A stretch of DNA of 64,000 nucleotides from an uncultured Desulfobulbaceae bacterium (GTDB taxonomy: Bacteria > Desulfobacterota > Desulfobulbia > Desulfobulbales > Desulfobulbaceae): the NCBI GenBank assembly GCA_947259225.1, contig CAMYLK010000004.1, positions 1 to 64,000 on the forward strand, read 5' to 3'. The translations under genes and the position numbers were made by a program. Under the pieces are notes generated by a model. It was not told where the DNA came from. It searched no databases and saw only the letters and a program-made list of their open reading frames with translations. Of the stretch, positions 1-64,000 are shown piece after piece; position 1 is the stretch's first letter; each line of letters opens with the position of its first letter.

Positions 1-57
1 CCTGCCCTGGTGAAGAGCAAGCCTTTATCTAAAATGGCGTCCCCAACCGGATTTGAA
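1..57. repeat. Direct repeat copy 1: tRNA-Glu 3' segment plus its terminator
   Basis: This stretch is almost identical to 110-167, with one extra base in the second copy. The repeated unit holds the CCA end, acceptor 3' strand and part of the T arm of tRNA-Glu (minus strand) plus the following terminator hairpin. Beyond it (57-95) there is a 7-bp hairpin unlike tRNA-Glu and then the anticodon-loop segment again, but no D arm or 5' acceptor strand. It is therefore a tRNA pseudogene fragment, not a second tRNA. Confidence 0.85.
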
Positions 58-101
58 TCCCGATGATTAATCGGGACATGAAAGGCCGGTTTGTTATCAA
101 C

Positions 102-135
102 AAAAAAGGCCTGCCCTGGTAGAAGAGCAAGCCTT
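102..135 (-). terminator. Rho-independent terminator of the tRNA-Lys/tRNA-Glu unit
   Basis: Read on the minus strand just after the CCA end of tRNA-Glu, a 9-bp stem (with one G-U pair) formed by 127-135 and 106-114 is followed by a run of T (complement of 102-107). A second copy of the hairpin arms lies in the repeat at 1-57. Confidence 0.7.
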
Positions 136-167
136 TATCTAAAATGGCGTCCCCAACCGGATTTGAA
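110..167. repeat. Direct repeat copy 2 (inside intact tRNA-Glu and its terminator)
   Basis: This is the second copy of the 57/58-bp direct repeat. It covers the terminator and the 3' end of the intact tRNA-Glu. Repetition of a tRNA 3' end is the footprint left by site-specific integration or by a small tandem duplication. No integrase gene is adjacent in the window. Confidence 0.85.
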
Positions 168-222
168 CCGGTGTTGCCGGCGTGAAAGGCCGGTGTCCTG
201 GACCTGACTAGACGATGGGGAC
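145..222 (-). tRNA. tRNA-Glu (anticodon UUC)
   Basis: On the minus strand the sequence folds as a full cloverleaf. It has a 7-bp acceptor stem (GUCCCCA with UGGGGAC), anticodon loop CUUUCAC giving anticodon UUC, and a T arm containing GGTTCAAATCC. The CCA end is encoded (complement of 145-147). It lies 13 bp downstream of tRNA-Lys and is probably co-transcribed with it. Confidence 0.95.
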
Positions 223-235
223 GTTGTCTTTATTT

Positions 236-311
236 TGGTGGGTCGTGTTGGGCTCGAACCAACGACTCTCTGCTTAAAAGGCAGATACTCTACCGACTGA
301 GTTAACGACCC
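236..311 (-). tRNA. tRNA-Lys (anticodon UUU)
   Basis: The minus strand gives a 76-nt cloverleaf with acceptor stem GGGUCGU/ACGACCC, anticodon loop CUUUUAA (anticodon UUU), T-loop TTCGAGC and an encoded CCA. It is the first gene of a two-tRNA unit driven by the promoter at 329-357. Confidence 0.95.
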
Positions 312-328
312 TTTTTTAGAGAACAAAT

Positions 329-357
329 TCTCTACACTTTTCTATATAACGTGTCAA
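329..357 (-). promoter_or_regulatory. Sigma70-type promoter of the tRNA-Lys/tRNA-Glu unit
   Basis: The minus strand shows a perfect -35 TTGACA (complement of 352-357), a 17-bp spacer and a weak -10 TAGAGA (329-334). The predicted start of transcription is about 10 nt upstream of the mature tRNA-Lys 5' end. Confidence 0.6.
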
Positions 358-526
358 TAAAAAATATGCAAAAAACTTCCTGGATTTTCTTTTTATGTCG
401 ACTTCAGACCCCTAAATTCATAATTCCTTGTTGGTTGCGCCTATGTTTGCTATATGAACAGAAACAGGGACAAGAATTCTAAAGTCTGCTTCCCGATTCA
501 CGGGTAATAAACAATATAGAGGTACT

Positions 527-1132
527 ATGGGGTTATTGTCAGGTGCCGCATCATTTATGCGTTTTTCCGTCGAAGGCGACCTGCCCGATTCATTCTGGGA
601 TTTCGTCGCTGAGCGGGTGGCTGCCCATTCATTTCAGGATATTGACGACACTTTTGACGAATACTCAATCGGCTGGGTGTCAGTGGCCAACATGTTTGAC
701 GTTGATTTTGAATACGGTGCATATGCTGCAGGTGATTATGTGGTATTATCCATGCGGATTGATGAACGGAAAGTATCACCCTCCGTACTCAAAAAATATG
801 TCATGAAAGAAGAAGAGCGGATCAAGAAGGAACAACAGATTCCCCGGCTCAACCGCAGTGCTGTCATGGAGATCAAAGAGAGGGTACGTACACAATTGAT
901 CCGTCAATCAGTACCGGTTCCGGCTGTATATGACATTTGCTGGAACCTGTCCGATGGAACAGTGTTCTTTTTTTCTACAAGCAAGAAAGCCATTGTCCTT
1001 CTGGAGGAACTGTTCAAGGAGACATTTGGCCTGTCTCTCATTCTCCAGGTTCCCTGGCTGGTTGCAGGACGTGTCGCAGATGAAGAGACAAGAGATGGGC
1101 TTGATGCTTTGCGGCCGGCTATATTGGTTTAA
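527..1132 (+). CDS. rdgC: RdgC-like recombination-associated protein (N-terminal half)
   Basis: The 201-residue protein resembles the first half of RdgC, a DNA-binding ring protein that restrains RecA-mediated exchange. From memory of E. coli RdgC, the matching landmarks are a GWV motif near residue 49, an ERKVSPSVLKKY segment (like EKILPSPVIKQAL) near 77-90, a charged helix, and a WNLSDGTVFFFSTSKKA strand-helix near 138-152. E. coli RdgC has about 303 residues, so this protein lacks the C-terminal half. The 179-residue product at 3355-3894 may supply it. The gene starts an apparent operon leading to gatB. The ATG at 527 follows GAGGTACT closely. Confidence 0.75.
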   Translation: MGLLSGAASFMRFSVEGDLPDSFWDFVAERVAAHSFQDIDDTFDEYSIGWVSVANMFDVDFEYGAYAAGDYVVLSMRIDERKVSPSVLKKYVMKEEERIKKEQQIPRLNRSAVMEIKERVRTQLIRQSVPVPAVYDICWNLSDGTVFFFSTSKKAIVLLEELFKETFGLSLILQVPWLVAGRVADEETRDGLDALRPAILV

Positions 1133-1214
1133 AGTTTATATTCTAGGTAAAAATGGAAGCTATGTCTCCATGGAGTCTATTGTCTAAAGAGAATTAACAC
1201 GCAGGAGAGTAATT

Positions 1215-3314
1215 ATGACCTACTTGATCGCAGCTGTTTTGCTCATTCTCATTATTGTACTGATCTTGTTATTTCGTGCTCCAAAGGTTGAGAAGCCTGT
1301 AGAAGAGGATGAACCTGCAATACTTTTTCCCGAGGATGAATCTGTAGGAGAAGGAGAGCTTGTTTCGCCTGGGGTAGAGTCACAAGCTGATCAGAGTGCA
1401 GCAGTTGATGAACTGGCAGTTGAAGAACCAGAAAAGGAAGTTGCAGCAGAAGATTATACGGATTCAGATGTTGCCGTTGAACAAGAGACTGTGGTGGATG
1501 CGGAATATCCAGAACTTTCTTTCGATACCGATCAGGAAAAAATACAAGGAGATGTGACAGTTCAGGAGGATGAATATACAGAACTATCTTTAGACACCGA
1601 AGAGATTCATCAGGAAGGGAGAGAGCATGTAGAAGAAGAGCAATATACTGAACTTTCATTAGATGCCGATGAGACTGTTACAGAACCGCCTGAAGATACA
1701 GCTCTCGTTTCAGAAGATACCGGAGAAGAAACAGATGTCGCTCCTGCGTTGGCCGGCTCCCTTGAAGAAAGTGAAATTCAGGGAGAAGCGCCGCCTGAAG
1801 AACTTGTCGACAAGCTCGATTACTATTTTGGCAAAGATGAAATACCTCCTTCCGAAGAAACAGAATCAGCAGCAGCTGATGAATTACCTGCTGAAGAAGA
1901 GGAGTCAGCTGTTTACGAGGGCCAGGAAGGTGAATTTACAGAATCTCCCACTGTTGAGAAGGAGGCAGGGCTGGAGGAAGAGGCAGTCGTACCTGAAGTT
2001 GCAGGCGAAGAACTGACCCTCGAAGAGGCAGAAGTTGCTGCCGAATTGACCCGGGAAAAATATGCTGAAAATCAGCAAAATATTGAAGCAGGTATACGTC
2101 AGGAGCTTGCCGCTGTAAAAGGGGAAAATGAAACTGACAGGCGCTCTGTCCTTGAGCAGAAACTCCAGGTTATATGTGAAAAGCAGGCAAGTATTGAGGG
2201 TAACTATCACCGTCAGATACAGCTGATCGACACAACCCGGCAGGTGCTGGAAAAGGTCCAGAGCGTTTTGCTGCAAAAAGATTTACCGGGGCTGCAGATC
2301 GAAAAAGTTGAGAGACAACTCCAGTTCGGCAATTACAAGGAGGTAGAAACCATGCTGGCTGAGGCTTCCCTGCAGCTGGATCATGAATCTGAATTATACT
2401 CCTCTCTTTATTATCTGTGCGGCCAGTTTGCAGAAGAGCGTCTGGACTATGACAGTGCTTTTGAGGATTATCGGAATGCCTGTGCTGCTGACAAAGACAA
2501 CTCCGCATATCTTTTAGCGGCCGGTGGTATAGCGAGAAAGCTGGGGAATGATCAGGACGCACAATTCTGGCTGGAAAAACTCGTCCGTGATGGCACTGCC
2601 GGGGAAGAGCAGACTGTTGAGCAGTTAAACGCCCAGCATGAGTTGGGCCTGGTTTGTGTTCGGATGGGTGAGAAAGAAAAAGCGGATACCCTGTTCAAGA
2701 AATCGATTGAGATAGGCGAAGCGGTTTTGGGTAGAGATCATCCGGATCTTGGGCCTGTAATGCACGATTATGCTGTTTATTTAGAAAACAACGGTATGTA
2801 TGAACAGGCTGAAGAATTTTATGGTAATGCCCTGGAAGCATTGGAGAAAGGGTGTGGCATAGACCATCCGAAACTCGGCGCGACATTGAATAAGCTTGCC
2901 GGACTGTATGAAGAGCTGGAACTCGGCGAGAAGGCAGAATCTCTCTATGAGAGGGCCCTGGCCATCAAGGAAAGAGTTTTGGGTAAAGATCATCATGATG
3001 TTGGAGTGATACTCAGTAATTTAGCCGAACTCTTGAGAAATCAGGGGAAGCTTGAGCAGTCTGAACCGCTTTTTAAAAGGTCGCTTGATATTTCTGAGCA
3101 GGAACTGGGTAAAGATCATCCCAACCTTGCCGTTATATTGAACAACATGGCAGAACTTTACAGCCAGATGGGGAGGGAAGAGGATGCGGCTCTTTACCAG
3201 GAGCGAGCTTTTTCCCTTTTCGAACTTCCGGGAATGGATGGTGATTTCGTGGAAATGGAAAAGGATGACGTAGATATTGATGATGACAAAAACAAGTCTA
3301 TTACGGGCGACTGA
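1215..3314 (+). CDS. Membrane-anchored acidic TPR-repeat protein
   Basis: The 699-residue protein begins with one hydrophobic segment (about residues 3-21, rich in L, I and V) followed by RAPK, suggesting a single membrane anchor with the rest cytoplasmic. Residues about 25-270 are very acidic and low-complexity, with recurring Y-T/P-E-L-S-x-D-T/A phrases (near 94, 122 and 143). A charged coiled-coil-like stretch follows (270-360). The C-terminal half carries several TPR units of the kinesin-light-chain type, seen as repeated LGKDHPxxxxxLxNxAxLYxxxG patterns from about 490 to 680. It probably scaffolds a protein complex. It sits between the two RdgC-like halves, 82 bp after the first and 40 bp before the second. 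A GGAGAG ribosome site precedes the ATG. Confidence 0.8.
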   Translation: MTYLIAAVLLILIIVLILLFRAPKVEKPVEEDEPAILFPEDESVGEGELVSPGVESQADQSAAVDELAVEEPEKEVAAEDYTDSDVAVEQETVVDAEYPELSFDTDQEKIQGDVTVQEDEYTELSLDTEEIHQEGREHVEEEQYTELSLDADETVTEPPEDTALVSEDTGEETDVAPALAGSLEESEIQGEAPPEELVDKLDYYFGKDEIPPSEETESAAADELPAEEEESAVYEGQEGEFTESPTVEKEAGLEEEAVVPEVAGEELTLEEAEVAAELTREKYAENQQNIEAGIRQELAAVKGENETDRRSVLEQKLQVICEKQASIEGNYHRQIQLIDTTRQVLEKVQSVLLQKDLPGLQIEKVERQLQFGNYKEVETMLAEASLQLDHESELYSSLYYLCGQFAEERLDYDSAFEDYRNACAADKDNSAYLLAAGGIARKLGNDQDAQFWLEKLVRDGTAGEEQTVEQLNAQHELGLVCVRMGEKEKADTLFKKSIEIGEAVLGRDHPDLGPVMHDYAVYLENNGMYEQAEEFYGNALEALEKGCGIDHPKLGATLNKLAGLYEELELGEKAESLYERALAIKERVLGKDHHDVGVILSNLAELLRNQGKLEQSEPLFKRSLDISEQELGKDHPNLAVILNNMAELYSQMGREEDAALYQERAFSLFELPGMDGDFVEMEKDDVDIDDDKNKSITGD

Positions 3315-3354
3315 AAGGAACAGTGTTTCCTGTGAAGCATAAGGTGATATTGTA

Positions 3355-3894
3355 ATGGATCTGGTCGATCTTATTCAGGAGAAAAAATTTCTAGGACAGG
3401 AGTTTCTGGCCTGGCTCTGGTACAAGAGCGAGGAGCGAGGCGGTACCGTAGAACTACCTGGAATCGGGGACATCCTGGTAGTGTTTGAAAAGCATATGCT
3501 GCTGGAATATGGAGAGGGAGATTCCAGTGAAAAAGTAATTTGCCGGGGTCTGCAAACGGAGCTGAAAGAGGCAAGGGCCGGTCTGTTGATGGGTAAGAAG
3601 CCTGAACAGGCCAGGATCAGGCTGGCACGAGGGGAGTATGAATTTAATGTTACCCTTACGGCGGCAACCATGGAATTTCGTAATGTCAGGCTGCCGAAAA
3701 CAGTTGCCGGAAGCGACGAAGGAGATGACCCGGAATCCATGGAAGGCAGGATTCTTGAGCGAGTATCGCTTTTTGAACAACTCTCAGAGTTGATAAATGA
3801 ACTGTTTCGAATGTATATCGAGGTTCGTGCTTCTGACAGGTGGCAGGATGAACTGGCCAGAATTCAAAAGTGGGTCAGCCTGGGAATAGCGTAA
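3355..3894 (+). CDS. Probable RdgC C-terminal half (conserved hypothetical)
   Basis: The 179-residue protein has no signal peptide or membrane segment. Its order of elements parallels the second half of E. coli RdgC as I recall it: an opening FLGQEFLAWLWY segment, a central strand pair, then GKKPEQARIRLARGEYEFNVTL followed by FRNVRLP (compare GKVVTKLALDW...FVMCDDG...LKRLKF), and a final hydrophobic helix SLFEQLSELINELF. I infer that RdgC is split into two polypeptides here, with the TPR gene between them. If that is wrong, it is simply an unknown protein of the same operon. gatB begins 19 bp downstream. Confidence 0.5.
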   Translation: MDLVDLIQEKKFLGQEFLAWLWYKSEERGGTVELPGIGDILVVFEKHMLLEYGEGDSSEKVICRGLQTELKEARAGLLMGKKPEQARIRLARGEYEFNVTLTAATMEFRNVRLPKTVAGSDEGDDPESMEGRILERVSLFEQLSELINELFRMYIEVRASDRWQDELARIQKWVSLGIA

Positions 3895-3913
3895 GGGATG
3901 AGTTGAGAGGAAG

Positions 3914-5335
3914 ATGGAGTTTGAAACGGTAATCGGGCTGGAAATCCATGCCCAGATGAAGACAAAGAGTAAAATTTTCTGCGGGTGCTCCACTGAGTTC
4001 GGGGCTCCGCCAAATACACATGTATGCCCTGTATGCCTCGGTATGCCCGGAGTGCTTCCTGTACTCAACAAGCAAGTCGTTGAAAATGGTATCAAGCTTG
4101 CTTTGGCAACAGACTTAACCATTAACAGGGAAAACCGTTTTGCCCGGAAAAATTATTTTTATCCGGACCTCCCAAAAGGGTACCAGATTTCGCAGTTCGA
4201 ACTTCCCATTGCTGAACATGGCCAGGTTGAAATAGAGGTGAACGGCACCAGGAAAAAAATTGGTATCACCAGAGCGCACATGGAAGAGGATGCCGGCAAG
4301 CTTGTGCATGATGAAAAAGAGCCGGTAAGTTATGTTGACCTCAACCGGACCGGCACCCCGCTGCTCGAAATTGTGAGTGAGCCCGATATCCGCTCTCCTG
4401 AAGAAGCCGTAGCCTATTTGAAAAAAATTCATGCCATTGTTCGTTACCTTGACATCAGTGATGGTAATATGCAGGAAGGCAGCTTCCGCTGTGATGCAAA
4501 CATATCCCTGCGTCCAGAGGGTCAGGAGGAGTTTGGTATCCGTACCGAGCTTAAAAACATGAACTCCTTCAGAAACGTCCAGCTGGCACTTGAGTATGAA
4601 GTGCGGCGACAGCGCGATATCCTCCTTGATGGCGGCCATATTGTTCAGGAAACTCTCCTCTGGAATCCGGACAAAGGGTGTACCGAATCCATGCGCGGCA
4701 AGGAGGAGGCACATGATTACAGGTATTTTCCCGATCCGGACCTGGTGCCCATTGTCATAGACGAGGAGTGGATCACACGGGTCCGGGAAAACCTTCCGGA
4801 ATTGCCGGTTCAGCGTTGCCGGCGTTTTATCGATGACTTTGAGCTCTCCGAGTATGATGCAGGGATCCTCACATCTTCACGTGAACTGGCTGATTTTTTT
4901 GAGGAGGCACTCAGCCAATACAACAACCCCAAGAAACTCGGCAACTGGATAGGGACGGAGCTTCTGCGGGAATACAGCCCTGAGAACATTGGCAGTTGTC
5001 CTGTGGGCGCAGAGCAGCTGGCCCGGCTGTTGAACATGGTGGAAGAGGGTACGATTTCCGGTAAAATTGCCAAAAACGTTTTTGTGGACATGCTCGAATC
5101 TGGTGCTGACCCGGATGACATAGTTAAGGAAAAAGATCTGGTCCAGATGAGCGACGAAGGTGAACTCCTGGCTTTTGTCCGGGAGATTATAAATGAAAAT
5201 GCTGACCAGGCCCAGCAGTTCAGGGACGGTAAAACAAAAGTGATGGGATTTTTTGTCGGGCAGCTCATGAAAAAGACCAAAGGACAGGCCAATCCTCAGT
5301 TGGCCAACAAACTGTTCCTACAAGAACTTGGTTAG
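3914..5335 (+). CDS. gatB: Aspartyl/glutamyl-tRNA amidotransferase subunit B
   Basis: The product is the 473-residue GatB, the kinase/tRNA-binding subunit of GatCAB, which converts Glu-tRNA(Gln) and Asp-tRNA(Asn) to the amidated forms. The signatures are the [11 protein letters not shown] start, the zinc-type cysteines (FCGCS and [15 protein letters not shown]), the [13 protein letters not shown] loop and [16 protein letters not shown]. The C-terminal tail domain (about 325-473) ends in the usual helical YqeY-like part. Neither gatA nor gatC is in the window. GAGAGGAAG provides the ribosome site for ATG 3914. The stop codon TAG overlaps the outer edge of the MITE-like element at 5334. Confidence 0.97.
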
Positions 5336-5477
5336 TGTCCACCAGAAAACGGCCCTTTCGCCGAAATTCTGCGTCATACTCAAAAAATAATCCTCGGAAT
5401 ATTAAACTATATGCCTGTGGTTATTTTTTTCGAAGTCCTTGACTTTCAACGAAATTGCTCGTTTCTGATTGGACACT
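5334..5477. mobile_element. MITE-like element with imperfect terminal inverted repeats
   Basis: The left end AGTGTCCACCAGAAAACG and the right end CGTTTCTGATTGGACACT are imperfect inverted repeats of about 18 bp around a 144-bp non-coding interior. The outer T-A-G of the left end also forms the gatB stop codon. No ORF lies inside. The size, the termini and the placement between two genes fit a miniature non-autonomous element. No second copy was seen in the window. Confidence 0.6.
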
Positions 5478-5506
5478 GATTAATAAAAATTCACAGGTAA
5501 CTGAAC

Positions 5507-6247
5507 GTGGAAAAGAGCGAGTGGCAGGAGAAGGGAGCAGGCCATCGGCAGCGACTTCGGGACAAGTATCTCAAGAACGGTATAGAGGCGTTCAGCGATG
5601 ATGAAATTATTGAACTGCTTCTTACCTTTGGCACACCTCGAACGGATTGCAAGACTCCTGCCAGGGAGGCCTTGCAGGAATTTGGTTCCCTGCCTGCGGT
5701 GCTCGATGCTTCTGAAGAAAGGCTGACGAGGATCAAAGGCATCGGCCCCAAAAACGTTTTTGCTCTCCACTTTATTCAGGGTGTTGCCCGCAGGTACCTG
5801 AAGCAGCGTTTAACGGGAAAAAATTTCATTTCCTCTTCACGTGAAGTTGGCCAATATCTCATCCATCTCTTACGCAGTTTGAAGCGGGAAGCCTTTGTTG
5901 TTATTTATCTTGACGCATCCCATGCCATCATTGATTCGGAGGTGCTGAGTGAGGGAACGTTAACAGTAAATACAGTATACCCGCGTGAAGTCGTGCTATC
6001 GGCACTCAAGAGGAATGCCGCATCCCTGATCATAGCCCATAACCACCCATCCGGCAACTTGGAGCCATCAACACAGGACGAGCAGCTTACACGGACCCTC
6101 CATCTTGTCTGTTCATTCATGCACATCAATCTCCTTGACCACTTGATCATCGGGGAAGATGACAAGGTGTACAGTTTTGCCGATAACGGGATTATGTCAC
6201 GGATCAGAGAGGAATGCCGGACTGTTATCCAATCCATGACCTCATAA
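5507..6247 (+). CDS. radC: RadC/MPN (JAB1) domain protein
   Basis: The 246-residue RadC-family protein has an N-terminal helix-hairpin-helix-like region (about 30-85, with IKGIGPKNVFAL) and a C-terminal JAB/MPN metalloprotein fold (about 105-230). The JAMM-type metal motif HNHPSG is present near residue 182, followed by the conserved aspartate. The family was once linked to DNA repair, but the biochemical role is unsettled. The start is GTG 5507, about 30 bp beyond the MITE-like element, so the gene's original upstream region may have been displaced. hemW begins 7 bp after the stop. Confidence 0.93.
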   Translation: MEKSEWQEKGAGHRQRLRDKYLKNGIEAFSDDEIIELLLTFGTPRTDCKTPAREALQEFGSLPAVLDASEERLTRIKGIGPKNVFALHFIQGVARRYLKQRLTGKNFISSSREVGQYLIHLLRSLKREAFVVIYLDASHAIIDSEVLSEGTLTVNTVYPREVVLSALKRNAASLIIAHNHPSGNLEPSTQDEQLTRTLHLVCSFMHINLLDHLIIGEDDKVYSFADNGIMSRIREECRTVIQSMTS

Positions 6248-6254
6248 TCCATTA

Positions 6255-7403
6255 ATGCAAAAACGCGGTTTCGGTCTTTATCTGCATATTCCTTTTTGTG
6301 TTCGCAAGTGTTTGTACTGCTCATTTTTTTCTATCGCAAACGGCAATGAAAAGTACGAGCGATATTGTAAAGCAGTTCAGCAGCAGCTCAAGGGGTTTGC
6401 GAAGTATGAGTGGGCCGAAAGTCGAGAGGTCTGTACGATATTTTTTGGCGGGGGTACCCCTTCCATCCTACCGCCCTCTTTACTCATCTCATTGCTGGAT
6501 ACCTGTCGCGAAGCTTTTGACATAACAGACGATACATTTGAAATATCACTGGAAGTGAACCCGGCTACTGTTAACGAGCAAGACCTCCAACAGCTTTTAA
6601 AGGCTGGTTTCAATCGGTTATCCATCGGCATCCAGTCATTTTCTGATCGGGAATTACAGTTGCTTGGCCGTCCCCATACAGCAGAGGATGCGCGAAGAGC
6701 AGTCACCAGTGCACGCAGGGCAGGTTTTTCAAACATTAGCCTTGACCTGATGTATGGCCTGCCAGGCCAGACTGTAAAGGTTTGGCGGGAAACACTCAAA
6801 AGTGCTCTGGAACTTGAACCGGATCACCTTTCAATCTATGAACTGATGATTGAAGAGGGCTCTGTTTTTGCTACCATGCGGCACCGGGGAAAATTATCCA
6901 TTCCCGATGATGACCAGGTTCTGGATATGATGGATATCACCATGAATGCAGTATCGAAAAACGGCTTCCAACGCTACGAAATATCCAATTACGCTCGGCA
7001 GGGCAAAGAGTGTTTGCATAATATCAATTACTGGCAGAATGGCTCCTATCTAGGTGCAGGCGCAGGAGCTGTGTCATGCCGGTCAGGACGGCGTTATACA
7101 GGAGTTGCAGATATTGAAGAATATTGCCGTAAAATTGAGTATGGACAGCCTCCGCATTCCGATATAGAGGATCTGGGTAATGAAGCTCGATTCCGGGAAA
7201 CAGTGATCATGGGGCTCAGAATGATAAAAGGTGTCTCGATTCAGGAACTGTCCGGTCGTTTCGGAAAAAATCTTACGGATTATTACGGTGAAACACTTCA
7301 GCACCTGGAGGACTCCGGTTTCGTTACTATTAGGGATGGATATCTCAGGTTGACGGAAAAAGGCCTGCTGCTTGCCAACAGAGTTATGACAGATCTCGTC
7401 TAA
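6255..7403 (+). CDS. hemW: Radical SAM heme chaperone HemW-like protein
   Basis: The 382-residue protein starts with YLHIPFC and carries the CX3CX2C cluster motif at C15, C19 and C22, so it binds a [4Fe-4S] cluster and SAM. GGGTPS follows near residue 60, with the HemW-type SIGIQSFSDRELQLLGRPH segment near 130-150 and a C-terminal winged-helix region. This cysteine spacing without the extra HemN N-terminal extension favours HemW (heme trafficking) over true coproporphyrinogen III dehydrogenase. The gene follows radC by 7 bp and is probably co-transcribed with it. Confidence 0.9.
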   Translation: MQKRGFGLYLHIPFCVRKCLYCSFFSIANGNEKYERYCKAVQQQLKGFAKYEWAESREVCTIFFGGGTPSILPPSLLISLLDTCREAFDITDDTFEISLEVNPATVNEQDLQQLLKAGFNRLSIGIQSFSDRELQLLGRPHTAEDARRAVTSARRAGFSNISLDLMYGLPGQTVKVWRETLKSALELEPDHLSIYELMIEEGSVFATMRHRGKLSIPDDDQVLDMMDITMNAVSKNGFQRYEISNYARQGKECLHNINYWQNGSYLGAGAGAVSCRSGRRYTGVADIEEYCRKIEYGQPPHSDIEDLGNEARFRETVIMGLRMIKGVSIQELSGRFGKNLTDYYGETLQHLEDSGFVTIRDGYLRLTEKGLLLANRVMTDLV

Positions 7404-7466
7404 GTTCATGTACCTGTAATTTATTTCAACAATTTCCCCTTTTTTTATTCACTACGTAGAACCGGG

Positions 7467-7516
7467 ACAGTAATTTTTCTAACGAAACAGGAAGTTTCTA
7501 CAGAAAAAATTACTGT
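7467..7516 (+). promoter_or_regulatory. Long nested inverted repeat upstream of purL
   Basis: The arms 7467-7480 (acagtaatttttct) and 7502-7516 (agaaaaaattactgt) pair almost perfectly, with a second small stem gaaac/gtttc nested inside (7484-7498). It lies between hemW and purL, 90 bp before the purL start. It could be a bidirectional terminator or a leader structure; the sequence alone does not decide. Confidence 0.5.
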
Positions 7517-7606
7517 TTAGTGATAGATTTTATACTAATGTAGTTGAAACATCGGTCAGAATATCTACAAGGCAATTTAGTTAAATATTTCTCAAGGGTT
7601 ATGGTC

Positions 7607-10600
7607 ATGGGTATGACAGTCAGCCAGCTCTATCGCAGAGTTGACGAACACATGGAATATTGTTTTAACGTGGAAACAGGTGGCCCCTTTGCCGGTACTG
7701 AGCTCAAGCGTCTGAAGCTGCTGCTGGCAGACGGTTTTCTTCTTGATACAGTATCGGACTCTCCGAACCTGGTTGGTGAACGGGTGGTGGAAGTAGGGCC
7801 CCGTATGAATTTTGCCACTGCCTGGTCATCAAATATGGTGTCTATCTGCCGGGCCATAGGCCTGGACAAGGTCACCAGGGTGGAACGCTCCCGGCGCTAT
7901 AATGTCCCTGTGAGTGAGGACATCGAACAGTTTGTGGCTGCAAACCATGATCGGATGACCGAGTGTCCATATCCGGAACCCTTGACGACTTTTGAGACCG
8001 GTATTGTTCCGGAGGCAGTGTATGAAGTCGATCTCAAAGGGGGCGGCCCTGATGCCCTGCTTCATATTCCCGGTATTTCCATGGATGAATGGGACCGGAA
8101 TTTCTACTATGACTACTTTGTAACAAAACATGACCGCAATCCGACCATTGTTGAGATCATGGACCTCAATAACGCAAACAGCGAGCATTCTCGGCACGGG
8201 TTTTTCAGGGGCAAACAGATTGTAGACGGTGTTGCACTGGAGAAAACCCTTTTTCAGCTTGTGACAGATACCCTGGAAGCAAACCCCAAGGGAAGCGTGA
8301 TCGCCTTTAAAGACAACTCCAGTGGAGTGCAGGGGCATGAGATCAGAACGATTCTTCCGGAAAACCCTGGAAAACCATCAAAATTCACCGCAGCGACGGT
8401 CAACTACCATGTAATTTTTACAGCGGAAACGCATAATTTTCCCACAGGGGTTGCTCCATTTCCGGGGGCTGAAACTGGGACTGGCGGCAGGATCCGCGAT
8501 ATCCAGGGAACCGGCAAGGGTGGGCTGGTCGTCGCTGGAACAGCTGCGTACTGTGTTGGCAACCTGAATATACCGGATTATGAATTGAAATGGGAAAACA
8601 AGTATGCAATTCCCGAAAACCTGGCATCCCCGCTGGAAATTGAAATAGAGGCGAGCAATGGAGCATCTGACTACGGTAACAAGTTTGGCGAACCGGTAAT
8701 CCAGGGTTTTACCCGTTCCTTTGATATGCGCCTTGATAACGGAGAACGATGGGGTTTTTTAAAACCAATTATGTTCACCGGCGGCATCGGCCAGATAGAT
8801 GAACGGCATACGGAGAAAGACGCAGAACTGAAGGGGATGAAAATCGTCCAGGTTGGCGGTCCGGCCTATCGGGTCGGTTTTGGCGGCGGTGCGGCTTCAT
8901 CAATGCTGCTGGGCGAGAATGTCTCAGAACTTGATTTTGACGCTGTTCAGCGCGGGGATGCCGAAATGGAGCAGAAGATGAACCGGGTTATCCGGGCCTG
9001 CAACGAGATGGGCGATAAAACCCTCATTGATGTGATTCATGATCAGGGTGCGGGCGGACCGGCAAACGTTCTTAAGGAGTTGGTCGAGCACTCAGGAGGA
9101 CGTATCGAGATTCGAAATATACGGGTCGGCGATCCAACAATGTCTGTACTTGAAATTTATGTGGCCGAATACCAGGAACGAAACGGATTTCTCATCAGTC
9201 CTGAAAATATAAAGCAGTTTCAGAAAATATGTGAACGGGAAAAGGTTGCCTGTGAAATTCTGGGCGAGGTGACAGGAGATCTTCGTTTTGTGGTGCACGA
9301 TGAACAGGACGGTTCAACGCCTGTTGATCTGGAGCTTGCAGAAGTACTTGGCGATATTCCGCAAAAGACTTTTCAGGATACCAGAGTCGAATCAAACTTG
9401 TCCCCTCTCACCTTGCCCGAGGATCTCGCTGTTCGAGATGCACTGCATGACGTTTTGCGCCTGGTCTCAGTCGGCTCGAAACGGTTCCTGACAAACAAGG
9501 TGGACCGGGCAGTGACAGGGCTTGTCGCCCAGCAGCAATGCTGTGGTCCGCTGCAGCTTACTGTTGGTGATGTGGCGGTTGTCTCACAAAGTCATTTCAG
9601 TAGAAGCGGGGGAGCAACGGCTATCGGTGAGCAGCCCATCAAGATGCTGGTCAACCCTGCAGCCGGTGCAAGGATGGCGGTCGGTGAATCCCTGACCAAC
9701 CTCGTCTGGGCAAAGGTGGACGACCTGAACCAGGTCAAATGCTCGGCCAATTGGATGTGGGCACCGAAACTTCCCGGTGAGGGGGCCGCAATGAACGATG
9801 CGGCAATGGCTATGCGGGATGCCATGATAAGCATAGGCATGGCCGTTGATGGCGGCAAGGACAGCCTGTCCATGGCAACCATGGTTGGCGACGAAACCGT
9901 GAAGTCTCCACGTGAACTTGTTATATCAGCATACGCGGCCATGCAGGATATTACCAAAGTTGTGACACCTGACCTGAAGCATCCTGGCGAGAGCAACCTC
10001 ATTTTTGTTGATCTGGCCTACGGAAAAAACAGGATGGGCGGAACGGCACTCGCTCACACCCTTGGTCACCTGGGTAACGAGTCACCGGATATGGATGATC
10101 CTGTCCTCCTCCAGAAAACATTTCTGGTCATCCAGGAGCTCATCGACCGTGACCTGATCACAGCCGGCCATGATCGCAGTGATGGAGGTCTGGTTACTAC
10201 TCTTCTTGAGATGGCCTTTGCCGGAAACTGTGGTTTTGAGGTGTATATAGAAGGTGAAAGTTCCCCACTTGCAGCTCTGTTTACCGAAGAACTGGGCCTG
10301 GTTCTTGAATGTAGAGAGTTCGATGCCCAGCAGGTTATGCAGACTTTAAGGGAGCAGGGAATTCCCTACCGGAACCTGGGACTGACGACACCGGACATGA
10401 AGGTTATTATCCATTACAATGATGAACCTGTCCTTGATGAGGACATGCCTGTTCTCAGGCAGTGGTGGGAGGAAACAAGTTACCAGCTGGAGCGGCTGCA
10501 GATGAATTCCGCCTGCGCCGATGAGGAAAAGAAAAATATTTTTGATCGCAAGGGCCCGTCATATCATTTGAGTTTTACACCGCAGCTTCCTCCTGTTGAG

Positions 10601-11422
10601 GTTCTGAGCAAAACCGATAAACCAAAGGTTGCCATCCTGCGTGATGAGGGGTCCAATTCCGACAGGGAGATGACTTCAGCCTTCTATACAGCAGGTTTTG
10701 AGACCTGGGACGTGTCCATGACCGATCTCCTGGAGGGGCGGGTGAACCTCGATATGTTTCAGGGGCTGGCGGCAGTGGGCGGCTTCTCCTATGCCGATGT
10801 GCCTGAATCAGCAAAGGGCTGGGCAGCAACCATTCTGTTTAACGACAAGCTGAAAGGGATGTTCAGAGAGTTTTATAACCGTCCGGATACATTCAGCCTC
10901 GGAATCTGCAACGGTTGTCAACTCTTCGGTCTGCTTGGCTGGGTTCCATGGGAGGGCATTGATGCAGAAAAGCAGCCGAGGTTTGTCAGAAACACTTCGG
11001 GCCGTTTTGAGTCGCGTTGGGTAACCCTCAAGGTGCAGGAAAGTAAATCCATAATGCTCGAGGGGATGAAGGACCTTGTCTTCGGTATCCATGTTGACCA
11101 TGGTGAGGGCCGCCTCCATTTCCCTGATCCGGCAATCAGGACCAAGGTTGAAGCAGAGGGACTGGCACCGGTTATCTATGTTGACGATGACGGTAACCCG
11201 TCCGAGGCGTATCCTTTTAACCCAAATGGGTCTCCTGGGGGGATGGCAGGGCTCTGTTCATCTGACGGCAGACATCTGGCCATGATGCCGCACCCTGAAA
11301 GAGTTTTCCTCCCTTGGCAGGCGCACTGGCTGCCTGAGGACATGAAGGAAATGGAGGTCTCCCCCTGGCTGCAGATGTTTCGCAATGCCTATGACTGGTG
11401 TGTGGCTAAAAGAGGGGGTTGA
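7607..11422 (+). CDS. purL: Phosphoribosylformylglycinamidine synthase, single-chain type
   Basis: This is the large fused FGAM synthase (about 1271 residues) of purine synthesis step four, close in size to the 1295-residue E. coli enzyme. In order it has a short PurS-like N-terminal region, the two AIR-synthase-like halves with NANSEHSRHGFF, ETHNFPTGVAPFPGA and GGGAASSM, and a C-terminal class I glutaminase. The glutaminase nucleophile is in GICNGCQLFG and the catalytic His/Glu pair in MMPHPERVF. An upstream TTG at 7544 is in frame, but ATG 7607 has AAGGG at a good 8-nt distance, so I prefer it (ATG 7601 or 7613 are possible). Many relatives use separate PurS, PurQ and PurL. Confidence 0.95.
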   Translation: MGMTVSQLYRRVDEHMEYCFNVETGGPFAGTELKRLKLLLADGFLLDTVSDSPNLVGERVVEVGPRMNFATAWSSNMVSICRAIGLDKVTRVERSRRYNVPVSEDIEQFVAANHDRMTECPYPEPLTTFETGIVPEAVYEVDLKGGGPDALLHIPGISMDEWDRNFYYDYFVTKHDRNPTIVEIMDLNNANSEHSRHGFFRGKQIVDGVALEKTLFQLVTDTLEANPKGSVIAFKDNSSGVQGHEIRTILPENPGKPSKFTAATVNYHVIFTAETHNFPTGVAPFPGAETGTGGRIRDIQGTGKGGLVVAGTAAYCVGNLNIPDYELKWENKYAIPENLASPLEIEIEASNGASDYGNKFGEPVIQGFTRSFDMRLDNGERWGFLKPIMFTGGIGQIDERHTEKDAELKGMKIVQVGGPAYRVGFGGGAASSMLLGENVSELDFDAVQRGDAEMEQKMNRVIRACNEMGDKTLIDVIHDQGAGGPANVLKELVEHSGGRIEIRNIRVGDPTMSVLEIYVAEYQERNGFLISPENIKQFQKICEREKVACEILGEVTGDLRFVVHDEQDGSTPVDLELAEVLGDIPQKTFQDTRVESNLSPLTLPEDLAVRDALHDVLRLVSVGSKRFLTNKVDRAVTGLVAQQQCCGPLQLTVGDVAVVSQSHFSRSGGATAIGEQPIKMLVNPAAGARMAVGESLTNLVWAKVDDLNQVKCSANWMWAPKLPGEGAAMNDAAMAMRDAMISIGMAVDGGKDSLSMATMVGDETVKSPRELVISAYAAMQDITKVVTPDLKHPGESNLIFVDLAYGKNRMGGTALAHTLGHLGNESPDMDDPVLLQKTFLVIQELIDRDLITAGHDRSDGGLVTTLLEMAFAGNCGFEVYIEGESSPLAALFTEELGLVLECREFDAQQVMQTLREQGIPYRNLGLTTPDMKVIIHYNDEPVLDEDMPVLRQWWEETSYQLERLQMNSACADEEKKNIFDRKGPSYHLSFTPQLPPVEVLSKTDKPKVAILRDEGSNSDREMTSAFYTAGFETWDVSMTDLLEGRVNLDMFQGLAAVGGFSYADVPESAKGWAATILFNDKLKGMFREFYNRPDTFSLGICNGCQLFGLLGWVPWEGIDAEKQPRFVRNTSGRFESRWVTLKVQESKSIMLEGMKDLVFGIHVDHGEGRLHFPDPAIRTKVEAEGLAPVIYVDDDGNPSEAYPFNPNGSPGGMAGLCSSDGRHLAMMPHPERVFLPWQAHWLPEDMKEMEVSPWLQMFRNAYDWCVAKRGG

Positions 11423-11443
11423 GGAATTTATCCCGCTTCAGTC

Positions 11444-12484
11444 CTATTCGGGATTTTGATCTACTAAAGACCCCGGTAATATAGTCTTTGCGTCTCTGTT
11501 AGACCCAAGAAGCAGGGCAAGCCATCGGGTCTTCTCGTTGCCGTTCATGGCAATTTTCAGGGTCATGGTCAGGGGAACGGACAGAAGCATTCCAACAGGA
11601 CCCAGCACCCAGCCCCAGAAGGCCATGGAAACAAATATGACCAGGGGCGACAGCCCGACTCCTGATCCCATTATTCTGGGTTCGAGAATATTGCCGATGA
11701 TCACGTTGATGGCCAGGTAACAGGCAGCCGCCGCAGTTGCCGGTCCTGGTCCCAATTGAACCAGCGCCAGCAGCACGGCAGGGATGGCCGCTATGATCGA
11801 GCCTACAGTCGGCACGAAGTTGAGCAGGAATGCTACCAGACCCCACATACCGGCAAAATCAACACCGATAATCTTTAGCGACACAGCGACCAGGATTCCG
11901 GTAACCAGACTGGTTACGGTTTTGAGGACCATATACCTGTTGACTCCCTTGGTGATCTGCGCGTACTCATCCAGGGATGCGTCACGGTCACCGGCTATTG
12001 CACGCAGTTTGTCCGGGAAACCGGCAGCTTCCATGAGAATGAAGACAAAGGTGAGGATTATCATGAATGTATTTGTCAGGAGGCCGCCCATCCTGTTAAG
12101 GGTGTTTGCCGCAATCCCCATGATCCTGCCGGGATCAAACTGCTCCATGATAATTTTATCGGTTACTTCCAGGCCATGACCCTCCAGCCAGGCGATTGCC
12201 CCAGCAAGTATCTCTTTGAGCCGGGCCTGATAAAAAGGCAGATTTTGGGAAAATTCAGAGAGCGATGAGCCGACCAGGCCAGCTATGACCATCTGAATAA
12301 TGATTAAAACTGGCACAAGAATTATTATTGAGAGAAACGGGGGGACACCTTTTGTTCTGAGCCAGTAAAGTGGCGGTCCGCAGATGATGGCAAGAAATGC
12401 TGCCAGCAGGAAGGGGATGATAATGGACTTGGCCGACATGATTCCGGCCACTACGATAATAAAAGCAGCAAGGTTCAGTAACAT
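11444..12484 (-). CDS. AI-2E family transporter (YdiK/PerM-like permease)
   Basis: The 346-residue integral membrane protein has paired N-terminal helices (residues about 3-65, starting LLNLAAFIIVVAGIMSAKSIIIPFLLAAFLA). A soluble-looking segment follows (80-130), then a cluster of C-terminal helices including FVPTVGSIIAAIPAVLLAL and the glycine/proline-rich ILEPRIMGSGVGLSPL signature of the AI-2E/UPF0118 family. Members export various small solutes, and the name does not prove AI-2 transport. It is convergent with purL, whose stop is 21 bp away, with a short ATCCCG/CGGGAT hairpin (11430-11454) between. Confidence 0.9.
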   Translation of the reverse strand: MLLNLAAFIIVVAGIMSAKSIIIPFLLAAFLAIICGPPLYWLRTKGVPPFLSIIILVPVLIIIQMVIAGLVGSSLSEFSQNLPFYQARLKEILAGAIAWLEGHGLEVTDKIIMEQFDPGRIMGIAANTLNRMGGLLTNTFMIILTFVFILMEAAGFPDKLRAIAGDRDASLDEYAQITKGVNRYMVLKTVTSLVTGILVAVSLKIIGVDFAGMWGLVAFLLNFVPTVGSIIAAIPAVLLALVQLGPGPATAAAACYLAINVIIGNILEPRIMGSGVGLSPLVIFVSMAFWGWVLGPVGMLLSVPLTMTLKIAMNGNEKTRWLALLLGSNRDAKTILPGSLVDQNPE

Positions 12485-12566
12485 ATATTTTTCAATGCTC
12501 CACAGCGGATGGGGATAAACGTAAATCTAATTTTTATAGTTGTAACATCCAGTTTTATTCTGGTCA

Positions 12567-12582
12567 AATTTTGTGCAAAATT
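12567..12582. promoter_or_regulatory. Small palindrome in divergent intergenic region
   Basis: AATTTTG-TG-CAAAATT is a perfect 7-bp inverted repeat midway between the divergent permease gene and the lipoprotein gene. It is operator-like in size and position, but no regulator gene is nearby. Confidence 0.3.
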
Positions 12583-12706
12583 CGATAAGATAGATGATGA
12601 AACGGCAATATATACTTTTTGTTGTCGTTCTCTGTATTACAGATTATTAAGTATGTATTCTTTACATTCTATGATTTTATATGAAATGTATTTGGAGACG
12701 TTAGAA

Positions 12707-13195
12707 ATGAATAAAAAGATTAATCACCTCGTCCTTCTGGCGGCGGTAATGTTACTCTTTGCTGCATGTGCGAAACAAGACACACCTGACAAGGTTATGC
12801 AATATCCTCAAACTGACAAGGTGGAGACTGTTTTTCAGACAAGTATGGTACCGGATTCCTGCAGGGTATTTGCCCACCTGTTTGTCACGATGCCGGCCAA
12901 GTACACGGGGCAGGAGTTTGTCGAGGCCGTATCTGGAGAAGCAAGATCAAAAGGGGCGGACATGATGCTGATCGGTCAATCACGCCAATGCACCACTGAA
13001 ACAGAAATTGATTTTACCTACTATGGCCCTGACCGTGAATACAAAATTCGCGAATGGCCTGGATGGAACTTCGGTTTCGAAGAGTGGGAGGAACAGGGGG
13101 AATGGGCCAGTATAGGCTACAAGGAATGGGGAAACAGCAATGTGCGTTATGATTTTCCTGTTGTTATGCAGGTAATTTTTCTCCGTTGTCAGTGA
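12707..13195 (+). CDS. Predicted lipoprotein of unknown function
   Basis: From ATG 12707 the 162-residue product opens with a lipoprotein signal peptide: MNKKIN, a hydrophobic run, then the lipobox LFAAC with cysteine near residue 21. GGAG 10 nt upstream supports this start over an in-frame ATG at 12509. The mature part has a VPDSCRVFAHLFVTMPA stretch and ends in aromatic/glutamate-rich sequence (WPGWNFGFEEWEEQGEW). It resembles small envelope lipoproteins, but I do not recognise the family. The upstream 220 bp are AT-rich and shared with the divergent permease gene. Confidence 0.75.
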   Translation: MNKKINHLVLLAAVMLLFAACAKQDTPDKVMQYPQTDKVETVFQTSMVPDSCRVFAHLFVTMPAKYTGQEFVEAVSGEARSKGADMMLIGQSRQCTTETEIDFTYYGPDREYKIREWPGWNFGFEEWEEQGEWASIGYKEWGNSNVRYDFPVVMQVIFLRCQ

Positions 13196-13279
13196 TTTAT
13201 TACATCCCTCTTTGATCACATTTCTGAAGGAAGGCGCCAGTATGGTTAAAGTTGAAAAAATGCCAAGTATTCTTTTCAA

Positions 13280-15529
13280 TTACCAAACTGCCCTTAACCC
13301 TTTCGTTTTTCTCACAGCATCAACCTTCCGCTCAAGTTCTACTCTCCATTTGGCATGGATCCTGGCTGCAGATGGAGCAATCAATTCCGGCAGCCCATAG
13401 ACCAGCCTGTCAGCAGCCCTGCTGGCTTCGATGACTGCCTCGATGGATCTGGCGCCGAACTTGTAGTCGGCAAGCAGCAATCGCAACAGCAGGCCCGAAG
13501 TTTTTCTGGCCGCGGTGCGCCAGTGGGTCTGCATCTGATGAGCGATGATGAAAGCCCTTTTAAGGAGGATGCGTCGAAGTTCTTCCAGATCCTCGTTAGA
13601 GGATGATTCCCTGAGAAGTTCTTCATCTATTTCAATGCCGTCAATATCGAGCACGACCCTCAAGCGACTCATAAAGTCAGGAATTTTCAGGGTTTTTATC
13701 TGCTGTCTTTCAAAAGGGTCCTGGATTTCCAGCAGCTCTTCCATGCCCTCATAGCTTGACTTTACCCCACCGGCAAAGACAAATATTGCCCGGCCGATAT
13801 GATAAGGTATGCCGTGCACATAGGTGACACCGTCCTGCATGGCGGGCAGAAAATAACGCAGGTATCCGAACTCATCGTCGTTATATCTGCAGTCAAACTC
13901 ATCCCAGAATGCAATGGGAACTTTGCCCTGGGCAACAGAGGCCCTGACCGGGTCGATGGCTGAATTGATTTCGTCGGGACTTGCAAACTGGGTCAGGTTG
14001 AATTCATAAAAATCAAAGGGGTTCCCTGTAAATTTATGAGAAATTTGACTGGCAACCTGCTTGACTGCAAAGGATTTCCCGGCACCCGGAGGCCCAAAAA
14101 CCCCTATGCACAAAGGCCGAAACACACTTTCCTTGGAGACATATGAGTCCATTACATTGTGCAGGGTAATAACCGGATCAATTTCCGCAGGATCTGTTGT
14201 CCGCAGGTGCCCTATCTGGAAAATGGGGAGTTGCTCAAATCCGGTACCACGGTTGACCTCTTCCTTGAGGTAGTGAAGAACCGAGACAATTATATCAATG
14301 GCATCAAAAGTGATATTTTTGCTTGAGAACCATGCCTTGGAACTGAAAAACGAGCGGAGTGCTTTTTTCTTTTCGCTGCTCCAGGCCTGGCTTGCAACGA
14401 GTTCCAGGGATTCTTCAAATTCATCAGAATATGGGGGAAGGATGATGAAATTCGGATCAGGTGTCGTCAGGTCGATGAATGAGCAGGGAGAGCCATCCGG
14501 GAAAGTCGACGAAAAATCGAGATTGGGGAATTCGAGGCCGTCATTGAAATAATAGCCATGTTCATACAACACCTGCCAGTTGAGAAGGACGCGTTTTGAA
14601 AAGTCATAAAAATAGTTACGGCAGAATTCAAATCCACTGAAACGCATGGCATCAAGCGCCAGCATTGAGGTGACCATGGTGTCGTAACAGGGGACTGCCC
14701 CCCTTTGGCGGGGAGAGCTCTTCTCCGGCAAATGATTTTTCCGGTATCGGAAAAAGGTGCCGTCCGGTCCCACGTAGAGTAAGCCGTGCGGGAACATTTC
14801 CACAACTATGTGACAGGTAAATCGATGGTTTTCATTGTCCCACAGTCCAACCTCTTCTGTACGAAGTGCCCGCAAGCACATAGCAACGATGGTCTCCCAG
14901 TTTACTGAGGCGTCCATTTCCATGCGGGTAGTTTCCAGATCTGACAGACGGCAGAAAAGGGTAAAACGCTCTTTGAGTATGGCGGCCCATTTTTGCCAGT
15001 AGGCCACCGAAATACCAAGAGCGATACACCACATGCCGGGATTAAGTTTTACTATGTCATTGCAGATTTGCGGCGGTACCCCGGAGTCGTCAATGAGCAG
15101 CATGCCATTATTGTTGCTGATAGTCTCTATGTTGTTATCTGATATGACAAAGGGTGCGACCTTGCTGCCCCGCCCATGGGCCGGCAGTATCTGGTTGGTC
15201 ATGAACCAGCCGTGATCGGGTTTTTCCGTCCTGCCGGTCTTGCATTTACTGTAAATCTGGTAGACTTGTTTCTCTTCTCCGTAGCTCAGGGTGTTGAGTC
15301 TTGGCGTCAGTTCCGATTCGGCCAGGTAAGAAGCCAGCCAGGTGAGACACTGGTCAAGCCGTCCATTTTCCTTGTTGACCTTTCCGGCCAGGAGATCAAT
15401 ATCGTCCCCAGGATTATACCCGTAAGCCGGAAGGCTGCCTTCCTCAAGGAGGCTGACCTCCTTCACAGGAACGTTAAAGATGGTCACATTGGAACCGAGA
15501 AAAAGAATTTTTGGGCTCAGGCTTTCCAT
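13280..15529 (-). CDS. AAA+ ATPase with PfkB-like N-terminal domain
   Basis: Residues about 460-650 of this 749-residue protein form an AAA+ module with Walker A GPPGAGKS (near 479) and Walker B-like IAFWDEFD (near 540). A phenylalanine/glycine strand IFVFAGG follows, then a C-terminal helical lid. The first 300 residues show the order of a ribokinase/PfkB fold: a strand LLIDDSG, FTLFCRLSDLE (where the family has NxxE), VVEMFPHGLLYVGPDG (where the family has TxGxxG) and GAVPCYDTMVTSML with the aspartate at the catalytic position. The kinase match is by pattern only, and the GAGD signature is altered, so catalysis is doubtful. ATG 15529 is preferred; TTG 15568 is in frame with a purine-rich stretch before it. 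The gene follows the MBL hydrolase on the same strand after 195 bp. Confidence 0.75.
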   Translation of the reverse strand: MESLSPKILFLGSNVTIFNVPVKEVSLLEEGSLPAYGYNPGDDIDLLAGKVNKENGRLDQCLTWLASYLAESELTPRLNTLSYGEEKQVYQIYSKCKTGRTEKPDHGWFMTNQILPAHGRGSKVAPFVISDNNIETISNNNGMLLIDDSGVPPQICNDIVKLNPGMWCIALGISVAYWQKWAAILKERFTLFCRLSDLETTRMEMDASVNWETIVAMCLRALRTEEVGLWDNENHRFTCHIVVEMFPHGLLYVGPDGTFFRYRKNHLPEKSSPRQRGAVPCYDTMVTSMLALDAMRFSGFEFCRNYFYDFSKRVLLNWQVLYEHGYYFNDGLEFPNLDFSSTFPDGSPCSFIDLTTPDPNFIILPPYSDEFEESLELVASQAWSSEKKKALRSFFSSKAWFSSKNITFDAIDIIVSVLHYLKEEVNRGTGFEQLPIFQIGHLRTTDPAEIDPVITLHNVMDSYVSKESVFRPLCIGVFGPPGAGKSFAVKQVASQISHKFTGNPFDFYEFNLTQFASPDEINSAIDPVRASVAQGKVPIAFWDEFDCRYNDDEFGYLRYFLPAMQDGVTYVHGIPYHIGRAIFVFAGGVKSSYEGMEELLEIQDPFERQQIKTLKIPDFMSRLRVVLDIDGIEIDEELLRESSSNEDLEELRRILLKRAFIIAHQMQTHWRTAARKTSGLLLRLLLADYKFGARSIEAVIEASRAADRLVYGLPELIAPSAARIHAKWRVELERKVDAVRKTKGLRAVW

Positions 15530-15763
15530 GTTGACACCACGGTCGGTTAATTTTAATAGGGGCGGCAACCCTTTCCCTGCTGTATTTAAAAAAGCAGTAC
15601 GAGCTAACAGATCTATTCCATGCCGGGTATTATGACACGGGTTTGCCTTGGAATATGTGTAATGATCGGTTTGTTTTCAGTAATGAGAGGTTACGTGTTT
15701 CTCATGTTAATTGTATCAGAATACGTACTCCTTTTCTAATACTGTTTATCAGGAGAGAGGGGG

Positions 15764-16603
15764 TCAGGAAATATGATGAATTACCCTGCCATGCGGATCA
15801 ATTTTGCAGGCGTTCATGTAGATGTCGTGATAAAAGGTAAACCAGCATCCCCGTTCCAGGTAGTGGGGCAGGAGCTTCTCCTTTTGTTTTATCAGCTCAA
15901 GTGGAAAATTATCGTAAGCCATAATCCAGAGTGGGTTCGTATGGGTGTGGGTGGGCAGGACATCGGCAAGATGAACAGCACAGCCTTCGCTGCCAAGCAT
16001 TTCGACAAGCTGATGTCCCCTGGTGTGACCGCCGGTCAAGCGGATATTTACTCTCGGGATGATCTCCCGGTCACCATTAACTGTCTCCAGGTTGTCATGT
16101 AAAGAAAGGCCGGTGAAATTATCCGGCCAATAGGTGTGGGCTGACCGGGCGTTAGGATGGGCGATATCATACCATTCTGCTTCCTGGATGATATGAAGGG
16201 CATTTGGAAATGTCAGCTCAGGACTTCCGTTATCATTGTGCATTACAACACCGCCGGCATGGTCAAAATCACCATGGGTCAGGATAACATAGTGAATGTC
16301 CTCTCTTTTCAACCCCAGAGATTCAAGGTCACTGGGTATTGACCACGGCTCGTAAATCCTGAAAATGTTTTGCTGCTTGTCGGTCAGTTTATTGCCAAGC
16401 CCGGTATCAATAATCAGATTGTGTTCACCTGTCTGGACCAGGAGCGGGGCATTGAGCATTTTGATGTAGTTGTCTCTGTCTGGCGGATACTTTTGCTGCC
16501 ACAGTACCTTGGGAACTGCACCGTACATTGTACCCCCGTCCAGCTCGAAGTTTCCTCCGCATAACCAGTTAATTTTGATATTACCAAGGGATAGCTGTGC
16601 CAT
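15764..16603 (-). CDS. MBL-fold metallohydrolase
   Basis: The 279-residue metallo-beta-lactamase-fold enzyme has metal motif THGDFDHAGG near residue 109 (His and Asp ligands), a conserved LTGGHTRGH near 190 and HLADVLPTH near 212, typical of lactonase-like or general MBL hydrolases. The substrate cannot be inferred. It begins 41 bp after pccA ends and may be read through from the propionate operon. The AAA+ gene follows it. No good ribosome site is seen before the ATG. Confidence 0.88.
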   Translation of the reverse strand: MAQLSLGNIKINWLCGGNFELDGGTMYGAVPKVLWQQKYPPDRDNYIKMLNAPLLVQTGEHNLIIDTGLGNKLTDKQQNIFRIYEPWSIPSDLESLGLKREDIHYVILTHGDFDHAGGVVMHNDNGSPELTFPNALHIIQEAEWYDIAHPNARSAHTYWPDNFTGLSLHDNLETVNGDREIIPRVNIRLTGGHTRGHQLVEMLGSEGCAVHLADVLPTHTHTNPLWIMAYDNFPLELIKQKEKLLPHYLERGCWFTFYHDIYMNACKIDPHGRVIHHIS

Positions 16604-16644
16604 AGCAGAGGTATTATATTTGATAATTCTATTTCAAGAATAGA

Positions 16645-18639
16645 CTATTTGAATTCGAGAATGACCTGGTCAACGGTCAGGCTGTCGCCCAGACCGGCAA
16701 CAATTTTAGCAACAACTCCATCCTGTTGTGCGCGGAGGACATTTTCCATTTTCATGGCTTCAATGATGGCCAGTTCCTCTCCGGCCTTTACATGCTGGCC
16801 TTCCTCGACGGTAAGTTTGACGAGCAGTCCGGGCATAGGTGCAAGAAGAAATCCGGTAATGTCTTTCTTTTCTTTCAGAGGCATGATCCTGTATAGTTCG
16901 GCTCCCCTGGGAGTCATGACAAGGCCGTTCTTTCTTAAGCCGCGGTGGGTAACTGAGTATCTGATACCGCGCCGTTTAACCTGAAAACAGTAGAGTTGAC
17001 CATTGATTGTTCCCCTGAAGATGGGTTGGCAGAAACACCAGTCGGTATGAATGACATAACTCTCGTTGTCATACTCGACGTGATGCTCCCCATTGGCCTG
17101 GACAGGCTTGACCTTGACCAGATGGTGTTCACCGTCAATAATAACCACCCACTCATCCAGCACCTTCCGCTCATGTCCCGCCAGCTGACCACTGAGTTTT
17201 GCCGCACGGTCCATATACAGACGATGCATGACACTGAGCACGGCAATGGACAGGGCCGGGTTGTCGTGGACAACGTCCGTATACTTGAAGCCGTGAGGGT
17301 ATTCCTGGGCAATAAAGTTGGTAGACAATCTTCCCGCCCTGAATCGTGGATGCGCCATGATAGCGGCGAGAAAAGGAATGTTGTGCTTGATTCCCCTGAT
17401 GAGATATTCATCCAGGGCGTCACCCATGAAGCTCATGGCAGTCTGCCGGTCCTCTCCCCAGGTTATCAGCTTGGAGATCATCGGATCGTAATACATTGAT
17501 ATTTCACCCCCCTCGTAAACACCAGTGTCCACGCGAACCCTGCCAGGCTCAATGCTGGGGGTGCGGTATTGGACCAGGCGCCCGGTTGAGGGCAGGAAAT
17601 CACGAAAAGGGTTTTCCGCATAAATTCTGGCTTCTATCGCACTGCCGTGGAGGGTGACATCATCCTGTGTAAGTGGCAGTTTTTCTCCGGCCGCAACCTT
17701 GAGCATGAGCTCTACCAGGTCAAGCCCGGTGATCAATTCTGTGACAGGATGTTCCACCTGCAGCCGGGTGTTCATTTCCAGAAAATAAAAATTGCGTTCC
17801 TGGTCGATAATGAACTCAACGGTGCCGGCTGAAACGTAGCTGACTGCCCTGGCAAGTGCCACCGCCTGCTCACCCATGGCCTTGCGGGTCAGTTCGTCAA
17901 TAAAGGGGGAGGGGGCTTCCTCAATGATTTTCTGATGACGGCGCTGGATGGAGCATTCCCGCTCGCCAAGGTAGATGATATTGCCATGGCTGTCTGCCAT
18001 TATCTGGATTTCAATATGCCGGGGTTCTTCGATGAATTTTTCAATCAAAATCCGGTCATCACCGAAATAGGATAAAGACTCGCTGGCACATCGCTCAAAT
18101 CCTTCCAGGCATTCATCGTCATTGAATGCGATACGAATACCCTTACCTCCGCCACCGGCAGATGCCTTCAACATCACCGGGTATCCAATTTCACGGGCAG
18201 CCTCAACGGCATGGTTCTTGTCACTGATTATGTCATCATATCCGGGAATGGTATTAACTCCGGCCCGGGCGGCAATTTTTTTCGAGGTGATTTTGTCACC
18301 CATGGAGGTGATGGCTTCAGCTGAAGGACCTATGAAGGTTATGCCTTCACGTTCAAGCAATTCACAGAATTCCGGATTTTCAGATAAAAATCCATAACCC
18401 GGGTGTATGGCCTCGGCTCCGGTTTCACGGCAGGCCTGGACTATCCGGTCCATATTGAGATAGCTGTCCATGGCGGCTGGAGGACCGATATTAACACTCT
18501 CGTCAGCCATTTTCACATGCAGGGCTCTTCTGTCGGCATCTGAATAGACAGCAACTGTTGCAATGCCCATTTCACGAGCAGTTTTTATAACCCGGCAGGC
18601 AATTTCACCCCGGTTGGCAATGAGGATCGTTGTAAACAT
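16645..18639 (-). CDS. pccA: Acyl-CoA (propionyl-CoA) carboxylase, biotin carboxylase/BCCP subunit
   Basis: The 664-residue biotin-dependent carboxylase alpha subunit starts with a biotin carboxylase core (MFTTILIANRGEIACRVIKTA; ATP-grasp loop KASAGGGGKGIRI near 160; EMNTRLQVEHPVTE near 290). A middle linker/BT-like region follows, then a C-terminal biotinyl domain with the EAMKMEN biotinylation site near 630. With pccB, 9 bp upstream, it forms a carboxylase that adds bicarbonate to propionyl-CoA using ATP. It is the last gene of the propionate operon. Substrate specificity is inferred from the operon: mutase, epimerase and propionyl-CoA synthetase are all present. Confidence 0.92.
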   Translation of the reverse strand: MFTTILIANRGEIACRVIKTAREMGIATVAVYSDADRRALHVKMADESVNIGPPAAMDSYLNMDRIVQACRETGAEAIHPGYGFLSENPEFCELLEREGITFIGPSAEAITSMGDKITSKKIAARAGVNTIPGYDDIISDKNHAVEAAREIGYPVMLKASAGGGGKGIRIAFNDDECLEGFERCASESLSYFGDDRILIEKFIEEPRHIEIQIMADSHGNIIYLGERECSIQRRHQKIIEEAPSPFIDELTRKAMGEQAVALARAVSYVSAGTVEFIIDQERNFYFLEMNTRLQVEHPVTELITGLDLVELMLKVAAGEKLPLTQDDVTLHGSAIEARIYAENPFRDFLPSTGRLVQYRTPSIEPGRVRVDTGVYEGGEISMYYDPMISKLITWGEDRQTAMSFMGDALDEYLIRGIKHNIPFLAAIMAHPRFRAGRLSTNFIAQEYPHGFKYTDVVHDNPALSIAVLSVMHRLYMDRAAKLSGQLAGHERKVLDEWVVIIDGEHHLVKVKPVQANGEHHVEYDNESYVIHTDWCFCQPIFRGTINGQLYCFQVKRRGIRYSVTHRGLRKNGLVMTPRGAELYRIMPLKEKKDITGFLLAPMPGLLVKLTVEEGQHVKAGEELAIIEAMKMENVLRAQQDGVVAKIVAGLGDSLTVDQVILEFK

Positions 18640-18648
18640 ATATAAACC

Positions 18649-20181
18649 TTACAAAGGAATATTCCCGTGCTTGCGCCACGGGTTTTTCAGTTTTTTGTTT
18701 TTGAGCATGGTCAGGGATCGACAGATGCGTTTACGTGTATGGCGTGGCATGATGACATCATCTATGAAGCCGCGACTTCCCGCTACAAAAGGGTTGGCAA
18801 ACCGCCTGGTGTATTCTTCTGTTTTCTGCAGAATTTTTTCCGGGTCTCCGGCATCCTTACGAAAGATGATCTCCACAGCTCCCTTGGGGCCCATGACAGC
18901 AATCTCGGCGGTTGGCCAGGCAAAGTTGACATCACCGCGCAGGTGTTTGGATGACATTACGTCGTACGCCCCCCCATATGCCTTACGGGTAATAAGGGTT
19001 ACCTTGGGAACTGTTGCCTCAGCATAGGCATACAGAAGTTTTGCGCCGTGTTTGATTATCCCCCCGTATTCCTGTGATGTGCCGGGCAAAAATCCGGGGA
19101 CATCGACAAAGGTGATGATAGGAATATTAAAGGCATCGCAGAACCGTACAAATCTGGCTGCCTTGCGGGCAGAAGCAATATCAAGGCAGCCGGCCAGAAT
19201 CATGGGCTGGTTGGCAACGATACCCACAGTCGAGCCTTCCATCCTGCCAAAGCCAATAATGATATTGGCGGCATACTCCGGCTGCAACTCGAAAAAGTCT
19301 CCTTCGTCCACTATTTTGAAGATGAGTTCCTTCATATCATAGGGTTTGTTTGGCTCACCAGGTATCAGGGTGTCCAGGGAATTTTCAACACGTTCAGCAG
19401 GGTCGTTGCAGGGCCAAATGGGTGGTTTCTCCTTGTTATTAGAAGGGAGAAAATTAAGAAAACGCCTCAGCATCAGGAGTCCTTCAACTCCATTTTCAAA
19501 GGCCAGGTCCGCTACTCCGGATTTGCGGGAATGGGTCTGTGCTCCACCCAGGTCTTCCGCCGTCACTTCTTCATGGGTCACAGTTTTCACTACGTCAGGG
19601 CCGGTAACAAACATGTATGAGCTGTCCTTGATCATGAATATAAAATCGGTCATGGCGGGAGAATAGACTGCACCTCCTGCACAAGGCCCCATGATCATCG
19701 AGATCTGCGGAATGACACCTGAAGCAAGGACATTTCGTTGGAAGACGTCGGCGTAACCTGCCAGCGAGTCAACACCTTCATGGATGCGGGCCCCGCCGGA
19801 GTCATTGAGGCCGACAACCGGGGCTCCGACTTTCATAGCATGGTCCATTATTTTACAGATTTTTTCGGCATGGGCTGCGGAAAGCGACCCCCCGAAGACC
19901 GTAAAATCCTGGCTGAAGACGAAAACCAGGCGGCCGCATACCGTTCCATAGCCTGTCACAACGCCATCACCGGGCACGGTTTTCTTGTCCATGTCAAAGT
20001 CGACGCACCGGTGCTCGACGAACATATCCCATTCTTCAAAACTGCCGGCATCAAGAAAAAGCTCGATCCGCTCCCGGGCCGTCATTTTTCCCTTGGCATG
20101 CTGCTGGTCAACCCGTTTCTGGCCGCCGCCGAGTCTTGCTGCTGCCCGCTTTGCTTCAAGCTGTTCTATGATATCCTGCAT
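18649..20181 (-). CDS. pccB: Acyl-CoA (propionyl-CoA) carboxylase, carboxyltransferase subunit
   Basis: The 510-residue carboxyltransferase beta subunit is of the PccB/MmdA type. It has two crotonase-like halves, [15 protein letters not shown] with the GG/GP oxyanion segment ([13 protein letters not shown]) in the first and [35 protein letters not shown] in the second. It transfers carboxyl from biotin to propionyl-CoA, giving (S)-methylmalonyl-CoA. GAGGGAACACC precedes the ATG. The same family serves in sodium-pumping decarboxylases and transcarboxylase, but the full biotin carboxylase partner downstream argues for an ATP-dependent carboxylase. Confidence 0.93.
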
Positions 20182-20203
20182 GGTGTTCCCTCACCTTTTC
20201 AGT

Positions 20204-20605
20204 CTATTTCTTCTCACAGATTTCAGTAAGGACGCCGTGAGTTGATTTGGGATGTAAAAATGCTATTCGTTTTTCACCCGCACCCTCAACCGGAGTAGGG
20301 TTGATGAGTGTACAGCCTTTTTTTTCAGCTTGCTCAAGCTGCCCTTCAATATCGTCACTCAGGTAACCGATATGATGTATCCCCTCCCCTTTCTGTTCCA
20401 GGAATCTGGCTACAGGGCTTGAGGGATCTGTCGGTTCGAGCAACTCAATATGCGTTTCCCCTACAGTGAAAAAAGCTGTCCGAACCTTTTGCGAATGAAC
20501 CTCTTCAATACGTTCGCATTTCAGCCCAAGGACATCCTCATAAAAATTGCGTGCCTTTTCAATGGAATAGACAGCAATACCGATGTGGTCAATTTTTTTT
20601 AACAT
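20204..20605 (-). CDS. mce: Methylmalonyl-CoA epimerase
   Basis: From ATG 20605 this is a 133-residue vicinal-oxygen-chelate protein made of two beta-alpha-beta-beta-beta modules, opening KKIDHIGIAVYSIEKAR and with GIHHIGYLSDDIEGQL in the second module. The metal ligands of this family (His7, the Gln/Glu positions and His near 87) are in place. It interconverts (S)- and (R)-methylmalonyl-CoA between the carboxylase and the mutase. It lies 20 bp after mcmA and 22 bp before pccB. A longer in-frame start at 20683 would overlap mcmA and is less likely. Confidence 0.93.
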   Translation of the reverse strand: MLKKIDHIGIAVYSIEKARNFYEDVLGLKCERIEEVHSQKVRTAFFTVGETHIELLEPTDPSSPVARFLEQKGEGIHHIGYLSDDIEGQLEQAEKKGCTLINPTPVEGAGEKRIAFLHPKSTHGVLTEICEKK

Positions 20606-20625
20606 ACTATTATTGTACCACGCTA

Positions 20626-22269
20626 CTACCGATACTCTCCAAATACTTTTCGTAATACACCGCAGATTTCTCCCAGGGAGCAATAGAGGCGAACGGCCTT
20701 GAGGACCGGCTCCATGAGGTTTTTGTCGGTATGGGAGGCTTGCTCCAGTTCATTGAGGGCTTTCCGGACAGCTTCATTATCTCTGTCGGCTTTGATATCG
20801 GCCAGCCGTCTTACCTGTTGGTCCTCGATCTCTTCGTCAACACGGAGAACTGGCACGGTTGATTCCTCTTCAACCTGGAATTCGTTTACCCCGACAATAA
20901 TACGACCCCCCCCCTCTATCTCCTGCTGGTAGTGATAACTGGCATCTTCAATCTGGCTCTGGATAAAACCGTTTTCAATACAGGCAACCACTCCGCCGGC
21001 CTCGTCAATGTGCCGTATAAGTTCTCGGGCCTCATCTTCAATGGTGTCGGTGAGCTGCTCGATGTAGTATGAACCGGCCAGGGGATCGATCGTGTCCGCA
21101 ACCCCGGATTCATGCGCAATAATCTGCTGAGTGCGAAGCGCCGTCCGAACCGAGTCCTCAGTCGGCAGGCTTAAGGCTTCGTCCCGGGAATTTGTATGCA
21201 GGGACTGGGTTCCGCCGAGAACGGCAGCAAGAGCCTGAATTGTGACCCGGACAATGTTATTGTCAACCTGCTGGGCGGTGAGTGTATTGCCGGCAGTCTG
21301 AGTATGGAAGCGCAGCATCATGGATGCTGGATTTTCGGCTTCAAACCTTTCTTTCATGATACGGGCCCACATTCTTCTGGCCGCCCGGAACTTGGCAACC
21401 TCTTCCAGCAGGTTGGAGGAGGCGTTAAAGAAAAAGGCCAGCCTTCTGGCAAAGATATCAAGCTCGAGCCCAGCGTCCAGGGCAGTCTGAACATAGGTGA
21501 TACCGTTCGCCAGGGTGAAAGCTACCTCCTGGGCTGCAGTAGAACCTGCTTCACGAATATGATAACCGGAAATGGAAATGGTGTTAAAAAGCGGTGCCTT
21601 GTCAGCACACCACTGAAAAATATTGGTGATCAAACGAAGGCTCGGACGGGGAGGAAATATATACGTCCCCCGGGCAACATATTCCTTGAGAATATCGTTT
21701 TGAATGGTACCCCGCAGCTTGCCGCTGCTGGTTCCTTGTTTTTCAGCAACCGCAACATACATTGCCAGAAGAACCATGGCAGGGGAGTTGATGGTCATGG
21801 AAGTGGAGATTGTATCCAGGGGAATTTTTTTAAAGAGAATTTCCATATCAGCCATGGTATCTATAGCAACTCCTACCTTGCCGACTTCACCCAGGCTCAT
21901 GGGATCATCAGAATCGTATCCGATCTGGGTGGGAAGGTCGAAGGCGACTGACAGGCCGGTCTGTCCCTGGTCAAGGAGATAACGGTAACGCTTGTTGGAC
22001 TCGGCAGCGGTAGAGAAACCTGCATACTGGCGCATGGTCCAGTAACGCCCCCTGTACATGGTTGGCTGTACACCCCGGGTAAAGGGATAGCGTCCCGGAA
22101 ATCCAAGTTCTGCAAGATAGTTGTCATCCATGACTTCAGGCAGGGCCAGACGGGATACAGTTCGACCCCCGTGACAGGCAAACTGTTTTTTTCGTTCCGG
22201 GAACCTGGCAAGACTCTTGGCGAGTTCTTCTTTTTCCCAGTTCTCGACAGCGGGATGTTTTTTTGTCAT
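20626..22269 (-). CDS. mcmA: Methylmalonyl-CoA mutase, catalytic (large) subunit
   Basis: The 547-residue TIM-barrel subunit carries the family signature [15 protein letters not shown] near 110, [21 protein letters not shown] near 230 and [16 protein letters not shown] near 360. It stops before the cobalamin domain, which is encoded separately as mcmB. This is the split form common in Archaea and Desulfobacterota. It rearranges (R)-methylmalonyl-CoA to succinyl-CoA with adenosylcobalamin. Its ATG overlaps the meaB stop as TGATG, so translation is probably coupled. Confidence 0.95.
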
Positions 22270-23186
22270 CAGATTTTGTCCCCTACCAGTTGCCGGATAA
22301 TTTCTTCAGCTGTTAAACGCGGGTCAAGAACTGTTTCCCGTGAGTCAATAAGGCGCGCCAGGCGAGGGCGCATGATTTCAACGGCCCAATCCATCGTTTC
22401 AAGAAAAGAGGACTGTTGGCGTCTCTTTTCAAGCGTGCCGTCCCCGCGAAATTTTTTTTCTATAACCCGGAATTGTTCCATCAGCTCTTTCACGCCCACA
22501 TTTTCATTGGCGATTGTTTTCAGCAATCGGGTGTGCCGGTCATCACTGTTAGAAAAAACAGTTCCAAGGTCAAGCAGCATTTTTTCTGTTCCCGGCTGAT
22601 CGGACTTGTTGATGACAATAAGGTCGGCAACCTCGAGAATTCCAGCTTTCATGGCCTGGATGTCGTCACCGAAACCCGGGGCCAGGATCATGGCCGTGAT
22701 GTCTGCTAACCGAATGATGTCCATCTCTGATTGTCCGATACCGACAGTTTCAATGATAACTGTTTTGCAACCGCTCGCTGCCATGATCCTTACGGTCGCT
22801 CCAGCCGAGGCACAGAGTCCGCCTAACCGCCCACGGGTGGCCATGGAGCGGACCACAACATCCTTGTCCAGTGCATGATCCATCATCCGTATCCGGTCAC
22901 CGAGCAGTGCTCCTCCGGAAACAGGAGATGAGGGGTCGACGGCAATGATTCCGACACGTTCATTCTGCTGGCGTAACTGTTCGATCAGTCTGCCGGTAAG
23001 GGTTGATTTGCCGGCACCGGGTGGACCTGTAATGCCAAGGATAAGTGATGACTCGATGCGCTCCTGATCAAGACCCTGGAGGATTTGTGCAGCGGGCTCA
23101 TCCTGGTTCTCAACCAGGGAGATGGCCCTGCCAATACTTCTGGAGTCACCGTCGTGGACCCGCTGGAGGATTTCTGTGGTCTTCAT
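22269..23186 (-). CDS. meaB: Methylmalonyl-CoA mutase-associated GTPase MeaB
   Basis: The 305-residue G3E/ArgK-type GTPase has P-loop GPPGAGKST near 56, a switch region with [18 protein letters not shown], and NKSD near 195 for guanine recognition. MeaB gates adenosylcobalamin loading and protects mutase from inactivation. Position between the two mutase subunits, with one-base TGATG overlaps on both sides, fits this role rather than transport-linked ArgK activity. Confidence 0.95.
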
Positions 23187-23599
23187 CAGCTTCTTTGACT
23201 GTGCTGAGAACGGCAGGCTGTAGTAAAGGCATCGATAATTTCCTGCACCGGTGTTCCCGGAGTGAAAATGGCATGAATGCCGCCATTTCTCAACTTGTCA
23301 AAGTCTTCTTGCGGAATTATGCCCCCGCCCAGAACAGGTATGTCTGGAGCCCCTGCCTGTTTCAGGGCTTCAACCACAGCCGGAAAAAGCCGCAGATGTG
23401 CTCCGGACATTGATGACAGCCCAACAGCCGCGACATCTTCCTGAACAGCAGACGCAGCGATTTCTTCAGGTGTTCTCCGAATACCTGTGTAGACGACTTC
23501 AAATCCTGCATCGCGAAGAGCACGTGCAATAAATTTTGCTCCTCTATCATGGCCGTCTAATCCCGGTTTGCCGATGAGAACTCTGAAATTTTCAGCCAT
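23186..23599 (-). CDS. mcmB: Methylmalonyl-CoA mutase, cobalamin-binding (small) subunit
   Basis: The 137-residue flavodoxin-like B12 domain has the base-off/His-on motif [10 protein letters not shown] (DxHxxG type) near residue 14, a GLSSMSGAH segment near 80 and GGGIIPQED near 97. It completes the heteromeric mutase with McmA. The ATG lies 57 bp after the sucD stop. Confidence 0.95.
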
Positions 23600-23656
23600 G
23601 TCAGTTATCTCCTGAATATGTGACGTGTATCTTTATTTAAGAAAAGTTGCAGCTTC

Positions 23657-24529
23657 TCATTGTTGAAAGATACGCTTACAGAACTGTCCAAGATTACCAA
23701 GATTTTCGCAAACATGGATACCATTTTCACGCATCACTTTTATTTTTCCGTCTGCGGTGCCGGCTCCGCCACTGATAATTGCGCCGGCATGGCCCATTCG
23801 CCTGCCTGGCGGTGCGGTCAGGCCGGCTATAAAACCGACCACGGGTTTGCGGAGATTTTCTGTGATAAAGAGGGCAGCATCCTCTTCGGCATTACCCCCG
23901 ATTTCACCGACCAGGACAATTCCTTCGGTATGTTCGTCATTCTTGAATGCATCTAGGCAATCAATAAAATTCGTTCCGATAACCGGATCACCCCCAATAC
24001 CTATGCAGGTTGACTGGCCCAGTCCTTCACGTGAGAGCTGGTAGACGACCTCGTAGGTCAGGGTCCCTGACCTGGAGATAACTCCTATGTTTCCAGGAGT
24101 GTGGATGGAACCGGGCATAATGCCTATTTTACATACTCCCGGGGTGATGATGCCAGGACAGTTGGGCCCGATGAGCCGGCTGCCGGAAGACTTAAGAACG
24201 TTTTTGACCTGCAGCATGTCATGCAGGGGAATACCCTCTGTGATGCAGACAATAAGTCCGACACCGGCATCAGCCGCCTCCATGATCGCATCGGCAGCAA
24301 ATCCTGGAGGAACAAATATAAGAGACGTGTTCGCCCCTGTTTCCTCCACTGCGGAACGGACTGTGTTGAACACAGGAACACCATCTACCTGCTGTCCTTC
24401 TTTTCCAGGGGTTACCCCCGCGACAACAGGCGTCCCGTAGTCAATACACTGGCGGGCATGAAAACTGCCTTCCCGACCGGTGATACCCTGCACAAGAACT
24501 CTGGTATTATTATCAGCAAAGATGCTCAT
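23657..24529 (-). CDS. sucD: Succinyl-CoA synthetase, alpha subunit
   Basis: The 290-residue CoA-binding subunit opens with a Rossmann CoA-binding half ([20 protein letters not shown]). The phosphohistidine loop is [17 protein letters not shown] near 246. With SucC it converts succinyl-CoA, ADP/GDP and phosphate to succinate and ATP/GTP, recovering energy at the end of propionate oxidation. It overlaps the sucC stop by 4 bp (ATGA). Confidence 0.96.
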
Positions 24530-25689
24530 ACGGTACCTGCCAACTCAGAGATCTTAGCTGCAGCGTCGGAAAGGTCAGCTGCACTTATCAGCTCCAGCCC
24601 GGACTCATTGAGTATTTTTCTTCCTTCTTCTACATTGGTCCCTTCCATCCTGACGACAACCGGTACCGGCAGGCCGACTTTGTTTGCAGCTTCAACCACC
24701 CCGTTAGCCAGTATATCGCAGCGAAGGATACCGCCAAATATATTAACAAGGATACCCTTTACTTTGGGATCGGAGAGGATAATTCGAAAGCCGTTTTCAA
24801 TCATCTCTTTGCTGGCACCTCCACCGACATCCAGAAAATTAGCCGGCTCCGCGCCTGCCTGTTTTATCATGTCCATGGTGGCCATGGCGAGACCGGCACC
24901 ATTGACCATGTTACCGATGTTGCCGTCGAGGCGGATATAGTTGAGATTGTGTTTGGCGGCCTCAGCCTCAAGCGGGTCCTCTTCTGAAGGGTCATGCAGC
25001 TCGGCTAGCTCAGGGTGTCGGAACAGGGCGCTGGAATCTATCTCCACCTTGGCATCCAGTGCAATGAAATTGCCTTTCGGAGTTACCGCCAGCGGATTGA
25101 TTTCTGCGAGCAGCAAATCCTTTGTAACAACAAGACGGAAAAGGCGCTTCAGGAGAACGGTAAATTCCTTGAACTGTGCCCCGGTCAGGCCCAGGCCAAA
25201 AGCTGTCTGCCTGAGGTGAAAGGGCTGTATCCCGGTAAGGGGATCTACAGCAACGCGGATTATTTCTTCCGGTGTTGCTTCGGCAACTTCTTCTATGTTC
25301 ATTCCTCCTGCCCGGGAGGCAATAATCATAATTGCAGCACTTTCACGGTCCGGCAGGACAGACAGATACAATTCCTGTTCGATATTACACCCCTGTTCAA
25401 CAAGTACCCGTGAGACAGTATGACCCGTACCTTCAGTCTGTGCCGTAGCAAGGATCATGCCGAGGATGGCACGAGCAGCTTCTTCTGCTTCACTGGCATT
25501 GTTAACGACCCTTATACCGCCTGCTTTTCCTCGTCCACCTGCATGGACCTGGGCCTTAACAGCAGCAGGATAGCCCATTGAATCCGCAGCACTCACTGCA
25601 TCTTTGACGCTTGATACGGTTTTTCCTTCCGGAACAGGCAAACCGCCACTGCGCAATAATGCCTTGGCCTGGTATTCGTGAATTTTCAC
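24526..25689 (-). CDS. sucC: Succinyl-CoA synthetase, beta subunit
   Basis: The 387-residue ATP-grasp subunit starts [37 protein letters not shown] lies near 45, LAEINPLAV near 195 and [17 protein letters not shown] near 320. It is coupled by 4-bp ATGA overlaps to prpE upstream and sucD downstream. A dedicated copy within this operon suggests regulation by propionate metabolism rather than a general TCA cycle. Confidence 0.96.
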
Positions 25690-27578
25690 CCGGGATACCC
25701 TAACTTCTTCAGGTCTTCGGTGATTTCATCCAGAATTACCGGGTCGTCGATGGTCGACGGCATACGGTATTCCTTGCCGGCAGCAATGGCCCGCATCGTA
25801 CCTCGCAGGATTTTACCTGAGCGGGTTTTAGGCAGTCGCTTGACAACAGCCGTTTCCCTGTAGCAGGCAATGGGTCCGATCTGGTTTCGAACCATCTGGA
25901 CCAGTTCTGTCTTGATCTCCTCTTCATCCCTTGAAACACCTGCTTTCAGCACAATAAGGCCGACCGGTTTCTGGCCTTTCAGTTCGTCGTCTGTCCCGAA
26001 AACTGCACATTCGGCCACATCCTGATGGGTAGAGACAACCTCTTCCATGGCGCCGGTTGACAACCGGTGACCGGCAATATTGATAACGTCGTCTATTCGC
26101 CCCATGACATAAATATAGCCGTCCTCGTCCATATATCCGCCGTCACTGGTTTCATAGTATCCGGGGAAGGCTTCCATGTATGATTTGACAAAACGCTCGT
26201 CATTACGCCACAGCGTAGCCAGGGTACCGGGAGGAAGGGGCAGCTTGATCACTATATTGCCCTCCTGTCCCGGTTCAAGTTCATTACCTGCATCATCGAG
26301 AATGCGGACATCATAACCAGGAACGGGTTTGGTCGGTGACCCTGCCTTGACCGAAAACTGTTCGATACCCATGGGGTTGGCGACAATTGCCCAGGCAGTT
26401 TCAGTCTGCCACCAGTGATCGATAACAGGTACCTTCAACAGGTCACTGGCCCAGTGGTAGGTGTCTGGGTCAAGCCGTTCACCGGCAAGAAAAAGGGTTT
26501 GAAAACCATCAAGGTTGTATTTTTTTAAAAATTCGCCTTTGGGATCTTCTTTCTTGATAGCTCGAAAAGCAGTAGGCGCAGTGAACAGAACCTTAACATT
26601 GTGCTGGTTGATGACCCGCCAGAATGCTCCGGCATCGGGAGTTCCGATGGGTTTCCCTTCATAAATGATGGTTGTGCATCCGTAGAACAGGGGGCCATAG
26701 ATAATATAAGAATGGCCGACGACCCAGCCCACGTCCGAAGCTGCCCAGTACACATCTCCGGGTTTAACTTTATAGATGTTTTTCATGGACCAGTTGAGCG
26801 CAACTGCATGTCCACCATTGTCACGCATGACACCCTTGGGCATACCCGTGGTTCCCGATGTATACAGAATGTACAGTGGGTCGGTCGCCTGGACCGGAAC
26901 ACAATCTGCCGGCTGGGCATCCTGGATAATGTCTTCCCAGTTAACATCACGACTGTTACTGAGTTCAGCGGTAACACAATCACGCTGGAAGATGATACAT
27001 TTGTCCGGCTTGTGATCAGATTGTTCAATGGCAGTGTCAACCAGAGGTTTATAGGCCAGTGTCTTTTTGCCTTCGATTGCCCCGGACGCTATTATGATTG
27101 CTTTCGGCTGCGCGTGATCAATCCTGATGGCCAGCTCATGGGCCGCAAATCCACCGAAAACGACAGAATGGACAGCCCCGATCCGGGCACATGCCAGCAT
27201 GGCCACGGCAGCTTCCGGGATCATCGGCATATATATAATGACTGTATCACCCTTGTTTATGCCCTGAGCACGAAGTGCTCCCGCAAACCCTGCAACCCGT
27301 TCCTGGAGCTCTCTGTAGGTGATTTTTGTAATAGTACCGGTTACAGGACTGTCATGGATGATGGCGACCTGGTCACCCCGTCCGCTTTCCACATGCCGGT
27401 CTACGGCATTGTAGCAAGTGTTCAGTTCTCCACCCCTGAACCAGCGATAAAATGGAGGGTTGGAACGGTCAACCACACTGTCCCATTTTTGGTACCAGTC
27501 AATACCTTCTGCTGCTTCCGCCCAGAATTCTTCCGGATCATCAATACTTTTCCTGAAATTTGTCTCATAGGTGCTCAT
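25686..27578 (-). CDS. prpE: Propionyl-CoA (short-chain acyl-CoA) synthetase
   Basis: The 630-residue AMP-forming acyl-CoA synthetase has an acetyl-CoA-synthetase N-terminal segment (WYQKWDSVVDRSNPPFYRWF), the AMP-binding loop YTSGTTGMPKGV near 240, the WWQTETAW motif near 395 and a C-terminal catalytic lysine in TRSGKILRG near 590. Overall it is closer to PrpE than to Acs, and the operon points to propionate. It activates propionate to propionyl-CoA, the entry step. GGGAG six bases before the ATG gives a good ribosome site. It is the first gene of the operon. Confidence 0.88.
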   Translation of the reverse strand: MSTYETNFRKSIDDPEEFWAEAAEGIDWYQKWDSVVDRSNPPFYRWFRGGELNTCYNAVDRHVESGRGDQVAIIHDSPVTGTITKITYRELQERVAGFAGALRAQGINKGDTVIIYMPMIPEAAVAMLACARIGAVHSVVFGGFAAHELAIRIDHAQPKAIIIASGAIEGKKTLAYKPLVDTAIEQSDHKPDKCIIFQRDCVTAELSNSRDVNWEDIIQDAQPADCVPVQATDPLYILYTSGTTGMPKGVMRDNGGHAVALNWSMKNIYKVKPGDVYWAASDVGWVVGHSYIIYGPLFYGCTTIIYEGKPIGTPDAGAFWRVINQHNVKVLFTAPTAFRAIKKEDPKGEFLKKYNLDGFQTLFLAGERLDPDTYHWASDLLKVPVIDHWWQTETAWAIVANPMGIEQFSVKAGSPTKPVPGYDVRILDDAGNELEPGQEGNIVIKLPLPPGTLATLWRNDERFVKSYMEAFPGYYETSDGGYMDEDGYIYVMGRIDDVINIAGHRLSTGAMEEVVSTHQDVAECAVFGTDDELKGQKPVGLIVLKAGVSRDEEEIKTELVQMVRNQIGPIACYRETAVVKRLPKTRSGKILRGTMRAIAAGKEYRMPSTIDDPVILDEITEDLKKLGYPG

Positions 27579-27611
27579 TCTTTACTCCCTTATGAACAGG
27601 TTGCTTAAAAA

Positions 27612-27626
27612 TAGTAATTTTTACTA
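27612..27626. promoter_or_regulatory. Perfect palindrome near the propionate operon start (possible operator)
   Basis: TAGTAA-TTT-TTACTA is a perfect 6-bp inverted repeat located just downstream of the predicted -10 of the prpE promoter. This is where a repressor would block transcription. No regulator gene is adjacent. Confidence 0.35.
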
Positions 27627-27631
27627 GAACG

Positions 27632-27660
27632 TCTATACCCAATCGTTGAAAGGACTGCAA
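27632..27660 (-). promoter_or_regulatory. Candidate sigma70 promoter of the propionate operon
   Basis: On the minus strand TTGCAG (complement of 27655-27660) is separated by exactly 17 bp from TATAGA (27632-27637). It lies about 55 bp upstream of the prpE ATG. Each box matches consensus at four of six positions. Confidence 0.4.
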
Positions 27661-27796
27661 GAGATTGAACGGAAATACTTCATCGTGGTACTTTCTATGA
27701 GTGAAATATCTAGCATGGAGAGGAGCGTAACCATACGAAAAATCATGCATATTTGTTTCAATAGCAGATGGATTCAGCAAAGACAACGACGCTGTT

Positions 27797-28720
27797 TCAG
27801 CCCGTGGACCTGGACAGTATACCGGTCCACTCTCCCTCATGCTCTACCTGAACAGGCCCCATGCCGAGTTTATTGTATATATTTAAAATGTTGCTCTCCT
27901 GTTCACCTTGAAGTATTCCGGCGAGGATAATGTGTCCTCCCGGAACAAGAATCCGTTTGAAATCCTGAGCCATTGCAATGAGCACGTCATGAACGATATT
28001 GGCACAGATGAGTTCGTATGAATCCTGGATATCGTTAAGGGGACTATCCGAAGTCCTCACTTTTTTGTCAAGACCATTGAGATTAATATTTGCAACTGCG
28101 ACATCTACTGCTTGCGGGTCATTGTCAATGGCGGTGACTTGTTCTGCACCGAAAATTGCAGCAGCCATGGCCAGTATACCAGTACCGGTACCGACATCAA
28201 GTACCTTTCCCGGCAACTTGTCTCTATCCATTTTAAAGCGGGACGAAAGAAGGGAAAGGGCCAGTCTCGTTGATTCGTGCTGGCCCGTTCCAAAAGCCAT
28301 TCCAGGATCCATTTCCAGGACGTGTTGATCTTTTTCTGGTGCATACTCTTCCCATGTGGGTTTGATAACCAGGCCCGGTACAATTTCAAATGGAGTGAAA
28401 TACTGCTGCCAGCTGGTTGCCCAGTCCTGATCGTCTATTATTTCTGTTTCCAGATCCGGTTGCTGCAGGTTGTATATTTTAAAGAGCTGAACAAGTTCTC
28501 TCCCGGCTTTGCAAAGAATGGTAAAGGATTCTTTATCCCTTTCTTTTTTATCTCCAGCATCAAGTTTAAAATATCCGGAGATCTCGTTTCGTAATATGCT
28601 CTTACTGGGACGGATATTCACACCTACACCGCTTATAATTCCGACAAGATCAGCAGCAGCCTCGGTAATTTTATCCGGGCAGGAAAAAGTAATTCTTAAC
28701 CATTTTTTTGGGTTTGTCAT
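27797..28720 (-). CDS. prmA: Ribosomal protein L11 methyltransferase
   Basis: The 307-residue class I SAM methyltransferase has an N-terminal substrate-binding domain. The signature DPGMAFGTGQHEST lies near 148, motif I VLDVGTGTGILAMAAA near 178, the acidic loop AIDNDP near 202 and the catalytic-type ANIVHDVL near 238 (compare N-I-L in relatives). It trimethylates L11. ATG 28720 matches the usual start of the family; GTG 28735 is in frame, abutting a GAGGA. It is divergent from the RACo-like gene. Confidence 0.93.
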   Translation of the reverse strand: MTNPKKWLRITFSCPDKITEAAADLVGIISGVGVNIRPSKSILRNEISGYFKLDAGDKKERDKESFTILCKAGRELVQLFKIYNLQQPDLETEIIDDQDWATSWQQYFTPFEIVPGLVIKPTWEEYAPEKDQHVLEMDPGMAFGTGQHESTRLALSLLSSRFKMDRDKLPGKVLDVGTGTGILAMAAAIFGAEQVTAIDNDPQAVDVAVANINLNGLDKKVRTSDSPLNDIQDSYELICANIVHDVLIAMAQDFKRILVPGGHIILAGILQGEQESNILNIYNKLGMGPVQVEHEGEWTGILSRSTG

Positions 28721-28835
28721 CCCGACTGCTATCACTCCTCATTGAATCAGTAACAGTTATGTGGTATTAGTTTTGCTCATGATTCCAGAAGGTGTGATCA
28801 ACTTTTCCGTCATTATGCAAGAGCTTTAAACAGTC

Positions 28836-30761
28836 ATGAAACAGACCATTGAGTTTCAGCCTGATAATATAACCGTATCCGTAGACAAGGGCGACAATTT
28901 ATTGTCTGCAGCGGCTTCCACTGGAGTATATATCGATGCCTTTTGTGGTGGTGATGGTGTCTGCGGCAAGTGCAAGGTGATAATCGAAGAAGGAGAAGTT
29001 TATTCCGACAGGGCCACACTGAAGCAGGAGGATTGGGACAAAGGGATCAGGCTTGCCTGCCAGGCAACGGTCAAGTCAGACCTGAAAATTACAGTTCCAG
29101 AGAAAACAACTTCCAGCGGCAAGGCTCTTAAGCGAAAACCGAAAACCACCAGGACCATTTCAGCCCGCTCCCTTGATACCCTTATAGGAACCTGGGACGT
29201 GGTTCCTCCGGTCACTAAATTGTACCTTGAACTTAACCCGCCGACCCTGGATGATAATATTTCAGACATGCAGCGTGTCTTGCGCGGTGTAAAACATGTC
29301 AGGCCTGACGACCCGGAACCCTCCTATGACCATCCGGAACTGATTCGCGAACTACCATCGGTGCTGCGCGAATCAGAATGGAAGGTTACCCTGCTGCTGC
29401 TGCACGCTAAAAACAAGGAGGAACCGGACAGGATTATCGATGTGGAACACGGAGACACAACCGGACGCCTGTACGGTCTGGCTGTGGATATCGGGACAAC
29501 AACCTGCAGCGGGGTCCTTGTTGATCTTAATAATGGCAAGATAATAGCTGAGGGCTCAGGCTATAATGCTCAGATAAGGTATGGCGAGGATGTCATTTCC
29601 CGGATCATCTATGCTGCCAGGCCGGGTGGTTTGCGGGCCCTGCAGGACAAAGTGGTGTCCACTATTAACACCATCATTGATGATATCTGCAAGAGCATGA
29701 TCATCAGCCCGGCAGACATCAGCTATATCATGGCCGCGGGCAACACGGTCATGTCTCATCTGCTGCTGGGACTTGACCCAAAATATATCCGTGAGGCACC
29801 CTATGTACCGAGTGTCAGCCAGTTTCCATTGACCAAAGCTGCTGGACTTGGCATTTATGCACACCCCAGCGTACGCTTGTTCCTCTATCCCTGTATCGCA
29901 AGCTACGTAGGGGGGGACATTGTTTCCGGCGTGCACGCCTGCCAGATGGCCAAGTCAAATGAAATAAGTCTTTTCATAGATATCGGCACCAATGGCGAAA
30001 TTGTGGTCGGCAATGAAGAATGGATGGTGTGTGCGGCCTGTTCTGCAGGACCGGCATTTGAAGGAGGCGGCATCAAGTACGGCATGCGGGCTTCAAACGG
30101 CGCCATAGAAAATTTTCATATTCACCCTGAAACCTATGACCCGATGATCGTCACCATCGGCCGGATCAAGCCGAGTGGGATCTGTGGGTCCGGTCTTATC
30201 TCCATAGTTTCCGAACTGCTCGAGGCAAAGGTTATCGACCAGCAGGGAAAGTTTAACCGAAATCTCAACCATGCCAGGATCCGTGAGAGCCAGGATGGAT
30301 GGGAATACGTTCTGGCCTGGAGCCAGGACTCGCTGCTTGGAGAGGATATAGTCATTACCGAAGTTGATTTGGACAACCTGATGCGTGCCAAGGGAGCAAT
30401 GTATGCCGGTTACCAGACGCTGCTCAGTTCCGTCGGCCTTGGCTTCAATGATCTTGACCGGATCATTATGGCCGGGAACTTTGGCGCTTTTATTGACCTT
30501 GAGCGGGCAATATGTATTGGCCTGCTGCCTGATATAGACCGGGGCCGTTTTTACTACCTGGGCAACGCTTCCATGCTCGGCTGCCAGATCAGCCTTACAG
30601 ATGTCAAGCGGTTCCGTGAAAGGGTCAAGGTCCGTCAGTTGATCACCAATTTGGAACTTTCCGAGAACCCTGAGTTCATGACCTATTATATGGCTTCTCT
30701 GTTCCTGCCCCATACCGACATGAGCCTCTTCCCCAGCGTGCAAAGTAAACTGTCCGACTGA
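28836..30761 (+). CDS. RACo-like ferredoxin/ASKHA protein (DUF4445 family)
   Basis: The 641-residue protein begins with a plant-type [2Fe-2S] ferredoxin domain, with ligands C37, C43, C46 and C75. A linker follows, then two actin-like ATPase lobes, seen in AVDIGTTTCSGVLVDL near 212, FIDIGTNGEIVVGN near 380 and AGNFGAFIDLERA near 546. Relatives reductively reactivate corrinoid methyltransferase proteins using ATP. No corrinoid methyltransferase or CODH/ACS gene is in this window, so its partner is unknown. It is a single-gene unit between prmA and tRNA-Gly. Confidence 0.85.
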   Translation: MKQTIEFQPDNITVSVDKGDNLLSAAASTGVYIDAFCGGDGVCGKCKVIIEEGEVYSDRATLKQEDWDKGIRLACQATVKSDLKITVPEKTTSSGKALKRKPKTTRTISARSLDTLIGTWDVVPPVTKLYLELNPPTLDDNISDMQRVLRGVKHVRPDDPEPSYDHPELIRELPSVLRESEWKVTLLLLHAKNKEEPDRIIDVEHGDTTGRLYGLAVDIGTTTCSGVLVDLNNGKIIAEGSGYNAQIRYGEDVISRIIYAARPGGLRALQDKVVSTINTIIDDICKSMIISPADISYIMAAGNTVMSHLLLGLDPKYIREAPYVPSVSQFPLTKAAGLGIYAHPSVRLFLYPCIASYVGGDIVSGVHACQMAKSNEISLFIDIGTNGEIVVGNEEWMVCAACSAGPAFEGGGIKYGMRASNGAIENFHIHPETYDPMIVTIGRIKPSGICGSGLISIVSELLEAKVIDQQGKFNRNLNHARIRESQDGWEYVLAWSQDSLLGEDIVITEVDLDNLMRAKGAMYAGYQTLLSSVGLGFNDLDRIIMAGNFGAFIDLERAICIGLLPDIDRGRFYYLGNASMLGCQISLTDVKRFRERVKVRQLITNLELSENPEFMTYYMASLFLPHTDMSLFPSVQSKLSD

Positions 30762-30917
30762 TACTTTTTTCTGCAAACAGGTTGCCAAGGATTTGTTCAC
30801 AGTGAGTATTGAGTAGTAGGTATCAAGTTTGCCCAGGTAAAAATCGCTGGGATATTTTCATGCAGATACTTTACTGAACAGGTAGTTTTCATACCATTTT
30901 TAACAAAACCAACAATG

Positions 30918-30946
30918 TTGACAAATATCCATTTGTCAATTATATA
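30918..30946 (+). promoter_or_regulatory. Sigma70 promoter of tRNA-Gly
   Basis: TTGACA at 30918-30923, a 17-bp spacer, and TATATA at 30941-30946. Transcription would start about 17 bp before the mature tRNA. Confidence 0.7.
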
Positions 30947-30969
30947 GTACTTTTTCTGCAGGGTTTACA

Positions 30970-31045
30970 GCGGGTGTAGCTCAGCTGGTAGAGCACAAGC
31001 TTCCCAAGCTTGGGGTCGCGGGTTCGAGTCCCGTTGCCCGCTCCA
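30970..31045 (+). tRNA. tRNA-Gly (anticodon CCC)
   Basis: The 76-nt cloverleaf has acceptor stem GCGGGUG/UGCCCGC (two G-U pairs), D arm GCTCAGCTGGTAGAGC, anticodon stem CAAGC/GCUUG around loop UUCCCAA (anticodon CCC), T arm GGGTTCGAGTCCC and an encoded CCA. It lies directly upstream of the rimP-nusA-infB operon, as tRNA genes do in some other proteobacteria. Confidence 0.95.
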
Positions 31046-31128
31046 GGGGAAAGTTTGTTTAACCCTCCGGTCGTTTTTCGTTGCCACGGAATGGCCAGGT
31101 CATAACGGTTTTTTACCGTTGATATGAA

Positions 31129-31151
31129 AGTGGGCTTTGCCCGCTTTTTTT
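31129..31151 (+). terminator. Rho-independent terminator between tRNA-Gly and rimP
   Basis: AGTGGGC-TTT-GCCCGCT followed by a T run forms a compact hairpin (31129-31145). It would end the tRNA transcript or partially attenuate read-through into rimP. A further small hairpin, AACGGT/ACCGTT, lies just upstream (31104-31120). Confidence 0.8.
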
Positions 31152-31196
31152 ATTGTCTGCAGACCGGAAAAAACGGAGTGGAATAGAGACGGGACA

Positions 31197-31658
31197 GTGA
31201 GTAACGAAGCTGAAAGAACAATTGCAGTGATTGAGGCATACGCCGAATCCTTAATGGATGAACTCGGACTTGAACTGGTGGAAGTTCAGTTCAGGCGGGA
31301 AGGTCATGGATGGGTGCTGAGGATTTTTATTGATAAGGAAGATGGGGTCACTATTGATGACTGTACCGCTGTTAGCAGGAGCATCAGCACCTGGCTGGAT
31401 GTGGAGGATTTGATTGAGCACGCCTTTCACCTGGAGGTATCCTCGCCAGGCCTCGAAAGGCCGCTGAAGAATATAGATGACTTCAAGCGGTTTGCGGGAC
31501 GCAAGGCAAGGGTCAAGATAAAAGAGCCAAGGGACGAACGGCGTGTATTTACCGGTATTTTAGAATCGGTACAAGATAACGAGATTACCCTGATTGTTGA
31601 TGAGAATAAGGTGCATATTGCTTTTGATGAAATAGCCAAGGCAAGATTGGCTTTGTAA
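31197..31658 (+). CDS. rimP: Ribosome maturation factor RimP
   Basis: From GTG 31197 the protein has 153 residues, the family size, with the N-terminal alpha/beta domain (LGLELVEVQFRREGHGWVLRIFIDKEDGVTIDDC), the signature LEVSSPGLERPL near 78 and an SH3-like C-terminal domain. RimP assists 30S subunit maturation. A longer reading from TTG 31137 would start inside the terminator hairpin and is rejected. It heads rimP-nusA-ylxR-infB-rbfA-nrnA-truB. Confidence 0.95.
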   Translation: MSNEAERTIAVIEAYAESLMDELGLELVEVQFRREGHGWVLRIFIDKEDGVTIDDCTAVSRSISTWLDVEDLIEHAFHLEVSSPGLERPLKNIDDFKRFAGRKARVKIKEPRDERRVFTGILESVQDNEITLIVDENKVHIAFDEIAKARLAL

Positions 31659-31749
31659 ATACATGGGACTTTTCCGGTTGCGGATCGAGAGAAAAGGGGA
31701 GTTTTACCCCGAGTAGTAAGCGGCCATTGTGTCAAATGGAGCAAATTGA

Positions 31750-33102
31750 ATGAATACAGATAATTTAAAGCGGATTATAGACCAGATCAGCAGAGACAAA
31801 GGTATTGAACGCACATTGCTGGTAGAGGCAATCGAAGAGGCTGTTAAGTCTGCCGCACGGAAAAAGTATGGAAGCCGCCGTGATATCGAAGTGCATTTTG
31901 ATGAAGAGACAGGCGAAATAGAAGTTTTTCAGTACCGTACAGTTGTTGATAATGTTGAAGACGAGGAAACAGAGATCTCGCTGACAGCAGCCAGGGAGCT
32001 TGACCCGGAGGTCGAACTGGAAGACGATATTGGAGAAAAAATCCTCGACATAGCTGATCTTGGGCGGATTGCTGCTCAGTCAGCCAAGCAGGTCATTATC
32101 CACCGGATGCGCGATGCGGAAAGAGACGTAATTTATGAGATGTTCCGTGATCGTCAGGGCACGATTGTCAACGGTATTGTCCAGCGTTTTGAGCGTGGCA
32201 ACATGGTTGTAAACCTCGGTCGGACCGATGCGGTTCTGCAGAGGGACGGCCAGATACCCAAACGTTCCTTTAAGCAGGGTGACAGAATCAGGGCTTACCT
32301 GCTGGAAGTACGCCAGGACAGTCGCGACTCGCAGCTGATCCTGAGTCGTACCTGTAATGAATTTCTCATTAAGCTTTTTGAAATGGAAGTCCCGGAAATT
32401 GCGGAAGGAATTGTTAAAATTATGGGTGCCTCCCGTGAACCCGGCTTCAGGGCAAAAATTGCCGTGTCCTCCACCGAGTCTGATGTCGATCCGGTAGGGG
32501 CCTGTGTGGGCCTCAAAGGGTCGCGGGTGCAGAATGTCGTCCAAGAGCTGCAGGGTGAAAGAATTGATATAGTTCCCTGGAGCCCGGATCCGGCAAAATA
32601 TGTGTACAATGCTCTGGCACCGGCTGAGGTTTCAATGGTTATTGTTGACGAAGAGAATAATCAGTTGCTGGTTGTTGTACCGGATGATCAGCTGTCATTG
32701 GCTATTGGTCGCCAGGGTCAGAATGTCCGTCTTGCATCAAGGCTGATGGGGTGGCGTATTGATGTGAAGAGTGAATCTCGTTACGCGAACCTTGAGGATA
32801 GAGGGTATAGAAGCCTGGTTGCGCTGGAGGGAATTGATGAAAATATGGCGGATAGATTATTTGCCGCAGAAATAACTTCAGTATCAGTGCTGGCATCCGC
32901 AGATATTGAGGAGATAATGGCCGCTACCGGTTTTGAGCAAGATCGGGCAGAAGAGTTAAAAGATCGTGCCGCTCTCAGTGCAGCCTCGGAGGACCAGCCT
33001 GAAGAATCTTCTGATACAGAGGAAATCCCCAGTGAAGAGCAATCACCTGAGGAAAAGATGCCTGATGATGTGGTTCAGGATCCCGGCGATCAACCTGAAT
33101 AA
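31750..33102 (+). CDS. nusA: Transcription termination/antitermination factor NusA
   Basis: The 450-residue NusA has its domains in order: N-terminal RNAP-binding domain (1-125, with GIERTLLVEAIEEAVKSAARK), S1 domain (about 135-200, GIVQRFERGNMVVNLGRTDAVLQ), and two KH domains (about 230-340, GACVGLKGSRVQNVVQEL and AIGRQGQNVRLASRL). A helix-hairpin-helix repeat near 360-410 and an acidic tail follow. It is the transcription elongation factor that normally pairs with the rimP/infB operon. Confidence 0.97.
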   Translation: MNTDNLKRIIDQISRDKGIERTLLVEAIEEAVKSAARKKYGSRRDIEVHFDEETGEIEVFQYRTVVDNVEDEETEISLTAARELDPEVELEDDIGEKILDIADLGRIAAQSAKQVIIHRMRDAERDVIYEMFRDRQGTIVNGIVQRFERGNMVVNLGRTDAVLQRDGQIPKRSFKQGDRIRAYLLEVRQDSRDSQLILSRTCNEFLIKLFEMEVPEIAEGIVKIMGASREPGFRAKIAVSSTESDVDPVGACVGLKGSRVQNVVQELQGERIDIVPWSPDPAKYVYNALAPAEVSMVIVDEENNQLLVVVPDDQLSLAIGRQGQNVRLASRLMGWRIDVKSESRYANLEDRGYRSLVALEGIDENMADRLFAAEITSVSVLASADIEEIMAATGFEQDRAEELKDRAALSAASEDQPEESSDTEEIPSEEQSPEEKMPDDVVQDPGDQPE

Positions 33103-33111
33103 TGACAGCTT

Positions 33112-33336
33112 GTGAAACGGGATCACAGACCTCAGCGAACCTGCGGGGCCTGCGGGAGAAAAGCTCTGAAAAATGAGCTGATACGCTGGGTGTCAAGGCA
33201 AAAAGAAATCGTGGAAGATACACAACAAAATAAAACCGGCCGCGGGGTTTACAGTTGCTCGGAGAAGACATGCCGTGATCGGCTGTTAAAAAATAAAAAG
33301 AAACTGAAAGTGATGTTACGCCTTCAGTGCAGATAA
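33112..33336 (+). CDS. ylxR: YlxR family RNA-binding protein
   Basis: The 74-residue basic protein has the DUF448 signature RTCGACGRKALKNELIRWV near 10-28 and the conserved GRGVYSC segment near 44. It is always found between nusA and infB. Here it starts with GTG 33112, 9 bp after the nusA stop. The paired cysteines (CGAC, C near 50, C near 55) could bind zinc. Confidence 0.92.
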   Translation: MKRDHRPQRTCGACGRKALKNELIRWVSRQKEIVEDTQQNKTGRGVYSCSEKTCRDRLLKNKKKLKVMLRLQCR

Positions 33337-33358
33337 GGAATCAGGACAGGAGTGATTA

Positions 33359-35995
33359 ATGAGCAAAGTTCGTGTTTATGAACTGGCAAAAGAAGCCGGG
33401 CTCAAAAGTAAAGAGTTGGCCGATAAGCTTATAGCCTTGGGCTATCCGGTTAAGAGCCACAGTTCAACTGTGGACGAGGATACAGCTGAAGATATCCGTC
33501 GAAATGTTTTCGGCCAGCAGCAAACGGTCGAGGTCACTGACCAGAAAATAACTGTAAAGAAAAAGACAACTGCGGTCAAAAAGACAACAGTAGTCCGGCG
33601 TCGATCAAAGGCGGATAAAGAAGAGTTGGCCCGCAAGGCCGAAGAAGCTGAAGCCGAGGAAGCTGTCAAGGAACTGGAAGATGACGTTGATGTCTCAGAG
33701 GTTGAGGTTACTGATGAGCAGGATGCTCTTGAGGTGGAAGCGGAAGTTGCCGAGCCGTCAGAAGTAGAAGCGAAAACAACTGAACAGGTGGCCGAAGAAG
33801 GGAAGGAAGGGCCGGAAGAAGCTGTTGAGGAAAAAGAAGAAGAGAAAAAACCTGCCAAACAGAAAGAAAAGAAACCGAAGAAGCTTGCCAAGGTCGTTGG
33901 CAAGGTAGAGATAAAGATTGAACCGGAGAGAAAGCCTAAACCGAAACGACGCCCCGAGCGTCCTGCCAAAAAAATGGATAATGGAGTTGCCGGTGTTGTA
34001 GATAAACAGGCTGAACTGGCAGTAGGTAAAGGGAAGAAAAAAGGCAAGCGGGTCGTTTCGATAATGGATGAAAAGGACCGTGTCAAAAAGCCTGGAAAAC
34101 TTCAGAGAAAAGGACGACAGAGAGTCGATTTTACTGGTGGCGGGGAAGTCGAATATATGCGCCCTCGAAGGAGCCGCAAGAAAAAAGATAGCGGTCGAAG
34201 AGAATCAGAGGTTCTTGCACCGGCAGCTGAAACCAAGGCGATAAAAAAGCGAATAAAGATTTTCGAAACCATATCCGTTGGTGACCTGGCAAAAAGAATG
34301 GGAATCAAGTCCAGCGAACTCATTGCTAAGCTTATGGGTCTGGGGGTGATGGCCACCGTGAATCAGGCTCTGGACTTGGACACTGCAACTCTGGTGGCTT
34401 CTGACTTCGGTTTTGAAGTAGAGCAGGCGTTCACAGAGGAGCAGGAGGTTCTTAATCTCCAGGAGCAGGAGGAAGGTGGCGAACCCCAACCGCGCCCCCC
34501 TGTGGTAACGGTTATGGGGCATGTTGATCATGGCAAGACTTCAATTCTTGACGCAATACGCAAGACTGATGTCGCCGAAGGAGAAGCAGGCGGTATAACC
34601 CAGCACATCGGCGCGTATTTTGTGCAGGCCCCTTCGGGTGACCTGGTATTTGTTGATACTCCGGGTCATGCTGCGTTTACCGAGATGCGATCACGTGGTG
34701 CAAAGGTTACCGATATCGTCGTACTGGTGGTTGCTGCCGACGACGGTGTGATGGATCAGACCCGCGAGGCTATTGCACATGCCAAGGCGGCGGAAGTACC
34801 CATTGTGGTAGCAGTCAATAAGATTGACAAGGACAATGCCGATCCAGAAAGGGTCAAACGGGAACTTGGTGAGTTCGGTCTTATTCCTGAAGATTGGGGC
34901 GGCGACACTATATACTGTGATACTTCAGCCAAGCAGAACATCGGTATTGATGAGCTGCTTGAGAACATTCAGCTGCAGTCTGAAATTCTTGAACTCAAGG
35001 CTGACCCTGAACGCAAGGCACGCGGAACTGTCATTGAGGCCCAGTTGCACAAGGGACGCGGCTCGGTGGCTACAGTTCTTGTCCAGGAAGGTACCCTGAC
35101 TAACGGTGATTATTTTGTGGCCGGCAGATATTCAGGAAAGGTGCGGACCCTGACTAACGACAGGGGTGTACACATTCAGGAGGCCGGTCCTTCCGTACCT
35201 GTTGAGGTGCAAGGTCTTTCTGGCGTACCCCAGGCCGGCGATGAATTTGTAGTCGTTACGGATGAGAAGATGGCCAAAAATGTTAGTGAGTCCCGTCAAC
35301 TCAAAGCCAGAGAATTTGAACTGGCATCTGCCTCAAAGGTATCTCTTGACAATCTTTTCGAGAAAATGGCAGAGCAGGACTTGAAGGAATTGCGGGTTAT
35401 ACTCCGTTCCGATGTACAGGGTACCCTTGAAGCCTTTGGCCAGGCAGCGGAAAAACTGTCCACCGAAGAGATCCGGGTACGGTCGCTCCATGAAGGGACA
35501 GGTTCCATCACGGAAAATGACGTGCACCTTGCGGCTGCTTCCGATGCAATAATTATTGGTTTCAATGTAAGACCTTCTGTTAAAGTCAAGGAGTTGGCTG
35601 AGCAGGAGCGGGTGGATATTCGCTTCTATGATGTTATCTACCACGCTCTGGAGGATATTGAAAAAGCCATGGTCGGCATGCTCGAGCCGACTTTCGAGGA
35701 ACGGGTTATTGGAACAGCGGAAGTAAGGCAGACTTTTCAGGTTCCCAAGATAGGGACGATTGCCGGCTGCTCTGTCATTGACGGAAAGATAGAACGCAAT
35801 GCCAAAGTCAGGGTGCTCCGTGATGGAGTCGTTGTGTATACTGGCAACATTGATTCGCTGCGGCGGTTCAAGGATGATGTAAAGGAAGTGCTTACCGGCT
35901 ATGAATGTGGGATAGGTGTCGAGAACTTCAATGATATCAAGGTCGATGACCAGCTTGAAGCATTTGTCATGGATGAGGTTGAAGCTACCCTGTAG
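33359..35995 (+). CDS. infB: Translation initiation factor IF-2
   Basis: The 878-residue IF-2 starts with an IF2_N subdomain ([20 protein letters not shown]). A long lysine/glutamate-rich linker follows (about 60-280), then a second IF2_N-like domain (about 295-370) and the GTPase core with GHVDHGKTS near 391, DTPGHAAF near 437 and NKID near 491. Domains II-IV end at residue 878. It delivers fMet-tRNA to the 30S subunit. AGGAG precedes the ATG at a normal distance. Confidence 0.97.
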
Positions 35996-36038
35996 TTTCG
36001 GTTTATAGAGATCGACTTCATACTTTTTACCTGATCCA

Positions 36039-36440
36039 ATGGAATTTGATTTTACACTGCCGGGGCTGGGAAAGCCTGAAAGTTCCAGGCCTAAACGCGT
36101 TGCCGAGGCCATAAAAAATGAACTTTCCATACTTCTGGTTCAGAAAGTCAGAGATCCCCGACTGCAGGAAGTGAGCATCACAAAGGTAGACATTGCTCCG
36201 GACCTGAAACGGGCGAAAATTTATTTTGTTGTGCCGGATGGCAGGAATGGCAGTAAAGCTCTCAAAGGCCTCGAAAGGGCAAAAGGGTTTTTTCGCAGCC
36301 AGCTGGCTGCCCGGATCAATCTTCGCTATACACCTGAACTCGTTTTTTTCTATGACAGGCATAATGAAGAAACCGGCCGTCTTGATACGCTCTTTCGTCA
36401 AATAGCCGAGGAGAAGAAAACTGATGACGACCCAGTTTGA
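36039..36440 (+). CDS. rbfA: Ribosome-binding factor A
   Basis: The 133-residue KH-fold protein shows the RPKRVAEAIKNELSILLVQKVRDPRL start, VSITKVDIAPDLKRAKIYFVV, and a C-terminal LRYTPELVFFYD. RbfA helps mature the 16S rRNA 5' end. Its last codons overlap the nrnA start by 17 bp, indicating coupling. Confidence 0.95.
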   Translation: MEFDFTLPGLGKPESSRPKRVAEAIKNELSILLVQKVRDPRLQEVSITKVDIAPDLKRAKIYFVVPDGRNGSKALKGLERAKGFFRSQLAARINLRYTPELVFFYDRHNEETGRLDTLFRQIAEEKKTDDDPV

Positions 36441-37416
36441 ACCATTGCTGGAACCCATTCGTACCAAGGGCAACGTCGTCCTGGCTACACATCTGAACCC
36501 GGATGGAGATGCTTTGGGGTCGCTTCTCGGACTGGCAGACATCCTGGAGTTAATGGGCAAACGGGTTTTCCGTTACCTGGAAAAGCCGGTTTCGCAACTC
36601 TACAGTTTTATTCCGGGGAGTGATCTTGCTGAAACCGGCCTGGATGATCTGGCTGAGTTTGTCCGTCAGTCAGGTGATGATATCATGTGTATCGCCCTTG
36701 ACTGCGGTGACAGGAAGCGTCTGGGGAAATACGGACCGGAGCTGCTGAAGATAAGGCCTTTTCTGGTCATTGATCACCATAAGGGGAACGACGGATTTGG
36801 CGATTTCGCCTGGATTGACCCCAAGCGCTCCTCAACCGGTGAGATGATTTTTGATCTGGCCGCAGAGTTGGGTCAGGCTGTATCCGATAAAGCAGCTTAT
36901 GCCCTGTTTACAGCTATTGTTACCGATACAGGTTCATTCAGATATGAATCAACCACTGCGCACACCTTTGATGTTGCGCGGCAACTGGTAAACCTGGGGG
37001 TCCAGCCGGACCTGGTTTCCAGAAACATATATGATAATTTTACAGCGGAACGGCTGCAGCTGATGCAGAGGGTTCTTGCTACTCTGGAAATATTGCATGA
37101 CGGACGTATCGCGGTTATCCTGGTTACCCGTGAAATGCTGGATCAGACAGGATGTACAATGGAGGACACGGAAAATTTTATCAACCTGCCGCGGGCAATA
37201 ACTACCGTTCAGGTCGCTGTTTTCTTAAAAGAAACAGCTGAGGATATGGTCTCGGTGAGCATGCGCGCCAAAGATACATGCGATGTTGCCGACATAGCTT
37301 CCCGATTTGGTGGTGGCGGCCACCGAAACGCGGCGGGGTTCAGGGCTGCTGACACAACTGTGGACAGCGTCTGGCAAAGACTGTTTCCGGTTCTGCAGCA
37401 GGGGATGGATCATTGA
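36424..37416 (+). CDS. nrnA: DHH-type nanoRNase/pAp phosphatase
   Basis: The 330-residue DHH/DHHA1 protein has ATHLNPDGDALGSLLGL near 20, the catalytic DHHKG near 118 and the C-terminal GGGGHRNAAGF glycine-rich DHHA1 motif near 298. It degrades short RNA oligomers and 3'-phosphoadenosine phosphate, using a manganese-dependent site. It sits between rbfA and truB, the common place for NrnA in this phylum. Confidence 0.93.
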   Translation: MTTQFEPLLEPIRTKGNVVLATHLNPDGDALGSLLGLADILELMGKRVFRYLEKPVSQLYSFIPGSDLAETGLDDLAEFVRQSGDDIMCIALDCGDRKRLGKYGPELLKIRPFLVIDHHKGNDGFGDFAWIDPKRSSTGEMIFDLAAELGQAVSDKAAYALFTAIVTDTGSFRYESTTAHTFDVARQLVNLGVQPDLVSRNIYDNFTAERLQLMQRVLATLEILHDGRIAVILVTREMLDQTGCTMEDTENFINLPRAITTVQVAVFLKETAEDMVSVSMRAKDTCDVADIASRFGGGGHRNAAGFRAADTTVDSVWQRLFPVLQQGMDH

Positions 37417-37419
37417 CAT

Positions 37420-38208
37420 ATGGAAGACCGCCAGCCTGGTGAAAAAAGTGAAAGCGGTTTCTCTGCAGGGGTTTTTCTCGTGGACAAGCCCAGTGGTGCA
37501 AGCTCTTTTTCATTGGTTCGCCATGTTCGCCGCCTGCTTGGTATCAAAAAGGTTGGCCATGCTGGCACGCTTGACCCGTTTGCAACCGGCCTGCTGATTA
37601 TCTGTGCCGGCCGACCGGCCACCCGCCTGATTGAGCGGTTTATGGCCGGGAGGAAAAAATACCGGGCTGTTCTGCAGCTTGGAGTTGAGACAGACACTAT
37701 GGACCCGGAGGGCAAGGTTGTCAGGACTGCCCCGGTTCCTGATTTGACAGAGGAGGCTATTCAGAACTGTCTGAAGATGTTTACAGGCAGGCTGAAACAG
37801 GTGCCGCCCCCTTTTTCAGCTGTAAAGTACAAGGGGAAACCCCTGTATCATTATGCGAGAAAAGGGATAACAATTACCAAAGATCCTCGAGAGATTGAAA
37901 TATTTTCTCTTGAATTCTGCAGTTATGACTCGCAGAGCCACAGACTTGACTTTGAGGTAACGTGCACCCGTGGCACCTATATACGTGTTTTGGCATCTGA
38001 TATAGGGCGTCAGTTGGGTTGCGGGGCGTACCTGATAGAGCTCAGGCGTCTTGACAGCGGGAAGTTTTCGGTGGCTGACAGCCTGCCCGGAGATGTTTTA
38101 ACTGGTCCTGATGGTCTCCAGCGCCTGACGGCTGGTATGATCTCGATCGATAAGGCTCTTGCTATGCTTGACGACCGGGAAGGGTCCTCCCGTGAAGAAG
38201 TTGGATAA
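37420..38208 (+). CDS. truB: tRNA pseudouridine(55) synthase
   Basis: The 262-residue protein carries motif GHAGTLDPFATGLL with the catalytic aspartate near residue 48, KKYRAVLQLGVETDTMDPEG near 76 and the TCTRGTYIRVLASDIG loop near 185. It modifies U55 in the T loop of tRNAs. It starts 3 bp after the nrnA stop. Confidence 0.96.
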   Translation: MEDRQPGEKSESGFSAGVFLVDKPSGASSFSLVRHVRRLLGIKKVGHAGTLDPFATGLLIICAGRPATRLIERFMAGRKKYRAVLQLGVETDTMDPEGKVVRTAPVPDLTEEAIQNCLKMFTGRLKQVPPPFSAVKYKGKPLYHYARKGITITKDPREIEIFSLEFCSYDSQSHRLDFEVTCTRGTYIRVLASDIGRQLGCGAYLIELRRLDSGKFSVADSLPGDVLTGPDGLQRLTAGMISIDKALAMLDDREGSSREEVG

Positions 38209-38400
38209 TAAATACTGGCCTTACCGTAAAATTTGAGCGGTTGTGCCTGTTTGTTTCAGTTGAATGTTTTTCATTCAATGGTATAGAGTGGAGACATAAT
38301 TATAGGTATTGTGAAAAGGTATGAAAACAACGGGTAATAGTTGTAGCTATGTGAATTATCATAGTCCTCGTTTACTCTTTTAGGCTTTTTACGAATTTAT

Positions 38401-38406
38401 TATAAT
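38401..38406 (+). promoter_or_regulatory. Consensus -10 box upstream of rpsO
   Basis: TATAAT lies 34 bp before the rpsO start, in a 230-bp gap after truB. No convincing -35 is seen. Upstream there is a perfect TTGAATG-TTTTT-CATTCAA hairpin (about 38260-38280). rpsO probably has its own promoter in addition to read-through. Confidence 0.4.
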
Positions 38407-38439
38407 TCTGACCAAGTGAACAGAAGATGGAGGTGCGTT

Positions 38440-38709
38440 GTGGCACAGAACACAGTAAAGAAAAAAGAAATAATTGAAAAATTCAAAACCCACGATACTG
38501 ATACCGGTTCGTCTGAGGTTCAGATTGCTTTGCTTTCTGACCGGATTACTTATCTGACGGACCATTTTCAGACTCACCAGAAGGATCATCATTCCCGCCG
38601 TGGACTGCTCAAGCTGGTTGGTCAGCGCCGCAGCCTTCTGAACTATCTGAAGACAAAGGATATCAACAAGTATCGTACCCTGATTAAAGATCTTGGGATC
38701 CGCAAGTAA
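38440..38709 (+). CDS. rpsO: 30S ribosomal protein S15
   Basis: GTG 38440 gives exactly 89 residues, the standard length, with GGAGG six bases upstream. The conserved [20 protein letters not shown] and [22 protein letters not shown] segments are present. S15 binds the central domain of 16S rRNA. The upstream in-frame GTG at 38416 would add eight residues and is rejected. Confidence 0.97.
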
Positions 38710-38971
38710 GGAAAAAATGTTTCTGCGCTTCCTCTCGGAGAGTAAGCAGGTTTCCTTACACAGCTATCAATCTCCCTGAAAAGGAATGTTGGGTTTGATA
38801 CGGTCGGTTTTACCTCCTGCACCGTTAAACAGGGGTGTGTCAGCAAGCGTTCGGTAAGAGAGCGGTGAAGTGATACAGAAGAAAACAGAACCCGATGGGC
38901 GGGCTCTGTGGAAAGGCCTTCATTGAGAGAAGGCAAAGCGTTCCGAGCGCTTATGATTGCAAGGAGTTTGC
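38710..38971 (+). promoter_or_regulatory. rpsO-pnp intergenic leader with several hairpins
   Basis: No gene is seen in these 262 bp. Hairpin-forming segments include CAGAACCCG/CGGGCTCTG (38886-38908), AAGGCCTTC...GAGAAGGC (38913-38936) and AGCG/CGCT (38938-38950). rpsO-pnp leaders are commonly cut by RNase III for pnp autocontrol, and the same may hold here. Confidence 0.5.
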
Positions 38972-41059
38972 ATGTATAAGAAAGTAGAGATCGAGATCGG
39001 AGGTAAAGCGATTACCTTCGAGACCGGCAAATTAGCTAAACAGACCGACGGTTCAGTTGTCGTCACCTGTGGTGACACAATGGTTCTGGTAACAGCCGTT
39101 GCAGAAAAAAAATCAAAAAACATGGGGTTTCTACCCCTGACAATCGAATATCAGGAACGCATGTATGCTGCCGGACGTATTCCTGGCAGTTATTTCCGCC
39201 GTGAGATCGGCCGGCCCAGTGAAAAAGAGGTGCTGACCTGCCGTCTTACGGACAGGCCCCTTCGCCCGCTTTTTCCTGAAGGATACATGTGCGAGACCCA
39301 GATAATTACCACGGTCTTCTCTGCAGACCCTGAAGTTGACCCGGATATCCTGGCCATGAACGGTGCCTCTTTTGCACTGTCCATATCAGATATTCCGTGG
39401 AACGGGCCAATTGCTGCGGCACGAGTTGGTTACATTGATGGGGAGTATGTGCTCAACCCCGCCACCAGCCAGCTGGAAAAATCAGCCCTGGACCTGGTCA
39501 TTGCCGGAACGAAGAGTGCGGTGGTAATGGTTGAGGGACGTTCAGGAGAATTGAGCGAAGATGTAATCCTTGATGCCATATTCTTTGCCCATCAGGGTAT
39601 CCAGCCAATTATTGATATGCAAAACCAGGTTCGTGATGAGATCGGCAAGCCCAAGCGAAAGGTTGAGCCGCCGGTTGTCAATGAGCCACTCAAGGCCAGG
39701 GTCGAGGAACTGGCAGCAGCCGGAATGGAAGCCGTGGTAACGACCGTGGACAAGATGGAGCGCTACGGGAAATATGATGAGCTGAAAGCTTCGGTGCTGG
39801 ATCAGATCGACGAGGAGATGTACGAGAGCGAGTCGGAAGTTTCCGAGCTGCTCGGTGATTACAAGAAAAACCTCATGCGTGGCCGCATCGTTAATGAAGG
39901 TCAGCGGATCGACGGACGTTCATTTGACGAAGTCAGGCCGATCAGCTGTGAAGTCGGTACCCTTCCAAGGGCCCATGGCTCTGCACTTTTTACCCGCGGT
40001 GAGACCCAGGCCATGGTTATCGGTACCCTGGGCAGCGAACGGGACGAGCAGCACCTGGAAGGTCTGAAAGGAGATGTGTATCGTAATTTCATGCTTCATT
40101 ATAACTTTCCTCCCTTTTGTGTGGGTGAGGTTCGTTTCCTGCGCGGCCCCAGTCGCCGTGACATAGGACATGGCAATCTCGCCAGGAGAGGAATACAGGC
40201 AGTACTTCCCGATGGAGAGAGCTTTCCTTATACCATGCGTGTTGTTTCCGAGGTGCTGGAATCGAACGGTTCATCCTCAATGGCAACGGTTTGCGGGGCC
40301 AGTATGGCTCTGATGGATGCAGGTGTGCCTCTGAAGGCTCCTGTTTCAGGCGTTGCCATGGGCCTGATCAAGGAAGGCGACAAGGTTGTGGTCCTGAGTG
40401 ATATACTCGGAGATGAGGACCATCTCGGCGACATGGACTTCAAAGTGGTTGGTACCAGCAACGGGATCACCTCCCTGCAGATGGATATCAAGATCGACGG
40501 AGTTGATCGTGAGATTATGTCCCAAGCGTTGGCTCAGGCACGCGATGGTCGTCAACACATCCTTGGAAAGATGGAAGAGGCTATCACTGCTCCTCGCCAG
40601 GATGTTTCAGAACATGCTCCAAAATATATTACTATCAAAATTCATCCGGACAAGATCCGCGATATCATAGGCCCTGGCGGAAAGATCATCAGGGAAATGA
40701 GCTCCGAGTTTGATGCCAAGATCGATGTGGATGATGACGGTACAGTCAAGATTTTCTGCAGTAATGACGTCTCAGCTAAGGCTTTGAAGACACGTATTGA
40801 AGAAATTACGGCAGTACCGGAGGTCGGGAAGGTCTACGAGGGGGAAGTCAAGACCATAAAGGATTTTGGCGCCTTTGTTCAGATCCTTCCAGGTACGGAT
40901 GGCATGGTCCATATTTCAGAGCTGGCCCATCACAGGGTCAACAAGGTGACCGACATCCTCAAGGAAGGTGAAATGGTCAAGGTTAAGGTCATTGAAGTAG
41001 ATAATCGCGGCCGTATCCGGTTAAGCCGGAAAGCAATACTTGATGAGAATCAAGAGTAA
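38972..41059 (+). CDS. pnp: Polyribonucleotide nucleotidyltransferase (PNPase)
   Basis: The 695-residue PNPase starts at ATG 38972, behind AAGGAG, rather than at 38957. It has two RNase PH-like domains (first with GSYFRREIGRPSEKEVLTCRLTDRPLRPLFP, second with RDIGHGNLARRG and GDEDHLGDMDFKV), a KH domain (IGPGGKIIREM near 558) and a C-terminal S1 domain (GDVYEGEVKTIKDFGAFVQ-like, near 620-690). It is a phosphorolytic 3'-5' exonuclease of the RNA degradosome. Confidence 0.97.
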   Translation: MYKKVEIEIGGKAITFETGKLAKQTDGSVVVTCGDTMVLVTAVAEKKSKNMGFLPLTIEYQERMYAAGRIPGSYFRREIGRPSEKEVLTCRLTDRPLRPLFPEGYMCETQIITTVFSADPEVDPDILAMNGASFALSISDIPWNGPIAAARVGYIDGEYVLNPATSQLEKSALDLVIAGTKSAVVMVEGRSGELSEDVILDAIFFAHQGIQPIIDMQNQVRDEIGKPKRKVEPPVVNEPLKARVEELAAAGMEAVVTTVDKMERYGKYDELKASVLDQIDEEMYESESEVSELLGDYKKNLMRGRIVNEGQRIDGRSFDEVRPISCEVGTLPRAHGSALFTRGETQAMVIGTLGSERDEQHLEGLKGDVYRNFMLHYNFPPFCVGEVRFLRGPSRRDIGHGNLARRGIQAVLPDGESFPYTMRVVSEVLESNGSSSMATVCGASMALMDAGVPLKAPVSGVAMGLIKEGDKVVVLSDILGDEDHLGDMDFKVVGTSNGITSLQMDIKIDGVDREIMSQALAQARDGRQHILGKMEEAITAPRQDVSEHAPKYITIKIHPDKIRDIIGPGGKIIREMSSEFDAKIDVDDDGTVKIFCSNDVSAKALKTRIEEITAVPEVGKVYEGEVKTIKDFGAFVQILPGTDGMVHISELAHHRVNKVTDILKEGEMVKVKVIEVDNRGRIRLSRKAILDENQE

Positions 41060-41081
41060 TACTAATATTATGTTCATTATG

Positions 41082-41118
41082 AGCCGGTTTCTCCACGCTG
41101 AGAACCGGCTTTTTTTTT
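41082..41118 (+). terminator. Rho-independent terminator after pnp
   Basis: AGCCGGTT (41082-41089) pairs with AACCGGCT (41103-41110) and is followed by a run of nine T. Confidence 0.9.
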
Positions 41119-41137
41119 AACTACTTGGAGAACTGCC

Positions 41138-41593
41138 ATGCTTAAGGTGGATGTTCAGTTTACCTGGCTTGATCCGGAACGATCAGGCGACCTGAGTCTC
41201 CCGCGTTACGAATCTGAGCAGGCTGCCGGTATGGACGTGGGCGCTGCTGTAGAGGAACCGGTAACCATTGAGCCGGGCGATATCATACTCATTCCCACAG
41301 GGTTTGCAGTGGCTCTGCCTCCAAATTACGAAATCCAGGTTCGTCCACGTTCAGGCCTTGCAGTGAAAAAAGGGATAACCATCATCAACACACCGGGAAC
41401 AATTGATGCCGATTACCGGGGAGAAATCAAGGTCGGCCTGATCAATCATGGCAAGGAACCTTTTACAATATCCCGGGGTGATCGGATCGCCCAGATAATT
41501 GTTGCACCGGTCTGCCAGGCAACATTGGAAGTTGTTGGCAGCCTGGAAGTGACTGGGCGCGGTTCCGGCGGTTTTGGTCATACCGGTGTATAA
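41138..41593 (+). CDS. dut: dUTP diphosphatase
   Basis: The 151-residue trimeric dUTPase has the motifs [10 protein letters not shown] (1), [12 protein letters not shown] (2), [17 protein letters not shown] (3), GDRIAQIIV (4) and the C-terminal [12 protein letters not shown] (5) all present. It hydrolyses dUTP to dUMP and pyrophosphate, supplying thymidylate synthesis and excluding uracil from DNA. It is the first gene after the pnp terminator. Confidence 0.96.
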
Positions 41594-41626
41594 CTGCTGA
41601 TCAAGATATTTTCCGGGCATACAAGA

Positions 41627-42403
41627 ATGAAAGTTTGTGTTCTAGGCAGCGGCAGCAAGGGCAACTGCACATTGGTAGAGTCAGGAAATACCAGTCTCCT
41701 CATTGATGCCGGCTTTTCAGGACTCGAAATCAGCCGGCGGCTGGAGTCCATCGGACGTGACCTCGAAACGGTCACCGCTATCATTGTCACCCATGAGCAC
41801 AATGATCACATCAGCGGCGTCGGTGTTGTGTCACGGCGCGGCAGAATTCCGGTTTATGCAAACATGGCAACGCACCTGGCGGCTGAACGGAGAGTGGGAA
41901 AACTGTTTTCCCGGCTTGAATTTGGGAATGGAGAGGAGTTTGAAATAGGTAATTTACGGGTGTATCCTTTTGCAGTCTCCCATGACACGGTTGACCCGGT
42001 TGGATATGTTGTCTCAGATGGAAAAAACAGCGTGGGGTACTGCACTGATACGGGTAAGGTTACAACCCTGATCGAATACCACCTCAGACGCTGTGACGTG
42101 CTTGTTCTTGAAAGCAACCATGACCCCAAGATGCTGCGTGAAGGGCCCTATCCTATCCATCTCCAACAGAGGGTCGGGTCAAATCAAGGCCACCTGGCCA
42201 ATGAAGACGCCGGCAAGCTCCTGCAAAAACTTGCCGGTAAATCATCTCTGAATCATGTTGTTCTGGCTCACCTGAGTGAAGTCAACAACCTGCCTGAACT
42301 GGCCATGAAGTCTGCCGGAAAATATCTTGGACAGTATGCGGAATGTATTGAGGTTGTACCTGCCACCCAGAACAAACCGGCTCCTGTAATAACCCTCCCT
42401 TGA
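41627..42403 (+). CDS. MBL-fold metallohydrolase, YycJ/WalJ-like
   Basis: The 258-residue metallo-beta-lactamase-fold protein opens with VLGSGSKGNCTLVESGNTSLLIDAG and has metal motif THEHNDHISG near 53. GYCTDTGKV near 140 and LVLESNHDPKML near 160 are typical of the YycJ/WalJ branch, thought to act on nucleic acid. It follows dut by 33 bp. Confidence 0.9.
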   Translation: MKVCVLGSGSKGNCTLVESGNTSLLIDAGFSGLEISRRLESIGRDLETVTAIIVTHEHNDHISGVGVVSRRGRIPVYANMATHLAAERRVGKLFSRLEFGNGEEFEIGNLRVYPFAVSHDTVDPVGYVVSDGKNSVGYCTDTGKVTTLIEYHLRRCDVLVLESNHDPKMLREGPYPIHLQQRVGSNQGHLANEDAGKLLQKLAGKSSLNHVVLAHLSEVNNLPELAMKSAGKYLGQYAECIEVVPATQNKPAPVITLP

Positions 42404-42897
42404 AATGAAATCAGGTCTATAAGTGGAAAATATAAGAATCAGGAGGAGCAGCTTTAAACGGAGTTATGTACCCTTAATGAAAAGAGTCTGCTGTAAATTG
42501 GACTATATTGTTTGCTTTACATAAAATTCAAAACGGCTCTCTGGTCCAAGTCAGAGTTGTTACTCGCTGCCAATACAAATATTATTATTCATTTTCTTTG
42601 TTTGCCAAAAGAAAACGAGCGTCGTGTGGTCTTGCCACACCACTACAGAAAAGGCACCTGTGTCATTTGGCCCTGAGGACTTCGTTGTGCTCCTCAAAGC
42701 TGCTGGGATTTTAAAAACTCGCGGAGTTTATGCCCGAATGGGTGCTCAAACAGCATAAAATCCTTTCCCAGCATCTTTTGCGGTGCTCACCAAATGACAA
42801 TGGGATTACTTAATAAGCCCCTGAAGGGTTAACTAAAACCACGATCTTGGGACCTGATTTTACTGAAAACCTTCGGCCTCCAGCCTCTAAACCTGTT
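42404..42897. other. Non-coding gap between walJ and xerD
   Basis: These 494 bp hold the palindromic element at 42661-42799 and otherwise AT-rich sequence. A short reading frame across 42508-42714 looks like frame noise through the repeat. No promoter or RNA gene was recognised. Confidence 0.6.
42661..42799. repeat. Imperfect palindromic element (probable dispersed repeat)
   Basis: The outer arms TGTCATTTGG (42661-42670) and CCAAATGACA (42790-42799) are perfect inverted repeats. An inner pair, GCTGGGATTTTA (42702-42713) with TAAAATCCTTTCCCAGC (42756-42772), and a GCCC/GGGT centre make the whole 139 bp foldable into one long hairpin. It looks like an intergenic dispersed repeat. Only one copy is in this window. 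Confidence 0.6.
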
Positions 42898-43824
42898 TTA
42901 CCCCCTTGGATGAAATCGCTGATGCGTTGATTTGAGACGCCCAGTGTCGATTTTGGTGTAGATTTGAGTGGTTGAAATGTCTGAATGGCCGAGCATCATC
43001 TGTACGGCCCGCAGATCAGCACCTCCCGCAAGCAGGTGCGTGGCAAAGGAGTGGCGCAGCATATGCGGACTTATCCGCTGGCGGATCCCGGCATTGACCG
43101 CGATGGTGTTGATTATTTGCCAGAACCGCGCCCTGGTCATGGCTGTGCCCCTGTTGCTCAGGAAAAGGTAGGGGCTTGATTTTTTTTTCATCAGGGCAGG
43201 TCGACCCTGTTCAAGATAATCCGATATTCGCCTTCCAGCAATTCCTCCAAACGGAACGATTCGTTCCTTGTTGCCCTTACCCATGATGCGCGCATGACAG
43301 CTGGTCAGGTTACAGTTGTTCACCGGTAGCAGAACAAGTTCTGAAACACGCATCCCTGTTGCATACAAGAGATAAAGCATGGCATAGTCCCGGAGGACAT
43401 GAGGTGTTTTCTGCACCGGAACTTCCAAAAGCCTGTCGATCTCTATAATGTTCAGGGCCTTGGGAAGGCTCAGGCCTGTTTTTGGGGAGTCAATATCGGA
43501 AACCGGGTTTACTGTGATTTCTTTGTCCCGTAGCAGGAATTCAAAAAAAGACCTGAGCGCGGCAAGTCGGCGGGCATTACTGCGGGAACTGATTTTTCGA
43601 CGATGACAGTGACGTAAAAATTTGCGGATATGTTCACTGGTAATTCCAGAGGGGCGACTGATCTTTTTTCCGTTAATGAAGTCGAAAAAAAAACGCAGGT
43701 CCGACCCGTAGGAATTAACCGTATTGTGGGAAAGCCGTCTTTCGGCAATGAGGTAATGCAGGAAACGATCGAGAGAAGTGGTGAAAAGTTGTCTGCTCAG
43801 GGGATTAGTTCGGTAAATTTACAT
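42898..43824 (-). CDS. xerD: XerD-type tyrosine recombinase with a defective start
   Basis: An open frame of about 306 codons encodes a full Xer recombinase. The N-terminal SAM-like core-binding domain contains LSHNTVNSYGSDLRFFF and SSRSNARRLAALRSFFEFL. The catalytic domain has R in ATGMRVSELV, K in GKGNKER, HMLRHSFATHLL, LGHSDISTTQIYT with the nucleophile tyrosine, and a final HPRG. No ATG, GTG or TTG opens the frame ahead of a TTG at 43428. The only ATG (43822-43824) is followed directly by TAA (43819-43821), then uninterrupted coding sequence. Either CAA mutated to TAA, or an unusual start (ATT 43818 or CTG 43800) is used. From TTG 43428 only the 176-residue catalytic half would be made. 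It lies just past the rpsU terminator. Confidence 0.8.
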
Positions 43825-43826
43825 GG

Positions 43827-43874
43827 TAAAAAAACTTCAAAGCCTGCGGGTCGAAACCGGCAGGCTTTGAAGTT
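43827..43874 (-). terminator. Strong rho-independent terminator of rpsU
   Basis: A perfect 15-bp stem (43833-43847 with 43860-43874) overlaps the rpsU stop codon and is followed on the minus strand by seven T. It separates rpsU from the xerD-type gene. Confidence 0.95.
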
Positions 43875-44067
43875 ACATTCTGTTTTTCATACGATTAAAC
43901 TTGCGAAGTTTACGTAGAGCTTCTGCGCTTTTGCGACGTTTTTTAACACTCGGTTTTTCGTAGTATTCACGTCGTTTAAGCTCACGTTTGATTCCGTCTA
44001 TCTGCAGCTTTTTTTTCAGCTGACGGATAGCGTACTCAAGGTCGCCCTTTACTTCTACTTCAATCAT
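43873..44067 (-). CDS. rpsU: 30S ribosomal protein S21
   Basis: The 64-residue basic protein has EVEVKGDLEYAIRQLKKKL and a KRREYYEKPSVKKRRKSAEALRK-type tail. S21 sits near the anti-Shine-Dalgarno region of 16S rRNA. It is monocistronic with a strong terminator. Confidence 0.96.
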   Translation of the reverse strand: MIEVEVKGDLEYAIRQLKKKLQIDGIKRELKRREYYEKPSVKKRRKSAEALRKLRKFNRMKNRM

Positions 44068-44186
44068 AAAAAATCACATCCTTTGATTTGCTGTTGACGT
44101 TTGATTCCGTCTGGTTAGTAAAATATTTAATTTATTCTGAATGGCAGTCTTTGTCAAGGAAAACAGGGTTGGTCAGGAACCATGCA

Positions 44187-45563
44187 TTATGTTTCCGGGA
44201 AAATTTTTCCCGGGTTGAGGATGTTGTTGGGATCAAAGAGATTTTTGATTTTTTTCATAACCTCAAGGGCAGTCCGGTCTATTTCAACAGGGAGGAACTC
44301 TGATTTGGTTATGCCGATTCCGTGCTCTCCGGACAGGCTGCCGCCCAGGGCAACCACAAATTCAAAAAGCAGCTTTTTGGCCATTCGTCCATTTGTCAGC
44401 TCCACTTCATTCGTAATGTCAACCATGATATTGACATGAATGTTCCCGTCACCGGCATGACCGAAGGTGAGAATCGCCAGGTCGAGATCATTGGCTGTTT
44501 TTTCACAGAACCGTACAAGATCAGGTATTTTTGTACGTGGAACAACAACGTCTTCACTTATCTTATTCGGTTTGAGATTGAAAGACGCCGGCGAGATGGA
44601 TCTACGGGCCTGCCAGAGTTCGCTTCGCTCGTCATCGTCTTCTGTATACCTGTAGGCAGTGCCTCTGTCATTCAGGAATTTTACGACTTTTTGCTGTTGA
44701 TGCTGTACCTGGGATTCCGTTCCGTCGATCTCAAGAATTATCAGGGCACTGGTTGTGTCCGGGAGCAGGTCGGGTGTATGACTCCTGACAATGGAGATGG
44801 CTGTTTTGTCCATATACTCTAGCGTGCAGGGGATGATGCCGGCAGCGAGAATTTTGGACACCATCTCTGTTGCTTCAGGGAGCGAGGTAAAGGTAAGTAA
44901 AAAAGTTGTCTTGGATTCCGGTAAAGGAAGAAGCCTCAGCGTTAGTTTTGTAAAGATGCCCAAGGTACCTTCCGAGCCGATAAAAAGTCGAGTCAGGTCG
45001 TAGCCGACGACACTTTTTTCGGTGCGTACGCCGGTTTGTATTATTTCGCCGGTGGGCAGTACAGCTTCCAGTCCGATAACGTAGTCTTTTGTTACACCGT
45101 ACTTAACGGCACTCGGCCCTCCGGCACATTCGGCAGCGTTGCCGCCAATGGAACAGAACTTGAGGCTGGCAGGATCCGGCGGGTACATAAGGTTGTGTTT
45201 TTTCAGTTCATCCTGCAGGTCGCCCGTAATAACACCCGGTTCCACGATTGCGATCATGTTGTCGGGATCAATTTCAATTATCCGGTTCATCCTGCTTGTT
45301 ACCAGGACCAGGCCACCCTTAACAGGCAGGCTGCCGCCGGTCATTCCGCTCCCGGCACCCCGAGGGACAACAGGAAAATCATGCCGATTTGCCAACTGGA
45401 GAATCGCGCTTATTTGCTCAGCGGTTTCCGGAAAGGAAACACCATCGGGAAGAAAGATCTGCCCCGTTGCGTCATAGCTGTAACAGCTCAGTTCTTCAGG
45501 GTCGGTAAAAAGGGCACCGCTGCCGACAATACCTCTTAATTCGTGTATAATTGACTTGTTCAT
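44187..45563 (-). CDS. FAD-binding 2-hydroxyacid oxidase (GlcD/D-lactate dehydrogenase type)
   Basis: The 458-residue flavoprotein has the PCMH FAD-binding domain with PRGAGSGMTGGSLPVKGGLVLV near 75 and CSIGGNAAECAGGPSAVKYG near 135. The C-terminal FAD-oxidase domain follows, with FGHAGDGNIHVN near 365 and SLSGEHGIG near 410. Relatives oxidise glycolate or D-lactate. The usual iron-sulfur partner (GlcF-like) is absent nearby, so the electron acceptor is unknown. It is a single gene divergent from ddl. Confidence 0.9.
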   Translation of the reverse strand: MNKSIIHELRGIVGSGALFTDPEELSCYSYDATGQIFLPDGVSFPETAEQISAILQLANRHDFPVVPRGAGSGMTGGSLPVKGGLVLVTSRMNRIIEIDPDNMIAIVEPGVITGDLQDELKKHNLMYPPDPASLKFCSIGGNAAECAGGPSAVKYGVTKDYVIGLEAVLPTGEIIQTGVRTEKSVVGYDLTRLFIGSEGTLGIFTKLTLRLLPLPESKTTFLLTFTSLPEATEMVSKILAAGIIPCTLEYMDKTAISIVRSHTPDLLPDTTSALIILEIDGTESQVQHQQQKVVKFLNDRGTAYRYTEDDDERSELWQARRSISPASFNLKPNKISEDVVVPRTKIPDLVRFCEKTANDLDLAILTFGHAGDGNIHVNIMVDITNEVELTNGRMAKKLLFEFVVALGGSLSGEHGIGITKSEFLPVEIDRTALEVMKKIKNLFDPNNILNPGKIFPET

Positions 45564-45712
45564 AATTGTTAATGATACTGAAAAGAGACATTAGAAACCA
45601 TATTTTTTCAGAAAATCCTTGAAATTGCTGTTCATCGCAGCATGATGTACTTTACGAGACTGGAGACTGGAGTGTTGGAATTTATAAACATTGAAAATAT
45701 TACGGGGTAACT

Positions 45713-46639
45713 ATGAGCAAGTTGCGATTGGCGCTGATTGCCGGCGGAGTTTCAGGAGAGCGGGATGTTTCATTGAACGGGGCGGCCGGGGTTGAAAAAG
45801 CCCTTGACCCGCAAAAATATGAAGTGGTTCGCTATGACCCTGCCACCGACCTGCCAAAAATTGCCGCAGAGGCTGGCAGCATTGATGTTGCTTTTATTCT
45901 GCTCCACGGGATTCATGGTGAGGATGGAACCATGCAGGGCTTTCTTGAACTGTTGGACATCCCGTATCAGGGTGCCGGAGTTCTAGGCAGTGCTATGGCC
46001 ATGGACAAGAATCTGGCAAAAACAATGTATCGTTTGCATGGCCTTCCGGTTGCCGAGTGGGAAATGGCCAGTCCCAATGATATTCCAAATCCGCAAAGGC
46101 TGATGGACTCATTAAGGCTTCCTCTGGTCATTAAGCCAGTGCGCCAGGGGTCAAGCATCGGCATGACTATCGTCAGGGAATCAGGGCAACTATCCGGAGC
46201 CCTGACATTAGCGTTTGAACATGACAGCCAGGTAATGGTGGAGGAATTTATCAACGGCCGTGAGATTACGGTCGGAGTGATAGGAAACGATGATCTTGCA
46301 GCGTTGCCTCTTGTCGAGATCATCCCGGGTGAGCAATACGATTTTTTTGACTATGAAGCAAAATATAAACCCGGGGCCACCCTGGAAGTCTGTCCTGCCG
46401 AGGTCAGCGAGTCGGTCACCAGAAGAGCACAGGAGTACGGCCTCATTGCTCATCAGGCTTTGCAGCTTAGAGGATACAGCAGGACCGATATGATTGTCAG
46501 TGGAGATGACATAATTATACTTGAGACCAATACCATCCCGGGAATGACACCGACCAGCCTGCTTCCCCAGGCCGCAGAGAAGTTTGGCTTAAGTTTTTCC
46601 GCCCTGCTTGACAGGCTGATCGAACTTTCCTTGGAATGA
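45713..46639 (+). CDS. ddl: D-alanine--D-alanine ligase
   Basis: The 308-residue ATP-grasp ligase starts LALIAGGVSGERDVSLNGA and has LLHGIHGEDGTMQGFLELLDIPYQGAGVLGSAMAMDK-type sequence near 63-100. It also has KPVRQGSSIGMTIV near 142 and ETNTIPGMTPTSLLPQAA near 270. It makes the D-Ala-D-Ala dipeptide for peptidoglycan. It lies outside a mur cluster. Confidence 0.95.
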   Translation: MSKLRLALIAGGVSGERDVSLNGAAGVEKALDPQKYEVVRYDPATDLPKIAAEAGSIDVAFILLHGIHGEDGTMQGFLELLDIPYQGAGVLGSAMAMDKNLAKTMYRLHGLPVAEWEMASPNDIPNPQRLMDSLRLPLVIKPVRQGSSIGMTIVRESGQLSGALTLAFEHDSQVMVEEFINGREITVGVIGNDDLAALPLVEIIPGEQYDFFDYEAKYKPGATLEVCPAEVSESVTRRAQEYGLIAHQALQLRGYSRTDMIVSGDDIIILETNTIPGMTPTSLLPQAAEKFGLSFSALLDRLIELSLE

Positions 46640-46739
46640 TACACTTTCGCTCAAGTCAATTCAGCTGATTCGTTTAAACAGGTTTATAACAATTTGGTCT
46701 GTTGAATGTAATTGATGCGGTAGTAAGGGGGTACCTAGC

Positions 46740-47231
46740 ATGTATATTGAACCTAAAGAAAAAAAACAGCTGCTTGGCGGGTATAAAGTCATTCTTGTGA
46801 TCTGGTGGGCGATTTTTGCCTCTTTGTTCATATATCTGATAGTCTGCCGTGCAATCGGCGATCAATTACAGAATGTTGACAAGGCGAATATTCCGGTTGA
46901 TATGATTAAATATGCCTTATGGGGAGTGTCGATCTCTACCCTTGTTGCTGCTCATTTCCTGCGGAGATTTTTACTGAGGACACGCAGCACAGGTTTAGGT
47001 TCTATAAGTTCTACAGCTGTCCAACATCCCGCTGTCGCCAGATATACCGTCGCCATAATAATCACTATGGCCTTGCTGGAGAGTATAGGAATATACGGTG
47101 TGGTCATGTTTTTCATTGCGCAGGACGCTCCATCTCTTTATCAACTGTTAATTATTTCTGCCCTGGCAATGATTTTTTACCGTCCACGCAAAGAAGAGTT
47201 GTTGAAATTGGCTGTTCAGATGAAAAAATAG
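46740..47231 (+). CDS. Small membrane protein with a c-ring-like helix
   Basis: The 163-residue protein has four predicted membrane helices (about 18-38, 56-75, 101-125 and 130-150) and a basic C-terminus. The third helix contains ALLESIGIYGVVMFF, very similar to the ion-carrying helix of ATP synthase subunit c (a Glu within small residues and a following Y-G). There is no second c-type repeat and no ATP synthase gene here, so the function is unknown. Confidence 0.65.
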   Translation: MYIEPKEKKQLLGGYKVILVIWWAIFASLFIYLIVCRAIGDQLQNVDKANIPVDMIKYALWGVSISTLVAAHFLRRFLLRTRSTGLGSISSTAVQHPAVARYTVAIIITMALLESIGIYGVVMFFIAQDAPSLYQLLIISALAMIFYRPRKEELLKLAVQMKK

Positions 47232-47392
47232 TTTGCATTTCATACAAGTTGATACTGCCAGTGGTAATGCCACCCACCACGTTTGACTTCTTTTTTCATG
47301 GAATTGTATAATTTGAATTGAGGGGTTGCGAAACCTTGCAGCAGACATATTTCAGAGAAGCTCATCAAAATTAAAAAAGAGGAGGTGTTAAG

Positions 47393-47896
47393 ATGCCACT
47401 CCATCTTAAAGATGTGGACATAATTCCCGAAGTTGAAGGCTTGAGTTCTGCACTGATCGTTCCTTGCAATATGTGCGCAGCAGCTACTGTAGCTATAAAC
47501 GAAGGAAAACCATTTCTTCAAATTTTCAAAAATTTTCTCAAGTCGGCACCATTTGAACAGCACATCAAGAGATTGCAGTCCCGATTAAGGAAAAAGGGTG
47601 TAACCTCAACAGTGTTCAAGAGCAATCTGCCTCACCAATGGTTCCTTTGCATGTGCACTCAAGGTCGAAAAAGTAAGTTGAGGGAATATACAGAACAATA
47701 TGACGCTGCAATAGTTTTAGGTTGTGATTCTGCGGTTGAAACAGTTCGTGATACTGCTAAATCAAGCGGCTGCAAAGTGATCGAGGGCATGAAAATTGAG
47801 GGTATTGCGAACGCAACAGTAAAATTTCGTTTACCAGGTAATATCTCTTTTGAAGACAGCAAGATTGTTTCTATATCTCAGGAAAATAGGAATTAA
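47393..47896 (+). CDS. Conserved hypothetical protein with paired cysteines
   Basis: The 167-residue soluble protein sits behind an excellent AGGAGGTG site. Cysteines occur in VPCNMCAA (near 26), FLCMCTQGR (near 85) and VLGCDSA (near 109), which suggests a metal or cofactor site. The second half (YDAAIVLGCDSAVETVRDTAKSSGCKVIEGM) looks like a small Rossmann-type or ligand-binding fold. I recall similar proteins in anaerobes but cannot name a function. Confidence 0.6.
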   Translation: MPLHLKDVDIIPEVEGLSSALIVPCNMCAAATVAINEGKPFLQIFKNFLKSAPFEQHIKRLQSRLRKKGVTSTVFKSNLPHQWFLCMCTQGRKSKLREYTEQYDAAIVLGCDSAVETVRDTAKSSGCKVIEGMKIEGIANATVKFRLPGNISFEDSKIVSISQENRN

Positions 47897-47982
47897 GGGA
47901 TGCTCGAATGACACAGTTACCTTTGCTAAACAGACTTCAGACAACAACATCAGAAGCACACACATTATGAGACAGAAGGATT

Positions 47983-48273
47983 ATGAATACCGATATTAAA
48001 ATATTGGCTGACTATGAAAGCCAGACAGTGAAAAAAAGCCTTTAATTCTCACAAAACGGCTTAATGACAGTGAGGATAAAATTGAGGCCATTTTTTATTA
48101 TGTCAGGGATGATATAAAATTTTAGTTTTCTAATGAGGGAGACTTGGTCACGGCATACCAAATAATTAAATTTATGGTCAATGCAACATTAAAATAAATC
48201 TTTCATTGGCTTTATGTAAGACCATTGGCATTAATGCAAGGGTTCATTTTTCCCTGATAAGTAAAGATATCAA
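47983..48273 (+). pseudogene. Decayed transglutaminase-like gene
   Basis: Three pieces in three frames together read as a transglutaminase-like core: MNTDIKILADYES after an AGAAGGA site (47983), LNDSEDKIEAIFYYVRDDIKF then FSNEGDLVTAYQIIKF (48042-48170, with a TAG at 48123), and GQCNIKINLSLALCKTIGI then NARVHFSLISKD (about 48178-48273). GQC and the AIFYYVRDDI helix are typical of the family. Two frameshifts and one stop make it non-functional. Confidence 0.7.
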
Positions 48274-48418
48274 GGATCTGCTTGGTCACAACAGGATAAA
48301 GACCACTCAGCACTACTGTAAGCTCTCTAATATAAAAGCCCAAAGGGATTATTGCCAGGCAATAACAACTGTTATGAAAAGAGCTGCTATCGACAGCTCA
48401 TCAGGCACAAAACAGTAG
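48274..48418 (+). pseudogene. C-terminal fragment of a tyrosine recombinase, joined to the transglutaminase remnant
   Basis: In the same frame as the last transglutaminase piece, the sequence changes abruptly to DLLGHNRIKTTQHYCKLSNIK, the box II region of tyrosine recombinases with the nucleophile tyrosine. It then runs to a stop at 48418. The rest of the recombinase is missing, so this is a deletion junction between two unrelated genes. Confidence 0.65.
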
Positions 48419-48601
48419 CCTGGATGGATGAAAAACCTTGCCTAAAGGGGAAAAATAGAAATAAATTAAAGCATCTAACAATTTAATATAAATAGAAAAA
48501 ACAGACTTTGTTGCGTATGCTTAGCGATAACATACTATTACCCACAAGGTTGGGGCGGGCGTGGACGATATATTCTGGATCAATGCTCTGACAGGATAAC
48601 G

Positions 48602-49111
48602 TTACCGAATTCCGCCAAGTGAAAGCTCCCCCTTGGTTTGAAAAGGGAGGGTTCTTTTCATTACATTTTTTCCACCCAAGCGGACATGACCGGATATTTC
48701 ATAGCGGAGGGGTTTGATCGGACCGGTTTGGGATCCTGAATCCTGTACAAACGAGACCACATTAGATACCATATCCAGCACCGAAGCATAAACTGTTACC
48801 GGGACAATCGCCGAACCATATGCAGGTATGACATGATGATCACCGCCCACCCCTGAAGCAAAGTCCTTGCCGTCTATTTTCAAATCACTTTCTATTCCGC
48901 TAACATCCAAAGGGGTCTCGTTGGGATTAAGAATTCTCAGTTCAATCTGAAAAGCCGTTTCCAGGGTTTTTATTTCATGTATCTGTATATCGGCAAGGGT
49001 GACCCGGGGGCTTTTTTTGTACTTCCCTGTACCGGCACAGCCGAACATGAGTGTCATGCAGAAAGAAAGGACAAGGGACATAATGAAGAGTTGTCGTGCT
49101 GGCAGGTTCAT
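48602..49111 (-). CDS. LEA type 2/WHy-domain lipoprotein
   Basis: The 169-residue protein has a lipoprotein signal peptide (hydrophobic core, then LMFGC near residue 25). The mature part resembles the LEA14/WHy domain: TAFQIELRILNPNETPLDVSGIESDLKIDGKDFASG, then alternating strands. Such proteins are linked to stress or envelope stability. AGGTGA precedes the ATG by 4 bp. The gene faces the aldo/keto reductase gene divergently. Confidence 0.75.
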   Translation of the reverse strand: MNLPARQLFIMSLVLSFCMTLMFGCAGTGKYKKSPRVTLADIQIHEIKTLETAFQIELRILNPNETPLDVSGIESDLKIDGKDFASGVGGDHHVIPAYGSAIVPVTVYASVLDMVSNVVSFVQDSGSQTGPIKPLRYEISGHVRLGGKNVMKRTLPFQTKGELSLGGIR

Positions 49112-49296
49112 ATTTCACCTCTTGTATTATGTGGTGGATGGTTAGTAAAATATCATAATCGTTTACAGGGCAAAATCAACAAGTTGTATGTTGTGGAGAT
49201 AAAGGAAGGGGATTTTTCAGTTGCCATTTTCCTGTTCCATCATGTTGTATGACTGGTGTGAGATGGAAGCTGATTACTTCTGTGGAGGAGTTAAAG

Positions 49297-50286
49297 ATGA
49301 AAACACGTAGAATAGGCACGAGTTGCATTGAAGCCTCGGTCATAGCCTTTGGTGCTTGGGCAATTGGCGGGGGGACCTGGTGGGGTGAAACGGTTGACAA
49401 CGAATCAATAAGGGCTATCCGGGCTGCTATTGATGAAGGGGTTACCCTTATTGATACCGCCCCGGTCTATGGCTGGGGTCGAAGTGAAAAGGTTGTCGGC
49501 CAGGCAATAAAAGGAATGCGGGACAAGGTTGTATTGGCCACAAAGTGCGGCCTGTGGTGGCATGATGACCAGGGACCTCTGTTTTTTGAACTGGAAGGCT
49601 ATACCGTTCGCCGGTGGTTGAATCCGGAAACAATTCGCCATGAACTTGAAGACAGCCTGCGGCGGTTGGGTACTGATTACATAGATCTCTACCAGACCCA
49701 CTGGCAGTCTTCCGAACCGGAAAATGATCCTATCTCAGACACTATGGAATGTCTCCTCCGGTTGAAGGAAGAGGGTAAAATTCGGGCGATCGGGGCCTCG
49801 AATGTTGATGTGACGCAGGTAAAACAGTACCAGGAGTTGGGCATTCTTGATGCAATTCAGCCCCGCTACAGCATGCTTGACCGGCAGATTGAAAAGGAAC
49901 TCCTTCCTTACTGCATTGAAAATAACATCAGTTCGTTGGTCTACTCCCCTTTAGAGCAGGGACTGCTCACCGGAAAGATCGGCATGGACAAGACCTTTTC
50001 CTCCGGGGAATATAGGAATAATCTCCCCTGGCTGCAGCCCCTCAACAGGAAAAACGTTCTCAACATGCTGGAGAGCTGGAGCGATTTAACAGACAAATAT
50101 GCCTGTTCCCTGGCGCAGCTGGTCATTGCCTGGACAGTTGATCAGCCCGGAGTAACTTTTGCTCTCTGCGGGGCCCGCAAAACAGAGAACGCTATTGAGA
50201 ACGCTGCTGCAGGTAAAATTACCCTGGAGGCAGAGGATGCTGAAAGAATGAGGAAGGAGGTCGAAGCACTGGGTGAGCCGCTTTAG
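49297..50286 (+). CDS. Aldo/keto reductase
   Basis: From ATG 49297, behind GGAGGAG, the product has 329 residues. The TIM-barrel NAD(P)H oxidoreductase signatures are GAWAIGGGTWWG, DTAPVYGWGRSEKVVG with catalytic Asp/Tyr near 48-53, LATKCG with Lys near 77 and the active-site His in LYQTHWQS. A C-terminal cofactor-binding GARKTENAIEN segment follows. The subgroup resembles YajO-like reductases. The substrate is unknown. Confidence 0.92.
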   Translation: MKTRRIGTSCIEASVIAFGAWAIGGGTWWGETVDNESIRAIRAAIDEGVTLIDTAPVYGWGRSEKVVGQAIKGMRDKVVLATKCGLWWHDDQGPLFFELEGYTVRRWLNPETIRHELEDSLRRLGTDYIDLYQTHWQSSEPENDPISDTMECLLRLKEEGKIRAIGASNVDVTQVKQYQELGILDAIQPRYSMLDRQIEKELLPYCIENNISSLVYSPLEQGLLTGKIGMDKTFSSGEYRNNLPWLQPLNRKNVLNMLESWSDLTDKYACSLAQLVIAWTVDQPGVTFALCGARKTENAIENAAAGKITLEAEDAERMRKEVEALGEPL

Positions 50287-50754
50287 AGATTCGCCTGATT
50301 TGTAACTGTGAAGTATATATTGGATTTTATAGTATTTTTCACGAATTCCGTATCGTTTCTGAATAGTTTAAATAGATTAATACAAGTTGATTCATTAATT
50401 TAACCTATATGCTATTTGTGGTATTTAGGTCCTGCAAAGTCCAGCAGGGTTGCTGTTTTGTACCTTTGTGCTTGAGAATTAATGCCCTATATTTCAAGCT
50501 TGAAAGGAGGTCAGTTTAGTTGTGCCTGCATCTCATGTTTAAATTATTGTTGGCATACTTTGATAGTTAGTATATTTATATAGCACAGAATTTATTGATA
50601 ATTACAGGGTCATTGAGCCCGGTTTAATAACCATTGCCAGTTTACCCGGGCAAATTATCCTGATAATCAATGGTCAGCATGAGGTTTATTTAATGCCAAT
50701 AAATTACGAAATTTTTCCCGGATCTTATACACCATATACGGATATTTTTACGTT
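50287..50754. other. AT-rich non-coding gap
   Basis: No gene is seen in these 468 bp. A strong AAGGAGGT at about 50504-50512 is followed only by a six-codon frame. Folding sequences include CCCGG/CCCGGGC (about 50618-50646) and CCATTG/CAATGG (about 50632-50673), so part of it could be a structured leader for the next gene or a small RNA. Confidence 0.4.
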
Positions 50755-51096
50755 ATGAATAATATTATCTCAACCAGGACATGTAAAAAATGTGCTGAAT
50801 GCTGTAAAAATTATCCTTTTATAGAATTATCTAAAACTGAAATCAGTGTATTGGAACAAGCGACAGGATTACGTTTTGGCGAGTTCACGAACGCAAAAGG
50901 TAAAGCAGTTGATGAATATTATTTACAGTTTAAAAATAATGGAGATTGTTTTTTCTTAAATGACAATAGTGGCAGTTATTCTTGTAGTGTATATGAAGCA
51001 AGACCAGGAATTTGTAAAAAATATCCATTAATACCCAGGCAGGAGGAAGCCTGTGAATCAAACAGGGTGAAATCTCTGAGAAATATTCCAGTATAA
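50755..51096 (+). CDS. YkgJ-family cysteine cluster protein
   Basis: The 113-residue protein carries TCKKCAECCKNYPF near 8-20 and SCSVYEARPGICKKYPL near 76-92. This is the YkgJ-type arrangement of eight cysteines thought to bind zinc or an iron-sulfur cluster. The function of the family is unknown. Local AT content is higher than around it. Confidence 0.85.
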   Translation: MNNIISTRTCKKCAECCKNYPFIELSKTEISVLEQATGLRFGEFTNAKGKAVDEYYLQFKNNGDCFFLNDNSGSYSCSVYEARPGICKKYPLIPRQEEACESNRVKSLRNIPV

Positions 51097-51233
51097 CAAT
51101 ATGTTGCACTTGACACCACCCTCGCAGCTTTTCCGGCATTTTTTAACTACGCACCATTTTCTCTCTTTTGCAAAGTATATAGTCCTGTCCCGGCCAGTCG
51201 GTTAACCCAAACGAAAACTGAAAACTGACTCAT

Positions 51234-52247
51234 ATGGCTCTTCGATTATTAGAAGTTATCATCCCGGAACAGCATTTCAATGAAGTTTCAGAAGTATTGA
51301 AACAAAATGAAATATCTGACTTCTGGCGAACCTGCAGCTGTGAATTCTCTGTTATCTTTAAAATAATTCTGCAGGTCGAGAAGACAGAGGCAATCATAGA
51401 TCAAATCGAAAGTAAATATAAGCATTTGGATAGTTTTCGTCTAATCCTGTATCCTCTGGAGGCATCTTTTCCCAGCCCTAAAGAAATAGAGGAAAAATTT
51501 GAAGAATCCACCTCAGGCGACTCATCAAAAGCCTCTTTACGAGTAAGCAGGCAGGAACTGTACAATGATATTTTTGATAATTCCAAGCTCACCAGGGTAT
51601 TTTTAGTAATGGTGTTTCTGTCTACAGTTGTCGCCGCTGTAGGTTTAGTAAAAGACAATCCCGCTGTAATTATCGGGGCAATGGTCATAGCACCGCTTCT
51701 GGGTCCGAACGTTGCCATGACATTGGCCACCACTCTCGGAGATTATAAACTCGGGGTCAGTGCTTTAAAGACAAACCTGAGCGGTATTGCCTTTGCTTTC
51801 GCCATATCAATAATTCTTGGTTTTTTTCTTGAAATTGATCCCGGCAAGCCGGAAATCATATCCAGGACAATAGTAGGATACGGAGATATTATTCTTGCTC
51901 TTGCTTCGGGTGTAGCTGGGGCCCTGGCCTTTACCAGTGGAGTCTCTACTGCTTTGATAGGAGTAATGGTCGCAGTTGCACTGATCCCTCCACTTGTGGT
52001 TTCAGGCATGCTTCTTGGTTCAGGGTTTTTTCACGAATCCATGGATGCTTTTCTGCTTCTGACTGTAAACATGATTTGCATTAATATTTCCGGAATCATA
52101 ACGTTCCTGCTACAGGGAATTCGGCCAAGAAGTTGGTGGGAAGCTGAGAAAGCAAAAAAAGTCACGCGAATCGCAATAGTTATCTGGACCTTCCTTCTGC
52201 TTTTACTCGTTTTATTGCTGTTCTATAAAATTGAGAATACAGTATAA
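51234..52247 (+). CDS. DUF389/TIGR00341 membrane protein
   Basis: The 337-residue protein has a soluble N-terminal domain (1-100, ferredoxin-like alternation starting LRLLEVIIPE). Five or six membrane helices follow with the DUF389 signatures DNPAVIIGAMVIAPLLGPNVAM near 140-165 and LALASGVAGALAFTSGVSTALIGVMVAVALIPPLV near 220-255. The role is unknown. No clear ribosome site precedes the ATG. Confidence 0.9.
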   Translation: MALRLLEVIIPEQHFNEVSEVLKQNEISDFWRTCSCEFSVIFKIILQVEKTEAIIDQIESKYKHLDSFRLILYPLEASFPSPKEIEEKFEESTSGDSSKASLRVSRQELYNDIFDNSKLTRVFLVMVFLSTVVAAVGLVKDNPAVIIGAMVIAPLLGPNVAMTLATTLGDYKLGVSALKTNLSGIAFAFAISIILGFFLEIDPGKPEIISRTIVGYGDIILALASGVAGALAFTSGVSTALIGVMVAVALIPPLVVSGMLLGSGFFHESMDAFLLLTVNMICINISGIITFLLQGIRPRSWWEAEKAKKVTRIAIVIWTFLLLLLVLLLFYKIENTV

Positions 52248-52534
52248 TAAAGGCCAGCTCCCTGTTTTTCCATTTATATTTGAGTTACATTGTGTAATTT
52301 GATACCTTGACAGGTATTACTCAGATGATAAAATAGAATAATCAGGGTGTGGCTACTCATCAAATTATATCAATTCTGTTTCAAGCCATTGGCTGAGACA
52401 TGTGTCCCATAAAAAGGTGGACAAGCTTTTATGTAAAATACTTAAGGAGAAATATTATTGTGCAGTTTGCCGGTCGCGGCAGGAATCGAGCCAGGTGAAT
52501 TGAACATAATTATCATCTTAATAGGAGGTGTGTT

Positions 52535-53044
52535 ATGTTTTATCAACCCGATTACATTGTTTTCCTGTGGATAGTGCCGGTATTTTTATTGGTGATCTTG
52601 CCTCTTCTCTGGTCATTTTTCGGTTCACTTTATAGAGGATATGAACGTTCAATGCTGGCAGATGTAAGAGGTTTTATCGAGATAGATGAGCGGGATACCG
52701 AGGACGGAGAAGAAACTGACCGTAGGCAATATCAGCGAATACGGCTTGACGGAGGGAAAGCCTGTGTGGATGAATATAAAGGGTGTTGCAAGGCGTTTGT
52801 GGCAAATATTTCCGAACAGGGAATATGCCTGAAAAATATCCCACGAAAAATGTTCTTGGAATCTGGCTCGTTCAGGCTCGTTTTTCGAACCCCTCAAAAA
52901 GATTACTTCTTGATGGCCAAGCCAAGATGGAAAAAAATGAACGGTAACAGGTATATGATAGGTGCAGAACTTATAAAGGTTCCTGCTGGATGGAAAGAAC
53001 TGAACAGTAGTTTTATCAGGTCACGGTTTGCTCGGGCCGCTTAG
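52535..53044 (+). CDS. Membrane-anchored PilZ-like protein 1
   Basis: The 169-residue protein has one N-terminal membrane helix (about 8-32) and a cytoplasmic beta domain. RRQYQR (RxxxR) near 63-68 and NISEQG ((D/N)xSxxG) near 91-96 are the c-di-GMP-binding PilZ motifs. It may respond to c-di-GMP, but that depends on fold confirmation. It starts after AGGAGGTG. It is paralogous to the gene at 53398 and equal in length. Confidence 0.7.
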   Translation: MFYQPDYIVFLWIVPVFLLVILPLLWSFFGSLYRGYERSMLADVRGFIEIDERDTEDGEETDRRQYQRIRLDGGKACVDEYKGCCKAFVANISEQGICLKNIPRKMFLESGSFRLVFRTPQKDYFLMAKPRWKKMNGNRYMIGAELIKVPAGWKELNSSFIRSRFARAA

Positions 53045-53071
53045 GAAATCACCTCATTTAAATAGGTAAGA

Positions 53072-53112
53072 AAGGGGGCAGGTTGAAGTAAAATTTTAAC
53101 TGCCTCTTTTTT
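53072..53112 (+). terminator. Rho-independent terminator between the PilZ-like genes
   Basis: GGGGGCAGGTT and AACTGCCTC form a stem of about 9 bp around an AT-rich loop and are followed by seven T. It makes the first PilZ-like gene its own transcription unit. Confidence 0.75.
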
Positions 53113-53186
53113 TCTCCACTTTTAAATTACGAATCGTAATTTATTTCTTGACAGCAGGGCTGTCCATACCCAAATTTATTATAAAA

Positions 53187-53213
53187 GGTAATGAATGAAT
53201 ATTCATTTTTACC
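53187..53213. promoter_or_regulatory. 27-bp palindrome upstream of PilZ-like gene 2
   Basis: The central AATGAATATTCATT is perfectly palindromic, with outer GGTAA/TTACC arms. It lies 185 bp before the start of the second gene, after the terminator of the first. It is operator-like. Confidence 0.5.
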
Positions 53214-53397
53214 AAAACAACGGTGCAAATTAATTGACAATAGTTGTTGTTAATTTGATCGGGTAATTTGTTCTGAAAGGGGGTGAGATGTAAAATGAAA
53301 GAGCCATAACTTGTAAAAAATTATGTACAATATTCTGGTCGGATTGAGGGGCAGTACCAGTTAATTGAACATAATAGAGAGTCGGAGGAGGTGTTAT

Positions 53398-53907
53398 ATG
53401 TTCAACGTACAAGACATAATTGTTTACCTGTGGATGCTGCCGGTTCTGGGTTTTATTGTTTTACCGTTGCTCTGGGCTCTGTTCGGCACTCTTTACAGAG
53501 TTGCTGAACACACCAGGTTAGGAGATATAAGGGGGTTTATTGTACTGAACAACCTGGGTGAAGAAGGTACAGGTGAGGTCGAACACAGAACTCGTCCCCG
53601 TGTACGCCTTGAAGGAGGAAAAGCCTGCATAGACGAAGATTGCGACTGTTGCAAGGCCTATGTCTCTAATATTTCAAATAGCGGTATATGCTTGAGAAAT
53701 ATCCCCAGCTCAATGTACCTGGAAACCAGCCCTGTACGAGTTGTCCTCAAAACCAGACAAAAGGATTACACAGTATTGGCCAGGCCCAGATGGAAAAGAC
53801 TGGCCGGGAAGGGATTCGTTATCGGTGCCGAAATTGAACGTATTCCTGACGGTTGGAAAGAATTAGTAAATGGATTCAGTCAGCCGCTCGCCGCAAAACC
53901 CATATGA
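53398..53907 (+). CDS. Membrane-anchored PilZ-like protein 2
   Basis: The 169-residue paralogue of the preceding protein has the same layout. An N-terminal helix (about 6-30) is followed by RTRPRVR near 62-68 (RxxxR type) and NISNSGICLRNIP near 91-103, then ARPRWKR. ATG 53398 follows GGAGGAGGTG; the in-frame codon at 53365 lies in the leader and is rejected. The leaders of both genes share the 13-mer AATTGAACATAAT about 25 bp before the start, so the upstream sequence was duplicated too. Confidence 0.7.
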   Translation: MFNVQDIIVYLWMLPVLGFIVLPLLWALFGTLYRVAEHTRLGDIRGFIVLNNLGEEGTGEVEHRTRPRVRLEGGKACIDEDCDCCKAYVSNISNSGICLRNIPSSMYLETSPVRVVLKTRQKDYTVLARPRWKRLAGKGFVIGAEIERIPDGWKELVNGFSQPLAAKPI

Positions 53908-53961
53908 TATATTGGTTGTCTGTCAGCTCAGAGGTTCAGCCGCAACAGGTAAGTCAAAGGT

Positions 53962-54005
53962 ACAAGCAGAATGATACATTTTTCATTCTGCTTGTATAAT
54001 TTTTT
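53962..54005 (+). terminator. Terminator after PilZ-like gene 2
   Basis: A perfect 12-bp stem, ACAAGCAGAATG (53962-53973) with CATTCTGCTTGT (53984-53995), is followed by ATAATTTTTT. It lies between the convergent PilZ-like gene and serS. Confidence 0.85.
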
Positions 54006-54017
54006 AGGCTGATCCCA

Positions 54018-55301
54018 TTATCCGTTGCCCTGGAACCTGTTCTCAAAGTAAGGCTGGAGAACCTCGGGAACATCAACAGTTCCATCTTCACGCTGATAGT
54101 TCTCAAGAATAGCAAGCAGTGTTCTTCCAACTGCCAGGCCGCTGCCGTTGAGAGTGTGAACCAGCCTGGTTTTTTTCTCACCTTCAGGACGGTACCTGAT
54201 CCCCATTCTTCGTGCCTGGAAATCAAGAAAATTGGAGCAGGAAGATATTTCACGGTAGGTGTTCTGACCCGGAACCCAGACTTCAATGTCGTAGGTCTTT
54301 GTCGCGGAAAAGCCGAGATCTCCACTGCAGAGGGTAACAACCCTGTATGGCAGTTTCAGTAACTGCAGTACTTCTTCGGCATCAGCAAGAAGTGATTCCA
54401 GTTCTTCATTTGACGATTCCGGGGTTGTAAACTTGACAAGCTCAACCTTTTCAAACTGGTGCTGGCGGATAAGCCCTCGGGTATCCTTGCCGTAGGATCC
54501 GGCTTCAGAACGGAAACAGGGTGTATATGCTGTATAGCAGACAGGCAGATGATCCTCGGTAAGAGTTTCTCCACTGTGAATGTTGGTGACCGGTACTTCG
54601 GCAGTCGGAATAAGCCACAGGTCCCAGTCGTCAATCTTGAAAAGGTCCTCTGCGAATTTAGGAAGCTGGCCGGTGCCGGTCATGGTTTTGGTGTTGACCA
54701 TGAATGGGGGCAGAACTTCCTGATACCCATGTTTCTGGGTATGCAGGTCCAGAAAAAAGTTGACCAGAGCCCGGGAAAGACGTGCTCCGAAACCTTTCAA
54801 CAGGGCAAATCGTGCTCCGGCAAGCTTGGCGGACGTTTCAAAGTCGAGAATGTCGAGTTTCTCACCAATTTCCCAGTGAGGAAGAGGCTCATATGAAAAT
54901 GCAGGCTTTTCACCCCATTTTTTCACCTCGATATTATCACTGTCATCATTTCCCTGCGGTACACTGTCGTCGGCCAGGTTCGGAATGGACATAACAATGT
55001 CATCGAGTTGCTCGTGCACTTCTGCAAGCTCACTATCCATTCCCTTTATGAGGCTGGAGACCTCTCGCATTTCAGTAATGAGGGGGTCAGCAGCTTCGTT
55101 ATCGCCCTGTTGTTTTAACTCGGCAATTTCCCGTGAGACGGTATTGCGTCTGTTCTTCAGCGTTTCAACCTCACCGAGCAGGGCCAGACGTTTGGAGTCA
55201 ATTTCTGAAAAACGGTCGATAATGGCGGTGTCAAGACCACGAAGACCGGTTTTTTCACGGACAAGTTCTATATTTTCACGAATAAAACGTAGTTCAAGCA
55301 T
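54018..55301 (-). CDS. serS: Seryl-tRNA synthetase
   Basis: The 427-residue class II synthetase starts [10 protein letters not shown] (ATG 55301) and has a long N-terminal coiled-coil tRNA-binding arm (about 25-105). The catalytic core has motif 2 [30 protein letters not shown] near 265-290 and motif 3 [19 protein letters not shown] near 380. It charges tRNA-Ser and tRNA-Sec. A longer TTG start at 55319 is possible. Confidence 0.97.
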
Positions 55302-55599
55302 GGTACACAGGTTCCACAATTGTCAATTAGGTTGTATTTTCAGACTGATGGATTTCATAGCACGGTGACAGATGGAAAGCAACTTCTAATCAAATTGGAT
55401 GAACTTGTAACAAGTCATAATGGCGGAATGAACATAGCGTAAATTCAGCTATTTAAAACGTAGAAGCCCTTGGCGGAGCGATTATTGCGAGGCCGGCAAT
55501 TGATTTTCGTGTACCTCTCTGCTATTCTCACGCAACATGCAGTAATTCTGCTAAATGGAAATACTCAATACAGAAGACTATTAACTCTATATTATTCTC

Positions 55600-56367
55600 T
55601 TGGAAACTCATAAACACATAGCCGTATTTCTCGTTGAGCTTCGCAATGCAGTACGCTCACTTGGAGTATCTATTATAGTCTTGACACTCGGTCTTTTTCT
55701 CATGTCAGGCAGCCTGCTGCTTCTCTTTCAGGAGCACCTGAATGAAAAACTCTATTTTTTTTCAGTGGCAGGGCCTTTTCTCGCCCATGTCAAGTTAGCG
55801 TTTTTCGGTGCACTTTTTATCCTGATGCCCTGGATTATGTATGTCATCTGGAAAGGTATAGGCCGCCCTTTTGGTCTCGAGGGGAAAAAATTATTCTGGT
55901 TCGTTTTTGCGACCTGTTTTCTGTTTTACGCCGGTACGCTTTTCTGCTTCCTTGTAACACTTCCTTATGGAGTAAGTTTTCTTCTCGGTTTCCAGTCCGA
56001 AGATTTGAAGCCCGTAATTTCCGTAGGCCGTTTTGTTAATTTTGTGACAATATTCATTCTCGCCTTTGGCGTGATTTTTCAATTGCCGGTCTTTATGATT
56101 TTCAGTGCAGGGGTTGGAGTTTCCAGGAAGGTTTTTGAAAGAAACAGGCGGTATGCCATTCTGGCGATTGCCATCCTCGCAGCCCTGCTGACTCCCACCC
56201 CGGATATAGTGAATATGGCCCTGATGGGAGGTCCTTTATATCTGCTCTATGAGGCGGGAATCCTGATTATCCGGGTTCTGAAGCTGGACGATAAAAAGAC
56301 TGATGTTCAGGATGAAAAGCTTGCCGAACAACCGGGCAGGGAAGTTGTCAAGCCTGGTGAAGAGTAA
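55600..56367 (+). CDS. tatC: Twin-arginine translocase subunit TatC
   Basis: The 255-residue protein has six predicted membrane helices and TatC landmarks. These are an opening FLVELRNAVRS, a proline-bearing third segment ALFILMPWIMYVIWKGIGRPF, FGVIFQLPVFMI near 160 and LAALLTPTPDIVNMALMGGPLYLLYE near 190-215. The tail is charged (215-255). TatC is the signal-peptide receptor for folded-protein export. The start is TTG 55600 with no strong ribosome site. No tatA/B gene is near. Confidence 0.88.
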   Translation: METHKHIAVFLVELRNAVRSLGVSIIVLTLGLFLMSGSLLLLFQEHLNEKLYFFSVAGPFLAHVKLAFFGALFILMPWIMYVIWKGIGRPFGLEGKKLFWFVFATCFLFYAGTLFCFLVTLPYGVSFLLGFQSEDLKPVISVGRFVNFVTIFILAFGVIFQLPVFMIFSAGVGVSRKVFERNRRYAILAIAILAALLTPTPDIVNMALMGGPLYLLYEAGILIIRVLKLDDKKTDVQDEKLAEQPGREVVKPGEE

Positions 56368-56490
56368 GTATTTTGCACCATTCATCAGAGTGGTTGATTT
56401 CGATATTTTATCAAAACCAACGGTTCAGCGTTTTAAGTTTTTGAGTAAGCAGGGTAATTGTTCAACCATTATGGTTTTTTTGCGAGTTTT

Positions 56491-56928
56491 TTAAAATTCG
56501 ATTATTCTTATACCATGATGCTGTAAGAGGGCGGCGGTGACACCGATCTTCGGGTTAAGGCCGCATGAGGGGCTTCCTGCCTTGAGACAGGCTGTTTGTA
56601 TATGCTGGGCCTGCACGATTTCAAGGCACTGGTGTGCTCCTTTGATGAATTGAGCTGTCACGTTCTCACCTGAGCGGGTGACAACATTGGCCTTGCAGGC
56701 CAGCACATCCGATCCATTTCCGCCGACCAGGTCCGCAGGAGTTCTTGGGGTGGCAAGCCCACCCAGTTGCTCGGGGCAGACAGGAATCCAAAGAGCCCCT
56801 TTCAGTAGCTTCATGCAGGCGGAAGAGGTTTTGATCCTGGCATCGTAACGTGTACAAAGCCCAGTAAGGCAGGCGCTGACCAGGTATTTTTCTGGGAGTT
56901 CAGGTTTATTCACAGTACTGACAGGCAT
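56491..56928 (-). CDS. DUF523 family protein
   Basis: The 145-residue protein has YLVSACLTGLCTRYDAR near 17-33, PVCPEQLGGLATPRTPADL near 55-72 and LKAGSPSCGLNPKIG near 115-130, the DUF523 pattern with conserved cysteines. The family is small, mostly anaerobic, and has no assigned function. ATG 56928 is preferred over a TTG at 56946. It is divergent from ftsB, about 20 bp away. Confidence 0.85.
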   Translation of the reverse strand: MPVSTVNKPELPEKYLVSACLTGLCTRYDARIKTSSACMKLLKGALWIPVCPEQLGGLATPRTPADLVGGNGSDVLACKANVVTRSGENVTAQFIKGAHQCLEIVQAQHIQTACLKAGSPSCGLNPKIGVTAALLQHHGIRIIEF

Positions 56929-56948
56929 GCTATGATCCTGTTCCAATC

Positions 56949-57275
56949 ATGAAATATAGAAAGCAAAGCGGTCTAACCATAGGAGAGCGGCGCTTGATAA
57001 AGCGGGTGATTCTGCTGACAATTGTTTTCGGCATGCTCTGGCTCATTTTTGCTCCTGGGTGGGGATTTCTCCATTATCACCGGCTGCAGGATCAGATTGA
57101 TACGCTTTCCAGGGAAAATAGAACCCTGGAGGAGCGTAATGCTGACTTGAAAAAAGAGATCGAGCGGCTGCAAAATGATGACACTTATCTCGAAGAGCTT
57201 GCCCGGAAAAAGTACGGTATGCTCAAGGAAAACGAAATGATATATGAGTACAAGCCGTCCCCTAAAAAGAAATAA
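56949..57275 (+). CDS. ftsB: Septum formation initiator FtsB/DivIC-like protein
   Basis: The 108-residue bitopic protein has a short basic N-terminus, one membrane helix (about 23-42) and a coiled coil (about 45-80, LQDQIDTLSRENRTLEERNADLKKEIERL). It ends with the EELARKKYGMLKENEMIYEY signature of FtsB. It belongs to the divisome FtsQLB complex. Confidence 0.88.
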   Translation: MKYRKQSGLTIGERRLIKRVILLTIVFGMLWLIFAPGWGFLHYHRLQDQIDTLSRENRTLEERNADLKKEIERLQNDDTYLEELARKKYGMLKENEMIYEYKPSPKKK

Positions 57276-57315
57276 TCAATCTATGTTCGAACCTCACGGG
57301 TTCACCAGCTCAAGC

Positions 57316-57528
57316 TCAGGAGAAACCTGATCTTGATGAACATCCGGAAAGCGCACCGGCCGGAATTGAAGTACCTCCCCGGCCCATCCGAAAACTAGAC
57401 GCGGAAATGGTTTTTTTAACATTCAGACTTTCGCACTTTTTACATTTGACTGTTTCTACCGATGATGAGGAGGTGAGTACCTCGAAATGTTCTTTGCAAT
57501 CTTTGCAGACATACTCGTAAATGGGCAT
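57316..57528 (-). CDS. FmdB-type zinc ribbon protein
   Basis: The 70-residue protein opens MPIYEYVCKDCKEHFEV and has a second CxxC pair in VKCKKCESLNVKK, the zinc ribbon of the FmdB family. A glycine/serine-rich tail follows. These proteins may regulate or support oxidoreductases, but the role is uncertain. It is a single gene. Confidence 0.85.
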   Translation of the reverse strand: MPIYEYVCKDCKEHFEVLTSSSSVETVKCKKCESLNVKKTISASSFRMGRGGTSIPAGALSGCSSRSGFS

Positions 57529-57624
57529 ATTCGTAACCTTTAATTATTCATTTCTTCTATATTGATAACTTGAAACAAGTCCTATAATCTATAGCATAAC
57601 TCATACTATTAAGCATTGGGGAGC

Positions 57625-58437
57625 ATGTTGCCAGGAAAAATTGATGGCCGGAAAAAGAGATCAGCAGCCGAGAAGCGTATCATCTGGCTTAGAAATCAGA
57701 TAAAGCTTCACCAGGCCTTGGGTATTACCGAGTATCCGGCCGGGGAAGATCTGAACCGGTTTTTTGAGTTGACAGACAAAAGCACAGATAAGTTATCTCC
57801 TGCTAAAGCACCAGCACGAAAAGATTCAACCCTTTCCATGCCGGAGCCAGACGGTGGAGAAAATGAAACAAAGCTGGGTGCCCTAAGACAGGAAATGATA
57901 ACCTGTACCCAATGTTACCTACGCAAAGACAGGCTTGGCAGTGTTGTCGGTTCAGGGCACACCTCATGTAATTTTATGGTGGTCGGCGACTGGTCACAGC
58001 AGAAAACAAACGGGTATTCCGGGGACATATTATTCGGGTCGGAAGAGGATGAAATGCTCCGGAAAATGCTGGCAGCTATAAGGCTCGATGCTGAAGCAGT
58101 ATATGTGACCAACTGTCTCAAGTGCTGTCCCGGCAAAGAATCTCTGCCCGACAGGACATGTGAGGGCAGCTGTTTTTCTTTTCTGGGAAGAGAGGTTGCC
58201 CTTGTGAAACCCCTGGTTATCTGTGCCATGGGAGAAGTCGCGGCAAGACTCCTTACCGGAAGTTCCGAACCACTCGCCCGAATGCGTGGTAAATTCTCAA
58301 AGTATCGTTACAAGTCAGAGTCCGAGATTCTCGTGATGCCCACATACCACCCACGTTTCCTGTTACGGAATACTGAAATGAAAAAGGCGACCTGGCTTGA
58401 CCTGCAGACTATTCAAAGACAGCTGCGCACTACTTAA
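57625..58437 (+). CDS. Uracil-DNA glycosylase family protein (type 4-like)
   Basis: The protein has about 270 residues with a basic N-terminal extension (1-90). The core has iron-sulfur-type cysteines (CTQCYLRKDR near 98-107; NCLKCCP near 172 and TCEGSC near 185), CAMGEVAARLLTG near 207, and the C-terminal MPTYHPRFLLRN active-site segment. The usual GExPGxxED motif is replaced by GDWSQQKTNGYSG, so uracil excision is not certain. Start choice is ambiguous (TTG 57616, ATG 57625, TTG 57628). Confidence 0.75.
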   Translation: MLPGKIDGRKKRSAAEKRIIWLRNQIKLHQALGITEYPAGEDLNRFFELTDKSTDKLSPAKAPARKDSTLSMPEPDGGENETKLGALRQEMITCTQCYLRKDRLGSVVGSGHTSCNFMVVGDWSQQKTNGYSGDILFGSEEDEMLRKMLAAIRLDAEAVYVTNCLKCCPGKESLPDRTCEGSCFSFLGREVALVKPLVICAMGEVAARLLTGSSEPLARMRGKFSKYRYKSESEILVMPTYHPRFLLRNTEMKKATWLDLQTIQRQLRTT

Positions 58438-58556
58438 CAGCGGTAACAAATTTTGTATTATTTTTAAATAGTTAGTGGTTAATTACTGCTAGAAAAAGGT
58501 ATTATGAGGTTGGTCTGAGTCGAGCAAAGAGCAGGCCAACATCAACGAAGGCATAA

Positions 58557-58931
58557 ATGAGGAACATGGGAATGAATGTGCACGAGAAAATAAACTACGT
58601 TGAATTTCCTGCCAGCAATATTCGAGCAGCCAAAGACTTTTTCACAACCGTATTCGGGTGGTCATTTGTTGACTATGGTCCTGAATATACTGCTTTCTCA
58701 AATGAAGGAATCGACGGCGGCTTTTTTCAATCAGACTTATCTGTATCTATCGAAAAAGGAAGTGCACTTATAATTTTTTACAGTAAGGATTTAGAACAAA
58801 CTCAAGCTAAGATTGTTGATGCTGGCGGTTCTATCATTAAGGCAATATTTTTTTTTCCAGGTGGCCATCGCTTTCACTTCGCCGATCCCAATGGCAACGA
58901 GTATGCTGTCTGGTCAGATGTGGATGCTTAA
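58557..58931 (+). CDS. VOC family (glyoxalase-fold) protein
   Basis: The 124-residue single-module VOC protein has INYVEFPASNIRAAKDFFTTVFGW near 10-35 and GGHRFHFADPNGNEYAVWS near 100-118. Relatives include small glyoxalase/bleomycin-resistance-like proteins. The substrate is unknown. It is a single gene with its own ribosome site (GAAGG). Confidence 0.85.
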   Translation: MRNMGMNVHEKINYVEFPASNIRAAKDFFTTVFGWSFVDYGPEYTAFSNEGIDGGFFQSDLSVSIEKGSALIIFYSKDLEQTQAKIVDAGGSIIKAIFFFPGGHRFHFADPNGNEYAVWSDVDA

Positions 58932-58963
58932 TAAATCACTGGAGAGGTTGGCACGGCGTTTGT

Positions 58964-59353
58964 TTACTTCATCGCGATAAGCCCACGTTTGCCAAGTTCT
59001 TTGAAAAAGGTGGTAACTGAGACTTCTGTTTCCCGGCGGGTCAACTGATGGGTGGTTTGGAATTCATCAATTATTTTTCTGACACTCTGTTCACCGTCAA
59101 TCATTCGCCAGACGGATTCACCGAGAGGGTCGAGTTGGAGTGTCCGGTTAATAAGAGAGCTTTCTTGCCTGGTTATTTTTTTCAGTACACCCTGAAACCA
59201 GGGCCGTACCTGCACCTGATAGACAAGTCGAAGCTCCCCTTTTTTGTTTGCCTCTTCTTTTACCTGGGGGTTTCTTACAGGAACACAGTCAAGTGCATGA
59301 TGTCGCGAGTGCGTTGCACCAGCCTGGGTGGTATTTTTAGTTTTTTTAGTCAC
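58964..59353 (-). CDS. PqqD-like (peptide-binding RRE-type) protein
   Basis: The 129-residue protein's C-terminal 75 residues look like a PqqD-type winged-helix domain: LDPLGESVWRMIDGEQSVRKIIDEF and a final FFKELGKRGLI. Such domains hold precursor peptides for modifying enzymes. GTG 59353 is the only start after an in-frame stop. It is the last gene of the ABC exporter operon. No radical SAM or other peptide modifier is visible in the window. Confidence 0.7.
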   Translation of the reverse strand: MTKKTKNTTQAGATHSRHHALDCVPVRNPQVKEEANKKGELRLVYQVQVRPWFQGVLKKITRQESSLINRTLQLDPLGESVWRMIDGEQSVRKIIDEFQTTHQLTRRETEVSVTTFFKELGKRGLIAMK

Positions 59354-59376
59354 GATTTATTAATGAAATTGAATTG

Positions 59377-60252
59377 TTAGGGTATGTCGAGGGCGGTAAA
59401 GTTGGAAACGATATGGTCCAGGCGTTCCTGCTGTACGGCTTTTTTCCCGCTTCCCTTCACTCCGAGGATGACATTGTTGCCAGGTATATGCCACAGTCGC
59501 AACCAGATCCAGCCCGTTTTCCTGCCCAGTATAACTGCCAAGCGATCAAGTCCCGAAGCAGAATATTTCCAGGTTGCCCAGGTATCGGCACTTTCAGTAC
59601 AGAGTGCATTTTCCGACAGGGAAGAACCGAATTCTTCAAGACTCTTGCCGTTCAGAAGTGCGGCAGCCGGTTTGAACCTGTAGAGGGTGATAGATGAATC
59701 ATCCAGCTCAAATGAGAGGGTATAGCGGCCGGCCAGGAACTCAGGTGATTTCAGGCTGGCCCTGGCAGGGAGAAGCGCCCTGATATCATACATCGCCCAG
59801 ATTTTGTCCTGCATTTCATTATGGTCTGAAAAGGATTGCAATACATTTTGCAGAACGTGTGAATCCTCAAGGTGTGTCCCGTAAAATCTAAGTATAGTAG
59901 CCAGCTTACAGGATGGGCAGAATAACAGTAAGCCCAGGCTTGAAAGCTGATCATGGACGCATTTAAATCCGGATAGCGAGTAATTTTTGATAGAGTCCCG
60001 CAGTGCTGGCGGTATGTCCCAGGATGTGACAACCGTACCAGCTGCCTGAAGGGCGTCCCGGATTTTATTCAGGGTACGATCAGGCGAAAAGCTGCCGTTG
60101 ATCTGCTTCCACTTTATCTCAAAGGCAGGCTGTCCATCCTGTTCGAAAAAAAGATAGGAGTTACGGACAGCAGTTGCCTGCCAGGCGGCCGGCAATTGAA
60201 AGGTCACCCCGTCCCATCCGATCTCTTGCCAATGTTCCGGAGAATCACCCAT
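59377..60252 (-). CDS. Unknown protein of the ABC exporter operon
   Basis: The 291-residue protein has no signal peptide or membrane helix. It is rich in aromatic residues, with WDGVTFQLPAAWQA at the start, a CPSC pair near 118 and two halves that may be repeats of an alpha/beta unit. I do not recognise it. Its ATG lies 3 bp after the stop of the secreted-protein gene, so it is translated from the same message. Confidence 0.65.
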   Translation of the reverse strand: MGDSPEHWQEIGWDGVTFQLPAAWQATAVRNSYLFFEQDGQPAFEIKWKQINGSFSPDRTLNKIRDALQAAGTVVTSWDIPPALRDSIKNYSLSGFKCVHDQLSSLGLLLFCPSCKLATILRFYGTHLEDSHVLQNVLQSFSDHNEMQDKIWAMYDIRALLPARASLKSPEFLAGRYTLSFELDDSSITLYRFKPAAALLNGKSLEEFGSSLSENALCTESADTWATWKYSASGLDRLAVILGRKTGWIWLRLWHIPGNNVILGVKGSGKKAVQQERLDHIVSNFTALDIP

Positions 60253-60255
60253 AGT

Positions 60256-60840
60256 TCATCGGGGGATCATGTTTTCCCAGTTTTCTTCCTGCATACTGAC
60301 CGGGCATGCCACTCTTGTTTTTTCACATTGTTTATTAAAGCACAACCGCTCAGCCTTTATTCGGTCGGGCATGGTGAGTTTGACCATATTGCCGATATTT
60401 TGTTCGATGTCCTTCAGATTATGCTGGAGACTGAGGGTGACGTAATTGTTGTCCTTGTCAGTGAAGCGCCATTTCCATTCCAGAACAATGCCAAAGGAAT
60501 CACCTGTAAATTCATCTGGTTTACCGAATTTTTTCTTGTAGCGCTTGAGCAGTTGATTGTAGAATTTCCGACTTGAATCCCTGTACTTCATTTTGATCCT
60601 GACAATTTCACCAGGCCGGTCGCAGACTCCGTAGGATATTGTCCCTTTGCGAAACCCTCCTATATCCTCTACGATTACTTCTTTGAGAAAATTACGGTAC
60701 GTGATGAAATCATATTCTTCAATGGATGATCCCAGCTTGAAGCCATTAATTTCGCGAGGTACGTTTTCCCCGGCAAACGATAAAGATGCAGTAAGCAAAA
60801 GAAACCCGCAGAGTATCCATGCTAAACGATACACGACCAT
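60256..60840 (-). CDS. Secreted (periplasmic) protein of the ABC exporter operon
   Basis: From ATG 60840, behind GAGGAG, this is a 194-residue product with a clear signal peptide (MVVYRLAWILCGFLLLTAS, cleavage after SFA). The mature part has INGFKLGSSIEEYDFITYRNF and a lysine-rich KYKKKFGKPDEFTGDSFGIVLEWKW segment, and ends with several cysteines. The family is not recognised. Upstream in-frame codons to 60939 overlap the preceding gene and are rejected. Confidence 0.7.
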   Translation of the reverse strand: MVVYRLAWILCGFLLLTASLSFAGENVPREINGFKLGSSIEEYDFITYRNFLKEVIVEDIGGFRKGTISYGVCDRPGEIVRIKMKYRDSSRKFYNQLLKRYKKKFGKPDEFTGDSFGIVLEWKWRFTDKDNNYVTLSLQHNLKDIEQNIGNMVKLTMPDRIKAERLCFNKQCEKTRVACPVSMQEENWENMIPR

Positions 60841-60844
60841 TGTC

Positions 60845-61402
60845 TCACTCCTCATTGTCCTTCTGTTGAGAATCAAAAATACATTCCTGCCACGCATCTT
60901 CCTTGATATTATGCAAAAGGTAATGCGTCTGGTCAACAAAGCGTTGAATGCGCAACTGAACTATATGAGAAACAGTGTCAGGCAACCGCTCAGGATATTT
61001 TTCCATGACTTTATGAAAGGCTTCTCTTGTAATGGTAAGCAGCTTGACGTCAGTCATGGCTCTTGCAGAGAAAAACCAGTCGAACTGAGCCAGCAGGGCA
61101 AGCTCTCCAAAATAGTTAAATCCTTCCGCAGAAAGCATTTGCAAATGAAACTCTCTACCGTGATGGTCTTCACAGATAGCAACCTTGCCTGACATGATAA
61201 GAAACATGCGGTCGCTGGGTTCTCCCTGAACCACAAGCGGTTCGTTTTCCAAATAGTTCTCTCTTTGAGAAAGATAGGCATAGAGACGAATCGTTTCAAG
61301 TGGAGTATTGGCAAAAAAGGGAAGCTGCCTCAAAAATGCCAGGTTCTCGTCAAGAGTACTTTGACCGGATTCCTCAACATGTTTATTTTTCGACGAGTTC
61401 AT
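60845..61402 (-). CDS. Cyclic-nucleotide-binding-domain protein
   Basis: The 185-residue protein carries a single cNMP-binding-like beta roll (about 35-140): VVQGEPSDRMFLIMSGKVAI, then FGELALLAQFDWFFSARAMTDVKLLTI, the phosphate-binding-cassette region in which the usual Arg/Ser are only partly kept. No DNA-binding domain follows, so it is not a CRP-type regulator. Its start overlaps the ABC gene end by 20 bp, which suggests a regulatory partner of the exporter. Confidence 0.85.
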   Translation of the reverse strand: MNSSKNKHVEESGQSTLDENLAFLRQLPFFANTPLETIRLYAYLSQRENYLENEPLVVQGEPSDRMFLIMSGKVAICEDHHGREFHLQMLSAEGFNYFGELALLAQFDWFFSARAMTDVKLLTITREAFHKVMEKYPERLPDTVSHIVQLRIQRFVDQTHYLLHNIKEDAWQECIFDSQQKDNEE

Positions 61403-64000
61403 AAAACGCTCCTTTACTGGCCATCAATTCTTCATAGGATCCCTGTTCAATAATGGAACCTGCCTTCATGACTATTATCCTGTCATAAGAAGGTGTCATG
61501 TCCAGGCGGTGAATAACCGCAATAATCGTTTTTGTTCCTTTATATCTTGTGTCAAGCAGTTCCTGGATTCGCGCCTGGGATCTATTGTCAAGGCTCGCGG
61601 TTGCTTCGTCCATTATGAGAACGGGAGTGTCTTTCAGCAGGGATCTGGCTATGGCCACTTTCTGTTTCTGGCCACCTGAGAGCCGGTCGCCTTTTGAGCC
61701 CACCTCAAAATCAAGACCGATGTCCATGACTTCATCCAGGAGTCCTTCACGCTGGAATGTCTTCATGGCAACAAGGTACAGTCGTTCAACGTCGGGTGTA
61801 TCAGTAATAGTACCGCCGAAAAGTATATTGTCTTTCAGGCTGTGTTTATACAGGTACTCAGTCGGACAGTAAGGTATAAAGTGTTTTTCTTCCTCAATCA
61901 TTGGAAGGGCTATTAATGCACCGCTCTCTCTGAGCTGGGTAACCGCATCAAAGCACGCATCGATATCAATTCCCATTACATCCTTGAGGAACGTGTGACG
62001 GGCTTCAACGATCCTGTCGGCCAGCTCTTTCGGCATATCGACAATGGTGTGCTTACCGTCTATATATCGCAGGGCAAGAAGGAGAAAAGGGGTCTTTTCA
62101 TTTTTACTCTGCGGCTTCCTCTCGCCAAGGTTCTCAAGAAGCTTTTGATGCGTTTCAAGTTCATCAGGTTCCATGGGACTACCATGGAAAAAGAATTCAT
62201 CGTCACCAAAATCCTTGAGAAGGCTTACGGTTCCTTTCGAAATGCTTAAGCCAAGTTCAATGAGGTCATCCTCAAGACCATGAGAGGTAAGGTAGTTCCG
62301 GAAAATCTGGTTCTCCGGCAGCATATCGGTATCAAACTCTCCCGTTAAACTGTCACCGAAAATGATGTTATCCCGAATGGAACAGTAGTGAAGAAAATGA
62401 TGAGGATTGTAGAATTCAACAACTGCTGAAAACTGGTCGCCAAGCTCTCCCTGGATAATACGGCGCATATGAAGGAATTTATCTTTAAGGAGCATTACTC
62501 TGTCTTTCGGCAGGATCATGTTGAAACCGAAACGGAGGATATCTTCTTCCAGCCCCACATCGTTTACGACCTGAAACAGCTTTTCTCTCCCGGGCAGGTC
62601 TTCATCACCATCAACGGATGCTTTCACCGCATAGAGGAGATTTTCCCGGATAGTTCCGGTAAATATAAACGGATGCTGGGCAATCATGGTTATGTTCTTG
62701 CTTATGTCAGTCTTGGAAAGAGTATTGATATCCTTGCCATCCACGAGAACAGAACCCTTACTGACATTGTAGAGCTGGGCAATAAGGAGTGCGAGCGTGG
62801 ATTTTCCTGATCCTGAAAAACCGACCAGCGCAACCTGTTCGTTCGGTTTTATTTTTGCTGTAATCCGGTCGAGTAGTTTTACCCCTGTACCAACGGAAAA
62901 ACTTGCGTCCCGAAGTTCAATATTTCCCTCAAGTTTGTATGGCTCCCTTCCCTCTGGCAAAATTGGGTGTTCAGGGTCCAGATCGAAAATTTGCATTATC
63001 TGCTTATACCGGACAGAAGCGTCCTGATACGACTGATAGTATTCCAACATTTCTTTCCAGGGATCGTATACTTTTTGATAGGCTGATAGAAAGGCAACCA
63101 GAGCACCAAGGGTAAATTCGCCGTTTATTGCCAGGTATCCGCCTACAAGGAAAAGAAAAAAGGGGCCGACAGACTGAAACATATTGTTCGCAAACTTGAT
63201 GCCGTATTTTACAATGAAAAGTTTTTTCAGGATGCCGTACAGTTTATTCACGTATGAAGACATCCTTTGTTCCTCAACCCTGTAACTGGCATTGGCATGG
63301 ACCTCATGGATTCCGGAAATGGCCTCATTGACAACATTCCCCATGGCCCTGGAATTTTTTATGCGCTTTTTGTTGAGTCGGTTATAGCGGCGCTGCAGCA
63401 TGGGGATGACAATAAGTTCGAACGGATACACACTGATACCAAGTATGGCCAACAATGGACTCAAGCTGAACATATAGCCGAGAAAGACCAGAAAACTAAG
63501 GATACTTGTTGCCGGGATAGCCAGTGCCCCGCCAAGAAAAAAACCAATGGCATTCAGTTCTGCCGTCATGGCCGAGATGACGGTGCCGGGCTGCATTTTT
63601 CGATAAAACTGAAGGGGAAGCTGAAGGATGTGATGGTACAGTTCGGTTCGCATCTCGACCAGTATTTTCTGGCCGATAATGGTCTGCATGGTGTTGGTGA
63701 CAAACTTTAGGATTCCAGCGAGGGTTACCGCACCGATATAGAGCCCGCAATAAAGAAAGAGGAGTTTTTCATCCCTGAGATGGATGGCTTCGTTGATTAT
63801 CCTTTTCTGCATCTCCAAAGGAAAAACCTTGAAAAAAAGACTTGCTAGGATGATAAGCAGCAACAGGAACTGCAGCGGACGATGCCGCCTGAGAATCCAG
63901 TAAAATAATGGGCGCTGGGTTATGCGCAAGAAGACCTCCAAGGGTTCGGTGATGAGGATTACAAACAGGTGTATCTTGTCGGGTGGTTCATTGCAATATT
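61383..64000 (-). CDS. ABC exporter half-transporter with repeat insertion (partial at window edge)
   Basis: At least 852 residues are present; exporters of this kind usually have about 580-620. Numbering from TTG 63941, residues 20-320 hold the six-helix exporter membrane domain. The ATPase follows: Walker A GFSGSGKST (374-382), Q-loop MIAQHPF (419-425), signature LSGGQ (754-758), Walker B VLIMDEATASLD (774-785) and switch His 811. Between Q-loop and signature about 270 residues are inserted, containing degenerate repeats of the TIRENLLYA segment (430-438, 521-529, 701-709). The frame stays open to the window end without ATG, so the N-terminus probably lies beyond 64000. The TTG has no ribosome site. 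The substrate is unknown. Confidence 0.88.
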   Translation of the reverse strand, partial: YCNEPPDKIHLFVILITEPLEVFLRITQRPLFYWILRRHRPLQFLLLLIILASLFFKVFPLEMQKRIINEAIHLRDEKLLFLYCGLYIGAVTLAGILKFVTNTMQTIIGQKILVEMRTELYHHILQLPLQFYRKMQPGTVISAMTAELNAIGFFLGGALAIPATSILSFLVFLGYMFSLSPLLAILGISVYPFELIVIPMLQRRYNRLNKKRIKNSRAMGNVVNEAISGIHEVHANASYRVEEQRMSSYVNKLYGILKKLFIVKYGIKFANNMFQSVGPFFLFLVGGYLAINGEFTLGALVAFLSAYQKVYDPWKEMLEYYQSYQDASVRYKQIMQIFDLDPEHPILPEGREPYKLEGNIELRDASFSVGTGVKLLDRITAKIKPNEQVALVGFSGSGKSTLALLIAQLYNVSKGSVLVDGKDINTLSKTDISKNITMIAQHPFIFTGTIRENLLYAVKASVDGDEDLPGREKLFQVVNDVGLEEDILRFGFNMILPKDRVMLLKDKFLHMRRIIQGELGDQFSAVVEFYNPHHFLHYCSIRDNIIFGDSLTGEFDTDMLPENQIFRNYLTSHGLEDDLIELGLSISKGTVSLLKDFGDDEFFFHGSPMEPDELETHQKLLENLGERKPQSKNEKTPFLLLALRYIDGKHTIVDMPKELADRIVEARHTFLKDVMGIDIDACFDAVTQLRESGALIALPMIEEEKHFIPYCPTEYLYKHSLKDNILFGGTITDTPDVERLYLVAMKTFQREGLLDEVMDIGLDFEVGSKGDRLSGGQKQKVAIARSLLKDTPVLIMDEATASLDNRSQARIQELLDTRYKGTKTIIAVIHRLDMTPSYDRIIVMKAGSIIEQGSYEELMASKGAFYELVEK

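Follow-up and report, generated by a model that had tools for sequence, protein, structure and literature searches.

The last gene of the window, the whole 64,000-nucleotide stretch analysed here, encodes an ABC exporter whose ATPase domain contains two extra copies of its own Q-loop-to-signature segment, as judged by sequence homology. This helical segment, at which the ABC motor meets the transmembrane domain (TMD), is usually short. The copies form part of an insert of about 280 residues, which may serve as a docking and control domain for a cyclic-nucleotide-binding-domain protein (the sensor) encoded by an overlapping gene (Table 1).

Table 1. Exporter gene, its subdivisions and the adjoining sensor gene, in window positions
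Feature	Positions	Strand	Source
MsbA-like ABC exporter (TMD + NBD) with long NBD insert; likely start 63929	61383..63941	-	
Transmembrane domain, residues 20-320, PF00664	62982..63884	-	Pfam
Walker A GFSGSGKST, residues 374-382	62796..62822	-	motif
R1, the exporter's own Q-loop (Gln422) and TIREN/helical segment, residues 418-474	62520..62690	-	
Helix preceding R2, residues 478-498, invariant Arg493; resembles the helix before R3	62448..62510	-	
R2, extra copy, residues 506-570, invariant Asn525	62232..62426	-	
Helical spacer, residues 571-635, no repeat	62037..62231	-	
Helices preceding R3, residues 636-684, invariant Arg648	61890..62036	-	
R3, extra copy ahead of the real signature, residues 685-745, invariant Asn705	61707..61889	-	
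LSGGQ signature, Walker B LIMDE and D-loop, residues 754-785	61587..61682	-	motif
Lone cyclic-nucleotide-binding-domain protein (sensor), 185 aa, PF00027	60845..61402	-	

The exporter comprises 852 amino acids counted from the first TTG. Both candidate TTG starts lie inside the window, and the frame runs into a stop a few codons beyond the window edge. Since the second TTG, four codons downstream of the first, is preceded by GGAGG, translation probably begins at position 63929. Pfam assigns a TMD (PF00664, 112 bits) fused to a nucleotide-binding domain (NBD; PF00005, 97 bits), both above cut-off, with the PF00005 (ABC_tran) match broken into two stretches; no C39 or other peptidase family was found by Pfam. 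The lysine of Walker A (GFSGSGKST, 374), the Q-loop glutamine (Gln422 in MIAQ, 419-422), the signature LSGGQ (754), the Asp-Glu pair of Walker B (LIMDE, 775) and the H-loop histidine (IHR, 810) are all present. By motif and fold tests the protein is an ABC exporter, and it does not reach the MsbA equivalog model TIGR02203 (321.3 against 602 bits).

The distance between the Q-loop glutamine and LSGGQ amounts to 331 residues, compared with 55 in a normal exporter of the same genome, a single sequence, which gives an excess of about 280 residues. An earlier note, made from the letters of the window, had put this spacing at about 330, which is borne out, whereas its figure of about 70 for a normal exporter is slightly high when set against this one sequence. 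The three motifs it had read in the stretch are found as described (TIRENLLYA at 430, SIRDNIIFG at 521 and SLKDNILFG at 701). Two of the helices said to follow the pattern GLxxDxxxxG do so (GLEEDILRFG at 463 and GLEDDLIELG at 555), but the third, GLLDEVMDIG at 733, carries Glu in place of Asp. Only the last motif leads to a real signature, as the note had held: the catalytic glutamine is found in R1 only and LSGGQ directly after R3 only.

The note's central proposal, that the ATPase domain carries repeats of its own Q-loop-to-signature segment, is upheld by profile-profile comparison with profiles built from 99 sequences (E = 6.2e-10 for R1-R2, 1.2e-11 for R2-R3 and 1.5e-9 for R1-R3). As a control, seven transmembrane windows compared with each repeat profile gave E values of 0.03-0.77. 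The self-alignment that had been suggested as a check likewise detected the homology: local alignment of the single sequences scored 78 for R1-R2 and 79 for R2-R3, each matched by none of 2000 shuffles. The R1-R3 score of 36 was equalled by 80 of 2000 shuffles and is not significant at the single-sequence level, so that all three pairs are linked by the profiles and two of them by local alignment as well. Similarity extends to the flanking helices, residues 636-690 ahead of R3 matching residues 441-528 and 485-572 around the helix before R2 in profile comparison (E = 1.4e-4 and 2.4e-4). The roughly 110 residues that separate R2 and R3 hold no repeat of the Q-loop-to-helical segment. When aligned with one normal exporter, R1 scored 46 (2 of 2000 shuffles as good), R3 45 (1 of 2000) and R2 35 (26 of 2000).

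Because R1 is the ordinary exporter segment with its catalytic glutamine, the number of extra copies is two, not three. The idea that the insert grew by internal duplication thus holds in so far as homologues of the segment were detected within it, but the first of the three copies is the exporter's own. A parsimonious history would consist of two duplications of the segment, in which the glutamine stayed in the first copy and the signature behind the last. When the profile of the piece comprising R2 and the spacer was compared with PDB sequences, six matches at E <= 10 were obtained, all of them MRP1, and R2 aligned with SLRENILFG of MRP1 NBD1 (E = 0.16-0.25); this alignment hints, independently of the internal comparison, at an origin of R2 from an NBD segment.

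An AlphaFold2 model of the exporter (99 sequences) reached a pLDDT of 85 and a pTM of 0.81. Within the insert most ten-residue blocks lie at 85 or above, and residues 661-690 fall to 59-74. By VIA-align, all 239 residues of the ComA NBD were placed on model residues 335-851 at 1.4 Å, and the protein is accordingly predicted to have an exporter fold with a complete canonical NBD, from which about 280 residues are looped out. The three copies share a similar predicted order of strand, loop, short helix and helices, and the spacer is predicted to be all-helical and to lack core strands. Modelled alone, the piece of R2 plus spacer (residues 475-694) folds with a pLDDT of 84 and a pTM of 0.82, and no fold match to this model was found among PDB structures. 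The copies, alike in their order of secondary structure, may form the stacked helical subdomains expected by the earlier note, but the isolated R2 model has no PDB match.

The family is widespread. The genome itself holds a second copy (C84), 67 percent identical to the window exporter. Counting this genome, matches at E <= 1e-120 were found in 20 of 297 genomes drawn from the phylum and matches at 1e-100 in 85 of 389 relatives, two sets that overlap. Thirty-five contig loci belong mostly to Desulfobulbaceae, Desulfobulbus, Desulfocapsa, Desulfogranum or Deltaproteobacteria. More distant relatives, about 23-28 percent identical, reside on plasmids of Rhizobium, Sinorhizobium, Phyllobacterium, Shinella, Methylobacterium, Ruegeria and Azospirillum, and a search with the insert alone yielded 122 and 263 plasmid records for two queries. 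The aligned set comprises the 355 proteins of at least 780 amino acids out of 367 (the 12 left out include a sensor protein, P0123); it contains the queries, with the window protein present twice (P0001, P0002), and the match lists behind it are the best 120 of 2123, of 872 and of 2492. Among its rows, 112 with an intact and 243 with a degenerate ATPase, the distance from glutamine to signature is 324-336 or 339-385 residues, with no intermediate. A graded series, with one, two or three repeats per protein, to which the earlier note had looked, is thus missing from these 355 rows; since only the best 120 matches of each list entered, rarer forms with one or two repeats may exist.

The two groups differ sharply in their catalytic residues. 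In the set found with the window protein, all six ATPase motifs are present in 111 of 112 rows, the remaining row having no aligned H-loop histidine. None of the 119 rows found with a Rhizobium query (query counted) keeps any of the six, and none of the best 120 of 2492 profile matches keeps the signature. Across the whole degenerate set neither the full complement of six motifs nor the signature occurs in any of the 243 rows, and most are without the Walker A, Walker B and H-loop residues; the Walker A lysine is kept in 44 of 243, against 112 of 112 in the intact set. Degenerate matches named to class or below are alphaproteobacterial apart from one metagenome-assembled genome, Candidatus Acidoferrum, and in the clusters examined none of them has a further exporter-type ABC gene annotated alongside. 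In a tree of 73 rows built from the TMD only, whose bootstrap had not fully settled, the degenerate set forms one clade (98/100) and loss of the ATPase appears as a single change, as does a length over 1000 amino acids. The automatic motif test applied to the tree called two of three outgroup exporters degenerate and can therefore misread distant rows; outgroup rows were excluded from the counts.

Six residues are shared across this divide. Every one of the 355 rows has Arg493, Asn525, Arg648, Asn705 and Gly709, and 353 have Asn434; after thinning to less than 80 percent identity (45 intact and 81 degenerate rows) none of these residues drops under 90 percent in either group. This conservation is favoured by sampling, as search words drawn from the insert had retrieved many of the rows. 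Aside from these few residues the insert is poorly conserved. It is the most variable part of the intact set, where the stretch ahead of R2, R2 itself, the spacer and the stretch ahead of R3 have 1.66-1.87 bits and Walker A has 0.13. In the degenerate set its mean of 2.0-2.2 bits is lower than for Walker A and H-loop (2.4-2.5) and higher than for the signature (1.78), the Walker B region (1.51) and the TMD (1.3).

The start codon of the sensor gene, an ATG preceded by AAAGGAG, lies upstream of the exporter stop, giving an overlap of 20 nucleotides. The sensor matches PF00027 with 62.8 bits (cut-off 27.5), and no DNA-binding domain was found in it by Pfam. Removal of duplicates left 55 distinct exporters, and the 50 with at least 400 nucleotides of downstream sequence were counted. 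The sensor is adjacent in 44 and fused in two of these 50 loci: it is adjacent in 38 of 41 loci of the desulfobacterial type and, in the alphaproteobacterial type, adjacent in six of nine and fused to the C-terminus of the exporter in two of nine. An adjacent or fused sensor is missing from four of the 50, namely three desulfobacterial loci (L012, L013, L033) and a Methylobacterium locus (L060); the three desulfobacterial ones retain the gene that follows the sensor gene elsewhere. The fused form recurs among the best 120 of 2492 profile matches, 38 of which have at least 1000 amino acids and carry PF00027. The adjacency in two phyla together with the fusions is the chief indication that exporter and sensor work together, and suggests a common task. 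The earlier note, which envisaged a new regulatory or docking surface, does not mention the sensor, a candidate partner for such a surface.

Residues of the sensor bear on its ligand. The Glu and Arg of the phosphate-binding cassette were located by reference to the cassette of CAP. In the window sensor the Glu is in place and the Arg position is occupied by Trp, while another sensor (L087) has both. The cassette Arg is found in all six separate alphaproteobacterial sensors and in 40 of 40 fused ones; among 38 desulfobacterial sensors with a residue at this position, Trp occurs in 24 and Arg in four. In four sampled clusters an Arg-bearing sensor is accompanied by a class III cyclase. One of them is desulfobacterial (G026) and combines an intact exporter, which the tree places, weakly supported (83/57), closest to the degenerate clade, with a sensor holding both cassette residues. 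Here the genes for exporter, sensor, histidine kinase, receiver and receiver-cyclase overlap or nearly abut, and PqqD-like, FtsX, MacB-like and large FtsX genes follow, like the surroundings of the window. The other three, from Rhizobium johnstonii 3841 and two Phyllobacterium plasmids, have an annotated adenylate/guanylate cyclase at their start or close to it (a match of only 28 bits in R. johnstonii 3841); being related, they are treated as a single observation.

A cyclase was found close to the ABC gene in three of eight plasmid records, the L061 record being outside this search, and, out of four genomes searched, in G026. None lies near it in G000 or G088 or in five of the eight alphaproteobacterial plasmid records, though the sensors checked there carry the Arg, so a cyclase beside the ABC gene was rejected as a general rule. 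The G534 cyclase, 7 kb off and behind unrelated genes, was taken as chance. As cyclase genes are common on these alphaproteobacterial plasmids (two of which have 8 and 9 matches), a nearby cyclase is weak evidence. The pattern of Arg and cyclase fits a cyclic-nucleotide origin of the sensor, with ligand binding lost in the window lineage, whose sensor is without the phosphate-binding Arg. Neighbouring genes differ among lineages: the window exporter is found near kinase, DUF6785 and FtsX genes, the rhizobial ones near an oligopeptide-type importer and glycosyltransferases, so that a common substrate can not be read from context.

The reading put forward here, that the insert with its two extra copies is a docking and control domain for the sensor of the overlapping gene, is given a probability of roughly 0.48. 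The insert would adjoin the helical subdomain and the coupling helices. By binding to it, the sensor would shift the helical subdomain or the Q-loop, and its ligand state would thereby gate the use of ATP or the movement of the TMD. The ancestral ligand may have been a cyclic nucleotide made by a class III cyclase encoded in the same cluster. Doubt arises because the insert piece matches no known fold and is variable apart from its few invariant residues, whose count is itself favoured by the sampling, because four loci have no adjacent or fused sensor, and because the window sensor has Trp at the cassette Arg position and a cyclase is missing from the neighbourhood in most records searched. 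These four loci are more easily accommodated if the insert acts within the transporter alone, the copies capping or bracing the NBD dimer or the coupling helices and so tuning ATPase coupling, and the sensor gene is a mere neighbour with a role of its own. The repeats are homologous to the NBD segment that faces the coupling helices in known exporters, which would suit such a brace, and the insert is present in 355 of 355 aligned rows, a count that is partly circular as many rows were found through the insert. However, adjacency in 44 of 50 loci across two phyla, the fusions in two of the 50 and the 38 fused proteins among the best 120 of 2492 matches speak against a mere neighbour, and a partner-free insert is considered rather unlikely.

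A decayed extra NBD, left when one member of a tandem fusion was stripped of Walker A and Walker B and R2 remained as its Q-loop and helical part, would agree with MRP1 NBD1 as the sole PDB match of the insert profile (E = 0.16-0.25) and with the extension of that alignment beyond the signature and Walker B region. Yet the spacer is predicted to be all-helical without core strands, and comparison of its profile with the Walker B half revealed no similarity (E = 0.54 and 0.16); this origin was dropped as the main reading and seems improbable. The draft state of the genome, with 288 contigs, might raise the suspicion that the long spacing is an artefact of assembly or annotation, but the single open frame and the many relatives of similar length in other assemblies, named isolates included, refute it, leaving a next to negligible chance.

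Beyond the docking domain, a bolder reading of the family as a whole is possible, if doubtful: it may have become a cyclic-nucleotide-controlled membrane machine without ATP hydrolysis of its own, the window branch representing an earlier, ATP-driven and sensor-gated stage. Insert and sensor would have taken over the driving or gating of the TMD, so that the ATPase could die once, in the branch toward the alphaproteobacteria, while the TMD and the key insert residues stayed fixed. A widespread family in which the Q-loop-to-signature segment is tripled, a ligand sensor is encoded alongside and one branch has lost the ATPase but retained the tripled part offers a natural experiment, and poses the question whether the coupling interface, rather than ATP, can gate the movement of an exporter. 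It also suggests a little-examined route from second-messenger sensing to export.

No description of a family with this anatomy was found in the open-access literature searched. Compared with the type IV exporters MsbA, Sav1866, TM287/288 and TmrAB, the window exporter has about 280 additional residues between Q-loop and signature and a sensor gene alongside in most loci examined; from MsbA it is further set apart by its score below the MsbA cut-off. The sensor shares PF00027 with regulators of the CRP/FNR type but lacks a Pfam DNA-binding domain and has Trp for the phosphate-binding Arg. TAP and TM287/288 are exporters with one degenerate nucleotide site, in which the heterodimer keeps one active site. 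MsRv1273c/72c is likewise reported as an ABC exporter with one degenerate nucleotide site (PMC12038006). The degenerate relatives found here resemble such exporters in the loss of catalytic residues from an exporter-type NBD, and differ from these heterodimers in that the signature is lost in 243 of 243 rows and no second exporter-type gene is annotated alongside in the clusters examined. HetC of Nostoc is described as an ABC exporter that contains a peptidase and, at its N-terminus, a cyclic-nucleotide-binding domain; this cNMP-type domain is reported to be required in vivo, and the N-terminal part to bind ppGpp, whereas cAMP gave no protection (PMC10986499). Both systems tie an ABC exporter to a cNMP-type domain, but in contrast to HetC, with its C39 peptidase and N-terminal sensor, the family described here has a separate or C-terminal sensor and an NBD with a repeat insert, and Pfam found no peptidase domain in the window exporter.

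The exporter cluster is closed by a gene for a PqqD-like protein, whose linkage is kept in many relatives. In a desulfobacterial genome with an intact exporter (G026), a radical SAM/SPASM gene adjoins the PqqD-like counterpart, and this neighbourhood hints at peptide modification. Linkage to the exporter is likewise retained across loci for the two genes without a Pfam family over cut-off, the counterparts of which form a divergent upstream block in some loci (e.g. L017 and L019-L021).

Genes linked to the exporter in the window and in locus L044
Feature	Location	Strand	Remarks
PqqD-like protein	window 58964-59353	-	PF05402, 31.5 bits
Gene	window 59377-60252	-	no Pfam family over cut-off
Gene	window 60256-60852	-	no Pfam family over cut-off
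ABC ATPase	within L044 7021-16501		LolD/MacB-like in appearance
FtsX protein, 1615 aa	within L044 7021-16501		weak M28-peptidase match
DUF6785/DUF6784 membrane protein, 661 aa	within L044 7021-16501
652-aa protein	within L044 7021-16501		no Pfam match; strongly conserved, 80-93 percent where found

Ahead of the exporter, upstream of the window end, a conserved gene run with the members tabulated above can be observed in the locus L044, and partly also in L010, L011, L013, L033 and L085.

In rhizobia and Azospirillum (L046, L047, L048, L058, L059, L061), the degenerate exporter, which has lost its ATPase motifs, adjoins an importer with an SBP_bac_5-type binding protein, arranged in two differing gene orders; SBP_bac_5 was scanned in L046 and L058, and the dual-NBD ATPase in L058. 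The copy on pSymB of Sinorhizobium meliloti 1021 (L056, 7521-10272) is broken across two reading frames in the record examined.

A second desulfobacterial exporter subfamily, about 41 percent identical, is represented by L084, L088 and L089; its ATPase motifs are intact and it possesses its own gene for a cyclic-nucleotide-binding sensor; in L091, a gene overlapping it resembles, as judged by eye, a SpoIIE/RsbU-type phosphatase.
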